Source of the DNA: a virus | Reading direction: 5' to 3' (one strand) | DNA: 31,492 nt | IMG/VR virus record: IMGVR_UViG_3300030450_001500 | Coordinates: 1 to 31,492 of that record | Shown here: piece by piece, positions 1 through 31,492 of the stretch | Numbering within the stretch: the stretch's first letter is position 1 | Layout of the letters: every line of letters begins with the position of its first letter | Notes under the pieces: generated by a model | Told to the model about the DNA's origin: nothing | The model's input: the letters and a program-made list of their open reading frames with translations, nothing else | The model's database searches: none | Made by a program: the position numbers and the translations under genes

Positions 1-70
1 GGTTATTCGCGATGCACACAAGTTTTGTAGCGACAGGAACTATAAATGATGGTTATGAACGTGGTACAAG

Positions 71-550
71 ATGGCATCAATTAAAGACGTAGCAAAACAC
101 TTGGATATCACGCCAAAGCACATGACAAAGCTATTTAGCGATAATGTGTTGATAAAATCACATAAAAAAACTGGGCAAGATATAGATGAATGTCGTGTCC
201 GTTACATAAGATATTTGAGAGCAAGAGGAAAGGGTTTACACAACAACTCTTCTGATCTAAACGAAGAAAAAACCAGACTAACAAAAGCACAAGCCGATAG
301 AGCAGAACTAGAGCTACAAGAAAAAGAAGCAGATCTAATATCGACAGACACAATCAAAACGATATGGTCAGACTATGTAGCAAATGTTAGAAGCAAACTA
401 TTAGCCTTACCATCGAAGTTAGGACATCTTACTCAAGCTGCTGAAACTTATGCGGAAGCAGAAGCCATTATCAAAGAATCAGTTTACGAATGTTTGGAAG
501 AACTATCAGAAGATGCAACAGCTAAATCGAGTTTGGAAAGTACTGAGTGA
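71..550 (+). CDS. terminase small subunit (Nu1-like)
   Basis: Probable DNA-recognition subunit of the packaging motor, binding the genome end (cos/pac) and bringing in the large subunit. The 159-residue protein starts with a helix-turn-helix-like segment (about residues 4-50, with KDVAKHLDITPKHMTKLF), as in lambda Nu1. A charged helical middle (about 60-95) and an acidic C-terminal helix, suited to holding the large subunit, follow. The ATG at 71 has only a weak upstream purine signal. Its 3' end overlaps the large terminase frame. Position directly before a GpA-type terminase supports the call. Sequence similarity in this family is low, so the name rests on HTH plus context. Confidence 0.8.
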   Translation: MASIKDVAKHLDITPKHMTKLFSDNVLIKSHKKTGQDIDECRVRYIRYLRARGKGLHNNSSDLNEEKTRLTKAQADRAELELQEKEADLISTDTIKTIWSDYVANVRSKLLALPSKLGHLTQAAETYAEAEAIIKESVYECLEELSEDATAKSSLESTE

Positions 551-2339
551 TTTGTGGCGACCACCGCCAAACTTGCAAGTAGATCAGTGGGCTGATAGAT
601 ACAGAAAACTGTCAACAGAATCATCAGCCGAAGCAGGACAGTGGCGGACAGATCGAGTGCCATTCCAACGTGAGATTATGCAAGTCATCAACGACCCGAG
701 TGTCGAAGAGATAGTATTCATAAAATCAGCACAAGTTGGCGCAACTGAAATCTTACTTAACACTATTGGCTACTACATTGACCAAGAACCATCGACCATA
801 CTTTGCATACAGCCATCTTTGTCTATGGCACAAGCTTTTAGTAAAGACAGACTAGCGCCCATGCTTAGAGATACACCTAATCTAAAAGGTAAGGTCAAAG
901 ACCCCAGATCGAGAGATGCTGAAAACACAACTCTACACAAAAAGTATGCAGGTGGTCATATCACAATGGTCGGTGCAAACTCTGCCTCTGGTCTAGCTTC
1001 AAGACCTATCAGAATATTATTGTGTGACGAGGTTGACCGCTATCCGCCAAGTGCAGGTAGTGAGGGCGATCCCATATTGTTAGGACGTAAAAGAACTACA
1101 ACATTTTGGAATCGTAAAATCATAATGACATCAACACCAACAATAAAAGGCTTATCGAGAATAGAAAAAGCATACGAGGAATCAGATAAAAGAACATACC
1201 AAGTACCATGCCCAGAATGTAACCAAAAACAAGAATTAAAATGGCAGCATATAACATGGCTTGAAAACCAACCAGAAACAGCAGCCTTATCATGTCAACA
1301 TTGTGGCTCAGTTATACCTGAAAGTAAAAAACAATTCATGTTACAGAATGGTGAGTGGGTCGCACAGAACCCTTCAGCAAAGAAAGTCGGCTTTCATATT
1401 TCAGAGCTATATTCACCTTTTCGTACTTGGGTAGAGCTTGTCGAGGATTTTTTGGAAGCTAAGAAATCACCCGAACTACTACAAACTTTCATCAATACAA
1501 CATTAGGTGAAACATGGGAAGAACAAGGTGAAGAAGTAGCTGCAGAGGGCTTGATGGCTAAGTGTGAACAATACAACCATGAAGTTGTGCCAAATGAAGT
1601 TGCTGTACTGACAGCAGGTATCGATACCCAAAAAGATCGACTGGAAATACAAGTCATAGGCTGGGCTGAGAATCAAGAAGCTTGGGTAGTAGAGTATAAA
1701 ATAATTTGGGGCAATCCAGCGACCAAAGAAGTTTGGCAAGAACTAGATGCCTACCTTAAAGAAGTTTTTACTAAAGAAGATGGCAGTAAACTGACTATTG
1801 CTTGTACTGCAATCGACAGCGGTGGTCATCATACAGATCAAGTCTATGCTTACTGTCGTGGTCGCAATCAAAGACGTATCTTTGCTATCAAGGGTAGCAA
1901 CCAAGCTAACAAACCAATAGCTTCTCGACCTACTTTTGTCGGTAGAAGAAGAACAGCACTGTATTCAATCGGTACAGATACCGCTAAAGAGTTTATACAC
2001 GCTAGACTAAAAGACGAAGATACCAACCTGATACACTTTCCGAATACAGTCGATGATGAATATTTTAAGCAACTGACAGCAGAAAAGAAGATAAGCAAAT
2101 TCGTTCGTGGTCGAAAAACAGTCGTTTGGAAGCAGACCAGAGAGCGTAATGAAGCGTTAGATACCTTTGTGTATGGCTTGGCTGCTTTGCACATCTTACA
2201 GCCTGATTTTAAGGCTCTAATAGGCAAAAAAGAGGCAAGAGAACCACAAATACAGCCACAAAAACCAGATTATTTGAATCGAAGAAGAAGATTAATGCGA
2301 AGAAAACAGTCCAACTTTGTCACTTCTTGGAAAGATTAA
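513..2339 (+). CDS. terminase large subunit (lambda GpA family)
   Basis: ATP-driven DNA packaging motor and end-cutting nuclease. The frame is open from an ATG at 450, but I favour the ATG at 513: GGAAG lies 12 bases upstream and the N-terminus then matches lambda GpA in length (608 aa; lambda is about 640). From this start: Walker A-like KSAQVGATE near 71-79, Walker B ILLCDE near 168-173, a CPEC...CQHC zinc-type pair at about 233-264, the nuclease segment LTAGIDTQKDRLE with Asp near 371, and RNEALDTFVYGLAAL near the C-terminus. All occur in lambda GpA in this order. It overlaps the small subunit by 38 bases, which suggests coupled translation. Confidence 0.95.
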   Translation: MQQLNRVWKVLSDLWRPPPNLQVDQWADRYRKLSTESSAEAGQWRTDRVPFQREIMQVINDPSVEEIVFIKSAQVGATEILLNTIGYYIDQEPSTILCIQPSLSMAQAFSKDRLAPMLRDTPNLKGKVKDPRSRDAENTTLHKKYAGGHITMVGANSASGLASRPIRILLCDEVDRYPPSAGSEGDPILLGRKRTTTFWNRKIIMTSTPTIKGLSRIEKAYEESDKRTYQVPCPECNQKQELKWQHITWLENQPETAALSCQHCGSVIPESKKQFMLQNGEWVAQNPSAKKVGFHISELYSPFRTWVELVEDFLEAKKSPELLQTFINTTLGETWEEQGEEVAAEGLMAKCEQYNHEVVPNEVAVLTAGIDTQKDRLEIQVIGWAENQEAWVVEYKIIWGNPATKEVWQELDAYLKEVFTKEDGSKLTIACTAIDSGGHHTDQVYAYCRGRNQRRIFAIKGSNQANKPIASRPTFVGRRRTALYSIGTDTAKEFIHARLKDEDTNLIHFPNTVDDEYFKQLTAEKKISKFVRGRKTVVWKQTRERNEALDTFVYGLAALHILQPDFKALIGKKEAREPQIQPQKPDYLNRRRRLMRRKQSNFVTSWKD

Positions 2340-2366
2340 GGCTATAATCTAGGGTAAACTATTGAC

Positions 2367-2954
2367 ATGAGCAACATTTTCGACAGGGTCAACTATCCGA
2401 CACAAGAGCCAGATACCCTCGTGGTAGGCGACAGATGGGTTTGGCGTAGAGATGATCTTGTTTCTGACTATCCGCTTGACGAGTATGCTCTTGAGTACAG
2501 ATTCACAGAAGATAGTACAGGCAACACTAATGCTTTTACGATCGCAGCAACAGAAGCAGAATCTACTTACTTGGTCGAAATAGCAAGTGCTGTCACAGCT
2601 AGTCTGACAGCAGGTGATTATCAATGGGCAGCTTTTATAATTAGATCATCTGACAATCAGCGTGTAGTCATAGATCAGGGTCGCACAGAAATACTACCCA
2701 ACTTACAGAACACGACAGCAGACTTGCGAAGTCATGCCAAGAAAGTGCTAGATGCTATCGAAGCTGTGTTAGAGAACAGAGCATCACAAGATCAAATGTC
2801 TTACTCAATAGCAGGTCGTAGTCTGTCAAGAATGTCGATTGATGATTTGATGACTTTTAGAAATAGATACAGAGCCGAGTATCTTAGAGAAATAAAACTT
2901 GCTCGTATCAAAAACAAACAAGATTCTGGCAACACAATCAAAGTGAGATTCTAA
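2367..2954 (+). CDS. gpW-like head-tail connector with extra N-terminal domain
   Basis: 195 residues between terminase and portal, where lambda has gpW (68 aa). The C-terminal part (about 120-195, with SYSIAGRSLSRMSIDDLMTFRNRYRAEY) has the gpW-like pattern: a short beta hairpin followed by a long charged helix. The first ~110 residues are beta-rich and hydrophobic/polar alternating, not part of classical gpW, perhaps an Ig-like or decoration fold. The role would be completing the head-tail interface below the portal. Its stop shares a base with the portal ATG (TAATG), so translation is probably coupled. The gpW assignment is moderately firm; the N-terminal domain is unassigned. Confidence 0.7.
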   Translation: MSNIFDRVNYPTQEPDTLVVGDRWVWRRDDLVSDYPLDEYALEYRFTEDSTGNTNAFTIAATEAESTYLVEIASAVTASLTAGDYQWAAFIIRSSDNQRVVIDQGRTEILPNLQNTTADLRSHAKKVLDAIEAVLENRASQDQMSYSIAGRSLSRMSIDDLMTFRNRYRAEYLREIKLARIKNKQDSGNTIKVRF

Positions 2955-4444
2955 TGGCAATTTGGGATAACCTTTTCAAACAAAGAAAAAAACAAATCAA
3001 ACTCAGAAGAAGCTACAAAGCAGCTTCAAACGCTAATATCTTTTCCGACTTTATCGGCATATCTAGTAATGCAGATAGCACTATACGTTTTAATTTACGA
3101 AAAATAAGAGATAGATGTCGTGAACAAGCGAGAAACAACGATTATGCCAAGCGTTATTTACAGCTTATGACTACTAATGTAGTGGGTCAGAATGGTATTA
3201 GAATACAATCTAAGGCAAGAAACGAAGATGGCTCACTAGATTTTATTGGCAACCAAGTGATTGAGAACGCTTGGAAACAGTGGTCAAAGAAAGGTAACTG
3301 TACTGTTGATGGTAAGTTGTCTTTTGTCGATGCGCAAAAGCTGTTCATAGAATCACTTGCTAGAGATGGCGAGGTCTTAGTCAGACATATCACTACTAAC
3401 AATCCACTTGATCCTTACAAAATCCAGTTCTTAGATGCCGATTATCTTGATGAAGAAGAAAATCAAGTAATGAAAAATGGCGAAGAAACTATTATGGGTG
3501 TCAAGCTTGATGCCAATGGTAAGCCAAAATCATATCTATTGTTCAAAGATCACCCACACAATCAATACTTCGGTAACTACAATAGAGAGCATATTGAGCT
3601 ACCAGCGGATCAGCTTATACACGCTTATGTGCCAGAAAGAGCAGAACAAACAAGAGGTGTGCCTTTTATGACTACAGCACTAACACGTTTAAAAATGCTC
3701 GATGGCTACGAGGAAGCTGAGTTAGTAGCAGCTAGAGTAGGCGCAAGTAAGATGGGTTTCTTTACTTCTCAAAGTGGCGATCAATATACAGGCGATGATT
3801 TAGAAGATGATTACACTCCAATAATGAACGCTGAAGCAGGTACATTCGAGCAACTACCTGATGGTATGGATTTTAAATCTTTCGACCCTCAACACCCAGC
3901 ATCAGGATTTGATAGCTTTCATAAGTCTGTGCTTAGAGGTATAGCTTCTGGGCTTGGTGTCAGCTACGTCTCACTTGCTAATAACTTAGAGGGTGTAAAC
4001 TATTCATCAATCAGACAAGGCACACTAGAAGAAAGAGACAACTTTAGAATTATGCAAAGATTTATGATTGAGCATTTTATCCAACCAGTTTTTGATAAGT
4101 GGTTATTACAAACCATGTCATTCAAAGATGATTTCTTACTACCACCTGATAAGTACAACAAATTTGCTAATAACATAGTCTATATTCCTAGAAGCTGGGG
4201 TTGGATTGACCCTGTTAAAGAAGTCAAAGCTAATGTGGATGGTCTCAATGCTGGGGTAGTCACTATGCAAGATGTCCAAGCCAACTATGGTCGTGACGTT
4301 GAAGAGTTGTTTGAACAACATCAAAGAGAAGAAGAACTAGCCAAACAATACGACATTCAAACAGCTTATCAGCCATTTGGTGCTATGAAGATGCCAGTAG
4401 ATGCTGTTGTGCAAGACGATGGTGAGGCAGACGATGGCGACTAA
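2954..4444 (+). CDS. portal protein (lambda gpB family)
   Basis: Forms the dodecameric ring at the head vertex through which DNA enters and leaves. The 496-residue protein shows the phage_portal_2 pattern: a basic N-terminus, RNNDYAKRYLQLMTTNVVGQNGIRIQ near residues 57-82, SLARDGEVLVRHI near 135, a wing/stem region with HAYVPERAEQTRGVPFMTTALTRLKMLDGYEEAELVAARVGA, and GVNYSSIRQGTLEERD near 350. Length is close to lambda gpB (533). It starts in the stop of the gpW-like gene and ends 11 bases inside the next gene, consistent with a coupled head operon. In lambda the following gene is also a protease, but of a different (ClpP-like) class. Confidence 0.95.
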   Translation: MAIWDNLFKQRKKQIKLRRSYKAASNANIFSDFIGISSNADSTIRFNLRKIRDRCREQARNNDYAKRYLQLMTTNVVGQNGIRIQSKARNEDGSLDFIGNQVIENAWKQWSKKGNCTVDGKLSFVDAQKLFIESLARDGEVLVRHITTNNPLDPYKIQFLDADYLDEEENQVMKNGEETIMGVKLDANGKPKSYLLFKDHPHNQYFGNYNREHIELPADQLIHAYVPERAEQTRGVPFMTTALTRLKMLDGYEEAELVAARVGASKMGFFTSQSGDQYTGDDLEDDYTPIMNAEAGTFEQLPDGMDFKSFDPQHPASGFDSFHKSVLRGIASGLGVSYVSLANNLEGVNYSSIRQGTLEERDNFRIMQRFMIEHFIQPVFDKWLLQTMSFKDDFLLPPDKYNKFANNIVYIPRSWGWIDPVKEVKANVDGLNAGVVTMQDVQANYGRDVEELFEQHQREEELAKQYDIQTAYQPFGAMKMPVDAVVQDDGEADDGD

Positions 4445-7400
4445 TTTTCCCAAACAAGGTGATGACAAAAAGATCTCGTTACGAAACAGTAACTATCCTC
4501 TGTTCGATAGAAGATTCGCAGCATCAATTAAGAAAGACGACCCTAAGATTTGGAAAGCTGGGGGCAATATAGAGGGCAATAACTCTTACAACTTATTGCT
4601 CAGAGCTTTAGATGGCGATGACAGCCCAGCAGTTATTAGAAAAATAAAAGAACGTGAAGCATGGGCAGCACGACATTTTGAAGATGGCGCACAATTTAAA
4701 TCAGGTGATAAGAAAGCTAGACCATCGAACATAGCTGGGGTTGTCGCCCAGATCAAATGGTTGGTCATAGGTACATTAGGTGAGCAAAAGATGAAAGATG
4801 TTATCTTAGAAGCAGTGAAATACCTTGAGGATAAGGAAGATCGTGCTATGGAAAGACAAGTATCAGCTACAGTAGAGAAAGGTCTGCGCAAAAAAGTAGA
4901 AGATCACAACGAAGAATATGGCAACGATAAAAGAAAAAGAGCAACGTATCGTATGCTCCGTGCTGTATTTTTACGAGGTATAGGCGCATATAAAACTAAC
5001 CCTGGTTCAGTCAGACCATCTGTACAATCACCTGAACAATGGGCTTATGCCAGAGTAAATGCTTTCATGTTTGCCCTCAGAAACCTTAGATTCCCAAGCA
5101 AGAATAAATTCGACACTGACTTATTACCTAAAGCTCACCCTTTATCTTCTGATGAAAATGGTGATAGAATACAAAATATGGACACAGAAGCTAGGCAAGA
5201 AACCATAGAATACAAAGTCGTTATTAAAGAAGGCGAAAACAAATATGGAGAGGGTAATAAATTTTACTTGGATGGTGAGCTTTCGCCAAGACTGGTGATG
5301 TTATCAGGTGATACCTATATTTTCGATTTATCCGATAGATCAAATGCTTCTCATGCTTTACGCTTATCCGTTACAGAAGATGGCACACATGGCGATGGCG
5401 AGGCATATACCGATGGTGTAGAAATCATGGGTAAAGCTGGTGAAGAAGGCGCTCAACTTAAAATAACTGTTTCAGATGATACACCAGATCTTTACTATTA
5501 CTGTGTCAATCATGCAGGTATGGGTGGCAAAATTGAAACTAGAGAAGTAGAAGAAACTCGACCTTATCATGACGAAGAAGAAGAAGAAAAAGCTCATCAC
5601 GAAGATGAAGAAAAAGGCATGAAAGACGAAGATGACAGAGCAGAGCTAGACCAAGAGATAAGAGACTTCTATGCCGAAGATGGTCTAAGACGTGATTTTG
5701 AATTCGATAGAAACAAAATTGACGAAGAAAAAAGAACAGTGGTTATAGGTGTGTCAAGCGAAGAACCAGTACAAAGAAGATTTGGTTTTGAAGTGCTTGG
5801 ACATAAAGAAGATGAAATAGATATGGATTTTATGGCAAGTGGTAGAAGTCCATTATTGTTAGACCACGATGCCAGTAAACAAATAGGGGTAGTAGAAGAA
5901 TTTGCTATCGACCCAGAAAACAAAAGAACAGTAGCCAAAGTAAGATTTTCAAAGAACAGAATGGCAGATGAAGTCTTTGAAGATGTCAAAGATGGCATAC
6001 GACAGAACATATCCGTTGGCTATCAAGTCAACAGTATGCAGAAGGAAGATGAAGAAAGAGAGGGTGTTCCTGTCTATCGAGTTAATTCTTGGTCTCCTTT
6101 GGAAGTTTCAGCAGTCAGCGTACCAGCAGACCAGTCACGTTTAGTTGGCTTCGCTAGATCTAAAGAAACACCAAAAATAACTATTAATTCAAATAAGGAT
6201 AAAATTATGGAAAACGTAGAAAATAATACTCCAGAAGTGAATCCTGAAGAGTTAAGAAAACAATTTGCACAAGAAGCAAAGCAAATTAGCGACCTTGGAC
6301 AACAACATGGACAAGCTGGATTAGCTAAAGATGCTATTGCTAAAGGCATGAGACTTAACGAATTTCAGAATGAACTTTTGAAAGCATTAGAAAGCAAACC
6401 TCTTGATTTACCTTCTGACGTTGATATGAAAACTGAAGAGAAAAGAGAATACTCTTTACTTAAGGCTATTCAAGAATCAGCGAATGGCAATCTAACAGGT
6501 CTCGAAAGAGAAGTGTCAGACGAAATTGCTCACAGAACAGGCAAAGCAGCAAGAGGATTTTATATGCCAACTAATATTGGTTTCGGCAAAAGAGACCAAA
6601 CAGTTGGATCAAACAGTGGCGGTGGCTTCTTAAAAGGCACAGATCATCTGGCCAACGAATTTATCGAAGCTGTTTATGCAAAATTGGTCATAGGCGCGGC
6701 TGGGGCTAGGACCTTAACCGGTTTAAAAGGGGACGTGGCGATACCGAAACTATCTGCTTCTGTCACAAACTCAGCTTTTGTAGCAGAAAATGCAGCTCCA
6801 AGTGAAGGTTCAGCTACTTTTGCACAAGTAACAATGTCACCAAAAACTTTGGCAGCATTTATAGATGTTTCAAGAAAGCTTATGCTTCAATCTGATCCGT
6901 CAGTCGAAGCTGTATTGAGAGAAGATATCATCAATACTTTTGCTAGAAAGATCGATGAAGTAGCTATCGAAGGTGGTGCAAGTAATCACCCAAGCGGTAT
7001 TATTGCTTCTGTATCTAACAATATTGTAGGTCTTGGCTCAAATGGTGCAGCAATAGCTTATACAAATATTGTTGAGTTGATAAAAGCAGTAGAAGAAGAT
7101 AACGCTATCAGAAATGATGCCTCAACTAAGTTCTTAGGTAATTCAAAAGTTACAGCTAAATTAAGAACAACTGCAAAACAAAGCAGTGGTGTTGAGGGTA
7201 ACTTCATATTAGAGCCTAACAATACAATGCTAGGATATGATTATCTATCATCCTCATTAGTGCCATCTGACCTAAGTAAAGGTTCAGGTAGCAACTTGTC
7301 AGCTTTAATATTTGGTGACTTCAGTCAGGTCTTACTTGGGTATTACTCAGGTGTTGACGTTGTTGTAGATCCATACACAGGATCAAGTGCAGGTACTACC

Positions 7401-7484
7401 AGACTTGCCTTCTTCCAAGATATGGATGTTGCAATTAGAGACGAAAATGCTTTTGCAGTATGTAAAGACATTGTCACTACTTAA
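4434..7484 (+). CDS. polyprotein: structural domain, cupredoxin-like domain, prohead protease, major capsid protein
   Basis: One 1016-residue frame carries most of head assembly. I place the start at ATG 4434 (GGTGAGG six bases upstream) rather than 4401. Approximate order: 1-160 helical domain; 170-235 with RGIGAY...SVRP...QWAYARVNAF, a motif I associate with phage structural proteins; 258-372 cupredoxin-like domain with His307, Cys357, His360 and Met363; 375-405 acidic linker; 410-575 HK97-type prohead serine protease (LLLDHD, His478; NISVGY, Ser527); 592-1016 HK97-fold capsid. The protease would cleave the scaffold and maturing capsid. Whether the full chain is made and auto-cleaved, or the capsid comes mainly from the internal start at 6207, cannot be told from sequence. 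Confidence 0.9.
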   Translation: MATNFPKQGDDKKISLRNSNYPLFDRRFAASIKKDDPKIWKAGGNIEGNNSYNLLLRALDGDDSPAVIRKIKEREAWAARHFEDGAQFKSGDKKARPSNIAGVVAQIKWLVIGTLGEQKMKDVILEAVKYLEDKEDRAMERQVSATVEKGLRKKVEDHNEEYGNDKRKRATYRMLRAVFLRGIGAYKTNPGSVRPSVQSPEQWAYARVNAFMFALRNLRFPSKNKFDTDLLPKAHPLSSDENGDRIQNMDTEARQETIEYKVVIKEGENKYGEGNKFYLDGELSPRLVMLSGDTYIFDLSDRSNASHALRLSVTEDGTHGDGEAYTDGVEIMGKAGEEGAQLKITVSDDTPDLYYYCVNHAGMGGKIETREVEETRPYHDEEEEEKAHHEDEEKGMKDEDDRAELDQEIRDFYAEDGLRRDFEFDRNKIDEEKRTVVIGVSSEEPVQRRFGFEVLGHKEDEIDMDFMASGRSPLLLDHDASKQIGVVEEFAIDPENKRTVAKVRFSKNRMADEVFEDVKDGIRQNISVGYQVNSMQKEDEEREGVPVYRVNSWSPLEVSAVSVPADQSRLVGFARSKETPKITINSNKDKIMENVENNTPEVNPEELRKQFAQEAKQISDLGQQHGQAGLAKDAIAKGMRLNEFQNELLKALESKPLDLPSDVDMKTEEKREYSLLKAIQESANGNLTGLEREVSDEIAHRTGKAARGFYMPTNIGFGKRDQTVGSNSGGGFLKGTDHLANEFIEAVYAKLVIGAAGARTLTGLKGDVAIPKLSASVTNSAFVAENAAPSEGSATFAQVTMSPKTLAAFIDVSRKLMLQSDPSVEAVLREDIINTFARKIDEVAIEGGASNHPSGIIASVSNNIVGLGSNGAAIAYTNIVELIKAVEEDNAIRNDASTKFLGNSKVTAKLRTTAKQSSGVEGNFILEPNNTMLGYDYLSSSLVPSDLSKGSGSNLSALIFGDFSQVLLGYYSGVDVVVDPYTGSSAGTTRLAFFQDMDVAIRDENAFAVCKDIVTT
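6195..6199 (+). promoter_or_regulatory. internal ribosome binding site for capsid start
   Basis: AAGGA seven bases before the in-frame ATG at 6207, inside the protease-capsid frame. It lies in an A-rich, unstructured stretch between the end of the protease domain and the capsid N-terminus, where an initiation site would be expected if the capsid is made separately. Confidence 0.7.
6207..7484 (+). CDS. major capsid protein from internal start
   Basis: In-frame internal initiation inside the polyprotein gives a free 425-residue HK97-type major capsid protein. The ATG at 6207 is preceded by AAGGA at 6195-6199 with a seven-base spacer, one of the best ribosome binding sites in the window, and lies just after the protease domain ends. 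The product has a charged helical N-terminal delta/scaffold-like region (about 1-110), then the capsid fold: GGGFLKGTDHLANEFIEAV, the SVTNSAFVAENAAPSE region, and a C-terminal AFFQDMDVAIRDENAFAVCKDI block, all typical of phage_capsid proteins. Nested expression would supply capsid subunits in excess of protease. HK97-fold capsid is firm; use of this start is inferred. Confidence 0.8.
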   Translation: MENVENNTPEVNPEELRKQFAQEAKQISDLGQQHGQAGLAKDAIAKGMRLNEFQNELLKALESKPLDLPSDVDMKTEEKREYSLLKAIQESANGNLTGLEREVSDEIAHRTGKAARGFYMPTNIGFGKRDQTVGSNSGGGFLKGTDHLANEFIEAVYAKLVIGAAGARTLTGLKGDVAIPKLSASVTNSAFVAENAAPSEGSATFAQVTMSPKTLAAFIDVSRKLMLQSDPSVEAVLREDIINTFARKIDEVAIEGGASNHPSGIIASVSNNIVGLGSNGAAIAYTNIVELIKAVEEDNAIRNDASTKFLGNSKVTAKLRTTAKQSSGVEGNFILEPNNTMLGYDYLSSSLVPSDLSKGSGSNLSALIFGDFSQVLLGYYSGVDVVVDPYTGSSAGTTRLAFFQDMDVAIRDENAFAVCKDIVTT

Positions 7485-7504
7485 TTAGGCAACACTTAAT
7501 GTCT

Positions 7505-7529
7505 AGGGCTACTTCGGTAGCCCTTTTTT
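7505..7529 (+). terminator. Rho-independent terminator after the capsid gene
   Basis: A perfect 8-bp stem AGGGCTAC/GTAGCCCT closed by a TTCG tetraloop and followed by a run of Ts (7524-7529). It lies 20 bases after the capsid stop and probably limits or attenuates read-through from head genes into connector and tail genes. Confidence 0.92.
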
Positions 7530-7544
7530 ATGTATAATCGAAAT

Positions 7545-7709
7545 ATGAAAGAAAAAAGAGTTAAGTTCGAGGTCAATCAGACTTTTTATTATGCAGGTGA
7601 CAAATACCTATCAGGCGATGTGGTAGAGTTACTTGAAACAGAAGTTGCGGAATGGGAAGCAAAAGGTTTTGGCAAGGCAGCCAAAGCAAAACCGAAGAAG
7701 AGTAAATAA
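7545..7709 (+). CDS. small conserved phage protein, paralogue 1
   Basis: 54-residue protein beginning MKEKRVKFEVNQTFYYAG and ending in a lysine-rich tail (KAAKAKPKKSK). The core pattern is a beta-strand with aromatic residues, then Y-x-A-G-D, then a short helix ending in a Gly, shared with the next gene, so the two look like a tandem duplication. Proteins of this shape are common just after capsid genes, where they may be head-tail or decoration accessories, but I cannot assign a function. The stop shares a base with the next ATG (TAATG). Start chosen as the first ATG after the terminator; no strong Shine-Dalgarno is seen. Confidence 0.75.
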   Translation: MKEKRVKFEVNQTFYYAGDKYLSGDVVELLETEVAEWEAKGFGKAAKAKPKKSK

Positions 7710-7885
7710 TGGAAGTAACAGCTACAAGAAAAGTATATTACAACGGAAACTGGTACGATGCTGGAGATCTGTTTGAATGTAATCCAAAAGATTATGAAGG
7801 TTTACAGGCAGCAGGTGTCGAAGAAGTAAAAGGTAAAAGCAGAGCCAAATCCGATAAAGCAGCTAAAGATTTGAAAACTAGATAA
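7709..7885 (+). CDS. small conserved phage protein, paralogue 2
   Basis: 58-residue protein beginning MEVTATRKVYYNGNWYDAGD and ending in a basic Lys/Arg-rich tail. It repeats the plan of its upstream neighbour: beta strand with YYNG, Y-x-A-G-D, an acidic helix, A-x-G-V, then a charged tail. It overlaps both neighbours by one base (TAATG on each side), so the three genes from 7545 to 8187 are almost surely translated together. Position between capsid and FII-like connector suggests a head-completion or accessory structural role; this is inference. Confidence 0.75.
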   Translation: MEVTATRKVYYNGNWYDAGDLFECNPKDYEGLQAAGVEEVKGKSRAKSDKAAKDLKTR

Positions 7886-8187
7886 TGGCGCTAGAGACAG
7901 CACAAGATTTGTTGAATTTTTTCGACACAGAAACTCATGGCTCAAATGCTACTGTTACTATCAATGGTTCTGCTTCGACTATTAGTGTCATAATTAACAA
8001 AGAATATTTTGCTATAGCAGGTGAATCAGTTGACGTTGATGGCACACAACCAGTCGTAACTTGCAGATCTTCAGACGTTACAAATATAGACACAGCAGAT
8101 ACCATAGCTATAGATGGTATAACTTACAACATAGTCAACATACAGCCTGATGGTACAGGCACAACAACCTTAATATTACAGGATTAA
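7885..8187 (+). CDS. FII-like head-tail joining protein
   Basis: 100-residue beta-rich protein. The pattern ISVIINKEYFAIAGESVDVDGTQPVVTCRSSDV...DTIAIDGITYNIVNIQPDGTGTTTLIL matches the lambda gpFII plan: beta strands, a region comparing parameter values, then a hydrophobic strand after D-T-L-T-I-x-x-x-x-Y-x-V. FII-type proteins finish the head so the tail can attach. Length is close to FII (117 aa). It is coupled to the small gene before it and sits between capsid and tail genes, as FII does in lambda. Sequence identity looks low, so fold-level comparison would settle it. Confidence 0.7.
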   Translation: MALETAQDLLNFFDTETHGSNATVTINGSASTISVIINKEYFAIAGESVDVDGTQPVVTCRSSDVTNIDTADTIAIDGITYNIVNIQPDGTGTTTLILQD

Positions 8188-8188
8188 T

Positions 8189-8656
8189 ATGCTTAAAAAT
8201 CTCATTAGCACAATAGCTCCAGCGTTAGGATCGGCACTCGGCTCACCCCTAGGTGGGGCAGCAGTCAGCATGATAGCAGAGAAGCTAGGTGTGCCGAACA
8301 ATCAAAAAGCAGTAGAGAAAGCCATACAACAAGCCACACCAGAACAGTTACTAGAACTCAAAAAGGTCGAGAAAGACTTCGAAGTTAAGATGAAAGAGCT
8401 TGATGTCGATGTTTTTAAACTAGAAACTCAGGACGTACAGAACGCCAGAAAGACCTTTGCCTCTGATTGGACATCCAAGTTTATGGGTTTATTGGTAATC
8501 TGCGGCTTCTTAGGATATATCTTTTTAGTCACTTTACAGCCACCAGAACAGAACTCCGAGGCTCTTATCAACCTTGTGCTTGGTTACTTAGGTGGTTTGG
8601 CTAGTGCAATCATATCTTTCTACTTTGGCGCTTCACATACTAAAGATAAAGACTGA
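8189..8656 (+). CDS. 3TM holin-like membrane protein
   Basis: 155 residues. An N-terminal Gly/Ala/Ser-rich amphipathic segment (residues 1-35) is followed by an acidic/basic helical middle (40-90, KAIQQATPEQLLELKKVEKDFEVKM) and two clear membrane helices near 96-117 and 125-147, ending in YFGASHTKDKD. This layout, including the ARKTFASDW and ISFYFGAS motifs, resembles the GTA-type 3TM holin family. Such proteins are common among head-tail genes of marine phages. It would permeabilise the inner membrane and let endolysin out, although the endolysin lies 16 kb away; a structural role cannot be excluded. It starts one base after the previous stop. Confidence 0.7.
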   Translation: MLKNLISTIAPALGSALGSPLGGAAVSMIAEKLGVPNNQKAVEKAIQQATPEQLLELKKVEKDFEVKMKELDVDVFKLETQDVQNARKTFASDWTSKFMGLLVICGFLGYIFLVTLQPPEQNSEALINLVLGYLGGLASAIISFYFGASHTKDKD

Positions 8657-9087
8657 TGGCACACAAAAGACAATCTATTAGGGAAAGGGTAGCTAGTACA
8701 CTAACAGGTTTGACTACCACAGGCTCTAATGTCTTTCAGAGCAGAGTTTATCCCATAGAGAATACCAAACTACCATGTTTGTTGATATACACCAGAGAAG
8801 AGACCTCAGAGCCTTTGATAATGAATCCGCCTAGAACAATAGAAAAAGTTTTATCTTTGGTCGTTGAGGGTTACGTCAAAGCAAACACCAACTTTGACGA
8901 TACAATAGATACCATTTGTGAGGAAGTGGAAGAAGCTTTGTTTACAGATAGATTGATAAATGATTTAGCTTTAGATAGCTTTTTAGTCAACACAGATATA
9001 TCATATAACGGAGAAGGTGATAATCCGTTAGGAATTGTTGTAATGACATTTCAAATAACTTATCATCATACAGAAGGAAGTATTTAA
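8656..9087 (+). CDS. tail terminator (gpU-like)
   Basis: 143-residue protein with the lambda gpU layout: N-terminal helix (KRQSIRERVASTLTGL), V-Y-P segment followed by LPCLLIYTREE, a beta strand SLVVEGYVKA, a helical DDTIDTICEEVEEALF segment, and a terminal strand GIVVMTFQITYHHTE, comparable to the DLTYVITY end of gpU. Caps the tail tube and joins it to the head. It is coupled to the holin-like gene (TGATGG overlap) and is followed by the tail tube protein, which is the lambda order U-V. Confidence 0.75.
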   Translation: MAHKRQSIRERVASTLTGLTTTGSNVFQSRVYPIENTKLPCLLIYTREETSEPLIMNPPRTIEKVLSLVVEGYVKANTNFDDTIDTICEEVEEALFTDRLINDLALDSFLVNTDISYNGEGDNPLGIVVMTFQITYHHTEGSI

Positions 9088-9089
9088 TT

Positions 9090-9476
9090 ATGGCAACTTT
9101 TTCAGGTTCAGCAGGTGTGGTAAAAGCAGGTGGTAACGCTATTGGCGAAATCAGATCTTTCACTGTCGATCAAACAGGTGACACAGTAGAAGATACGGCG
9201 ATGGGCGATACTTCAAGAAGCTTTGTACCTACTCTAAATACATTTACAGCGTCTATTGATGCGCTCTTCGATGACACAGATACAGCACAAACCGCTATGA
9301 CAATCGGAAGTAGTCTAGCGTTTTTGTTCCAACCAGAAGGCAGTGGTTCAGGTGCATACCAACTATCAGGATCAGGGATCGTGACAGGGATATCACAATC
9401 ACAGAGCTTTGATGGTTTAGTAGAAAGGTCATTCACAGTACAAGGTACTGGCGCATTAACTATCGGCACTGCATAG
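9090..9476 (+). CDS. major tail tube protein
   Basis: 128-residue beta-rich protein: MATFSGSAGVVKAGGNAIGEIRSFTVD at the start, DTVEDTAMGDTSRSFVPTLNTFTASIDALFDDTD in the middle and a final ERSFTVQGTGALTIGTA strand. This is the familiar pattern of small siphophage tail tube proteins, where the plain tube fold lacks the extra Ig domain found in lambda gpV. It stacks in rings around the tape measure. Context agrees: gpU-like gene upstream, frameshifting chaperone genes downstream. Confidence 0.85.
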   Translation: MATFSGSAGVVKAGGNAIGEIRSFTVDQTGDTVEDTAMGDTSRSFVPTLNTFTASIDALFDDTDTAQTAMTIGSSLAFLFQPEGSGSGAYQLSGSGIVTGISQSQSFDGLVERSFTVQGTGALTIGTA

Positions 9477-9478
9477 TA

Positions 9479-9814
9479 TTGAAAGCAATAGAACGAGCTA
9501 AAGCGCATTTTGACAGTCTTGATGTCAAAAAAATACTTGTACCTGAGTGGGGTGACGATAATGCACCCCTAGAAATCTACGCAAAACCCCTTACGCTGCA
9601 AGAAACCTCAAAGCTTTATGCTATGGCGAAAGACAATGAGATGACTATGTTAGCTTATGTCTTAATATATAAAGCACTAGATGCCAATGGCGATCAAATC
9701 TTTTCTCTAGAAGATAAACAAACACTGCTTACCAAAGTAGATCGCAATGTCCTAATCAGAGTATCTAACGAAATCATGGCAGAGCAGCCAGAAGAAGAAG
9801 TAAAAAAAAGTTAA
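9479..9814 (+). CDS. tail assembly chaperone gpG-like
   Basis: 111 residues, likely beginning at TTG 9479, two bases after the tail-tube stop. The middle (EIYAKPLTLQETSKLYAMAKDNEMTMLAYVLIYKALDANGDQIF) is the usual pattern of siphophage chaperones that bind the tape measure and tube subunits during assembly. It ends EEVKKS at a run of eight adenines (9802-9809) that allows ribosomes to slip into the -1 frame and make the longer gpGT form. No other start codon in the frame lies nearer the N-terminal pattern; the noncanonical start is plausible with coupling. Confidence 0.85.
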   Translation: MKAIERAKAHFDSLDVKKILVPEWGDDNAPLEIYAKPLTLQETSKLYAMAKDNEMTMLAYVLIYKALDANGDQIFSLEDKQTLLTKVDRNVLIRVSNEIMAEQPEEEVKKS

Positions 9815-9960
9815 CAGACGATCACAACCTCTACAACCAATTTCAACTAGCTGAATTGCTAGGCAAGTCTCTGCATGAGATACAGCAAATGTCTATAGAA
9901 GAATACCAATTATGGACAGCTTACTTTAGAATAAAAGCAGAAAGACAAAAAAATGGCTAG
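9479..9960 (+). CDS. gpGT-like chaperone made by -1 frameshift
   Basis: At the A-AAA-AAA-G site (9802-9810) a -1 slip converts the end of gpG into a 50-residue extension encoded from 9808 to the TAG at 9958: KLTDDHNLYNQFQLAELLGK, then SLHEIQQMSIEEYQLWTAYF and a basic tail. The E-L-L-G-x-S-L-x-E-I...M-S-x-x-E-Y-x-x-W-x-x-Y-F pattern is that of gpT-type extensions. The extension has no usable start of its own, sits exactly between gpG and tape measure, and its stop overlaps the tape-measure start by eight bases. The fused product would be about 160 residues. Frameshift is inferred from this layout. Confidence 0.85.
9802..9810 (+). promoter_or_regulatory. -1 ribosomal frameshift slippery site
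   Basis: Eight As followed by G, read in the zero frame as GTA AAA AAA AGT TAA, so slippage happens just before the zero-frame stop. A weak 5-bp stem (CTAGC 9847-9851 / GCTAG 9858-9862) lies about 37 bases downstream, probably too far to be a stimulator. The homopolymer alone is a strong slip sequence. Confidence 0.8.
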
Positions 9961-11761
9961 TCAAAGTTACAAAATTCTAATCTCTGCAAAAGATAAAGCC
10001 AGTGGCACATTTAAGAGCTTAGGCAAAGCAGCAGGTGGCGCAAGTAAAGTTGTCGGTGGTTTGACTAAGGGTGTAGCAACAGCAGCAGTAGCTCTAACAG
10101 CAGCCTCAGTCGCAGTTGCAGCTATAGCACGAAGTTCTTTTGAGTTTGCAGACGCTATCGGCAAAGTCTCGACTAGAACAGGTATAGCCACAGATACAGT
10201 ACAAGCTTTTCAAATAGCAGCAGTTGAATCAGGATCTTCTGTTGAGATAGCCAACAAATCCTTAGAAAAATTTACACGATCTGTTGGTGATGCGCAAAGA
10301 GGATTAAAAACTCAAGCTGATATTTTTAAAGACTTGGGAGTTTCAATTACAGATGCTAATGGTGCTACTAAGAGTATGGATGTCTTGCTCAGAGAAGTAT
10401 CAGATGGTATGGCAGGTTTGCAATCACAATCAGAGAAAGCCACAGTAGCAGCGAACTTATTTGGTCGTGCTGGTATTCAAATAGTAGATATTTTGGATAA
10501 TGGCGGTGCTTCGTTCGATGCTTTCATAGACAAAGCAAAGGACTATGGTTTGATACTAAGTGAAAAAGGCATAAGGCAGTCAGAAAAATTTAACGACACC
10601 TTAGCTTTTATAAACAGGCAATTTAAAACTGCTACAGCAGCAATATCCATAGCTTTTTTACCCATCTTGCAACATCTAGCTACAGCTTTCAAAGAATTGA
10701 CAGCCGCGACTGTAGCTGGTGATGCTGGTGTTATGAAGTTTGGTGAGAACATAAGAGACAAAGTGTTAAATATGTTTGATGCTTTTCTTAGAAGCATTGC
10801 CGACATACTAGATAGCTTCCATCAGTTCAGAATACGTTTAGTAGGTCTTGAGGCTAACTTAACAAACATGGCAACCAGAGCAGAATCCGCTGGTAATGCT
10901 TTGGCATTTATGGCTCATGCAGCGCTTGGTAACGTAGGTGAGATGGCTAAATTAGCTACCAAAATGTTTGTAGCAAGTCATAGAATTGTTGATGCAGATG
11001 AAGCTATGCAAAAGTTCGCAGATTCAAATGTGTCTGGTGGTGATGCTGTAAGGGGTTTTGCAGATGACTTACAAAAAAGATTAGTCAAGATACTAGGTGA
11101 AAATAACGAAGAAGTTACAAACCTAGTTGATTCTTACAAAGCTTTATTTACTGGTATTGAAACTGGTATTACAGACTTACAAAGTCCGTTAGATGTTTAT
11201 GAAGATCAGCTCACAAATGCACAAACCAGAACCAAAGATTTTGAAAATACAGCAGTTAATGCTTTTAAGAAAGCAGAAGATGCTTTAGTAGATTTCGTCA
11301 AAACAGGTAAACTAGATTTCAAAGACCTCATAGATTCTTTGTTATCAGATTTAGTAAGATTTGAAATCAGACAAAAATTTATTACACCTATGTTCGAAAG
11401 TTTTAAATCAAATAGAGATAGTGGTAGGGGTTTCTTTTCATCTTTTTTCGATGGTCTTGGTACACTTTTCGGATTTGATGGTGAAGGCGGTGGTTTTACT
11501 GGCATGGGAGCTAGAGCAGGGGGTATAGATGGTAAGGGTGGTTTCCCAGCTATACTCCACCCTAACGAAACCATTATAGACCATCATCAAGGACAATCAG
11601 GTGGTGTTGTTATTAATCAATCACTGAACTTTGCCACAGGTGTGCAAGATACAGTCAGAAACGAAGTGCTACAAATGTTGCCTGATATTGCAGAAACATC
11701 AAAAAATGCGGTGGCAGAAGCTATGCAAAGAGGCGGTAGTTTTAGGAGAACTATGCGATGA
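9953..11761 (+). CDS. tail tape measure protein
   Basis: 602 residues. The start MASQSYKILISAKDKASGTF is typical of tape measures; a hydrophobic Ala/Val/Gly segment (about 25-62) is a probable membrane-inserting part. Long helical stretches dominate the middle and the C-terminus is Gly-rich with GGFPAILHPNETIIDHHQG, common near tape-measure ends. It sets tail length and enters the host envelope at injection; by the usual ~1.5 angstrom-per-residue rule the tail would be about 90 nm (inference). Its start overlaps the gpGT stop and its end overlaps the next gene start, where an AGGAGA ribosome site lies at its 3' end. Confidence 0.9.
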   Translation: MASQSYKILISAKDKASGTFKSLGKAAGGASKVVGGLTKGVATAAVALTAASVAVAAIARSSFEFADAIGKVSTRTGIATDTVQAFQIAAVESGSSVEIANKSLEKFTRSVGDAQRGLKTQADIFKDLGVSITDANGATKSMDVLLREVSDGMAGLQSQSEKATVAANLFGRAGIQIVDILDNGGASFDAFIDKAKDYGLILSEKGIRQSEKFNDTLAFINRQFKTATAAISIAFLPILQHLATAFKELTAATVAGDAGVMKFGENIRDKVLNMFDAFLRSIADILDSFHQFRIRLVGLEANLTNMATRAESAGNALAFMAHAALGNVGEMAKLATKMFVASHRIVDADEAMQKFADSNVSGGDAVRGFADDLQKRLVKILGENNEEVTNLVDSYKALFTGIETGITDLQSPLDVYEDQLTNAQTRTKDFENTAVNAFKKAEDALVDFVKTGKLDFKDLIDSLLSDLVRFEIRQKFITPMFESFKSNRDSGRGFFSSFFDGLGTLFGFDGEGGGFTGMGARAGGIDGKGGFPAILHPNETIIDHHQGQSGGVVINQSLNFATGVQDTVRNEVLQMLPDIAETSKNAVAEAMQRGGSFRRTMR

Positions 11762-12618
11762 TTATAGATATACCAACTAACACTAATTTTGCTTCTGTAA
11801 CTTTCACCTTGAACAGAAACATAGCAGCTTCAAGATCAGTATTTACCAACAGACAAAGAACACAAGAATACGATGGGGTTTTTTGGACAGCACAACTGAC
11901 ATTACCGCCCTTGCAGAGATCAGATGCGGTAGAGTGGGTCACATTCTTAACGAGACTACAAGGAGTAAAGAATACCTTTTTGCTCGGTGATCCATCACAT
12001 ACTAGCAACTCTGGCACATACAACGAAACCTTTTTAGCAACTGACAATTTGATATCAGATACCAGTGAAACTTTATCATTTACAGCCTCAAGCAAAACAA
12101 TCTCAGCAGCCAACAGTATTTTCACTTCTGCTTTAGCAGGTGCATTTATTTTAGTTTCAGGCGCTACTAATGATGAAAATAATGGTACATTCAAGATTAC
12201 CTCAAAAACTTCTAATACTGCTGTCGTGGTAGATCGTGCTTTAGTTGATGAATCATCTACAGCAAGTTGTAAGGTACAGCAAAACGTCAAAGGTGTAACT
12301 GGTCTATCACTTAACAGATTATCGAGTGGTACAGGCACAATCAAAAAAGGCGACTATCTAGCGGTACACAATGCAGCTTCAGCGACCTCTGATCCTGTGC
12401 AGTATCTATTAGCTGTGGAAGATGCAACTGTGACTAGTACGAACTATGGTGTGAGAACAGAACCGAAACTGAGACAAGATATTACCAACGGACATTATGT
12501 AAAGTTTGCAACTCCTAAAGGACAGTTCAGATTAGCTTCTAACGAAGCTAATTGGTCTGTTAATCAAGCTAGTTTATATGGCATATCTTTCACAGCGATA
12601 GAGGTGATAAATGGCTAG
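11758..12618 (+). CDS. distal tail-like minor tail protein with beta insertion
   Basis: 286 residues. The N-terminal third (NRQRTQEYDGVFWTAQLTLPPLQRSDAVEWVTFLTRLQG, then KNTFLLGDP) follows the plan of phage minor tail proteins that start the distal tip; the final strands (LYGISFTAIEVING) complete that fold. Between about 100 and 215 lies an inserted Ser/Thr-rich beta region that could be a carbohydrate- or ligand-binding module. The AGGAGA in front of ATG 11758 is a good ribosome site and overlaps the tape-measure end. It probably forms the tail tip ring that connects tube and central fibre; the exact family is uncertain. Confidence 0.7.
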   Translation: MIIDIPTNTNFASVTFTLNRNIAASRSVFTNRQRTQEYDGVFWTAQLTLPPLQRSDAVEWVTFLTRLQGVKNTFLLGDPSHTSNSGTYNETFLATDNLISDTSETLSFTASSKTISAANSIFTSALAGAFILVSGATNDENNGTFKITSKTSNTAVVVDRALVDESSTASCKVQQNVKGVTGLSLNRLSSGTGTIKKGDYLAVHNAASATSDPVQYLLAVEDATVTSTNYGVRTEPKLRQDITNGHYVKFATPKGQFRLASNEANWSVNQASLYGISFTAIEVING

Positions 12619-13228
12619 TAGAGATATACCAACAGACATAACCAATAGATTAACTAATGACAAACAACAAATAGCTTTTGCAGTAAATCTAGCTTTTGAT
12701 TCTGGTGCTGTCAATCTCTGGACAGGTACAGGCGATTTCACTGGTAGCGATGGCTTGACCTATGTTGGTGCTGGTGAGTTTTTAAATATTTCCAATCTCG
12801 AAGAAAGTGCAGAACTGTCATCAACCAATCTAACAATCACGATTTCAGGTCTTAACAACAAAATAATTGGCTATGCTGCCACAGAAAACTACCAAAGCAG
12901 ACCAGTCACGCTGAATATGTTTTTCTTCCATCCTGATACTACTCAAGAGGTTGATAAAGTTATTTTGTTCAAAGGCAGAATAGATACTTTGACTGTCACA
13001 GAAGGCAATAGTTTTGCTGTAGTAGTGTCTTGTGAAAATCAGTTAATAGATTTGACCAGACCTAAAGATTTATTCTTCACTCCTGAGACCCAAGAATTTC
13101 TACATTCAGGCGACAAAGGCTTAGAGTTTGTACCAAAAATACAAGAACAAACTATCAACTGGGGTGGTTTGACAGGGGGCGGTACAGGTCGAGCAGCAGG
13201 AGATAGACCACCTTCACGACGATTCTAG
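12611..13228 (+). CDS. tail hub protein, DUF2163-like
   Basis: 205-residue beta-rich protein with SGAVNLWTGTGDFTGSDGLTYVGAGEFLNISNLEESAELSSTNLTITISG at its start, then KGRIDTLTVTEGNSFAVVVSCENQLIDLTRP. This pattern (T-G-x-G-D...G...S.l....e....) resembles baseplate hub proteins of the DUF2163 type in siphophages and gene transfer agents. A Gly/Arg-rich tail (GGLTGGGTGRAAGDRPPSRRF) ends the protein. It overlaps the upstream gene by eight bases and stands just before the central fibre, as expected for a tail-tip hub. There is no NlpC/P60-type peptidase next to it, unlike lambda K or gene transfer agents. Confidence 0.65.
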   Translation: MASRDIPTDITNRLTNDKQQIAFAVNLAFDSGAVNLWTGTGDFTGSDGLTYVGAGEFLNISNLEESAELSSTNLTITISGLNNKIIGYAATENYQSRPVTLNMFFFHPDTTQEVDKVILFKGRIDTLTVTEGNSFAVVVSCENQLIDLTRPKDLFFTPETQEFLHSGDKGLEFVPKIQEQTINWGGLTGGGTGRAAGDRPPSRRF

Positions 13229-13229
13229 T

Positions 13230-16200
13230 ATGGGAAAGTTAAAAGATTTTTTTGAAGCTGTAGTTGGATTTGCAGCAGGTTCTACACTTGTAGGTTTAGT
13301 CTTAGGTACTGTACCACTTACAAAAGTAGTATCAACTTTTATAGGCGCAGTACAACAAAATTTTTTATATTTCGGTCTTAGCTATATTACAAGTAAAGGT
13401 TCTGAAGATACCGCACAAAGAAACTTAGGTATCAAAACAGCAGTCACAAACCCAGTAGCGCCCAGAAATGTAGTCTATGGTAAGACCAGAGTGGGTGGTA
13501 CTATTGTCCAAAGAACTGTTAGCAGTAAATCAGGTTCGACATCTCAGAACGTGTTACACCACGTCATAGCTGTCGCTGGACACGAAATAAACAATATCAC
13601 AAAGGTTTTTATAGATGGTGGTAAAGGCACAGTAGAACTAGATTTAAGTTCTGATTTTACCTCAGCTACTGAAAACAGCACCACAGTCTTTCGTTGCACT
13701 AATTCTGATTTTGTTAACGCTGATAACACTGATGCTTATACTGGCGGTAGTCTAATTAAATTAGCATTTGAAAAAGGCGATCAAACAGCAGCAAATGCCT
13801 ATGCAGTAGCACAAATACCAAGTAGTAACTGGACAACAGATCACAAAATGTTAGGTATTGCTTTTGTTTATGTTAATTGTATTTATGACAGTGAAAAGTT
13901 TACTGCCATACCTACTTTCAGTTTTGAGGTTGAGGGTAAAAAGGTCTTTGATCCTGTGTCTAGCTCTACTGTTTACTCTACTAACCCAGCCTTAATTATC
14001 AGGGATTATTTAATGGATAGCACATATGGCTTCGGTGCGGTTGCTGATGAAATAAACGATGCTGCTTCTGGGGCAGGGTTCGTTCAAGCTAGAAGCGACT
14101 GTAACGATAGTGTCAGTATTACAGGTGGCTCTGAAAGTAGATTTACTTTAAATGGTGAGTTTGTGGCTACAGAAGAACCGCAACGTGTGTTAGAAACTAT
14201 GTTGTCAGCTTGTGCAGGACAACTGCTCTACAACAATGGTAAGTTCTCACTCTTCGTTGGTAAGGGTCGAACAGCATCAGGCACAATCACAGACGATAAG
14301 ATCTTAGCCCCTATCCAAATACAAACCAAAGCTTCTGGTAAAGATTTAGTCAATGGGGTCAAAGCTACTTATGTCAGACCAGATGACAAATATATAGCAG
14401 GTGAAATCACACCTTATAAAGACAGTACTTTCTTAACAGAAGATACCCCAACAGGTAAAGCTTCAGCCGATTATGAAAACTTTTTGGATTTAGCTTTCCC
14501 TTACACTCATTCAAGTTTCACTGCGCAAAGACTGGCACGAATAGCTTTGAATTATGAAAGACAAGATCAGACCCTTAGTGTACTTGTACCTTTGGATTTT
14601 CTCAGTCATCAGGTGGGTGATATTGTCAATCTTGACAACGATAGACTAGGTTACAGTGGCAAAGATTTTGAAATAATTGGTATGTCGTTCGAGTTTTTGA
14701 ACGACCAATACCTAGCATTACGTTTGAGTTTGAAAGAATACAGCTCGACTATCTTTGACTTCTTTACTTATGTTGCAGACCCTACACTGCCAAGTGAACC
14801 GCCAAGCGGTGACAATACTGTCGGCTCACCGACTGGTCTGTCACTTGCTGAGTTCGTCAAAGATTCACAAGTCAGATTACATTTTATTAGGGCAACATGG
14901 ACAAATAATGTTGATGATAAAATTGTTACGACAGAGGTAGCTTACAAAAAGTCAACGGATTCTAACTTCGATGCAGCAGATGTCAGTTACCCAAGCAACA
15001 GCTTTTCTTTTTACGTTGAACCAGCAACGACCTACAATGTCAAGGTTAGACATATAACTAATACTGGCGTTAGTAGTTCTTACACCGGTACTGTTGATCT
15101 GACAACTTCAGGCGGTCAAGTAACTTTAACTACAGGTACTATTAGTGGCATCACCATAGAATCTGGCAAACTTTATCAAGGCACAGGTACTTTCAACAAC
15201 AGCAACACAGGCTTCTATATTGATAGTTCAGGACAGTTCTCACTGAAAGATAAGCTGTCTTTCAATGGCACAACGCTCAATATCTCAGGCAACTTGACAG
15301 TAGAGAACACAATCACTGCTGATAAGATCGTGGTTGGTGGTATAACATTAGACAATCTAATATCAGCTACGGATCAAGCTAGTAGTAATTATCTGACTAC
15401 TTTCTCTGGGGCGGTCAAAATAGCTTCAGGTGGAGCTAGTGCTGGTTATCCAGCAGAGTTACAAATACAAGCAACTGAACATACCAACGCTATAGGCACA
15501 CTGCAACAAAGTCAGACACAACTGACAATCAGGTCTCGGAACAATACTTCTAATGGCGCAATCGCTTTTCAAGGATTTAATGGTACAACACCAACTAACT
15601 ATGGTAATTTCGATGCTTCAGGTAATCTCAACCTGAATCAAAACCTCGTAGTTAGTGGCGATCTAACAGTCTCAGGCACAACTACTACAGTTGATACAAC
15701 TAACACGAATGTTAAAGACAACAACCTAACCCTGAACTATTCAACAGGAGATTCTAGCTCAACAGCCAATGGTGCTGGTCTGACGATCCAAGATGCAGTC
15801 AGCGCATCTACTGATGCCACTATCTTATGGGATAGTACAAATGACGAGTTCGATTTTTCTCATAAAATTACCACACCATCTATACAGACATCAGGTGCAT
15901 CTACTATTGATGAATTGACAGTTACTAATGATGCTTTGTTTCAAGGTAGTATTGATGTAGGTGGTGGCACGATTGACTGTGGTGCAATAACTACAAGCGG
16001 TCTTTTAACTGTCGGTAGTGGTGCAGGAGCAATAAAAATAAATGAAAGTTTTATTACAGCAAGAAGCTCAGATAATGCAAATGACATAAATCTTATAGCC
16101 AATATAAATGTTTTAGATGCTGATGATATTGTAATTGGTTCTACATCAGGTCAAAGGTTTAACGATAATATTGTTTTGAGGACTGGTGGTGCTAATAGGG

Positions 16201-18308
16201 TTACGATAGATAGTTCAGGCCGAGTAGGTATTAATACTACTGACCCTAATGGACAAGGTTATAGTTTTGCTGAAGATTTAGTTGTTTTAGGTGGTAACTC
16301 AGCAGATGATGGTGTGGGTATTACACTAAGGGGTAATGGTAAACGCTACGGAGTGCTTGCTTTTGGTGATAATGCTGACCCTAATAGTGGTGAGATATTT
16401 TATGACCATACTGCTAACAGCATGTCATTCAGAACCAACGACCAAATTGCTGCAACTATAGACAGTTCGCAACGAGTAGGTATTGGTTACACAACCATTA
16501 CAAGTTATAAATTTGCAGTTAATGGTTCTGCATATATAAATAATGGTATTTATTTACCTGATGGTAGTGCTTCATCACCTATTTTAAGTTTTGATTCAGA
16601 TTCTAATGTAGGTCTTTTTAGACCAGCTGCTGATACTTTAGGCTTCACTACAGGCGGCTCTGAAATAATGCGACTCACTTCTACAGGTCTTGGAATCGGC
16701 ACAACTAGCCCCACAGGTAAATTAAATATAGTGAGCGGTTCTTCAGGTAGTTATCTAGTAAATTTAGATTATAACGATGGTACTGATGGGGGCGGTTTTT
16801 TCCAATCAGGTTCGGTAGGTTTATCACTATTGCTTAAAAACGCTTCAGCTACACAAACAGTACAAATAGCTACAGCAGGTGATAGTTTCTTCAATGGTGG
16901 AGATGTGGGGATCGGTACGTCCAGTCCTAGTTCCGCTCTACACGTTAAAGGTGGCAGTACATCAACACCATCTGACTTTAGTGCTTTTATATCTAACGCT
17001 ACCTTAAGGTCTGTTGTAAACCATTCTAATGAATATGGTTTGTATATGGGTTACGCTAATTCTTCGACAGATGCTTGTGCTATTCAAGCTGGTCGATCTA
17101 ATGGTACAACTGATCCTTTACTATTGAATCCTTATGGTGACAACGTAGGTATCGGCACAACCAGCCCATCTTCAACTTTAGATGTAAATGGTGATGTAAC
17201 CATAACAAACAAACTTATTCATTCTGGTGATACAGATACATTTATGAAGTTTGACACTAATCAAATAGGTTTTGTCACAGGAAATAGCACAAGATTTCAA
17301 ATACAAACTAGCTTAGTTAGATTTAATCAAGAAGGTGTTAATCAAGATTTTCAAGTCTTTGGACAAAATGATGATAATCTCTTTTTTGCTGATGCAAGTA
17401 CAGATAGAGTTGGTATAGGTACAAACAGTCCTAATTTTAAATTACATCTGAAAGATGGCACTAGCACAGCAGTCTATCAACAATTCTCTAATGACACTAC
17501 AGGCAACACAACAGGAGATGGTACTGTTCTAGGTATAGATGCTGATGGTGATTTCTTAATTAACAACTTGGAATCCAAGACCATTAAATTATTTACAGCA
17601 GACACAGAGCGTTTAAGGGTTGATAGCTCAGGAAATTTGGGAGTCGGCACAAGCAATCCAGCAGTTAAGTTAGATGTTGTAGGTGATATAACAGCATCAG
17701 GATCAGGCGATAAGATTATTTCAGCTATTTCATCTGATGATGATGGCACTTTATTTCTAAGTGGAGCAGGGTCAGGGAAAGATACCCATATAGTTTTCGG
17801 TAATGACAGAGATTTATTTATATCTAAATCTTCAAGCACGACAGCAACAAGTGAAGGTACACCAGTTTTAACTTTAGGTAGTAACAATAATGCCACCTTT
17901 GCAGGTAATGTTGGTATCGGTACAACCAGTCCGGCAGTTAAGTTAGATATTGTAGGTGATACTAGAATAAAAGCTTCAAGCACTACAGCAACAGCCCTAA
18001 CAATAAAACGTAGTTCAAGTTCTGGTCGAGCACAAATGGCTTTTACTGATGAAAGTGATAATCAAATATTCCGTATAGGTATGACTGGTGCAGGAAGTGA
18101 AAACTTCAGCTTTTTTGATGGTTCTACAAATATTTTGGATCTGAATAGAAGTTCTAATACTGCGACCTTTTCGAATGACGTTTTAATTAGTAATGGAAGT
18201 TTAATCGTCAATCAAGAGGGTCAAGGCATACACCTACTGTCAGCAAATGGTACAGAATACAAATTAACAGTTAGTAATGCAGGTGCATTGGTAATTACTG
18301 AACAATAG
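13230..18308 (+). CDS. central tail fibre / tip attachment protein (J-like) with G-I-G-T-T-S-P repeats
   Basis: 1692 residues. The N-terminus has a hydrophobic stretch and NPVAPRNVVYGKTRVGGTIV (about 73-95), a hallmark of J-type tail tip proteins (Phage-tail_3 region through about 500). A fibronectin-III-like domain follows at about 520-632. The remainder is a long Ser/Thr/Asn/Gly-rich shaft; at about 1000-1575 eight variants of V-G-I-G-T-T-S-P-x-x-x-L-x-V-x-G occur, in places with near-identical DNA (around 17650-17690 and 17920-17960). It ends without a recognisable S74-type self-cleaving chaperone. It likely binds the host receptor and triggers injection; the repeats are a likely site of recombination and host-range change. 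Confidence 0.85.
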   Translation: MGKLKDFFEAVVGFAAGSTLVGLVLGTVPLTKVVSTFIGAVQQNFLYFGLSYITSKGSEDTAQRNLGIKTAVTNPVAPRNVVYGKTRVGGTIVQRTVSSKSGSTSQNVLHHVIAVAGHEINNITKVFIDGGKGTVELDLSSDFTSATENSTTVFRCTNSDFVNADNTDAYTGGSLIKLAFEKGDQTAANAYAVAQIPSSNWTTDHKMLGIAFVYVNCIYDSEKFTAIPTFSFEVEGKKVFDPVSSSTVYSTNPALIIRDYLMDSTYGFGAVADEINDAASGAGFVQARSDCNDSVSITGGSESRFTLNGEFVATEEPQRVLETMLSACAGQLLYNNGKFSLFVGKGRTASGTITDDKILAPIQIQTKASGKDLVNGVKATYVRPDDKYIAGEITPYKDSTFLTEDTPTGKASADYENFLDLAFPYTHSSFTAQRLARIALNYERQDQTLSVLVPLDFLSHQVGDIVNLDNDRLGYSGKDFEIIGMSFEFLNDQYLALRLSLKEYSSTIFDFFTYVADPTLPSEPPSGDNTVGSPTGLSLAEFVKDSQVRLHFIRATWTNNVDDKIVTTEVAYKKSTDSNFDAADVSYPSNSFSFYVEPATTYNVKVRHITNTGVSSSYTGTVDLTTSGGQVTLTTGTISGITIESGKLYQGTGTFNNSNTGFYIDSSGQFSLKDKLSFNGTTLNISGNLTVENTITADKIVVGGITLDNLISATDQASSNYLTTFSGAVKIASGGASAGYPAELQIQATEHTNAIGTLQQSQTQLTIRSRNNTSNGAIAFQGFNGTTPTNYGNFDASGNLNLNQNLVVSGDLTVSGTTTTVDTTNTNVKDNNLTLNYSTGDSSSTANGAGLTIQDAVSASTDATILWDSTNDEFDFSHKITTPSIQTSGASTIDELTVTNDALFQGSIDVGGGTIDCGAITTSGLLTVGSGAGAIKINESFITARSSDNANDINLIANINVLDADDIVIGSTSGQRFNDNIVLRTGGANRVTIDSSGRVGINTTDPNGQGYSFAEDLVVLGGNSADDGVGITLRGNGKRYGVLAFGDNADPNSGEIFYDHTANSMSFRTNDQIAATIDSSQRVGIGYTTITSYKFAVNGSAYINNGIYLPDGSASSPILSFDSDSNVGLFRPAADTLGFTTGGSEIMRLTSTGLGIGTTSPTGKLNIVSGSSGSYLVNLDYNDGTDGGGFFQSGSVGLSLLLKNASATQTVQIATAGDSFFNGGDVGIGTSSPSSALHVKGGSTSTPSDFSAFISNATLRSVVNHSNEYGLYMGYANSSTDACAIQAGRSNGTTDPLLLNPYGDNVGIGTTSPSSTLDVNGDVTITNKLIHSGDTDTFMKFDTNQIGFVTGNSTRFQIQTSLVRFNQEGVNQDFQVFGQNDDNLFFADASTDRVGIGTNSPNFKLHLKDGTSTAVYQQFSNDTTGNTTGDGTVLGIDADGDFLINNLESKTIKLFTADTERLRVDSSGNLGVGTSNPAVKLDVVGDITASGSGDKIISAISSDDDGTLFLSGAGSGKDTHIVFGNDRDLFISKSSSTTATSEGTPVLTLGSNNNATFAGNVGIGTTSPAVKLDIVGDTRIKASSTTATALTIKRSSSSGRAQMAFTDESDNQIFRIGMTGAGSENFSFFDGSTNILDLNRSSNTATFSNDVLISNGSLIVNQEGQGIHLLSANGTEYKLTVSNAGALVITEQ

Positions 18309-18316
18309 GGTACAAT
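18288..18316 (+). promoter_or_regulatory. possible promoter for the post-fibre genes
   Basis: TTGGTA at 18288-18293 and TACAAT at 18311-18316 are separated by 17 bases. The expected start of transcription falls at or just before the ATG at 18323, so a transcript would be nearly leaderless. The elements match sigma-70 consensus moderately (4 and 5 of 6). Confidence 0.35.
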
Positions 18317-18322
18317 TCTGAT

Positions 18323-18682
18323 ATGGCAATAGCATATACATGGGATGTAGCAACAGTCGATACTTACCCATCACATTCAGATGGTAGCAATACCAAATCA
18401 GATGTTATTTACAATGTCCACTGGCGTTTAAAAGGCACAGATGACACTAACAAGGATGCCGAGGGCAACTTCCACACAGCAGAAACTTACGGCTCACAAA
18501 GCCTAGATGTTTCAGATCACACCAGCTTCAAAGCTTTTGCTGACGTGAAACAAGCCGATGTTCAAGCTTGGGTAGAAGCAGCAATAGGCTCTACCAAAGT
18601 GACTGCTTTGAAAGCTAATATAGATGCCCAAATAGCAGAGAAAGTGACACCAACATCTGTCGTTAAGACAATCAGCAGTTAA
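18323..18682 (+). CDS. conserved phage protein after tail fibre
   Basis: 119-residue soluble protein starting MAIAYTWDVATVDTYPSHSD and containing DVIYNVHWRLKGTDDTNK and FADVKQADVQAWVEAAIGSTKVTALKANIDAQI. Beta strands in the first half and a helix in the second are evident. Small proteins with this YTW...Y...HWR pattern are frequent behind tail-fibre genes of marine phages, where a fibre-associated or trimerisation role is often assumed, but no function is established that I can name. It lies 14 bases after the fibre stop and its stop overlaps the next start, so it belongs to the same operon. Confidence 0.75.
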   Translation: MAIAYTWDVATVDTYPSHSDGSNTKSDVIYNVHWRLKGTDDTNKDAEGNFHTAETYGSQSLDVSDHTSFKAFADVKQADVQAWVEAAIGSTKVTALKANIDAQIAEKVTPTSVVKTISS

Positions 18683-18867
18683 TGTTGTATGATTTACTTA
18701 TGTGGATTTTAGACATTGTAATTTATGTGTTAGCTTTCGTTGGATTAGCTAACATTATTATCAGACTTTATCCAACACCTAAAGCTAATTGGAACATCAA
18801 GCTTTATGATTTTATAGATTATTTATCATTGAGAAAAGGAGTTACCAATGGCAGAAGAAAAAAATAA
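18682..18867 (+). CDS. small membrane protein
   Basis: 61 residues with one long hydrophobic helix near residues 3-28 (YDLLMWILDIVIYVLAFVGL) and a basic C-terminal tail ending RRKK. The ATG overlaps the preceding stop, and the 3' end holds the AAAGGAG ribosome site for the next gene. Orientation is probably N-out or N-in by the positive-inside rule, with the Lys/Arg tail in the cytoplasm. Small single-span proteins here could be antiholin or spanin-like accessories, but it lacks a lipobox or signal peptide; I do not assign a function. Confidence 0.65.
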   Translation: MLYDLLMWILDIVIYVLAFVGLANIIIRLYPTPKANWNIKLYDFIDYLSLRKGVTNGRRKK

Positions 18868-19045
18868 AAAACCTACTTACGAAGAGCTTGAAAAAAGCAA
18901 CAAAGAGCTAAAAGATACTTTAGATGCTCGTAGCAAACTGCTTGATTATTATGTAAATCGTTGTTTAATGTTAGAACAACAAAGCATACTTGATAAGGCA
19001 CAATCTGAGCAAAAGATGGTCATGGAGAAAAAGGAGCAAACATGA
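18848..19045 (+). CDS. small coiled-coil protein
   Basis: 65-residue, highly charged, mostly helical protein (ELEKSNKELKDTLDARSKLLDYY and CLMLEQQSILDKAQSEQKM) with heptad-like spacing of Leu. ATG 18848 is preceded by AAAAGGAG with good spacing. It overlaps the membrane protein upstream by 20 bases and the next gene by four (ATGA). There is no membrane helix or signal. Function is unknown; a partner for the membrane protein before it is conceivable because the two are coupled. Confidence 0.65.
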   Translation: MAEEKNKKPTYEELEKSNKELKDTLDARSKLLDYYVNRCLMLEQQSILDKAQSEQKMVMEKKEQT

Positions 19046-19200
19046 GTTGGTGGGCAAAGTTTATAGACGTGATGACTGGCACACATCGTAAAAAAGTTCG
19101 TGCTAGAAACGACAAAGGTCAATATATAGGTGACGACAAATCAACACCTGATGTTAATGAGGCTTACAAGGAAATAAGGGTAAAAACTAAGAAAAAGTAA
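19042..19200 (+). CDS. small basic protein
   Basis: 52-residue protein starting MSWWAKFIDVMTGTHRKKVR, rich in Lys and Arg, with an amphipathic N-terminal helix carrying two Trp and a lysine tail (KTKKK). AAGGAG at 19031-19036 gives a strong ribosome site five bases before ATG 19042, and the start overlaps the previous stop (ATGA). It is the last gene before the long-loop inverted repeat, so it closes the tail-fibre operon. The amphipathic Trp-rich start could lie on membrane surfaces. Function unknown. Confidence 0.65.
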   Translation: MSWWAKFIDVMTGTHRKKVRARNDKGQYIGDDKSTPDVNEAYKEIRVKTKKK

Positions 19201-19264
19201 AAGGGCTGGTACAACCTTTTATTCATATTGATTTCCTAAATATATTCTCGAGACCAGCCCTTTT
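19199..19264. terminator. 12-bp inverted repeat with 42-base loop, terminator-like
   Basis: AAAAGGGCTGGT (19199-19210) pairs perfectly with ACCAGCCCTTTT (19253-19264); T-rich sequence follows (CTTGTT). It begins inside the stop of the small basic gene and ends seven bases before the ATG at 19271. A strong stem with Ts after it looks like a terminator, but the loop is far longer than usual (42 bases, AT-rich), which leaves room for another function such as RNA processing or a protein site. Confidence 0.65.
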
Positions 19265-19270
19265 CTTGTT

Positions 19271-19621
19271 ATGGAAGATCTAGTTTTAGTTATACAACAG
19301 TTAGGGTTTCCGATAGCTGCTGCTGTCGGTTTAGGTTTTTTTATCTACAAGCTTATCATGCGGATAGTAGATGGCATGGAAAGCAAGTTAGATGTGGTAG
19401 ATGAAAAGGTGGCAGAGCAGATTAGTGCTATGGAACAAAGGTTGGGTACTAAGCTAGATTCACAACATGGTATCTTGGTAGCTCTGATTGACAGAATCAG
19501 AAGTCTTGACAATGAGATTATAAGACAGGACACTTTAATCAAGACTATTTTGGGTGTGCCACAACTGATAGAGCCAAACAAGATAGCCAAGGCAGATAGA
19601 GATGACCAAAGAAAAGATTGA
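19271..19621 (+). CDS. membrane-anchored coiled-coil protein, holin candidate
   Basis: 116 residues: one N-terminal membrane helix (about residues 5-31, LVIQQLGFPIAAAVGLGFFIYKLIMRIV), then a long charged coiled coil (about 35-95, MESKLDVVDEKVAEQISAMEQRLG). The plan matches small phage proteins often annotated as holin-like or BhlA-like. It opens the curli/cyclase/endolysin operon, and the endolysin lies at the end of the same gene string, which supports a lysis or envelope role. Its 3' end overlaps the CsgF-like gene by 20 bases. No ribosome site is evident. Function is inferred from shape and context. Confidence 0.65.
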   Translation: MEDLVLVIQQLGFPIAAAVGLGFFIYKLIMRIVDGMESKLDVVDEKVAEQISAMEQRLGTKLDSQHGILVALIDRIRSLDNEIIRQDTLIKTILGVPQLIEPNKIAKADRDDQRKD

Positions 19622-20096
19622 CGATTACTATACAAGCAAACACAAGCGAATGGGCTGTGCGATATTTTTAATCCCTTTACTAGCACTGCCCCTCTTCGCT
19701 GACGAAATCAAGTTTCAATTCAAGTCTCCGTCTTTCAGTGGCCTAGGCACGTCAGCGCATTATCTCACAATAGAGAATCAAGAGTTCACCAGAAGCGAAA
19801 CTATTAGACTTGAGCTGGAAGCGAAGCTAGAAGAACAACTCAGAGAAAAAAACAATACTTTACTAGAAAGATGGAAAAACAACTTGCAATCCAGAATACT
19901 ATCAAACATCTCCAGACAGATTACAGATTCTTTATTTTCTGACGATCCACAACTAACAGGGTCGTTTGTGTTGTTTGACAATGTGATTAGTTGGGATAGC
20001 GATGGACAATTTATCACTCTAAGCATATATAATACTCTTGATGGCACAACTACTGAAATTACTATTCCTGTCAACTCTTTCGGTTTTACTGATTAG
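19602..20096 (+). CDS. csgF: curli assembly protein CsgF-like
   Basis: 164 residues, or 148 from the alternative ATG at 19650. A signal peptide ends LLALPLFA-DEIKF. The mature start IKFQFKSPSFSG matches the CsgF signature (in E. coli mature CsgF begins with the similar TMTFQFRNPNFGG), and the end (GSFVLFDNVISWDSDGQFITLSIYNTLDGTTTEITIPVNSF) follows the CsgF pattern of a domain that ends with ITD-type strands. The middle is a charged helical region. In curli systems CsgF plugs into the outer-membrane CsgG ring and hands over the amyloid nucleator. The CsgG-like gene follows directly and overlaps it by 56 bases. The long basic N-extension of the 19602 start could be real. Confidence 0.85.
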   Translation: MTKEKIDDYYTSKHKRMGCAIFLIPLLALPLFADEIKFQFKSPSFSGLGTSAHYLTIENQEFTRSETIRLELEAKLEEQLREKNNTLLERWKNNLQSRILSNISRQITDSLFSDDPQLTGSFVLFDNVISWDSDGQFITLSIYNTLDGTTTEITIPVNSFGFTD

Positions 20097-20886
20097 TTGC
20101 GCAACTCATAGAGAATACATCTCACCCTGTTTAACAAACCCAGACAACGACTATAAAGATGTTGTAACTATCATAGGAAAAGCCGAGTGTTTTTCTAAAT
20201 CTGCTTTTGTTAATGAACCTATTACAGATGCCATCACCAAAGTTGGGGTAGCAAATGTGCAGCCCATAGTGGCTGTATATAAGTTTCAAGACTTGACAGG
20301 GCAACGTAAATCTATAGATGGCTATGCTAGTTTTTCGACAGCTATGACCCAAGCGCCAGAAACTTACTTGATTCGTGCCTTGAAACAATCTAAATTTTTT
20401 AGGGTAGTAGAGAGGGTTGGCATAGATCATATTACTAGAGAACGTCAAATCATCAGATCCACTAGACAGAAGTTCGATGACGAGACTGAGGAGTTGCCTT
20501 TACTCTTTGCAGGTATTTTGTTTGAGGGTGGCATCATTGACTACAACACTAACCTCTTGTCAGGTGGTATTGGTGCTAGGTATCTAGGCATAGGCAACAG
20601 CAAACAATATCGTGAAGATACTGTCATTGTCGCTATGCGGATAGTTTCAGTTAGTACAGGTGAAGTTTTACTAGAAAACTTAACTACGAAAACTATTTTA
20701 TCGGTTGGTTTATCTAATGATTTTTTTCGCTATATTGCCGATGGCACTAAGCTGGTGGAGTTCGAGACAGGCAATGCTATGAACGAAAGCAAATCCATTG
20801 CTTTGCAAAGTGCTATTGAAATAGGTATAGTAAATATTATTGAACAGGGCATTGAACGAGGCTACTGGTCGGTGAAAAACTTATGA
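20041..20886 (+). CDS. csgG: curli secretion channel CsgG-like lipoprotein
   Basis: 281 residues from ATG 20041 (a TTG lies just before). A signal peptide with lipobox L-I-S-C predicts lipidation of Cys20, as in CsgG. Conserved CsgG features are visible in order: IVAVYKFQDLTGQRK (E. coli: VSVYNIQDETGQFK), FSTAMTQAPETYLIRALKQSKFFRVVER, ITRERQIIRSTRQ, GGIIDYNTNLLSGGIGARYLGIG, YREDTVIVAMRIVSVSTGEVL, TTKTILS, IALQSAIEIGIVNIIEQGIERGYW. CsgG forms the outer-membrane nonameric pore that exports curlin subunits. Length matches the family (277 in E. coli). The stop overlaps the curlin-like start, so pore and substrate are translationally linked. This is one of the clearest identifications here. Confidence 0.95.
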   Translation: MAQLLKLLFLSTLSVLLISCATHREYISPCLTNPDNDYKDVVTIIGKAECFSKSAFVNEPITDAITKVGVANVQPIVAVYKFQDLTGQRKSIDGYASFSTAMTQAPETYLIRALKQSKFFRVVERVGIDHITRERQIIRSTRQKFDDETEELPLLFAGILFEGGIIDYNTNLLSGGIGARYLGIGNSKQYREDTVIVAMRIVSVSTGEVLLENLTTKTILSVGLSNDFFRYIADGTKLVEFETGNAMNESKSIALQSAIEIGIVNIIEQGIERGYWSVKNL

Positions 20887-21602
20887 GATTTTTAATTATA
20901 TTTTTCATTTCATTTGGTGTATATGCAGATAATGAGATCTTTGTCTCACAGACAGGGGCTAATGCTGCAATTAAGTTGGAACAGCTAGGTAGTTCTAACC
21001 TCATGGGTGGTACACAAGCAACGTCTGGTAGCCTCACTGCTTTGGGTCTCAGTGGTAGCGATATGACACTCACCATCAATCAAATAGGCTCAAGCAATAT
21101 CTTTAGAGCAGATGACTTCAATGGTGACAATGTCACAGCTTATTGGAACTTTGCTGGTGATAGTAACGTCTTTGATGTCGTTATGAATAGCTTAGAAGCC
21201 AACTCTAGTGATTATGTCAACCTCAATGTCCAAACTACAGGTAGTAGCAACACCTTTGATCTAGCCATTGCTGAAGATAGCGATGCCAGTTATCTAGACT
21301 TAGACTGGATTATTGATGGTGACAGCAACACATTTGATTTTGACATAGACTACGAATACGCTACTAATTACATGGACATCTTAGGTGACAGCAACGAACT
21401 GACATTCTCTGGTAGTGGTTATGCTGGTACTTCTGCCACAAATTCTGGCTACTTTTACCTAGACTTAGATGGTTCTAGTAACACTTTCAACATTACACAG
21501 GCTTCGACACTAGCAAGAGATTACCTTAAAATAACTGCTAATGGCTCGAATAGCACTTTTTGTATTGTGCAAAATGATGGTGGCACTGCCACTTCATGCT
21601 GA
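20883..21602 (+). CDS. secreted curlin-like repeat protein
   Basis: 239 residues with a signal peptide (MRFLIIFFISFGVYA-D). The mature protein is Asn/Ser/Asp/Thr-rich and built from short repeats of the type Q-x-G-S-S-N-x-F-x-x: IFVSQTGANAAIKLEQLGSSN, LTINQIGSSNIFRADDFNGDN, NVQTTGSSNTFDLAI, WIIDGDSNTFDFDI, LDLDGSSNTFNITQAS. These resemble the S-x5-Q-x-G-x-N-x-A-x3-Q unit of CsgA/CsgB, with the first two units closest. Two Cys lie at the C-terminus. It would be the substrate exported through the neighbouring CsgG pore, possibly an amyloid. It follows csgG with a four-base overlap. Later repeats have lost the second Gln, so polymerisation is not certain. Confidence 0.75.
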   Translation: MRFLIIFFISFGVYADNEIFVSQTGANAAIKLEQLGSSNLMGGTQATSGSLTALGLSGSDMTLTINQIGSSNIFRADDFNGDNVTAYWNFAGDSNVFDVVMNSLEANSSDYVNLNVQTTGSSNTFDLAIAEDSDASYLDLDWIIDGDSNTFDFDIDYEYATNYMDILGDSNELTFSGSGYAGTSATNSGYFYLDLDGSSNTFNITQASTLARDYLKITANGSNSTFCIVQNDGGTATSC

Positions 21603-22617
21603 CACGATAGGCGATATTTCAGAACTTAAAGGCTTTGGACAGATAGTTCGAGACCAACCTTATCCAGCAGTCTTAGATTTTGCCATAGAATCTTACGACA
21701 ACGTACAGACTAGGGCAGGTCGTGTCGCTATTACCTTCTTAGACAACACACAAGTCCGTTTAACAGAACATTCTAATTTAGTCATAGACGAGTATATCTA
21801 CAACCAAAACAACAGCTCTATGACCCTTAAATTCGCTTCTGGCACTATCAGATTCATTAGTGGGGCGTTGGATAAGCAAAAGGTCAAACTAACGACTGAC
21901 AGCGCTGAGATCGCCATTTTGGGTACAGACTTTACTGTCACAACCACAGAGTTTGGTTCTAGTCTGATAATCTTATTGCCAGATCAATTCGGTAATGCTA
22001 GTGGTGAGATTATTGTCTCGACAGGAGCAGGGCAAGTCACCCTGAATCAACCCTATCAAGCTACCACAACCAGTGTCTTTGAATCAGCACCCACCAAGCC
22101 AGTGACCTTAGATATTACGTTGGATTTTATAGACAATATGCTTATCATCAATCCGCCTAAAGAAGTCGTTGTGCAAGAAGAAGAAAGCCGACAACAGACT
22201 GACTATTTGGATTACAACGAATTAGATGTGGATTTATTGGCTGAAGATTTTCTCAAGCTTGATGAAGATTTTGAGTTTACTGAGTTGGATATAGATTATC
22301 TTGATGTCAACTTTTTAGAAGATCTGTTAGATGTCTTGGATGCACTAGATACAGGCGAGGAACAAGATCAGTTAGCCATCAACCTAGAATCAGCCAACAT
22401 TAGTGGAACAAGCATAGGGCAAGATACCGAAACTCAGATTACAACCTTTTTACAGGGTGAACGCTTGTCTATGCAAAGGGTAGTCAATCAACAGGCTTAT
22501 CTTGATTTAGATAGCAGTGGCGCATACACAGTCATCTTCATCCAAGATGGGGTCAGTAAGACTGTCAAAATCAATGGTGGGTCATCATCTAGTATTACCA
22601 TTACCCAAAACCCATGA
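21541..22617 (+). CDS. secreted FecR-domain protein with acidic Leu/Asp tract
   Basis: 358 residues. A signal peptide (MARIALFVLCKMMVALPLHA-DTIG) supports start 21541; ATG 21574 is an alternative that shortens the overlap with the curlin-like gene from 62 to 29 bases. Residues about 50-165 form a FecR domain: AGRVAITFLDNTQVRLTEHSNLVIDEYIYN, SMTLKFASGTIRFISG, TDSAEIAILGTDFTV. In bacteria such domains sense or bind ligands in the periplasm. Residues about 215-280 are extremely rich in Asp, Glu and Leu (YLDYNELDVDLLAED and related). The gene overlaps the CHASE2-cyclase by four bases, a pairing also known in bacterial genomes, which suggests it works with the cyclase sensor. Confidence 0.85.
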   Translation: MARIALFVLCKMMVALPLHADTIGDISELKGFGQIVRDQPYPAVLDFAIESYDNVQTRAGRVAITFLDNTQVRLTEHSNLVIDEYIYNQNNSSMTLKFASGTIRFISGALDKQKVKLTTDSAEIAILGTDFTVTTTEFGSSLIILLPDQFGNASGEIIVSTGAGQVTLNQPYQATTTSVFESAPTKPVTLDITLDFIDNMLIINPPKEVVVQEEESRQQTDYLDYNELDVDLLAEDFLKLDEDFEFTELDIDYLDVNFLEDLLDVLDALDTGEEQDQLAINLESANISGTSIGQDTETQITTFLQGERLSMQRVVNQQAYLDLDSSGAYTVIFIQDGVSKTVKINGGSSSSITITQNP

Positions 22618-24353
22618 TAAGAATAGGCTTGGCACTCATAACTTTGTTAGCTTTACCACTAGCATTACAAGTCACACCCTTAGAGATTCTAAAGCTGAAA
22701 GTCTTTGATACTTTTGTGGAGAAACATAAACCAAGCGAATACTTTACCATCTTAAATATAACTGACAGTGATGTTAGGGCAGAGGGTGGTTATCCCTTTC
22801 CAAGACAAAGATTGGCAGAAATCAACGAGCAAATCATGGCAAAGGGCGCATTGGGTGTAGGTTTTGTTATATCCTTTATAGACAAAGATCGGTTTGGTGG
22901 TGACAGCTTGTTCCTCAATTCCATACAACAGCATAGTACAGTTGTTGCCACCTTCGAGACTGACAATGGCTTATATCCTAAACCTACAGGTACAGTCTTA
23001 TTAGGTGAAGAAACGACAGGCATACAGCTACAAGGATATATGCCAAACATACCTTTGATAGCTGACGTGGCACTTGAGGGTATGGTTTCAGCCCCAGTTG
23101 ATGCCGATAATTTAGTAAGACGATTACCTTTGCTACTGCAAACACCTGATGGCTGGATTCCTAGTTTCGGCACTCAGGTACTCAAAAGCCTAGTGGGTGC
23201 TGACACTTTTATTATCAAAACAAATCAAGCTGGTATAGAAGAAATCAGGGTTAGAGGTTTACCGCAGACCAAAGTGGACAGTTTAGGGCGACAATGGATC
23301 AGTTGGGTTGACACACCCCAAACTACACTGCAAGAAATGGCTGTCAAAGATAAGTTTGTGTTTGTTGGTGTGACAGCTAAAGGGGTTATGCCTCAACTAG
23401 CTACACCAGTCGGTCTGTTAGAGCCACACAAGATACAAGCTTTTTTAGCTGAATCAATGCTTATACCTAACAGCCCTTACATACCATATTGGCATTTAGT
23501 GGCTGAATTATCTGCTTTGCTGATTTTGTGTGTCTTTATTTGGCTTGTAAGCTCTTTTCTAGGTCTTACTTGGTCTATCACCCTTGGTTCTGTAATCTTT
23601 TGCTCTACAGCTTTATATGGCTACTACACGATCAGAACAGGTCTTTTGCTGGATTTTAGTTACACTTTGATATCAGAGTTTGTGACAGCTAGTGTCGCTT
23701 ACTATTTAAACTTCCGTAAACAGTACAAATTACGTCAACAAATCAAAAAACAGTTTGAGCATTACCTTGACCCAAGACAAGTCAAACGTCTGCAAGACGA
23801 TCCAAGTTTGCTGAAGCTTGGTGGCGAGAAGCGTTATTGCACATATTTATTTACAGATGTCAGGGGTTTTACTGTGTTGTCAGAAACTAAATCACCAGAG
23901 GAAGTCACAGCTATTATGAACAAAGCATTAACCATACAAGCCAAAGCTGTACAAGAGCATGGTGGTATGGTTGATAAGTATATTGGTGATGCGATGATGG
24001 CTATATTTAATGCGCCCATAGATTTAGCAAAACATGAAGAGGCAGCAATCAAAGCTGCTCTACAAATAAAACACGAAATGCAAGAAGCACAGTTAGGTAT
24101 TGATATTGGTATAGGGATAAATGCAGGAGAAGCTGTGTTAGGTAATATGGGGTCTGATGCACGATTTGACTATACTGCCATAGGTGATGCCGTAAATACA
24201 GCAGCACGATTAGAAAGTGCTACTAAAGAAGTTGGAGTAGATTTATTAATTGGTGAAAGTACCGCACAAGCAGTTGATTATGAGTTACAATCATTGAAGC
24301 CGATCAAAGTGAAAGGCAAAGCAAAACCGCTAAAAATATATACTTATGGTTGA
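22614..24353 (+). CDS. CHASE2-domain class III adenylate (nucleotidyl) cyclase
   Basis: 579 residues. A membrane helix (1-20) leads to an extracytoplasmic CHASE2 sensor (about 25-285, FTILNITDSDVRAEGGYPFPRQ), then three membrane helices (about 296-365) and a linker helix to the cytoplasmic catalytic domain (400-579). That domain has YLFTDVRGFT (metal Asp415), DKYIGDAMM (Lys455, metal Asp459), FDYTAIGDAVNTAARLE (Thr521, Asn528, Arg532). Both metal Asp, the purine-selecting Lys/Thr pair and the transition-state Asn/Arg are present, so an active ATP-to-cAMP enzyme is expected; Thr instead of Asp is the class IIIb mark. It would work as a homodimer. ATGs overlap the FecR gene and the nuclease gene. 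Confidence 0.95.
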   Translation: MIRIGLALITLLALPLALQVTPLEILKLKVFDTFVEKHKPSEYFTILNITDSDVRAEGGYPFPRQRLAEINEQIMAKGALGVGFVISFIDKDRFGGDSLFLNSIQQHSTVVATFETDNGLYPKPTGTVLLGEETTGIQLQGYMPNIPLIADVALEGMVSAPVDADNLVRRLPLLLQTPDGWIPSFGTQVLKSLVGADTFIIKTNQAGIEEIRVRGLPQTKVDSLGRQWISWVDTPQTTLQEMAVKDKFVFVGVTAKGVMPQLATPVGLLEPHKIQAFLAESMLIPNSPYIPYWHLVAELSALLILCVFIWLVSSFLGLTWSITLGSVIFCSTALYGYYTIRTGLLLDFSYTLISEFVTASVAYYLNFRKQYKLRQQIKKQFEHYLDPRQVKRLQDDPSLLKLGGEKRYCTYLFTDVRGFTVLSETKSPEEVTAIMNKALTIQAKAVQEHGGMVDKYIGDAMMAIFNAPIDLAKHEEAAIKAALQIKHEMQEAQLGIDIGIGINAGEAVLGNMGSDARFDYTAIGDAVNTAARLESATKEVGVDLLIGESTAQAVDYELQSLKPIKVKGKAKPLKIYTYG

Positions 24354-24711
24354 AGCATTTATATATAACTGTGAATTAGATCGAGTAGTCGATGGTGATA
24401 CTATTGATGTACACATTGATTTAGGCTTTGGAGTTTGGCTCTACAAACAAAGAGTACGGTTGCATGGTATAGACACACCAGAATCCAGAACCAGAAACAG
24501 AGCAGAGAAAGCTTTAGGTCTATTAGCTAAAGCCAGATTAGCTGAGTTATGCGGTGAAGAGTTGCTGGTCAAGAGTTTAGGCAAAGGCAAGTATGGTAGA
24601 ATCTTAGGCATACCTTACACCAAAGACGGAGAAGATATTTGCCAAAAATTAATAGAAGAAGGTCACGCTGTCGAATACTTTGGTGGCACAAAAAAGAAAG
24701 TCTGGGGGTAA
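24346..24711 (+). CDS. staphylococcal-nuclease-like enzyme
   Basis: 121-residue SNase-fold nuclease without signal peptide. The catalytic arrangement is complete: DGDT near residues 16-19, VRLHGIDTPES near 37-47 (Arg38, Asp43, Glu46) and GKYGRIL with Arg85, matching the Arg35, Asp40, Glu43 and Arg87 set of staphylococcal nuclease. It would hydrolyse DNA or RNA with calcium, presumably in the cytoplasm, or outside after lysis. The gene overlaps the cyclase by eight bases and ends one base before the endolysin start. Small TNases occur in many phages; a role in host DNA breakdown is plausible but not shown. Confidence 0.9.
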   Translation: MVEAFIYNCELDRVVDGDTIDVHIDLGFGVWLYKQRVRLHGIDTPESRTRNRAEKALGLLAKARLAELCGEELLVKSLGKGKYGRILGIPYTKDGEDICQKLIEEGHAVEYFGGTKKKVWG

Positions 24712-24712
24712 G

Positions 24713-25156
24713 ATGAAAATATCAGAAGAGGGCAAAGCCCTTATAAAAAAGTTTGAAGGTTGTGAGTTAGAGGCCTATCAATGTCCAGCAGGGGTCTGGA
24801 CAATAGGTTATGGACACACTAAGGGCGTACAGCAGGGCGATATTTGGTCACAAGCTAACGCTGACGAAATGTTAGATATAGAGCTAGAAGAGTTTGAGGG
24901 CTACATCAATGAGCTGGTTGATGTGCAGTTAGAACAGCATCAGTTCGATGCTTTGGTGGCTTGGGTCTATAACTTGGGCGCTGGTAACTTAATTAGTTCA
25001 ACCTTGTTGGTTAAGCTCAATGCTGGTTTGTACGAAGATGTACCACATGAAATTAAAAGATGGAACAAAGCTAATGGCGAAATTTTAGAGGGGCTTGTCA
25101 GAAGGCGATTGGCAGAAAGTCTGCTATGGTCTAACAAGGACTGGTCAGAGGTCTAG
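24713..25156 (+). CDS. GH24 endolysin (phage lysozyme)
   Basis: 147 residues from ATG 24713, with GGGGGTAA just upstream; the frame is open from 24680 but the family begins with MKISEEGKALIKKFEG, which fits the later start. The catalytic motif is Glu15 in FEG, Cys24 in YQCPAGVWTIGYGHT and Thr30, the E-C-T form seen in many lambdoid lysozymes. It cuts the glycan strand of peptidoglycan. There is no signal-anchor helix, so a holin or other pore should release it: candidates are the proteins at 8189 and 19271. Its 3' end overlaps the leftward exonuclease gene by 12 bases. Confidence 0.95.
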   Translation: MKISEEGKALIKKFEGCELEAYQCPAGVWTIGYGHTKGVQQGDIWSQANADEMLDIELEEFEGYINELVDVQLEQHQFDALVAWVYNLGAGNLISSTLLVKLNAGLYEDVPHEIKRWNKANGEILEGLVRRRLAESLLWSNKDWSEV

Positions 25157-26101
25157 CTTTTTAATACTAGCCGTCTTACGTCTGATGGTATAGCCATCTT
25201 TGGCAGGTACAACTTTCTCGGGTTGGGGTTTGTAAGTAGTCGATCCCCAAGTAACTTTGTATTTGTAGTTGCGACCAACTTCAGCAGCACCCATCTTACT
25301 CTGTATATAAATTTGTGATTTCTCTACTTCTTCATTGAGCAACTTAATCTTTTCTTTATTGTCCATGATTCTGTCTAAATGGAAGCCACATTCATCGTCA
25401 CTTAGATCTACTTCCTCTTGTTTACTAACAGGGTGCATAATCTGTAGATCGGGTAAGACTTGGGGTGCATACCAGTCTTGCTCTTTGATACGTCTTTCAA
25501 AGTCAGTTATGATGTCTTTGAGTTCTTTTTCAAAGGCGAAGTCTCTGCGCAACAGGAACATCTTAAAATCGTTGGTATTATGCAGGGTTGACACAAGCCC
25601 CCACGAATACCCACATATTGCGCAGAGCGCCTTCGTTTGTAGGACACCTCGCCAGAGTGGTGGTTTACCATCTGATTCTGGTAATTGTCTAGTTGTTTTG
25701 ATTTCAATAATGCCTTTACCATCGAGCAAAATGTCTTGGTCATCTTCAGTATAGGTAAGCTCATTGTCTGGTTTGATGATTAGGTTTTTGGCGTAAGCAG
25801 TACCATCAATAGAACCTTCGAGGGGAAAATCTAAGTGCTGTACAGCTTGGTTTATGCTAACTTCTACATTAGTCAAACCTAACTTTTCAGCAGAAAGCTC
25901 TATCAATGGTTTCTCTAATATGTTACCAATCTCGATCGGCATATTGTTTTTGTCTGATCTAACATCGACACCCGCTCTGGCATCTATCCTAGACTTCAAG
26001 TATTCATTCTTAGTTTCATAAGGTGACACACCAAACAAAACTGGTATGCCTGAACAGGAAGCGTGTTTGTCGCTGGATAACTTACCGAGTGCTTTGTCCA
26101 T
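25145..26101 (-). CDS. YqaJ/lambda-Exo-like recombination exonuclease
   Basis: 318 residues on the minus strand. The start (MDKALGKLSSDKHASCSGIPVLFGVSPY) is the typical entry of the YqaJ family, which binds the DNA end. PD-(D/E)xK active-site elements follow: EIGNILEKPLIEL near 57-69, LEGSIDGTAY with Asp99, and GKGIIEIKTT with Glu133 and Lys135. The C-terminal third (about 235-318) is a helical region and a basic end. It would resect 5' strands to allow single-strand annealing or concatemer formation. A partner annealase is not obvious, although the SSB-like protein at 26759 could help. It is translated with the small gene upstream on the same strand (20-base overlap). Confidence 0.9.
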   Translation of the reverse strand: MDKALGKLSSDKHASCSGIPVLFGVSPYETKNEYLKSRIDARAGVDVRSDKNNMPIEIGNILEKPLIELSAEKLGLTNVEVSINQAVQHLDFPLEGSIDGTAYAKNLIIKPDNELTYTEDDQDILLDGKGIIEIKTTRQLPESDGKPPLWRGVLQTKALCAICGYSWGLVSTLHNTNDFKMFLLRRDFAFEKELKDIITDFERRIKEQDWYAPQVLPDLQIMHPVSKQEEVDLSDDECGFHLDRIMDNKEKIKLLNEEVEKSQIYIQSKMGAAEVGRNYKYKVTWGSTTYKPQPEKVVPAKDGYTIRRKTASIKKLDL

Positions 26102-26231
26102 CTTGTTTTGCTAGGTACTGGTTAATAATCATGTCCGCTATGCCTTTCATTTTGAGGTTATTCTTTAGGCAATACGACTTTAGTTTCTTGTGTGTCTTGT
26201 CCGTAATCATTAAGGTTTTTAATTTAATCAT
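26082..26231 (-). CDS. small ribbon-helix-helix-like protein
   Basis: 49 residues from ATG 26231 on the minus strand. The sequence MIKLKTLMITDKTHKKLKSY has a beta strand followed by two helices (LKMKGIADMIINQYLAKQ), the outline of RHH transcription factors of the CopG/Arc type, which bind DNA through the strand. The frame is open further upstream to 26345, but that would cross the control region. It overlaps the exonuclease gene by 20 bases. An RHH regulator immediately downstream of palindromic operators suggests autoregulation. Identification is by pattern only. Confidence 0.65.
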   Translation of the reverse strand: MIKLKTLMITDKTHKKLKSYCLKNNLKMKGIADMIINQYLAKQDGQSTR

Positions 26232-26254
26232 GCTAGTAGTATAAGGGCATAAAT

Positions 26255-26289
26255 AAAAAAGTATATACTTTTTTACAATAAAGTATTGT
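26255..26289. promoter_or_regulatory. stacked dyads in the divergent control region (operator candidates)
   Basis: A perfect 20-bp palindrome at 26255-26274 (six A, GTATATAC, six T) is followed directly by ACAATA-AAG-TATTGT at 26275-26289. Both lie between the leftward RHH/exonuclease genes and the rightward replication genes, overlapping the predicted rightward -35 element. Such dyads are typical binding sites for dimeric repressors, with the RHH-like protein the obvious candidate. Confidence 0.7.
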
Positions 26290-26299
26290 TTTTTATACA
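26272..26299 (+). promoter_or_regulatory. rightward early promoter
   Basis: TTTACA (26272-26277) and TATACA (26294-26299) are separated by 16 bases, about 35 bases before the ATG at 26334. The -35 box overlaps the large palindrome and the spacer contains the smaller one, so binding of a repressor there would block it. Confidence 0.65.
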
Positions 26300-26333
26300 A
26301 AGCTAGTTTAGGGTTGTAGGTATAGGAGATTAT

Positions 26334-26507
26334 ATGATAGATCAAAAAATTGACAGACTAATACGTTTATCAGATAAATGTTTCGCCAAAGGGCAGACAG
26401 AGAGAGGAGATAAGTGCTGGGCAGAAGCTCAGCGCTTGGTGATGCAGAGAGATAAGTGCCGACACCATGAGGCATTCAATTACATAGTGGGGTACAAGTA
26501 TGACTAA
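26334..26507 (+). CDS. small cysteine/charged protein
   Basis: 57 residues from ATG 26334, with AGGAG (26324-26328) five bases upstream. The start is MIDQKIDRLIRLSDKCFAKG; later QRDKCRHHEAFNYIVGYKY. Three Cys and two adjacent His occur, and the protein is probably helical. It is the first gene of the rightward early operon and ends overlapping the next ATG by eight bases. I do not recognise it; an early host-takeover or regulatory role would fit the place. Confidence 0.65.
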   Translation: MIDQKIDRLIRLSDKCFAKGQTERGDKCWAEAQRLVMQRDKCRHHEAFNYIVGYKYD

Positions 26508-26589
26508 GCAAGATTTATACGATGTTATTGGTGGCATATTCTTAGTTGTGATCTGGTCGTTAATTATCATTATGATGTTTGGCTTATGA
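26500..26589 (+). CDS. 29-residue membrane miniprotein
   Basis: MTKQDLYDVIGGIFLVVIWS then a hydrophobic end: one predicted membrane helix spanning residues 9-27. ATG 26500 lies inside the gene before and the stop overlaps the next ATG (TTATGA), so translation is probably coupled through all three. It is short enough that one cannot exclude a chance frame, but the overlaps on both sides and the hydrophobic composition support it. Confidence 0.5.
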   Translation: MTKQDLYDVIGGIFLVVIWSLIIIMMFGL

Positions 26590-26756
26590 AGAGAGAAAGC
26601 ATCAAAAAAGAGTTTTTAAGTTATGCCATTAACAAAATGATCTGGTGTAATTATGAACGCTTTCAGTATGGCGAACCAGAGTTCGCTGATGTTGAAAGTT
26701 TTATTAAACATTATCCACATATTTTGGATGATTGGCTAAATGAGAAGAAGGAGTAA
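26586..26756 (+). CDS. small acidic/helical early protein
   Basis: 56 residues starting MKRESIKKEFLSYAINKMIW and containing GEPEFADVESFIKHYPHILDDWLNEKKE. It looks helical with a Trp/Tyr-rich core. The start overlaps the preceding stop, and GAAGAAGGAG at its 3' end is the ribosome site of the SSB-like gene. No family is recognised. The gene order suggests an early function. Confidence 0.6.
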   Translation: MKRESIKKEFLSYAINKMIWCNYERFQYGEPEFADVESFIKHYPHILDDWLNEKKE

Positions 26757-26758
26757 TT

Positions 26759-27307
26759 ATGTCTTTTTTAGAATTAGACGATAAGGAAGGTCTAGGTATG
26801 TATATTAAACATGACTTTAGGCTGGGTAAATTCGTAATAAATAACGCTGAAGGTGTTGAGCCTTTGGACTTTGAATATATGTTAATTGATACAGATTTTC
26901 AGACTGGCTATGGTAAATACGATGGTCAGTATCAATTTGTCTGGGATCAGCAGGTAGGTGTCAAACCTGATAACGCTAAAGATCTTGTGGCACAAGATTA
27001 CAAGAGAGCTTTCTCAGCTAGAATCTACATAAAAGATAAAGGTGTATATCTCTGGCAAAGGTTTGGTTTATTAGAAGGTCAAACTTTTGATGAAGCTATG
27101 TCGGCTGCATGGAAGCATAAAGAAGAGGGTAAAGTGCCTTGTTTCAAATATGCTGGGTCAGAGAAGATTACCTTTTCAGGCGGCGCTAGTGGCTTCAAAG
27201 GTAAGCTCGAATATGTCAAATGGGTTGATAAACCAGCCGATTTTGACGAGCCAGTAGAGATGCAAGACAAGCCATCAGACGACCTAGAAGATGGGATACC
27301 CTTCTAA
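26759..27307 (+). CDS. SSB-like single-stranded DNA binding protein
   Basis: 182 residues with a strong AAGGAG ribosome site about five bases before ATG 26759. The body is beta-rich with many aromatic residues (FEYMLIDTDFQTGYGKYDGQYQFVWD; VYLWQRFG), as expected for OB-fold DNA binding, and the end is an acidic linker closing with DDLEDGIPF, nearly the DDDIPF tip of bacterial SSB that recruits replication and repair proteins. Its place before a helicase and in the early operon agrees. The central part has no family I can name, so the call rests on tip, composition and context. Confidence 0.75.
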   Translation: MSFLELDDKEGLGMYIKHDFRLGKFVINNAEGVEPLDFEYMLIDTDFQTGYGKYDGQYQFVWDQQVGVKPDNAKDLVAQDYKRAFSARIYIKDKGVYLWQRFGLLEGQTFDEAMSAAWKHKEEGKVPCFKYAGSEKITFSGGASGFKGKLEYVKWVDKPADFDEPVEMQDKPSDDLEDGIPF

Positions 27308-27310
27308 TGA

Positions 27311-27405
27311 AAGTTAGCAGGAAGTTAATGGTAAACGGCTAGGTGAGGTCGATATGTATGGTTGATCCTGCTAACTTGTCTTATCAATCAACCATACAAC
27401 TCACC
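27311..27405 (+). promoter_or_regulatory. interlocked inverted repeats (pseudoknot leader or origin)
   Basis: Two perfect inverted repeats cross each other. Stem A: AAGTTAGCAGGA (27311-27322) with TCCTGCTAACTT (27366-27377). Stem B: TGTATGGTTGAT (27355-27366) with ATCAACCATACA (27387-27398), extended outward by GGTGAG (27342-27347) with CTCACC (27400-27405). B's left arm lies in A's loop and its right arm lies after A, so in RNA they form an H-type pseudoknot with coaxial stems, or two alternative hairpins. It lies eight bases before the helicase ATG (27413) and directly after the SSB-like gene. Confidence 0.8.
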
Positions 27406-27412
27406 ACTTATT

Positions 27413-28513
27413 ATGACTAAAGACAGCCAAAACCCTAGTGGTGTATCTGATATATCTCCTATAAGTGTTGAGACTGCTAGGGTGCATGGCTCTGAGACTA
27501 AGCTATGGGTTGAGAATTTAGGATCTATTTTAGATAAAAAATATCCCAAGCCTGAACCTTTGATTGAGGGTTTGCTGCATAGTGGTACACAAACTATTCT
27601 GTATGGTCGGTCTGGTTCAGGTAAGTCTTACATAACCCAAAAGCTCATGTTGCACTTAGCTATGGGTTTGGACTTTGGTTACTATCAAATACCTAAGTCT
27701 TGCAAGATCTTGTATGTTGATGGCGAGATGTTGCCTTCATCTTTACAAAGCAGATACCTTAAAATGAAACCTAAGTTGTCTAACATGGATGATTGGGTGA
27801 CAGCATTAGAGAATCTACATTACTGTTCTAGGTTTATTCAGCCTGAGTTCAAAGAATTAAATATAGAGACGGGTCAATATGAGTACAGACAATATCCAGA
27901 GATGATGCTCAGAACCTTAGACGACAAAGAGAATATGCAACAACTAATGAACACCATAGACATACATGAGTACGAAGTAGTGGTCATGGATAACATCTTT
28001 ACCCTCTTTGCTTTCGAGGATTTTAGTAGTCCAACAGAGTGGCTTATCCATGTCCAACCTTTTTTGAACTGGTGTCGGCAAAAGAACATCACAGTTTGGA
28101 TTGTGGATCACGCTAGAAAAACCTCAAGTGTAGGGGGTAACTCAGCCCTGTATGGCACTATGGTTAAGACTGTGACTTTAGACTTGCTTATCAATGTTGA
28201 ATCAGAAAAGAAAGAAATAGACTACGATGACGACACTGACATAGAGTTCGGTTTCAAGTGGACATTTGAAAAAGCCAGACACTTGACAGCCTTAGAGCAA
28301 GAAGAGGTTGAGTTTGAAATTAAGAATGGTGATATATTGGTGGTTGAGAATCCTTACAAGAAACAAATGACCGAGGCTAAGAAATACTACGAACAAGGTA
28401 TGCCTCTGCGCAAGATACAAGAAACATTGTTAGAGGAGATCAACTACAATGTTTCACATAGTAAGATCAACAGGTGGGCGAAGAAAGAAGGATGGGTTAG
28501 ACCAATAACATGA
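27413..28513 (+). CDS. RepA/RecA-like AAA ATPase (replicative helicase candidate)
   Basis: 366 residues from ATG 27413; a TTG at 27362 could extend it by 17 residues, but would lie within the structured leader. Walker A GRSGSGKS (about 65-72), Walker B VVVMDN (Asp193) and the core ILYVDGEM, VWIVDHARK and LYGT motifs mark a RecA-fold ATPase of the AAA_25/RepA type, which forms hexameric helicases. The end (residues ~315-365, PLRKIQETLLEEINYNVSHSKINRWAKKEGW) is a winged or simple helix-turn-helix. It overlaps the methyltransferase start by four bases. No primase or polymerase is seen, so the host enzymes would do synthesis. Confidence 0.8.
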   Translation: MTKDSQNPSGVSDISPISVETARVHGSETKLWVENLGSILDKKYPKPEPLIEGLLHSGTQTILYGRSGSGKSYITQKLMLHLAMGLDFGYYQIPKSCKILYVDGEMLPSSLQSRYLKMKPKLSNMDDWVTALENLHYCSRFIQPEFKELNIETGQYEYRQYPEMMLRTLDDKENMQQLMNTIDIHEYEVVVMDNIFTLFAFEDFSSPTEWLIHVQPFLNWCRQKNITVWIVDHARKTSSVGGNSALYGTMVKTVTLDLLINVESEKKEIDYDDDTDIEFGFKWTFEKARHLTALEQEEVEFEIKNGDILVVENPYKKQMTEAKKYYEQGMPLRKIQETLLEEINYNVSHSKINRWAKKEGWVRPIT

Positions 28514-29520
28514 AAGCATTAAGAAATGTTAGCAGACAGAGGATGGTTAGCGCCAAAAAAAATAAAAACGATGACTTTTACACATCCTTATCTGACATAG
28601 AAAAAGAAATTAAACATTATAAAAAACACCTCATTGGCAAAACTATCTATCTAAATTGCGATGACCCAAGAATAAGCAATTTTTTTCATTACTTTTCTTA
28701 TAACTTTAAACAACTAGAATTAAAAAAACTATATTCAACAGCATACAAAAATAATCAAATAGATCTTTTCAGCAACAATAATCAGGAAAAAGGAATATTG
28801 TTGGAATATTCTGGTGACAAAAACGATAATAAAATACCAGACTTAGAAGAAATCAGCATCACCAACCTTAATGGAGATGGAGATTTTAGAAGTAGTGAAT
28901 GCATTGAAGTCTTAGAAAAATCTGACATAGTTGTAACTAACCCGCCATTCTCATTATTTAGAGAATATGTGCAGCAACTTATCGAACACGATAAAAAATT
29001 TATAATTATGGGGCACCAAAACGCGATTACATATAAAGAAATTTTCTCCTATATTAAAGAAGGTAAAATTTGGTTAGGCCATGACAATGGTGGTACAAAA
29101 TGGTTCGAAGTTAAGAATCACTATGAAATAAAAACAAAATCTCGCCAGAAAACTGAAAATGGTAAAAAATATTTCAGTATGGGCAATGTTGTTTGGTTTA
29201 CAAATTTAGAAATTCAAAAAAGAAAAGAAGAAATAATTTTATACAAAAAATACACAAAAAATGAATACCCAGCTTACGATAACTACAATGCTATTAATGT
29301 AGATAAGGTAACAGAGATTCCATTTGATTATGATGGATATATGGGTGTGCCAATAACATTTTTGGATAAACACAACAAAAATCAATTTGATATTTATGGA
29401 ATTATGAATACTGGTGAAGAAAATAAAGGAATAAGATATCCAGACACTCTTCACGGGAGACCAATAGTTGATGGCAAGGAAAAGTATTTAAGAATATTGA
29501 TAAAAAATAAGGATAGGTGA
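28510..29520 (+). CDS. EcoRI-type adenine-specific DNA methyltransferase
   Basis: 336 residues. The start KKNKNDDFYTSLSDIEKEIKHY, then GKTIYLNCDDPRISNFFHYF, LELKKLYSTAY and the catalytic motif DIVVTNPPFS (NPPF at about 144-147) is that of the EcoRI methylase family, which methylates N6 of adenine (M.EcoRI recognises GAATTC; the target of this enzyme is unknown). No restriction enzyme is next to it, so it is an orphan, likely protecting phage DNA or acting as a regulator. The gene has a visibly higher A content than its neighbours, with many AAA and ATA codons, suggesting a recent arrival. It overlaps the helicase gene by four bases and is followed by the PP-loop gene after a 10-base gap. Confidence 0.9.
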   Translation: MKALRNVSRQRMVSAKKNKNDDFYTSLSDIEKEIKHYKKHLIGKTIYLNCDDPRISNFFHYFSYNFKQLELKKLYSTAYKNNQIDLFSNNNQEKGILLEYSGDKNDNKIPDLEEISITNLNGDGDFRSSECIEVLEKSDIVVTNPPFSLFREYVQQLIEHDKKFIIMGHQNAITYKEIFSYIKEGKIWLGHDNGGTKWFEVKNHYEIKTKSRQKTENGKKYFSMGNVVWFTNLEIQKRKEEIILYKKYTKNEYPAYDNYNAINVDKVTEIPFDYDGYMGVPITFLDKHNKNQFDIYGIMNTGEENKGIRYPDTLHGRPIVDGKEKYLRILIKNKDR

Positions 29521-29530
29521 GACCGACGAA

Positions 29531-30478
29531 ATGAAACAAATGACTTTAAATTTGCCAAGCGCTAACACATATGAGCCAAACCAAGACACTACTTTAATTG
29601 TAAGTTTCAGTGGTGGTCGTACGTCTGGCTACATGACCTATCAACTTTTACAACAAAAAGATCAGTGGAAAGACGTTATTGTCATATTTGCAAACACAGG
29701 ACAAGAGCATGAAGAAACTTACAATTTCATCAACAAATGCGATAAATATTTTGCGTTCAATACAGTTTGGATAGAAGCTGAGATCAATAAACAAAAAGGC
29801 AAAGGTACGAGAGCAAAAGTAGTCAACTACGAGACAGCATCCAGAAAAGGTGAGCCTTTTGAAAAAATGATAGCTAAGTATGGTATGCCTTTTTCCAAAT
29901 CACCAATTTGCACAAGAGAGCTAAAACAATATGCCATACAAGCATATTTGCGAAATATATGTCCAAAAGAGCACAGAATGATGGCAATAGGCATAAGGTC
30001 TGATGAAGCAATCCGTATGGCAAAAAATGCAGTTAGTGAAAATCTTTGTTACCCTTTAGTAGAATGGGATATTGATAAGCAAGATGTTTTAGATTGGTGG
30101 GAAGAGCAGATTTTCGACCTGCAAATACCAGAACATTTTGGCAACTGTGTTTGGTGTTGGAAAAAATCTTATAAAAAACTAATGACTATAATGTTAGAAG
30201 ATCCACAGGCTTTTGACTTTCCAGAACGCATGGAAAAAAAATACGGACAGACAGGGGCTATGGCACAAAATTTAGGCAAAAGAGGTTACTTAAAGAATCA
30301 AAGCAGTATGCGTTTTTTTAGAGGCTGGAAGTCTGTGCAAGACATAAGAGATATGGCTCACGATGGTTTCGACAAATTTATAGATTTACATCATTTACAT
30401 ATCACTAATGGTTGCGAAGATTCTTGTGAACCATTTTTAGATGAACAACCAATAACAATAATTGATGATAAAAATTAG
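29531..30478 (+). CDS. PP-loop ATPase, PAPS-reductase-like
   Basis: 315 residues. The P-loop-like SFSGGRTSGYM at residues 25-35 is the PP-loop of adenine nucleotide alpha-hydrolases of the PAPS reductase group; VIFANTGQEHEETYNF and a CTREL motif (Cys127) follow, with a CVWC pair (Cys206, Cys209) and further Cys near the end (CEDSC), which could hold metal or an iron-sulfur cluster. Phage members of this family are usually of unknown function; related DndC proteins act in DNA phosphorothioation, but no other dnd gene is seen. The GAGACCGACGAA before ATG 29531 provides a weak ribosome site. Being next to the methyltransferase, a role in nucleic acid modification is tempting but unproven. Confidence 0.8.
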   Translation: MKQMTLNLPSANTYEPNQDTTLIVSFSGGRTSGYMTYQLLQQKDQWKDVIVIFANTGQEHEETYNFINKCDKYFAFNTVWIEAEINKQKGKGTRAKVVNYETASRKGEPFEKMIAKYGMPFSKSPICTRELKQYAIQAYLRNICPKEHRMMAIGIRSDEAIRMAKNAVSENLCYPLVEWDIDKQDVLDWWEEQIFDLQIPEHFGNCVWCWKKSYKKLMTIMLEDPQAFDFPERMEKKYGQTGAMAQNLGKRGYLKNQSSMRFFRGWKSVQDIRDMAHDGFDKFIDLHHLHITNGCEDSCEPFLDEQPITIIDDKN

Positions 30479-30488
30479 TGAATATATA

Positions 30489-30530
30489 TGTATCATATAT
30501 CCCCCTCTAAGAGGGGTATATGATGATACA
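30489..30530 (+). repeat. imperfect 18-bp hairpin
   Basis: TGTATCAT (30489-30496) pairs with ATGATACA (30523-30530), ATAT (30497-30500) with ATAT (30518-30521), and CCCCTC (30502-30507) with GAGGGG (30511-30516), closed by TAA; a single bulge (30522) and one mismatch (30501/30517) interrupt it. It lies 11 bases after the PP-loop gene and has no T run afterwards, so it resembles an RNA processing or stability element more than a classic terminator. Confidence 0.65.
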
Positions 30531-30585
30531 AATAATATGTTCAGGAATAAAGGGCTTCAGAGGGGGCTGTAACAGAGGTAGTAAA

Positions 30586-30828
30586 ATGAGTGATACAAAA
30601 TATAATCCGTTAGAAAAACAAATCTCAGGATCGCATTATAAAAATTATGAGGTGCAACCTGTAGAGTTCTGTCAGAGAAATAAACTTAACTATTGTGAAT
30701 CAGCAGCGATTAAATACTTATGTCGGCATAGAGATAAGAATGGCATAGATGATTTACTAAAAGCCAAGCACTATATAGAATTACTAATAGAAATAGAATA
30801 TGCAAATCAAGATCAAAGACAATATTAA
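30586..30828 (+). CDS. DUF3310 family protein (SaV-like)
   Basis: 80 residues from ATG 30586, with GAGGT seven bases before it; the frame is open from 30520 but the family begins about here. SGSHYKNYEVQPVEFCQRNKLNYCESAAIKYLCRHRDKNGIDDLLKAKHYIELLIE is the typical DUF3310 signature (H-Y...QP-E-F...N-L-x-Y-x-x-x-x-x-I-K-Y-x-x-R-x...K-x-G-x-x-D-L-x-K-A). In phages these small proteins have been described as SaV-like and proposed to bind nucleotides; function is not settled. It overlaps the gpZ-like gene by 29 bases. Confidence 0.9.
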   Translation: MSDTKYNPLEKQISGSHYKNYEVQPVEFCQRNKLNYCESAAIKYLCRHRDKNGIDDLLKAKHYIELLIEIEYANQDQRQY

Positions 30829-31405
30829 GCAATTCACTAAAGGTTTATCGAGCTTTGAGAAAAAACAAATACCTTTTGCTGTAGCTAGTGGAATCAATAC
30901 AACATTATTTGGTCTGCGAAAAGAAATGGGTAAGCAAACAGTTAAGAAGTTGGACAGACCTACACCAGCTACACAGAAAGGTTTCACAATTAAAAAAGCT
31001 AACAAAAGAAATCTGTCAGGCGTATTAGCTATTAAAGATTTCGTAGCAGATTATTTGAAATACCAGATTGATGGCGGCACAAGGCAGACTGGTAAGAAGA
31101 TACCAGTACCATACACAGAGAACGCTAGGCTAAACAAGTTTGGTAACATACCAAACAAAAGAAAAGGTTTGATTAAACGACCAGCAAAACAATTCATAAC
31201 AAAGATTGGTGGAGTGTCAGGTGTATTTGAGAAAAGCGGTAGAGGCGGTAAACAATTAAAACTTATAATTGCCTTTGAGGATAGTGTTACTTATGACAAG
31301 AAACCCTTTCCTTTTTACAAGATTGGTAAGGGATATATAAACAGTGTTTATAGTAGAAATCTTGCCAAAGCTTTCAAAAGGGCTATGAGGACAGCGAAAA
31401 AATGA
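30800..31405 (+). CDS. gpZ-like minor tail / tail completion protein
   Basis: 201 residues, very basic. FTKGLSSFEKKQIPFAVASGINTTLFGLRKEM then DRPTPATQKGFTIKKANKRNLSGVLAIKDFVADYLKYQIDGG shows the pattern of lambda gpZ-like proteins (IPFAxAxxxN...; lambda gpZ begins KTAVPGAAAMAINRVAS), and the rest is Lys/Arg-rich with beta strands. GpZ acts at the head-tail junction, perhaps setting the DNA end. In lambda Z lies between FII and U; here it lies before the terminase, detached from the tail genes. It is the last gene before the noncoding packaging-end region. The naming is moderate. Confidence 0.65.
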   Translation: MQIKIKDNIKQFTKGLSSFEKKQIPFAVASGINTTLFGLRKEMGKQTVKKLDRPTPATQKGFTIKKANKRNLSGVLAIKDFVADYLKYQIDGGTRQTGKKIPVPYTENARLNKFGNIPNKRKGLIKRPAKQFITKIGGVSGVFEKSGRGGKQLKLIIAFEDSVTYDKKPFPFYKIGKGYINSVYSRNLAKAFKRAMRTAKK

Positions 31406-31492
31406 CAAAAAGCTTTGAAAGTCTCTATATATACAGTATAGGGGGTACATATAGGTACTTACCTGTATACGCTATGCAGGTTATTCGCGATG
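31406..31492 (+). other. noncoding region before the terminase; possible cos/packaging site and promoter
   Basis: Together with 1-70 it forms about 143 gene-free bases across the circular junction. It holds TTGAAA (31415-31420) and TATAGG (31437-31442) with a 16-base spacer, a possible promoter for the terminase, and a dyad TATAGGTA-CT-TACCT(G)TATA at 31450-31469. Placement before the small terminase is where lambda-type phages carry cos. The 14-base overlap of window ends lies within. Confidence 0.5.
31479..31492 (+). repeat. 14-base direct repeat of the window ends
   Basis: GGTTATTCGCGATG occurs at 1-14 and again at 31479-31492. This is the expected mark of a circularly closed assembly, or of a short terminal redundancy. 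It implies that the genome is complete and about 31,478 bases if the repeat is counted once. Confidence 0.9.

Follow-up and report, generated by a model that had tools for sequence, protein, structure and literature searches.

The window analysed here, i.e., the whole 31,492-base IMG/VR record of a marine bacterial virus, carries TerL, portal, connector, and tail genes in siphovirus order, together with an open frame of 1027 codons that encodes both a prohead protease and a major capsid protein. The likely start of this ORF is the ATG at 4434, which is preceded by GAGG. Its Pfam matches are Peptidase_S78 (residues 483-579) and Phage_capsid (residues 749-1022), and in the PHROGs the ORF groups with major head and protease proteins; the S78 protease and the HK97-fold capsid protein share one frame. 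Upstream of the protease lies an array of smaller modules (Table 1), one of which, present as a single copy in the record, is the subject of this analysis. An AlphaFold2 model of the entire N-terminal part was of low confidence (pLDDT 64.5, pTM 0.33) and was used for domain bounds and linkers only. No near-identical isolate phage was found for the window in the collection searched.

Table 1. Features of the prohead protease-capsid ORF, in window positions; residue numbers of the candidate ligands count from 4401.
Feature	Position	Strand	Basis
Whole ORF: N-terminal modules, cupredoxin, S78 prohead protease, HK97-type major capsid protein	4401-7484	+	frame, Pfam, PHROGs
N-terminal helical module, KAGGNI type; another module replaces it in relatives	4434-4847 (end approximate)	+	
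DUF5824-like helical module	4866-5120 (outer bounds approximate); Pfam match 4926-5072	+	
Cupredoxin-fold domain	5205-5546	+	translation, AlphaFold2, fold search, profile alignment, conservation
His318, candidate copper ligand 1	5352-5354	+	sequence, profile alignment, conservation
Cys368, candidate copper ligand 2	5502-5504	+	sequence, profile alignment, conservation
His371, candidate copper ligand 3	5511-5513	+	sequence, profile alignment, conservation
Met374, candidate axial ligand	5520-5522	+	sequence, profile alignment, conservation
Acidic linker, low model confidence	5547-5700 (bounds approximate)	+	
Peptidase_S78 prohead protease match	5847-6137	+	Pfam; S78 His and Ser motifs kept in relatives
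Shine-Dalgarno TAAGGA and ATG, probable internal capsid start	6194-6209	+	junction comparison in fusion ORFs
Phage_capsid (HK97 fold) match	6645-7466	+	Pfam

The translation of this domain is IEYKVVIKEGENKYGEG...SNASHALRL...LYYYCVNHAGMGGKIETRE. A sequence-only reading had taken residues 258-372 for a plastocyanin-like domain, and the translation bears out those residues, the motifs, and the reading frame, with the numbering running from the ATG at 4434; its bounds of 5207-5545 pick out the right domain, except that 5207 is not a codon boundary and 5205 takes its place. That reading also described C-x2-H-x2-M as the usual plastocyanin spacing, which is a small error because the spacing is that of amicyanin, whereas plastocyanin has C-x2-H-x4-M, the form seen in several of the blue-copper proteins fetched for the comparison described below. 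Cys368 is the sole cysteine between the likely start and Cys1021, and since it has no second cysteine to pair with, the domain can form no internal disulfide.

Structure prediction by AlphaFold2 (domain plus 20 relatives) gave a confident beta-sandwich, with nearly all of the chain in beta structure (pLDDT 89, pTM 0.83). In the numbering of the model, His52 falls just before strand 54-57, Cys102 at the end of strand 98-102, and His105 and Met108 in the loop preceding strand 110-115, a predicted placement along the strands that matches the cupredoxin plan. When the model was compared with the PDB by Foldseek, the leading matches included plastocyanin, pseudoazurin, rusticyanin, amicyanin, and multicopper oxidase domains (best E 9.6e-4), and VIA-align returned the N-terminal domain of Hyphomicrobium nitrite reductase (Z 8.4, rmsd 2.7, 98 residues) and rusticyanin (Z 8.3). 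These Z values are moderate, the best being 8.4, yet the list of PDB matches consists nearly uniformly of cupredoxins, so that the structural comparison with plastocyanin that had been suggested as a check came out in favor of the fold. An Ig-like domain was also considered and seems less likely: by sequence, antibodies matched at chance level, and by fold they were represented by one entry at rank 45, with cupredoxins ranking first. A sequence search found no solved homologue of the domain, and a profile search brought up antibodies and filamin at chance level only. Among predicted viral proteins, the best match was a virion protein of cyanophage S-TIM5 (TM 0.90). The model was also matched, with E values from 1e-6 to 1e-5, by three small "beta-sandwich proteins" (A0A481YVH3, A0A481Z6J5, and A0A481Z7Q7) from uncultured relatives of marseilleviruses and pithoviruses.

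The relation to the blue-copper family PF00127 is more distant at the level of sequence. No Pfam model matches the domain of the window, and among 21 relatives PF00127 was the most frequent match, although always below threshold (3 of 21, best E 0.02). For this reason, 25 PF00127 domains were fetched from bacterial genomes, 24 of them were kept, and profiles were aligned with hhalign. The phage set scored 32.8 (E 4e-5, for a single comparison), and the phage set enlarged with cellular relatives scored 41.1 (E 1.2e-6), while 60 column shuffles reached maxima of 14.8 against the former and 13.1 against the latter, the shuffled maxima ranging overall from 13.1 to 15.2, and reversed profiles gave 12.7 and 15.6. 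In the alignment, all four candidate ligands fall on the blue-copper ligands. The distance between these scores and the shuffles indicates homology to the plastocyanin/azurin family, and with the curated PF00127 cut-off not reached, the domain is classed by its sequence as cupredoxin-fold and related to PF00127, not as a member of it. A PROSITE blue-copper pattern was found neither in the domain of the window nor in any of the 21 relatives, and in only 15 of the 24 bona fide PF00127 members. Two other accounts of the domain were set aside: a chance motif in a low-complexity region is rejected on the fold, the profile score, and the conservation described next, and a plastocyanin captured as an auxiliary metabolic gene is rejected because there is neither a Pfam match nor a separate gene, and the domain is fused into a structural ORF.

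Because searches with the YYYC motif would be biased, the search was repeated using only the residues upstream of the first ligand. This ligand-free query found 52 loci, of which 46 hold the complete domain, the other six being cut by contig ends, and the His/Cys/His/Met set is kept in all 46. Since 33 of the 99 columns in this set are invariant, the invariance of four ligands is not extraordinary by itself; the point is that none has been lost. With a median dN/dS of 0.13, the domain is under purifying selection. In a wider set, partly selected by motif, 94 of 108 unique copies have HCHM, and in several decayed copies two or more of the ligands are missing (KATL, DATM, HTSF, NA--, NG--). A metal site would be expected to show such a pattern, which is nevertheless no proof of one, and together with the fold and the profile score it supports the earlier proposal of a cupredoxin-like domain inside the head polyprotein, with a complete type-1-like ligand set. 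The KATL, DATM, NA--, and NG-- copies (L126, L127, L130, and L132) occur in cyanophage proteins annotated as baseplate wedge or hypothetical and constitute natural metal-less controls.

The domain is by no means confined to the window. By tblastn it is found in 209 phage records, mostly of Synechococcus and Prochlorococcus phages, but also of pelagiphages and Methylophilales phages, where the proteins that bear it are frequently annotated as tail fibre, baseplate wedge, or virion structural proteins, and the tail fibre and baseplate proteins sometimes hold several copies. Fusion to an S78/MCP head ORF was seen at 44 loci on about 40 distinct contigs. In these head ORFs the modules appear in different orders, namely KAGGN-CUP-DUF5824, GRGGT-CUP-DUF5824, KAGGN-DUF5824-CUP (the order of the window), and GRGGT-CUP-TUDOR. 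In a scan seeded with the capsid protein, one ORF out of the 72 with a complete 5' end, among the best 80 matches, holds the domain; two of the 72 belong to roseophages. The cupredoxin is a module that moves among the tail, baseplate, and head proteins of marine phages, and the simplest reading is that it is an acquired one. The sequence-only reading had found its association with a prohead protease unexpected, which remains fair for a head protease, but not for phage structural proteins in general, as the domain is common in the tail fibre, baseplate, and other virion proteins of marine phages. The region upstream of the protease (4434-5700 in the window; L006, L007, L013, L016, and L138-L216) is a hot spot at which KAGGN, GRGGT, DUF5824, Hva1_TUDOR, and cupredoxin modules are swapped, along with an unnamed "RPYPNEHAARL" module.

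The main rival of a metal-binding role is that the domain is a metal-free beta-sandwich of cupredoxin descent, serving as a spacer or adhesive module in which the conserved residues contribute to packing. Its occurrence in tail fibres and baseplate proteins, at times in multiple copies, recalls Ig-like modules, the copies that have lost ligands persist, and copper is scarce in the cytoplasm. On the other hand, the four ligands are kept in every one of the 46 complete head copies and also in divergent bacterial relatives, and a lone conserved cysteine with no intradomain disulfide is hard to explain through packing alone. On this evidence we consider the metal-free spacer rather unlikely.

The bacterial relatives just mentioned were sampled starting from loci labelled Betaproteobacteria and Bacteroidetes. 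Matches with E < 1e-4 occurred in 34 of 369 genomes sampled for the class and in 6 of 296 sampled for the phylum. Many of these proteins have lipobox-like leaders, most copies keep H, C, H, and M, and some match PF25489 (At5g54830-like domain). At least one of the closest bacterial hits (L217) has capsid-like neighbors and so appears to lie on a phage contig that was assembled with a bacterial genome. In a single-cell genome labelled Bacteroidetes (L223, G003:C5), the domain is contained in a giant open frame of 10,091 aa. Another relative (L220; 440-901, 4363-4866, and 4899-5891) is fused to DUF4214 and has a DUF411 gene next to it and a protein with a weak Cupredoxin_1 match close by, possibly a copper neighborhood. 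This setting, added to the type-1-like ligand set of the phage domain, could point to a cupredoxin that carries electrons or acts in redox chemistry in the infected cell. Such a role is nevertheless very improbable for the window, where the domain forms a tethered part of a structural polyprotein, the genes scanned included no recognisable redox partner enzyme, and no Pfam match links it to a host or phage plastocyanin.

The junction between protease and capsid protein bears on where the domain would be found in the particle. In the 81 unique protease-capsid ORFs compared, some of which lack the cupredoxin, an ATG always follows the protease within 65 codons, and upstream of it a Shine-Dalgarno match of at least 4 bases is present in 80 of the 81, and of at least 5 bases in 57; control windows of equal length from the same ORFs gave 31% and 7%, respectively, despite holding more ATGs. 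In the window, the ATG of this junction is at 6207. The conserved ATG and ribosome-binding site suggest that the capsid protein is probably also made without the cupredoxin, alone and in bulk, with the long cupredoxin form in small amounts, and that protease-capsid "fusions" in general probably yield a capsid protein from an internal start as well. If so, the domain would probably sit on a rarer long form in the prohead, and not on every capsomer.

In HK97-type assembly, the protease works inside the prohead and the N-terminal arm of the capsid protein faces inward. The place of the domain, N-terminal to the S78 protease in a head of this type, therefore implies the prohead interior. These two points, the expected interior position and the probable domain-free capsid protein, tell against the earlier suggestion of a decoration domain, and likewise against the reading in which the domain is displayed on every capsomer for surface decoration or host contact; linkers and protease are, in addition, cut during maturation. 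The frequency of the domain in tail fibres, which contact the host, is in favor of a surface role, to which we nonetheless assign very little probability.

The explanation that we prefer, and consider somewhat probable on balance, is that of a mobile cupredoxin with an intact type-1-like site and an amicyanin-type loop, inserted in a swappable N-terminal array of an ORF with two products, where it would act as a copper-holding accessory domain. In this scheme, an abundant capsid protein would start at the internal ATG, and a rarer long form would comprise the helical modules, cupredoxin, protease, and capsid domain. During assembly, this longer product would have its N-terminal part in the interior of the prohead; cleavage would follow in maturation, after which the domain, tethered by the flexible acidic linker, may be either released or retained. 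It would bind copper acquired within the host or upon lysis, and serve as a metal-stabilised or copper-holding accessory domain, with no part in surface decoration. The computations establish the fold, the ligand set with its conservation, the mobility of the domain, the fusion, and the conserved internal start of the capsid part, whereas the interior location, the two products, the cleavage, and the binding of copper are inferred, the first two from sequence and from related assembly systems.

Copper is our best guess for the metal because of the Cys/Met set. Free copper is very scarce in the bacterial cytoplasm, which counts against loading with copper there; the domain might acquire it at lysis or from the medium. 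Alternatively, the same site may hold another metal in vivo, e.g., cytoplasmic Zn(II), as a structural staple, considering that intracellular zinc is easier to come by than copper and that type-1 sites can accept Zn(II). Against this stand the axial Met and the Cys/His2 set, which are typical of copper sites, and the fact that the profile relatives are copper proteins, and we regard this alternative as improbable. Taken as a whole, a metal-loaded accessory domain is the most likely reading, with surface decoration and a redox role less likely.

Compared with type-1 cupredoxins such as plastocyanin, amicyanin, and pseudoazurin (PF00127), the phage domain shares the beta-sandwich, the His before the middle strand, and the Cys-His-Met loop before the last strand. 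It differs from them in that its loop is of amicyanin length and lacks Pro and Gly in the stretch from Cys to His, in a long insert of about 45 residues between the first His and the Cys, and in being tethered in structural proteins, with no signal peptide and no Pfam match above threshold. Certain marine phage virion proteins (PHROG 27200, 30742, 6005, 693, 708, and 677; S-TIM5 H6WFV3) hold the same domain at 28-51% identity and, for the most part, with the same ligands; these copies sit in tail fibre, baseplate, and other virion proteins, whereas that of the window lies upstream of a protease and a capsid protein. The bacterial lipoprotein-like proteins (PF25489 and CHRD-associated relatives) hold a homologous domain with the same four ligands, but are apparently exported and are not phage structural proteins.

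As for the ORF as a whole, S78 followed by an HK97-fold capsid protein in one ORF is the architecture of known protease/capsid fusions (NF045541; roseophages CRP-406 and CRP-811; Vibrio phage VP882). The window ORF scores 152 bits against NF045541, whose curated cut-off is 525, so the architecture is shared and the sequence is distant; with CRP-406 it shares about 40% identity over 571 aa. The junction ATG with its Shine-Dalgarno sequence is present in CRP-406, CRP-811, and VP882, as in the window, but none of these three isolates has a cupredoxin. In the roseophages, which are the closest isolates by capsid (e.g., CRP-406 and CRP-811, whose family is described in PMC12629253), a GRGGT module, with or without Tudor, is present instead of the cupredoxin. 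The fold and the protease-capsid fusion are already known, while a mobile cupredoxin that keeps its full ligand set in virion and prohead proteins of phages seems to be undescribed in the open literature searched, where no description of the domain as a copper site was found.

If cyanophages, pelagiphages, Methylophilales phages, and uncultured siphoviruses have a conserved and complete type-1-like site in their structural proteins, some ocean virions would be metalloproteins, of a kind for which the open papers searched gave no description. That marine phages generally equip both particles and proheads with copper-binding cupredoxins, such that many virions are copper proteins, is an idea that we put forward tentatively, as a possibility on the doubtful side. 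If true, it would be the copper counterpart of the iron proposed for phage tails; the domains might then play a part in host contact, in the stability of the particle, or in ocean copper chemistry. The idea is directly testable on cultured phages, e.g., S-TIM5 and pelagiphage EXVC032P Baldr. Apart from the fusions, the domain also occurs at the end of a large family of phage proteins of 240-306 aa (L073-L114; e.g., L076, 4461-5333).

Follow-up and report, generated by a model that had tools for sequence, protein, structure and literature searches.

The window, i.e. the whole stretch of DNA that was analysed, is a 31.5-kb virus record that carries tailed-phage genes, namely those for a terminase, a capsid protein in one frame with a protease, and a minor tail protein. 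The terminase is closest to those of Roseobacter phages (about 50 % identity). The 1027-aa ORF at 4401–7484 comprises prohead protease (Peptidase_S78) and Phage_capsid domains, with a weak DUF5824 match in front. A single phage gene at 22614–24353 encodes both a CHASE2 sensor domain and an adenylate/guanylate cyclase catalytic domain (Pfam, 1.1e-29 and 2.5e-20).

The locus considered here is the border between two co-oriented genes. The upstream gene (26759–27307) encodes a protein with an acidic EDGIPF tail, and the label SSB-like, which we use throughout, is based on this tail and on the position of the gene; identity as an SSB is weakly supported. No family match was found for this protein. 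Its predicted fold is beta-rich (pLDDT 76) and gave no significant match when compared to the PDB, several of the weak matches being SSB or RPA OB folds. The downstream gene (27413–28513) encodes a helicase-like ATPase (AAA_25, PF13481, 7.4e-22). Neither protein had a match in a collection of named phages. Before the SSB-like gene, in the region 26280–26760 and the matching parts of L003, L004 and L015 (L numbers designate related records), small ORFs vary in presence among close relatives. The two genes and all elements described below that lie between them are on the + strand.

Between the two genes there are two perfect 12-bp inverted repeats that cross. Arm A1 (27311–27322, AAGTTAGCAGGA; conserved core GTTAGCAGG at 27313–27321) is the 5' strand of helix A and pairs with 27366/27367–27377, and arm A2 (27366–27377, TCCTGCTAACTT), the 3' strand, is joined directly to B1. 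Arms B1 (27355–27366, TGTATGGTTGAT) and B2 (27387–27398, ATCAACCATACA) are the 5' and 3' strands of helix B, and base 27366 is common to B1 and A2. GGTGAG (27342–27347) and CTCACC (27400–27405) form a further complementary pair. An earlier reading of this DNA, made from the sequence only and referred to here as the sequence-only reading, had reported the crossing stems with their one common base and the GGTGAG/CTCACC extension, and each is present at exactly the positions it gave. It had also held that chance was very unlikely to produce this arrangement, and comparison with 399 random windows generated under a first-order (dinucleotide) model agrees. Stems of at least 12 bp with a loop of 80 or less number three in the window, versus a mean of 0.19 per random window, and a crossing pair of stems of at least 12 bp was found in none of the 399. 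A further perfect 12-bp inverted repeat (AAAAGGGCTGGT/ACCAGCCCTTTT, 42-nt spacer) is located at 19199–19264.

The crossing repeats are within a block of about 113 nt (approximately 27308–27420) that is inserted between the SSB-like gene and the helicase gene, and the start codon of the latter is a new one, located at the 3' end of the insert or adjacent to it. The edges of the insert are ambiguous within a direct repeat, CTAA, at 27304–27307 and 27417–27420. Relatives were drawn from IMG/VR, 15 for the helicase and 19 for the SSB-like protein. The block is present in the window, in L001, a record of the same sequence type as the window, and in L004 and L005. It is absent from all other relatives that span the junction, including the three closest to the window. 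In L002, L003, L015 and L024, the empty junction reads ...CATTCTAAAGAC... and the helicase ATG (MAYHSKD...) falls within the final codons of the SSB-like gene, i.e. the genes overlap. The more distant L013, L014 and L037 have the same arrangement, and the overlap is therefore the ancestral state. The ancestral overlapping pair was presumably coupled in translation.

A remnant of the ancestral helicase start (27291–27317, + strand; ATG GGA TAC CCT TCT AAT GAA AGT TAG) can be recognized in the window, and its position corresponds to the MAYHS... helicase N-termini in all of the relatives with overlapping genes listed above. In the window, L004 and L005, the frame opened by the old start ends after eight codons at a TAG within arm A1, and the ATG of the helicase gene is a new one located behind the fold. 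Comparison of the filled and empty junctions shows that the insert separates the helicase from the overlapping start of the ancestral arrangement. Translational bypassing that would join the old start to the old frame was considered, but the new in-frame ATG makes it unnecessary. On the gene trees, the pattern of presence and absence requires at least two changes, either one gain and a loss or two gains. The base triplet just before the insert is CCC in carriers versus CCA in non-carriers of this clade, and this difference, which is a single site, favours one origin followed by later exchange.

A second, diverged copy of the element was found in L004 and L005, directly behind the helicase gene, 1.2 kb away from the first copy and before another gene. 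At the corresponding site, L002 and L003 contain nothing and the window contains a methylase gene and a PAPS-reductase-like gene. The window region between the helicase and DUF3310 genes (28510–30478) encodes this methylase, which is of the EcoRI adenine type (PF13651, 2.9e-124), and the PAPS-reductase-like protein. The methylase and PAPS-like block is absent in L002–L005, and L012 matches only the PAPS-like part. The region is a gene-content hotspot as well as the site of the second copy. The A1 region resembles the methylase N-terminus (28510 on) and also a small L015 gene (GGTGTTAGCAGAA), resemblances that we attribute to chance. Beyond this region, at 30489–30530, a long hairpin (TGTATCATATATCCCCCTCTAAGAGGGGTATATGATGATACA) precedes the DUF3310 gene, whose start, ATG 30520, is in the 3' arm; a leader ORF from the 5' arm ends in an overlapping TGATG. 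In L002 and L003 the hairpin is a compensatory variant, CCCTCTCTAAGAGAGG, and it looks like a translational-coupling leader.

One more copy was found by pattern search in L050, a contig that encodes a primase, an SSB, Sak4 and an exonuclease of its own. This copy is 2.7 kb from the SSB gene of L050 and directly behind a stop codon, and the element is the sole significant DNA match of L050 to the window or to L017. In relatives of L050 that are 74–75 % identical over the upstream gene, the similarity ends at that stop codon and the element is absent. As the second copies and the L050 copy are located elsewhere, an SSB neighbour is no general feature of the element. All of the copies found are single units, one per site.

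Beyond the known copies, relaxed DNA patterns used on IMG/VR and the GTDB genomes recovered only L050, all other matches lacking the arms. We note that the large collections were searched by pattern, which would miss more diverged copies. BLAST searches of phage and plasmid collections with the element returned chance-level short matches only. A search of 22 related records with an RNA model revealed no additional good copy, and a weak match in the record of L121 (E 0.03) scored far below the true copies. Rfam contained no relevant family match for the element at either permissive or gathering thresholds.

Filled and empty sites among close relatives, the second copy in L004 and L005, the isolated copy in L050 and the CTAA repeats that flank the window copy would all be explained by a non-coding mobile element with a fold that promotes the spread of the element itself, either as a miniature element mobilized by a trans-acting enzyme or as an RNA with an activity of its own, any effects on neighbouring genes being a by-product. 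Copies within one genome also differ about as much as copies from different phages. However, the other copies reveal neither a common target site nor a clean duplication, no associated transposase was seen, very few copies are present in IMG/VR, and the element could be dispersed by ordinary recombination between phages at gene borders. Moreover, every copy is behind a gene and in the sense orientation. This points to a function for the gene pair, and we regard a purely self-serving element as rather unlikely.

The alignment of the element includes six distinct copies from few lineages, four of them from two sister phages. Helix A has nine pairs in the shared core, with changes from U-A to G-C, from A-U to G-U and between A-U, G-C and G-U across the copies. 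Helix B has 12 pairs, and in four of them both partners have changed in one or more copies. Over helices A and B and the C pairs (GGTGA/TCACC, see below), 96.9 % of cells pair. There are six doubly changed pairs, compared to 1.7±1.1 after shuffling (1 of 500 shuffles reaches six), and sliding the partners abolishes the covariation signal. With hairpin E (see below) and the C pairing added, seven pairs are doubly changed versus 2.7 in the shuffled alignments. Comparison of the copies thus shows that A and B, which cross and covary, correspond to a predicted H-type pseudoknot in which B1 and A2 adjoin without a spacer. The sequence-only reading had proposed such an RNA pseudoknot and a covariation search for it, and the compensatory changes found in both crossing stems of these diverged copies bear the proposal out. 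Folded alone, stem A and stems B and C together are about equally stable. A two-state switch is possible, and a pseudoknot lets both sets of stems form together.

Wobble pairs in helices A, B and C are G-U and never A-C, and hence the conserved form is the sense-strand RNA. This bears on a further suggestion of the sequence-only reading, that the repeats act as DNA. Perfect inverted repeats near SSB-like and helicase genes are what a replication origin, a repressor palindrome or a recombination site might look like. However, most relatives keep both genes without the element and two genomes carry it twice, and the only wobbles seen are of the kind that preserves pairing in the sense strand. 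Terminator and promoter signals above chance were not detected at the site, and there is no GC-rich stem with a T run. A replication origin, a terminator or a repressor site on double-stranded DNA is unlikely, and we consider a DNA-level explanation very improbable.

The element also includes a predicted hairpin, E, formed by E1 (27334–27340, AACGGCT) and E2 (27347–27353, GGTCGAT). The hexaloop, AGGTGA (27341–27346), resembles a Shine-Dalgarno sequence, and its last five bases, GGTGA (27342–27346), are designated C1. C2 is the CTCACC at 27400–27405, of which TCACC (27401–27405) pairs with the loop. Hairpin E recurs when the copies are folded, with a CGGCU/GGUCG stem and an AGGUGA or UGGUGA loop, and the isolated hairpin has a predicted energy of −4.7 to −5.7 kcal/mol in five of the six copies. 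In the stem, one C-G pair is replaced by A-U in the second copies, and a different C-G pair is replaced by U-G in L050. The loop GGUGA is fully complementary to the UCACC at C2, near the helicase start, and both are invariant in all six copies. A second H-type pseudoknot, interlocked with the first, is therefore supported, but the E/C part is less secure than the A/B part because C never varies and E has only one doubly changed pair. The complete order, A1-E1-C1-E2-B1-A2-B2-C2, would be that of two interlocked H-type pseudoknots. An HDV-like ribozyme has a different order of helices and was rejected. A spliceosomal intron, the signals of which are resembled by GTGAG...TGCTAAC, was likewise rejected, the genome being that of a tailed phage.

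The helicase ATG at 27413 is 7 nt after CTCACC, with ACUUAUU as the spacer. No Shine-Dalgarno sequence was found before it, in agreement with the sequence-only reading. Inside the fold, AGGTGA is a 6-base match to the Shine-Dalgarno consensus AAGGAGGTGAT and is 7 nt before another ATG, at 27354; an identical hexamer is found ahead of the PAPS-like gene at 29531. Neither this internal AGGTGA and ATG nor the fact that the block is an insertion had been noted in the sequence-only reading. ATG 27354 opens a putative mini-ORF (27354–27365; ATG TAT GGT TGA) that would encode MYG. The window and both second copies share MYG*, while the first copies in L004 and L005 have MYGCIC* (six codons) and the L050 mini-ORF has 28 codons and overlaps the next gene; the mini-ORF is kept only as far as the RNA is. 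The first copies and the L050 copy directly follow the upstream stop codon. An ATG is found 7 nt behind the fold in five of the six copies, L050 having no ATG at the usual place. In the second copies this ATG opens a 31-codon ORF and not, directly, the next gene.

The reading we prefer is that the element is a cis-acting RNA module of the sense strand, about 100 nt long, that was inserted between co-oriented genes and controls translation of the next gene. Based on comparison of sequences, we put the chance that this is correct at about even. The folded module would cover the internal Shine-Dalgarno sequence, the start of the mini-ORF and the stretch that precedes the helicase ATG, keeping helicase synthesis low. 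Ribosomes finishing the SSB-like gene would melt A and B and allow the helicase to start by coupling. Alternatively, A and B could be melted by ribosomes that start at the AGGUGA-ATG and stop after MYG. A ligand or a protein, e.g. ribosomal protein S1, may shift the balance between the folded and open forms. Pseudoknots around start sites are known to control translation and to be bound by S1 (PMC10931766), and translational coupling by RNA unfolding is established (PMC12548453).

A strong intercistronic structure that follows a stop codon immediately and is conserved as sense-strand RNA could instead stabilize the upstream mRNA or direct its cleavage, and the ratio of the products would then be set by decay and not by initiation. 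However, the invariant stretches (GGUGAGGUC and UAUGUAUGG) and the spacerless pseudoknot exceed the needs of a blocking hairpin, and we consider this improbable. Equally improbable, in our view, is an operator bound by the SSB-like protein, as the sequence-only reading had suggested, or by another phage protein that represses translation of the next gene in the manner of T4 gp32. The first copies do adjoin the SSB-like gene, and pseudoknot operators are known for T4 gp32 (PMC535899) and for ribosomal proteins (PMC10931766). However, the T4 operator precedes the SSB gene itself and has UUAAA repeats behind it, whereas the element here follows the SSB-like gene. In addition, the second copies and the L050 copy have no adjoining SSB gene, most relatives have the SSB-like protein without the element, and the upstream protein is only putatively an SSB.

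A broader version of the translation-control reading, which we advance more tentatively and think less probable, is that the copies represent a class of mobile, doubly pseudoknotted non-coding modules that move into phage gene borders, break an ancestral overlap and bring their own bridge from stop to start. Such a module would be a portable translation controller, or would have an unrecognised catalytic or ligand-binding activity. Pseudoknots that act in translation have been described before, but usually as a fixed component of a single operon. The fold described here is present or absent among phages with helicases that are at least 95 % identical, occupies two gene borders in a single genome and recurs, by itself, in a phage that is otherwise unrelated. 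With this scattered distribution, it can be tested whether phages exchange regulatory RNA modules separately from genes. Relatives with filled and empty junctions also provide a natural experiment on the effect of an intercistronic pseudoknot on expression of a likely replication gene.

Among known systems, the translational operator of gene 32 in T4 and RB69 is a pseudoknot of about 28 nt before gene 32, bound by the gp32 SSB and followed by a less structured UUAAA region (PMC535899). Like the element, it is a phage mRNA pseudoknot tied to a gene for a protein of the ssDNA-binding type and to a start site. However, the element is about 100 nt, has two interlocked pseudoknots and is also found at sites without an SSB gene. 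In the window, L004 and L005 it is behind the SSB-like gene, in place of the T4-type position upstream, and the 7 nt of ACUUAUU between the fold and the start contain no UUAAA or UAAA repeats. The STAXI motif consists of two or three tandem pseudoknots, often with UUCG loops, near SSB, topoisomerase, antirestriction and integrase genes (PMC2864571). Proximity of a candidate pseudoknot RNA to an SSB-like gene is shared, but the element is one unit per site and has no UUCG loop. The STAXI covariance model gave no match to the window element or to L050 up to E = 10, and none at the gathering score in the window.

The E. coli alpha operon/S4, rpsO/S15 and rpmI-rplT/L20 operators are pseudoknots (PMC10931766). 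They resemble the element as start-region pseudoknots that control translation of co-transcribed genes. In the S4 and S15 operators, the pseudoknot takes in the start region of the regulated gene itself, whereas here the Shine-Dalgarno sequence that would be covered is that of the mini-ORF, the regulated start has none, and no ribosomal-protein gene is involved. In repY-repZ of ColIb-P9, a leader peptide and a pseudoknot control a replication gene that follows them, and an antisense RNA is involved. The element likewise has a putative leader ORF and a pseudoknot ahead of a likely replication gene, but there is no sequence relation and no sign here of the antisense RNA that is a feature of repZ control. 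MITEs and REP/REPIN elements are miniature mobile elements, short non-coding inserts with inverted repeats. The terminal inverted repeats and target-site duplication of MITEs were not found, the CTAA repeat being present only at the window copy. The element has filled and empty sites at several locations, as MITEs and REP/REPIN elements do, but it differs from them in that its inner stems cross and the wobble pattern points to constraint on the RNA.
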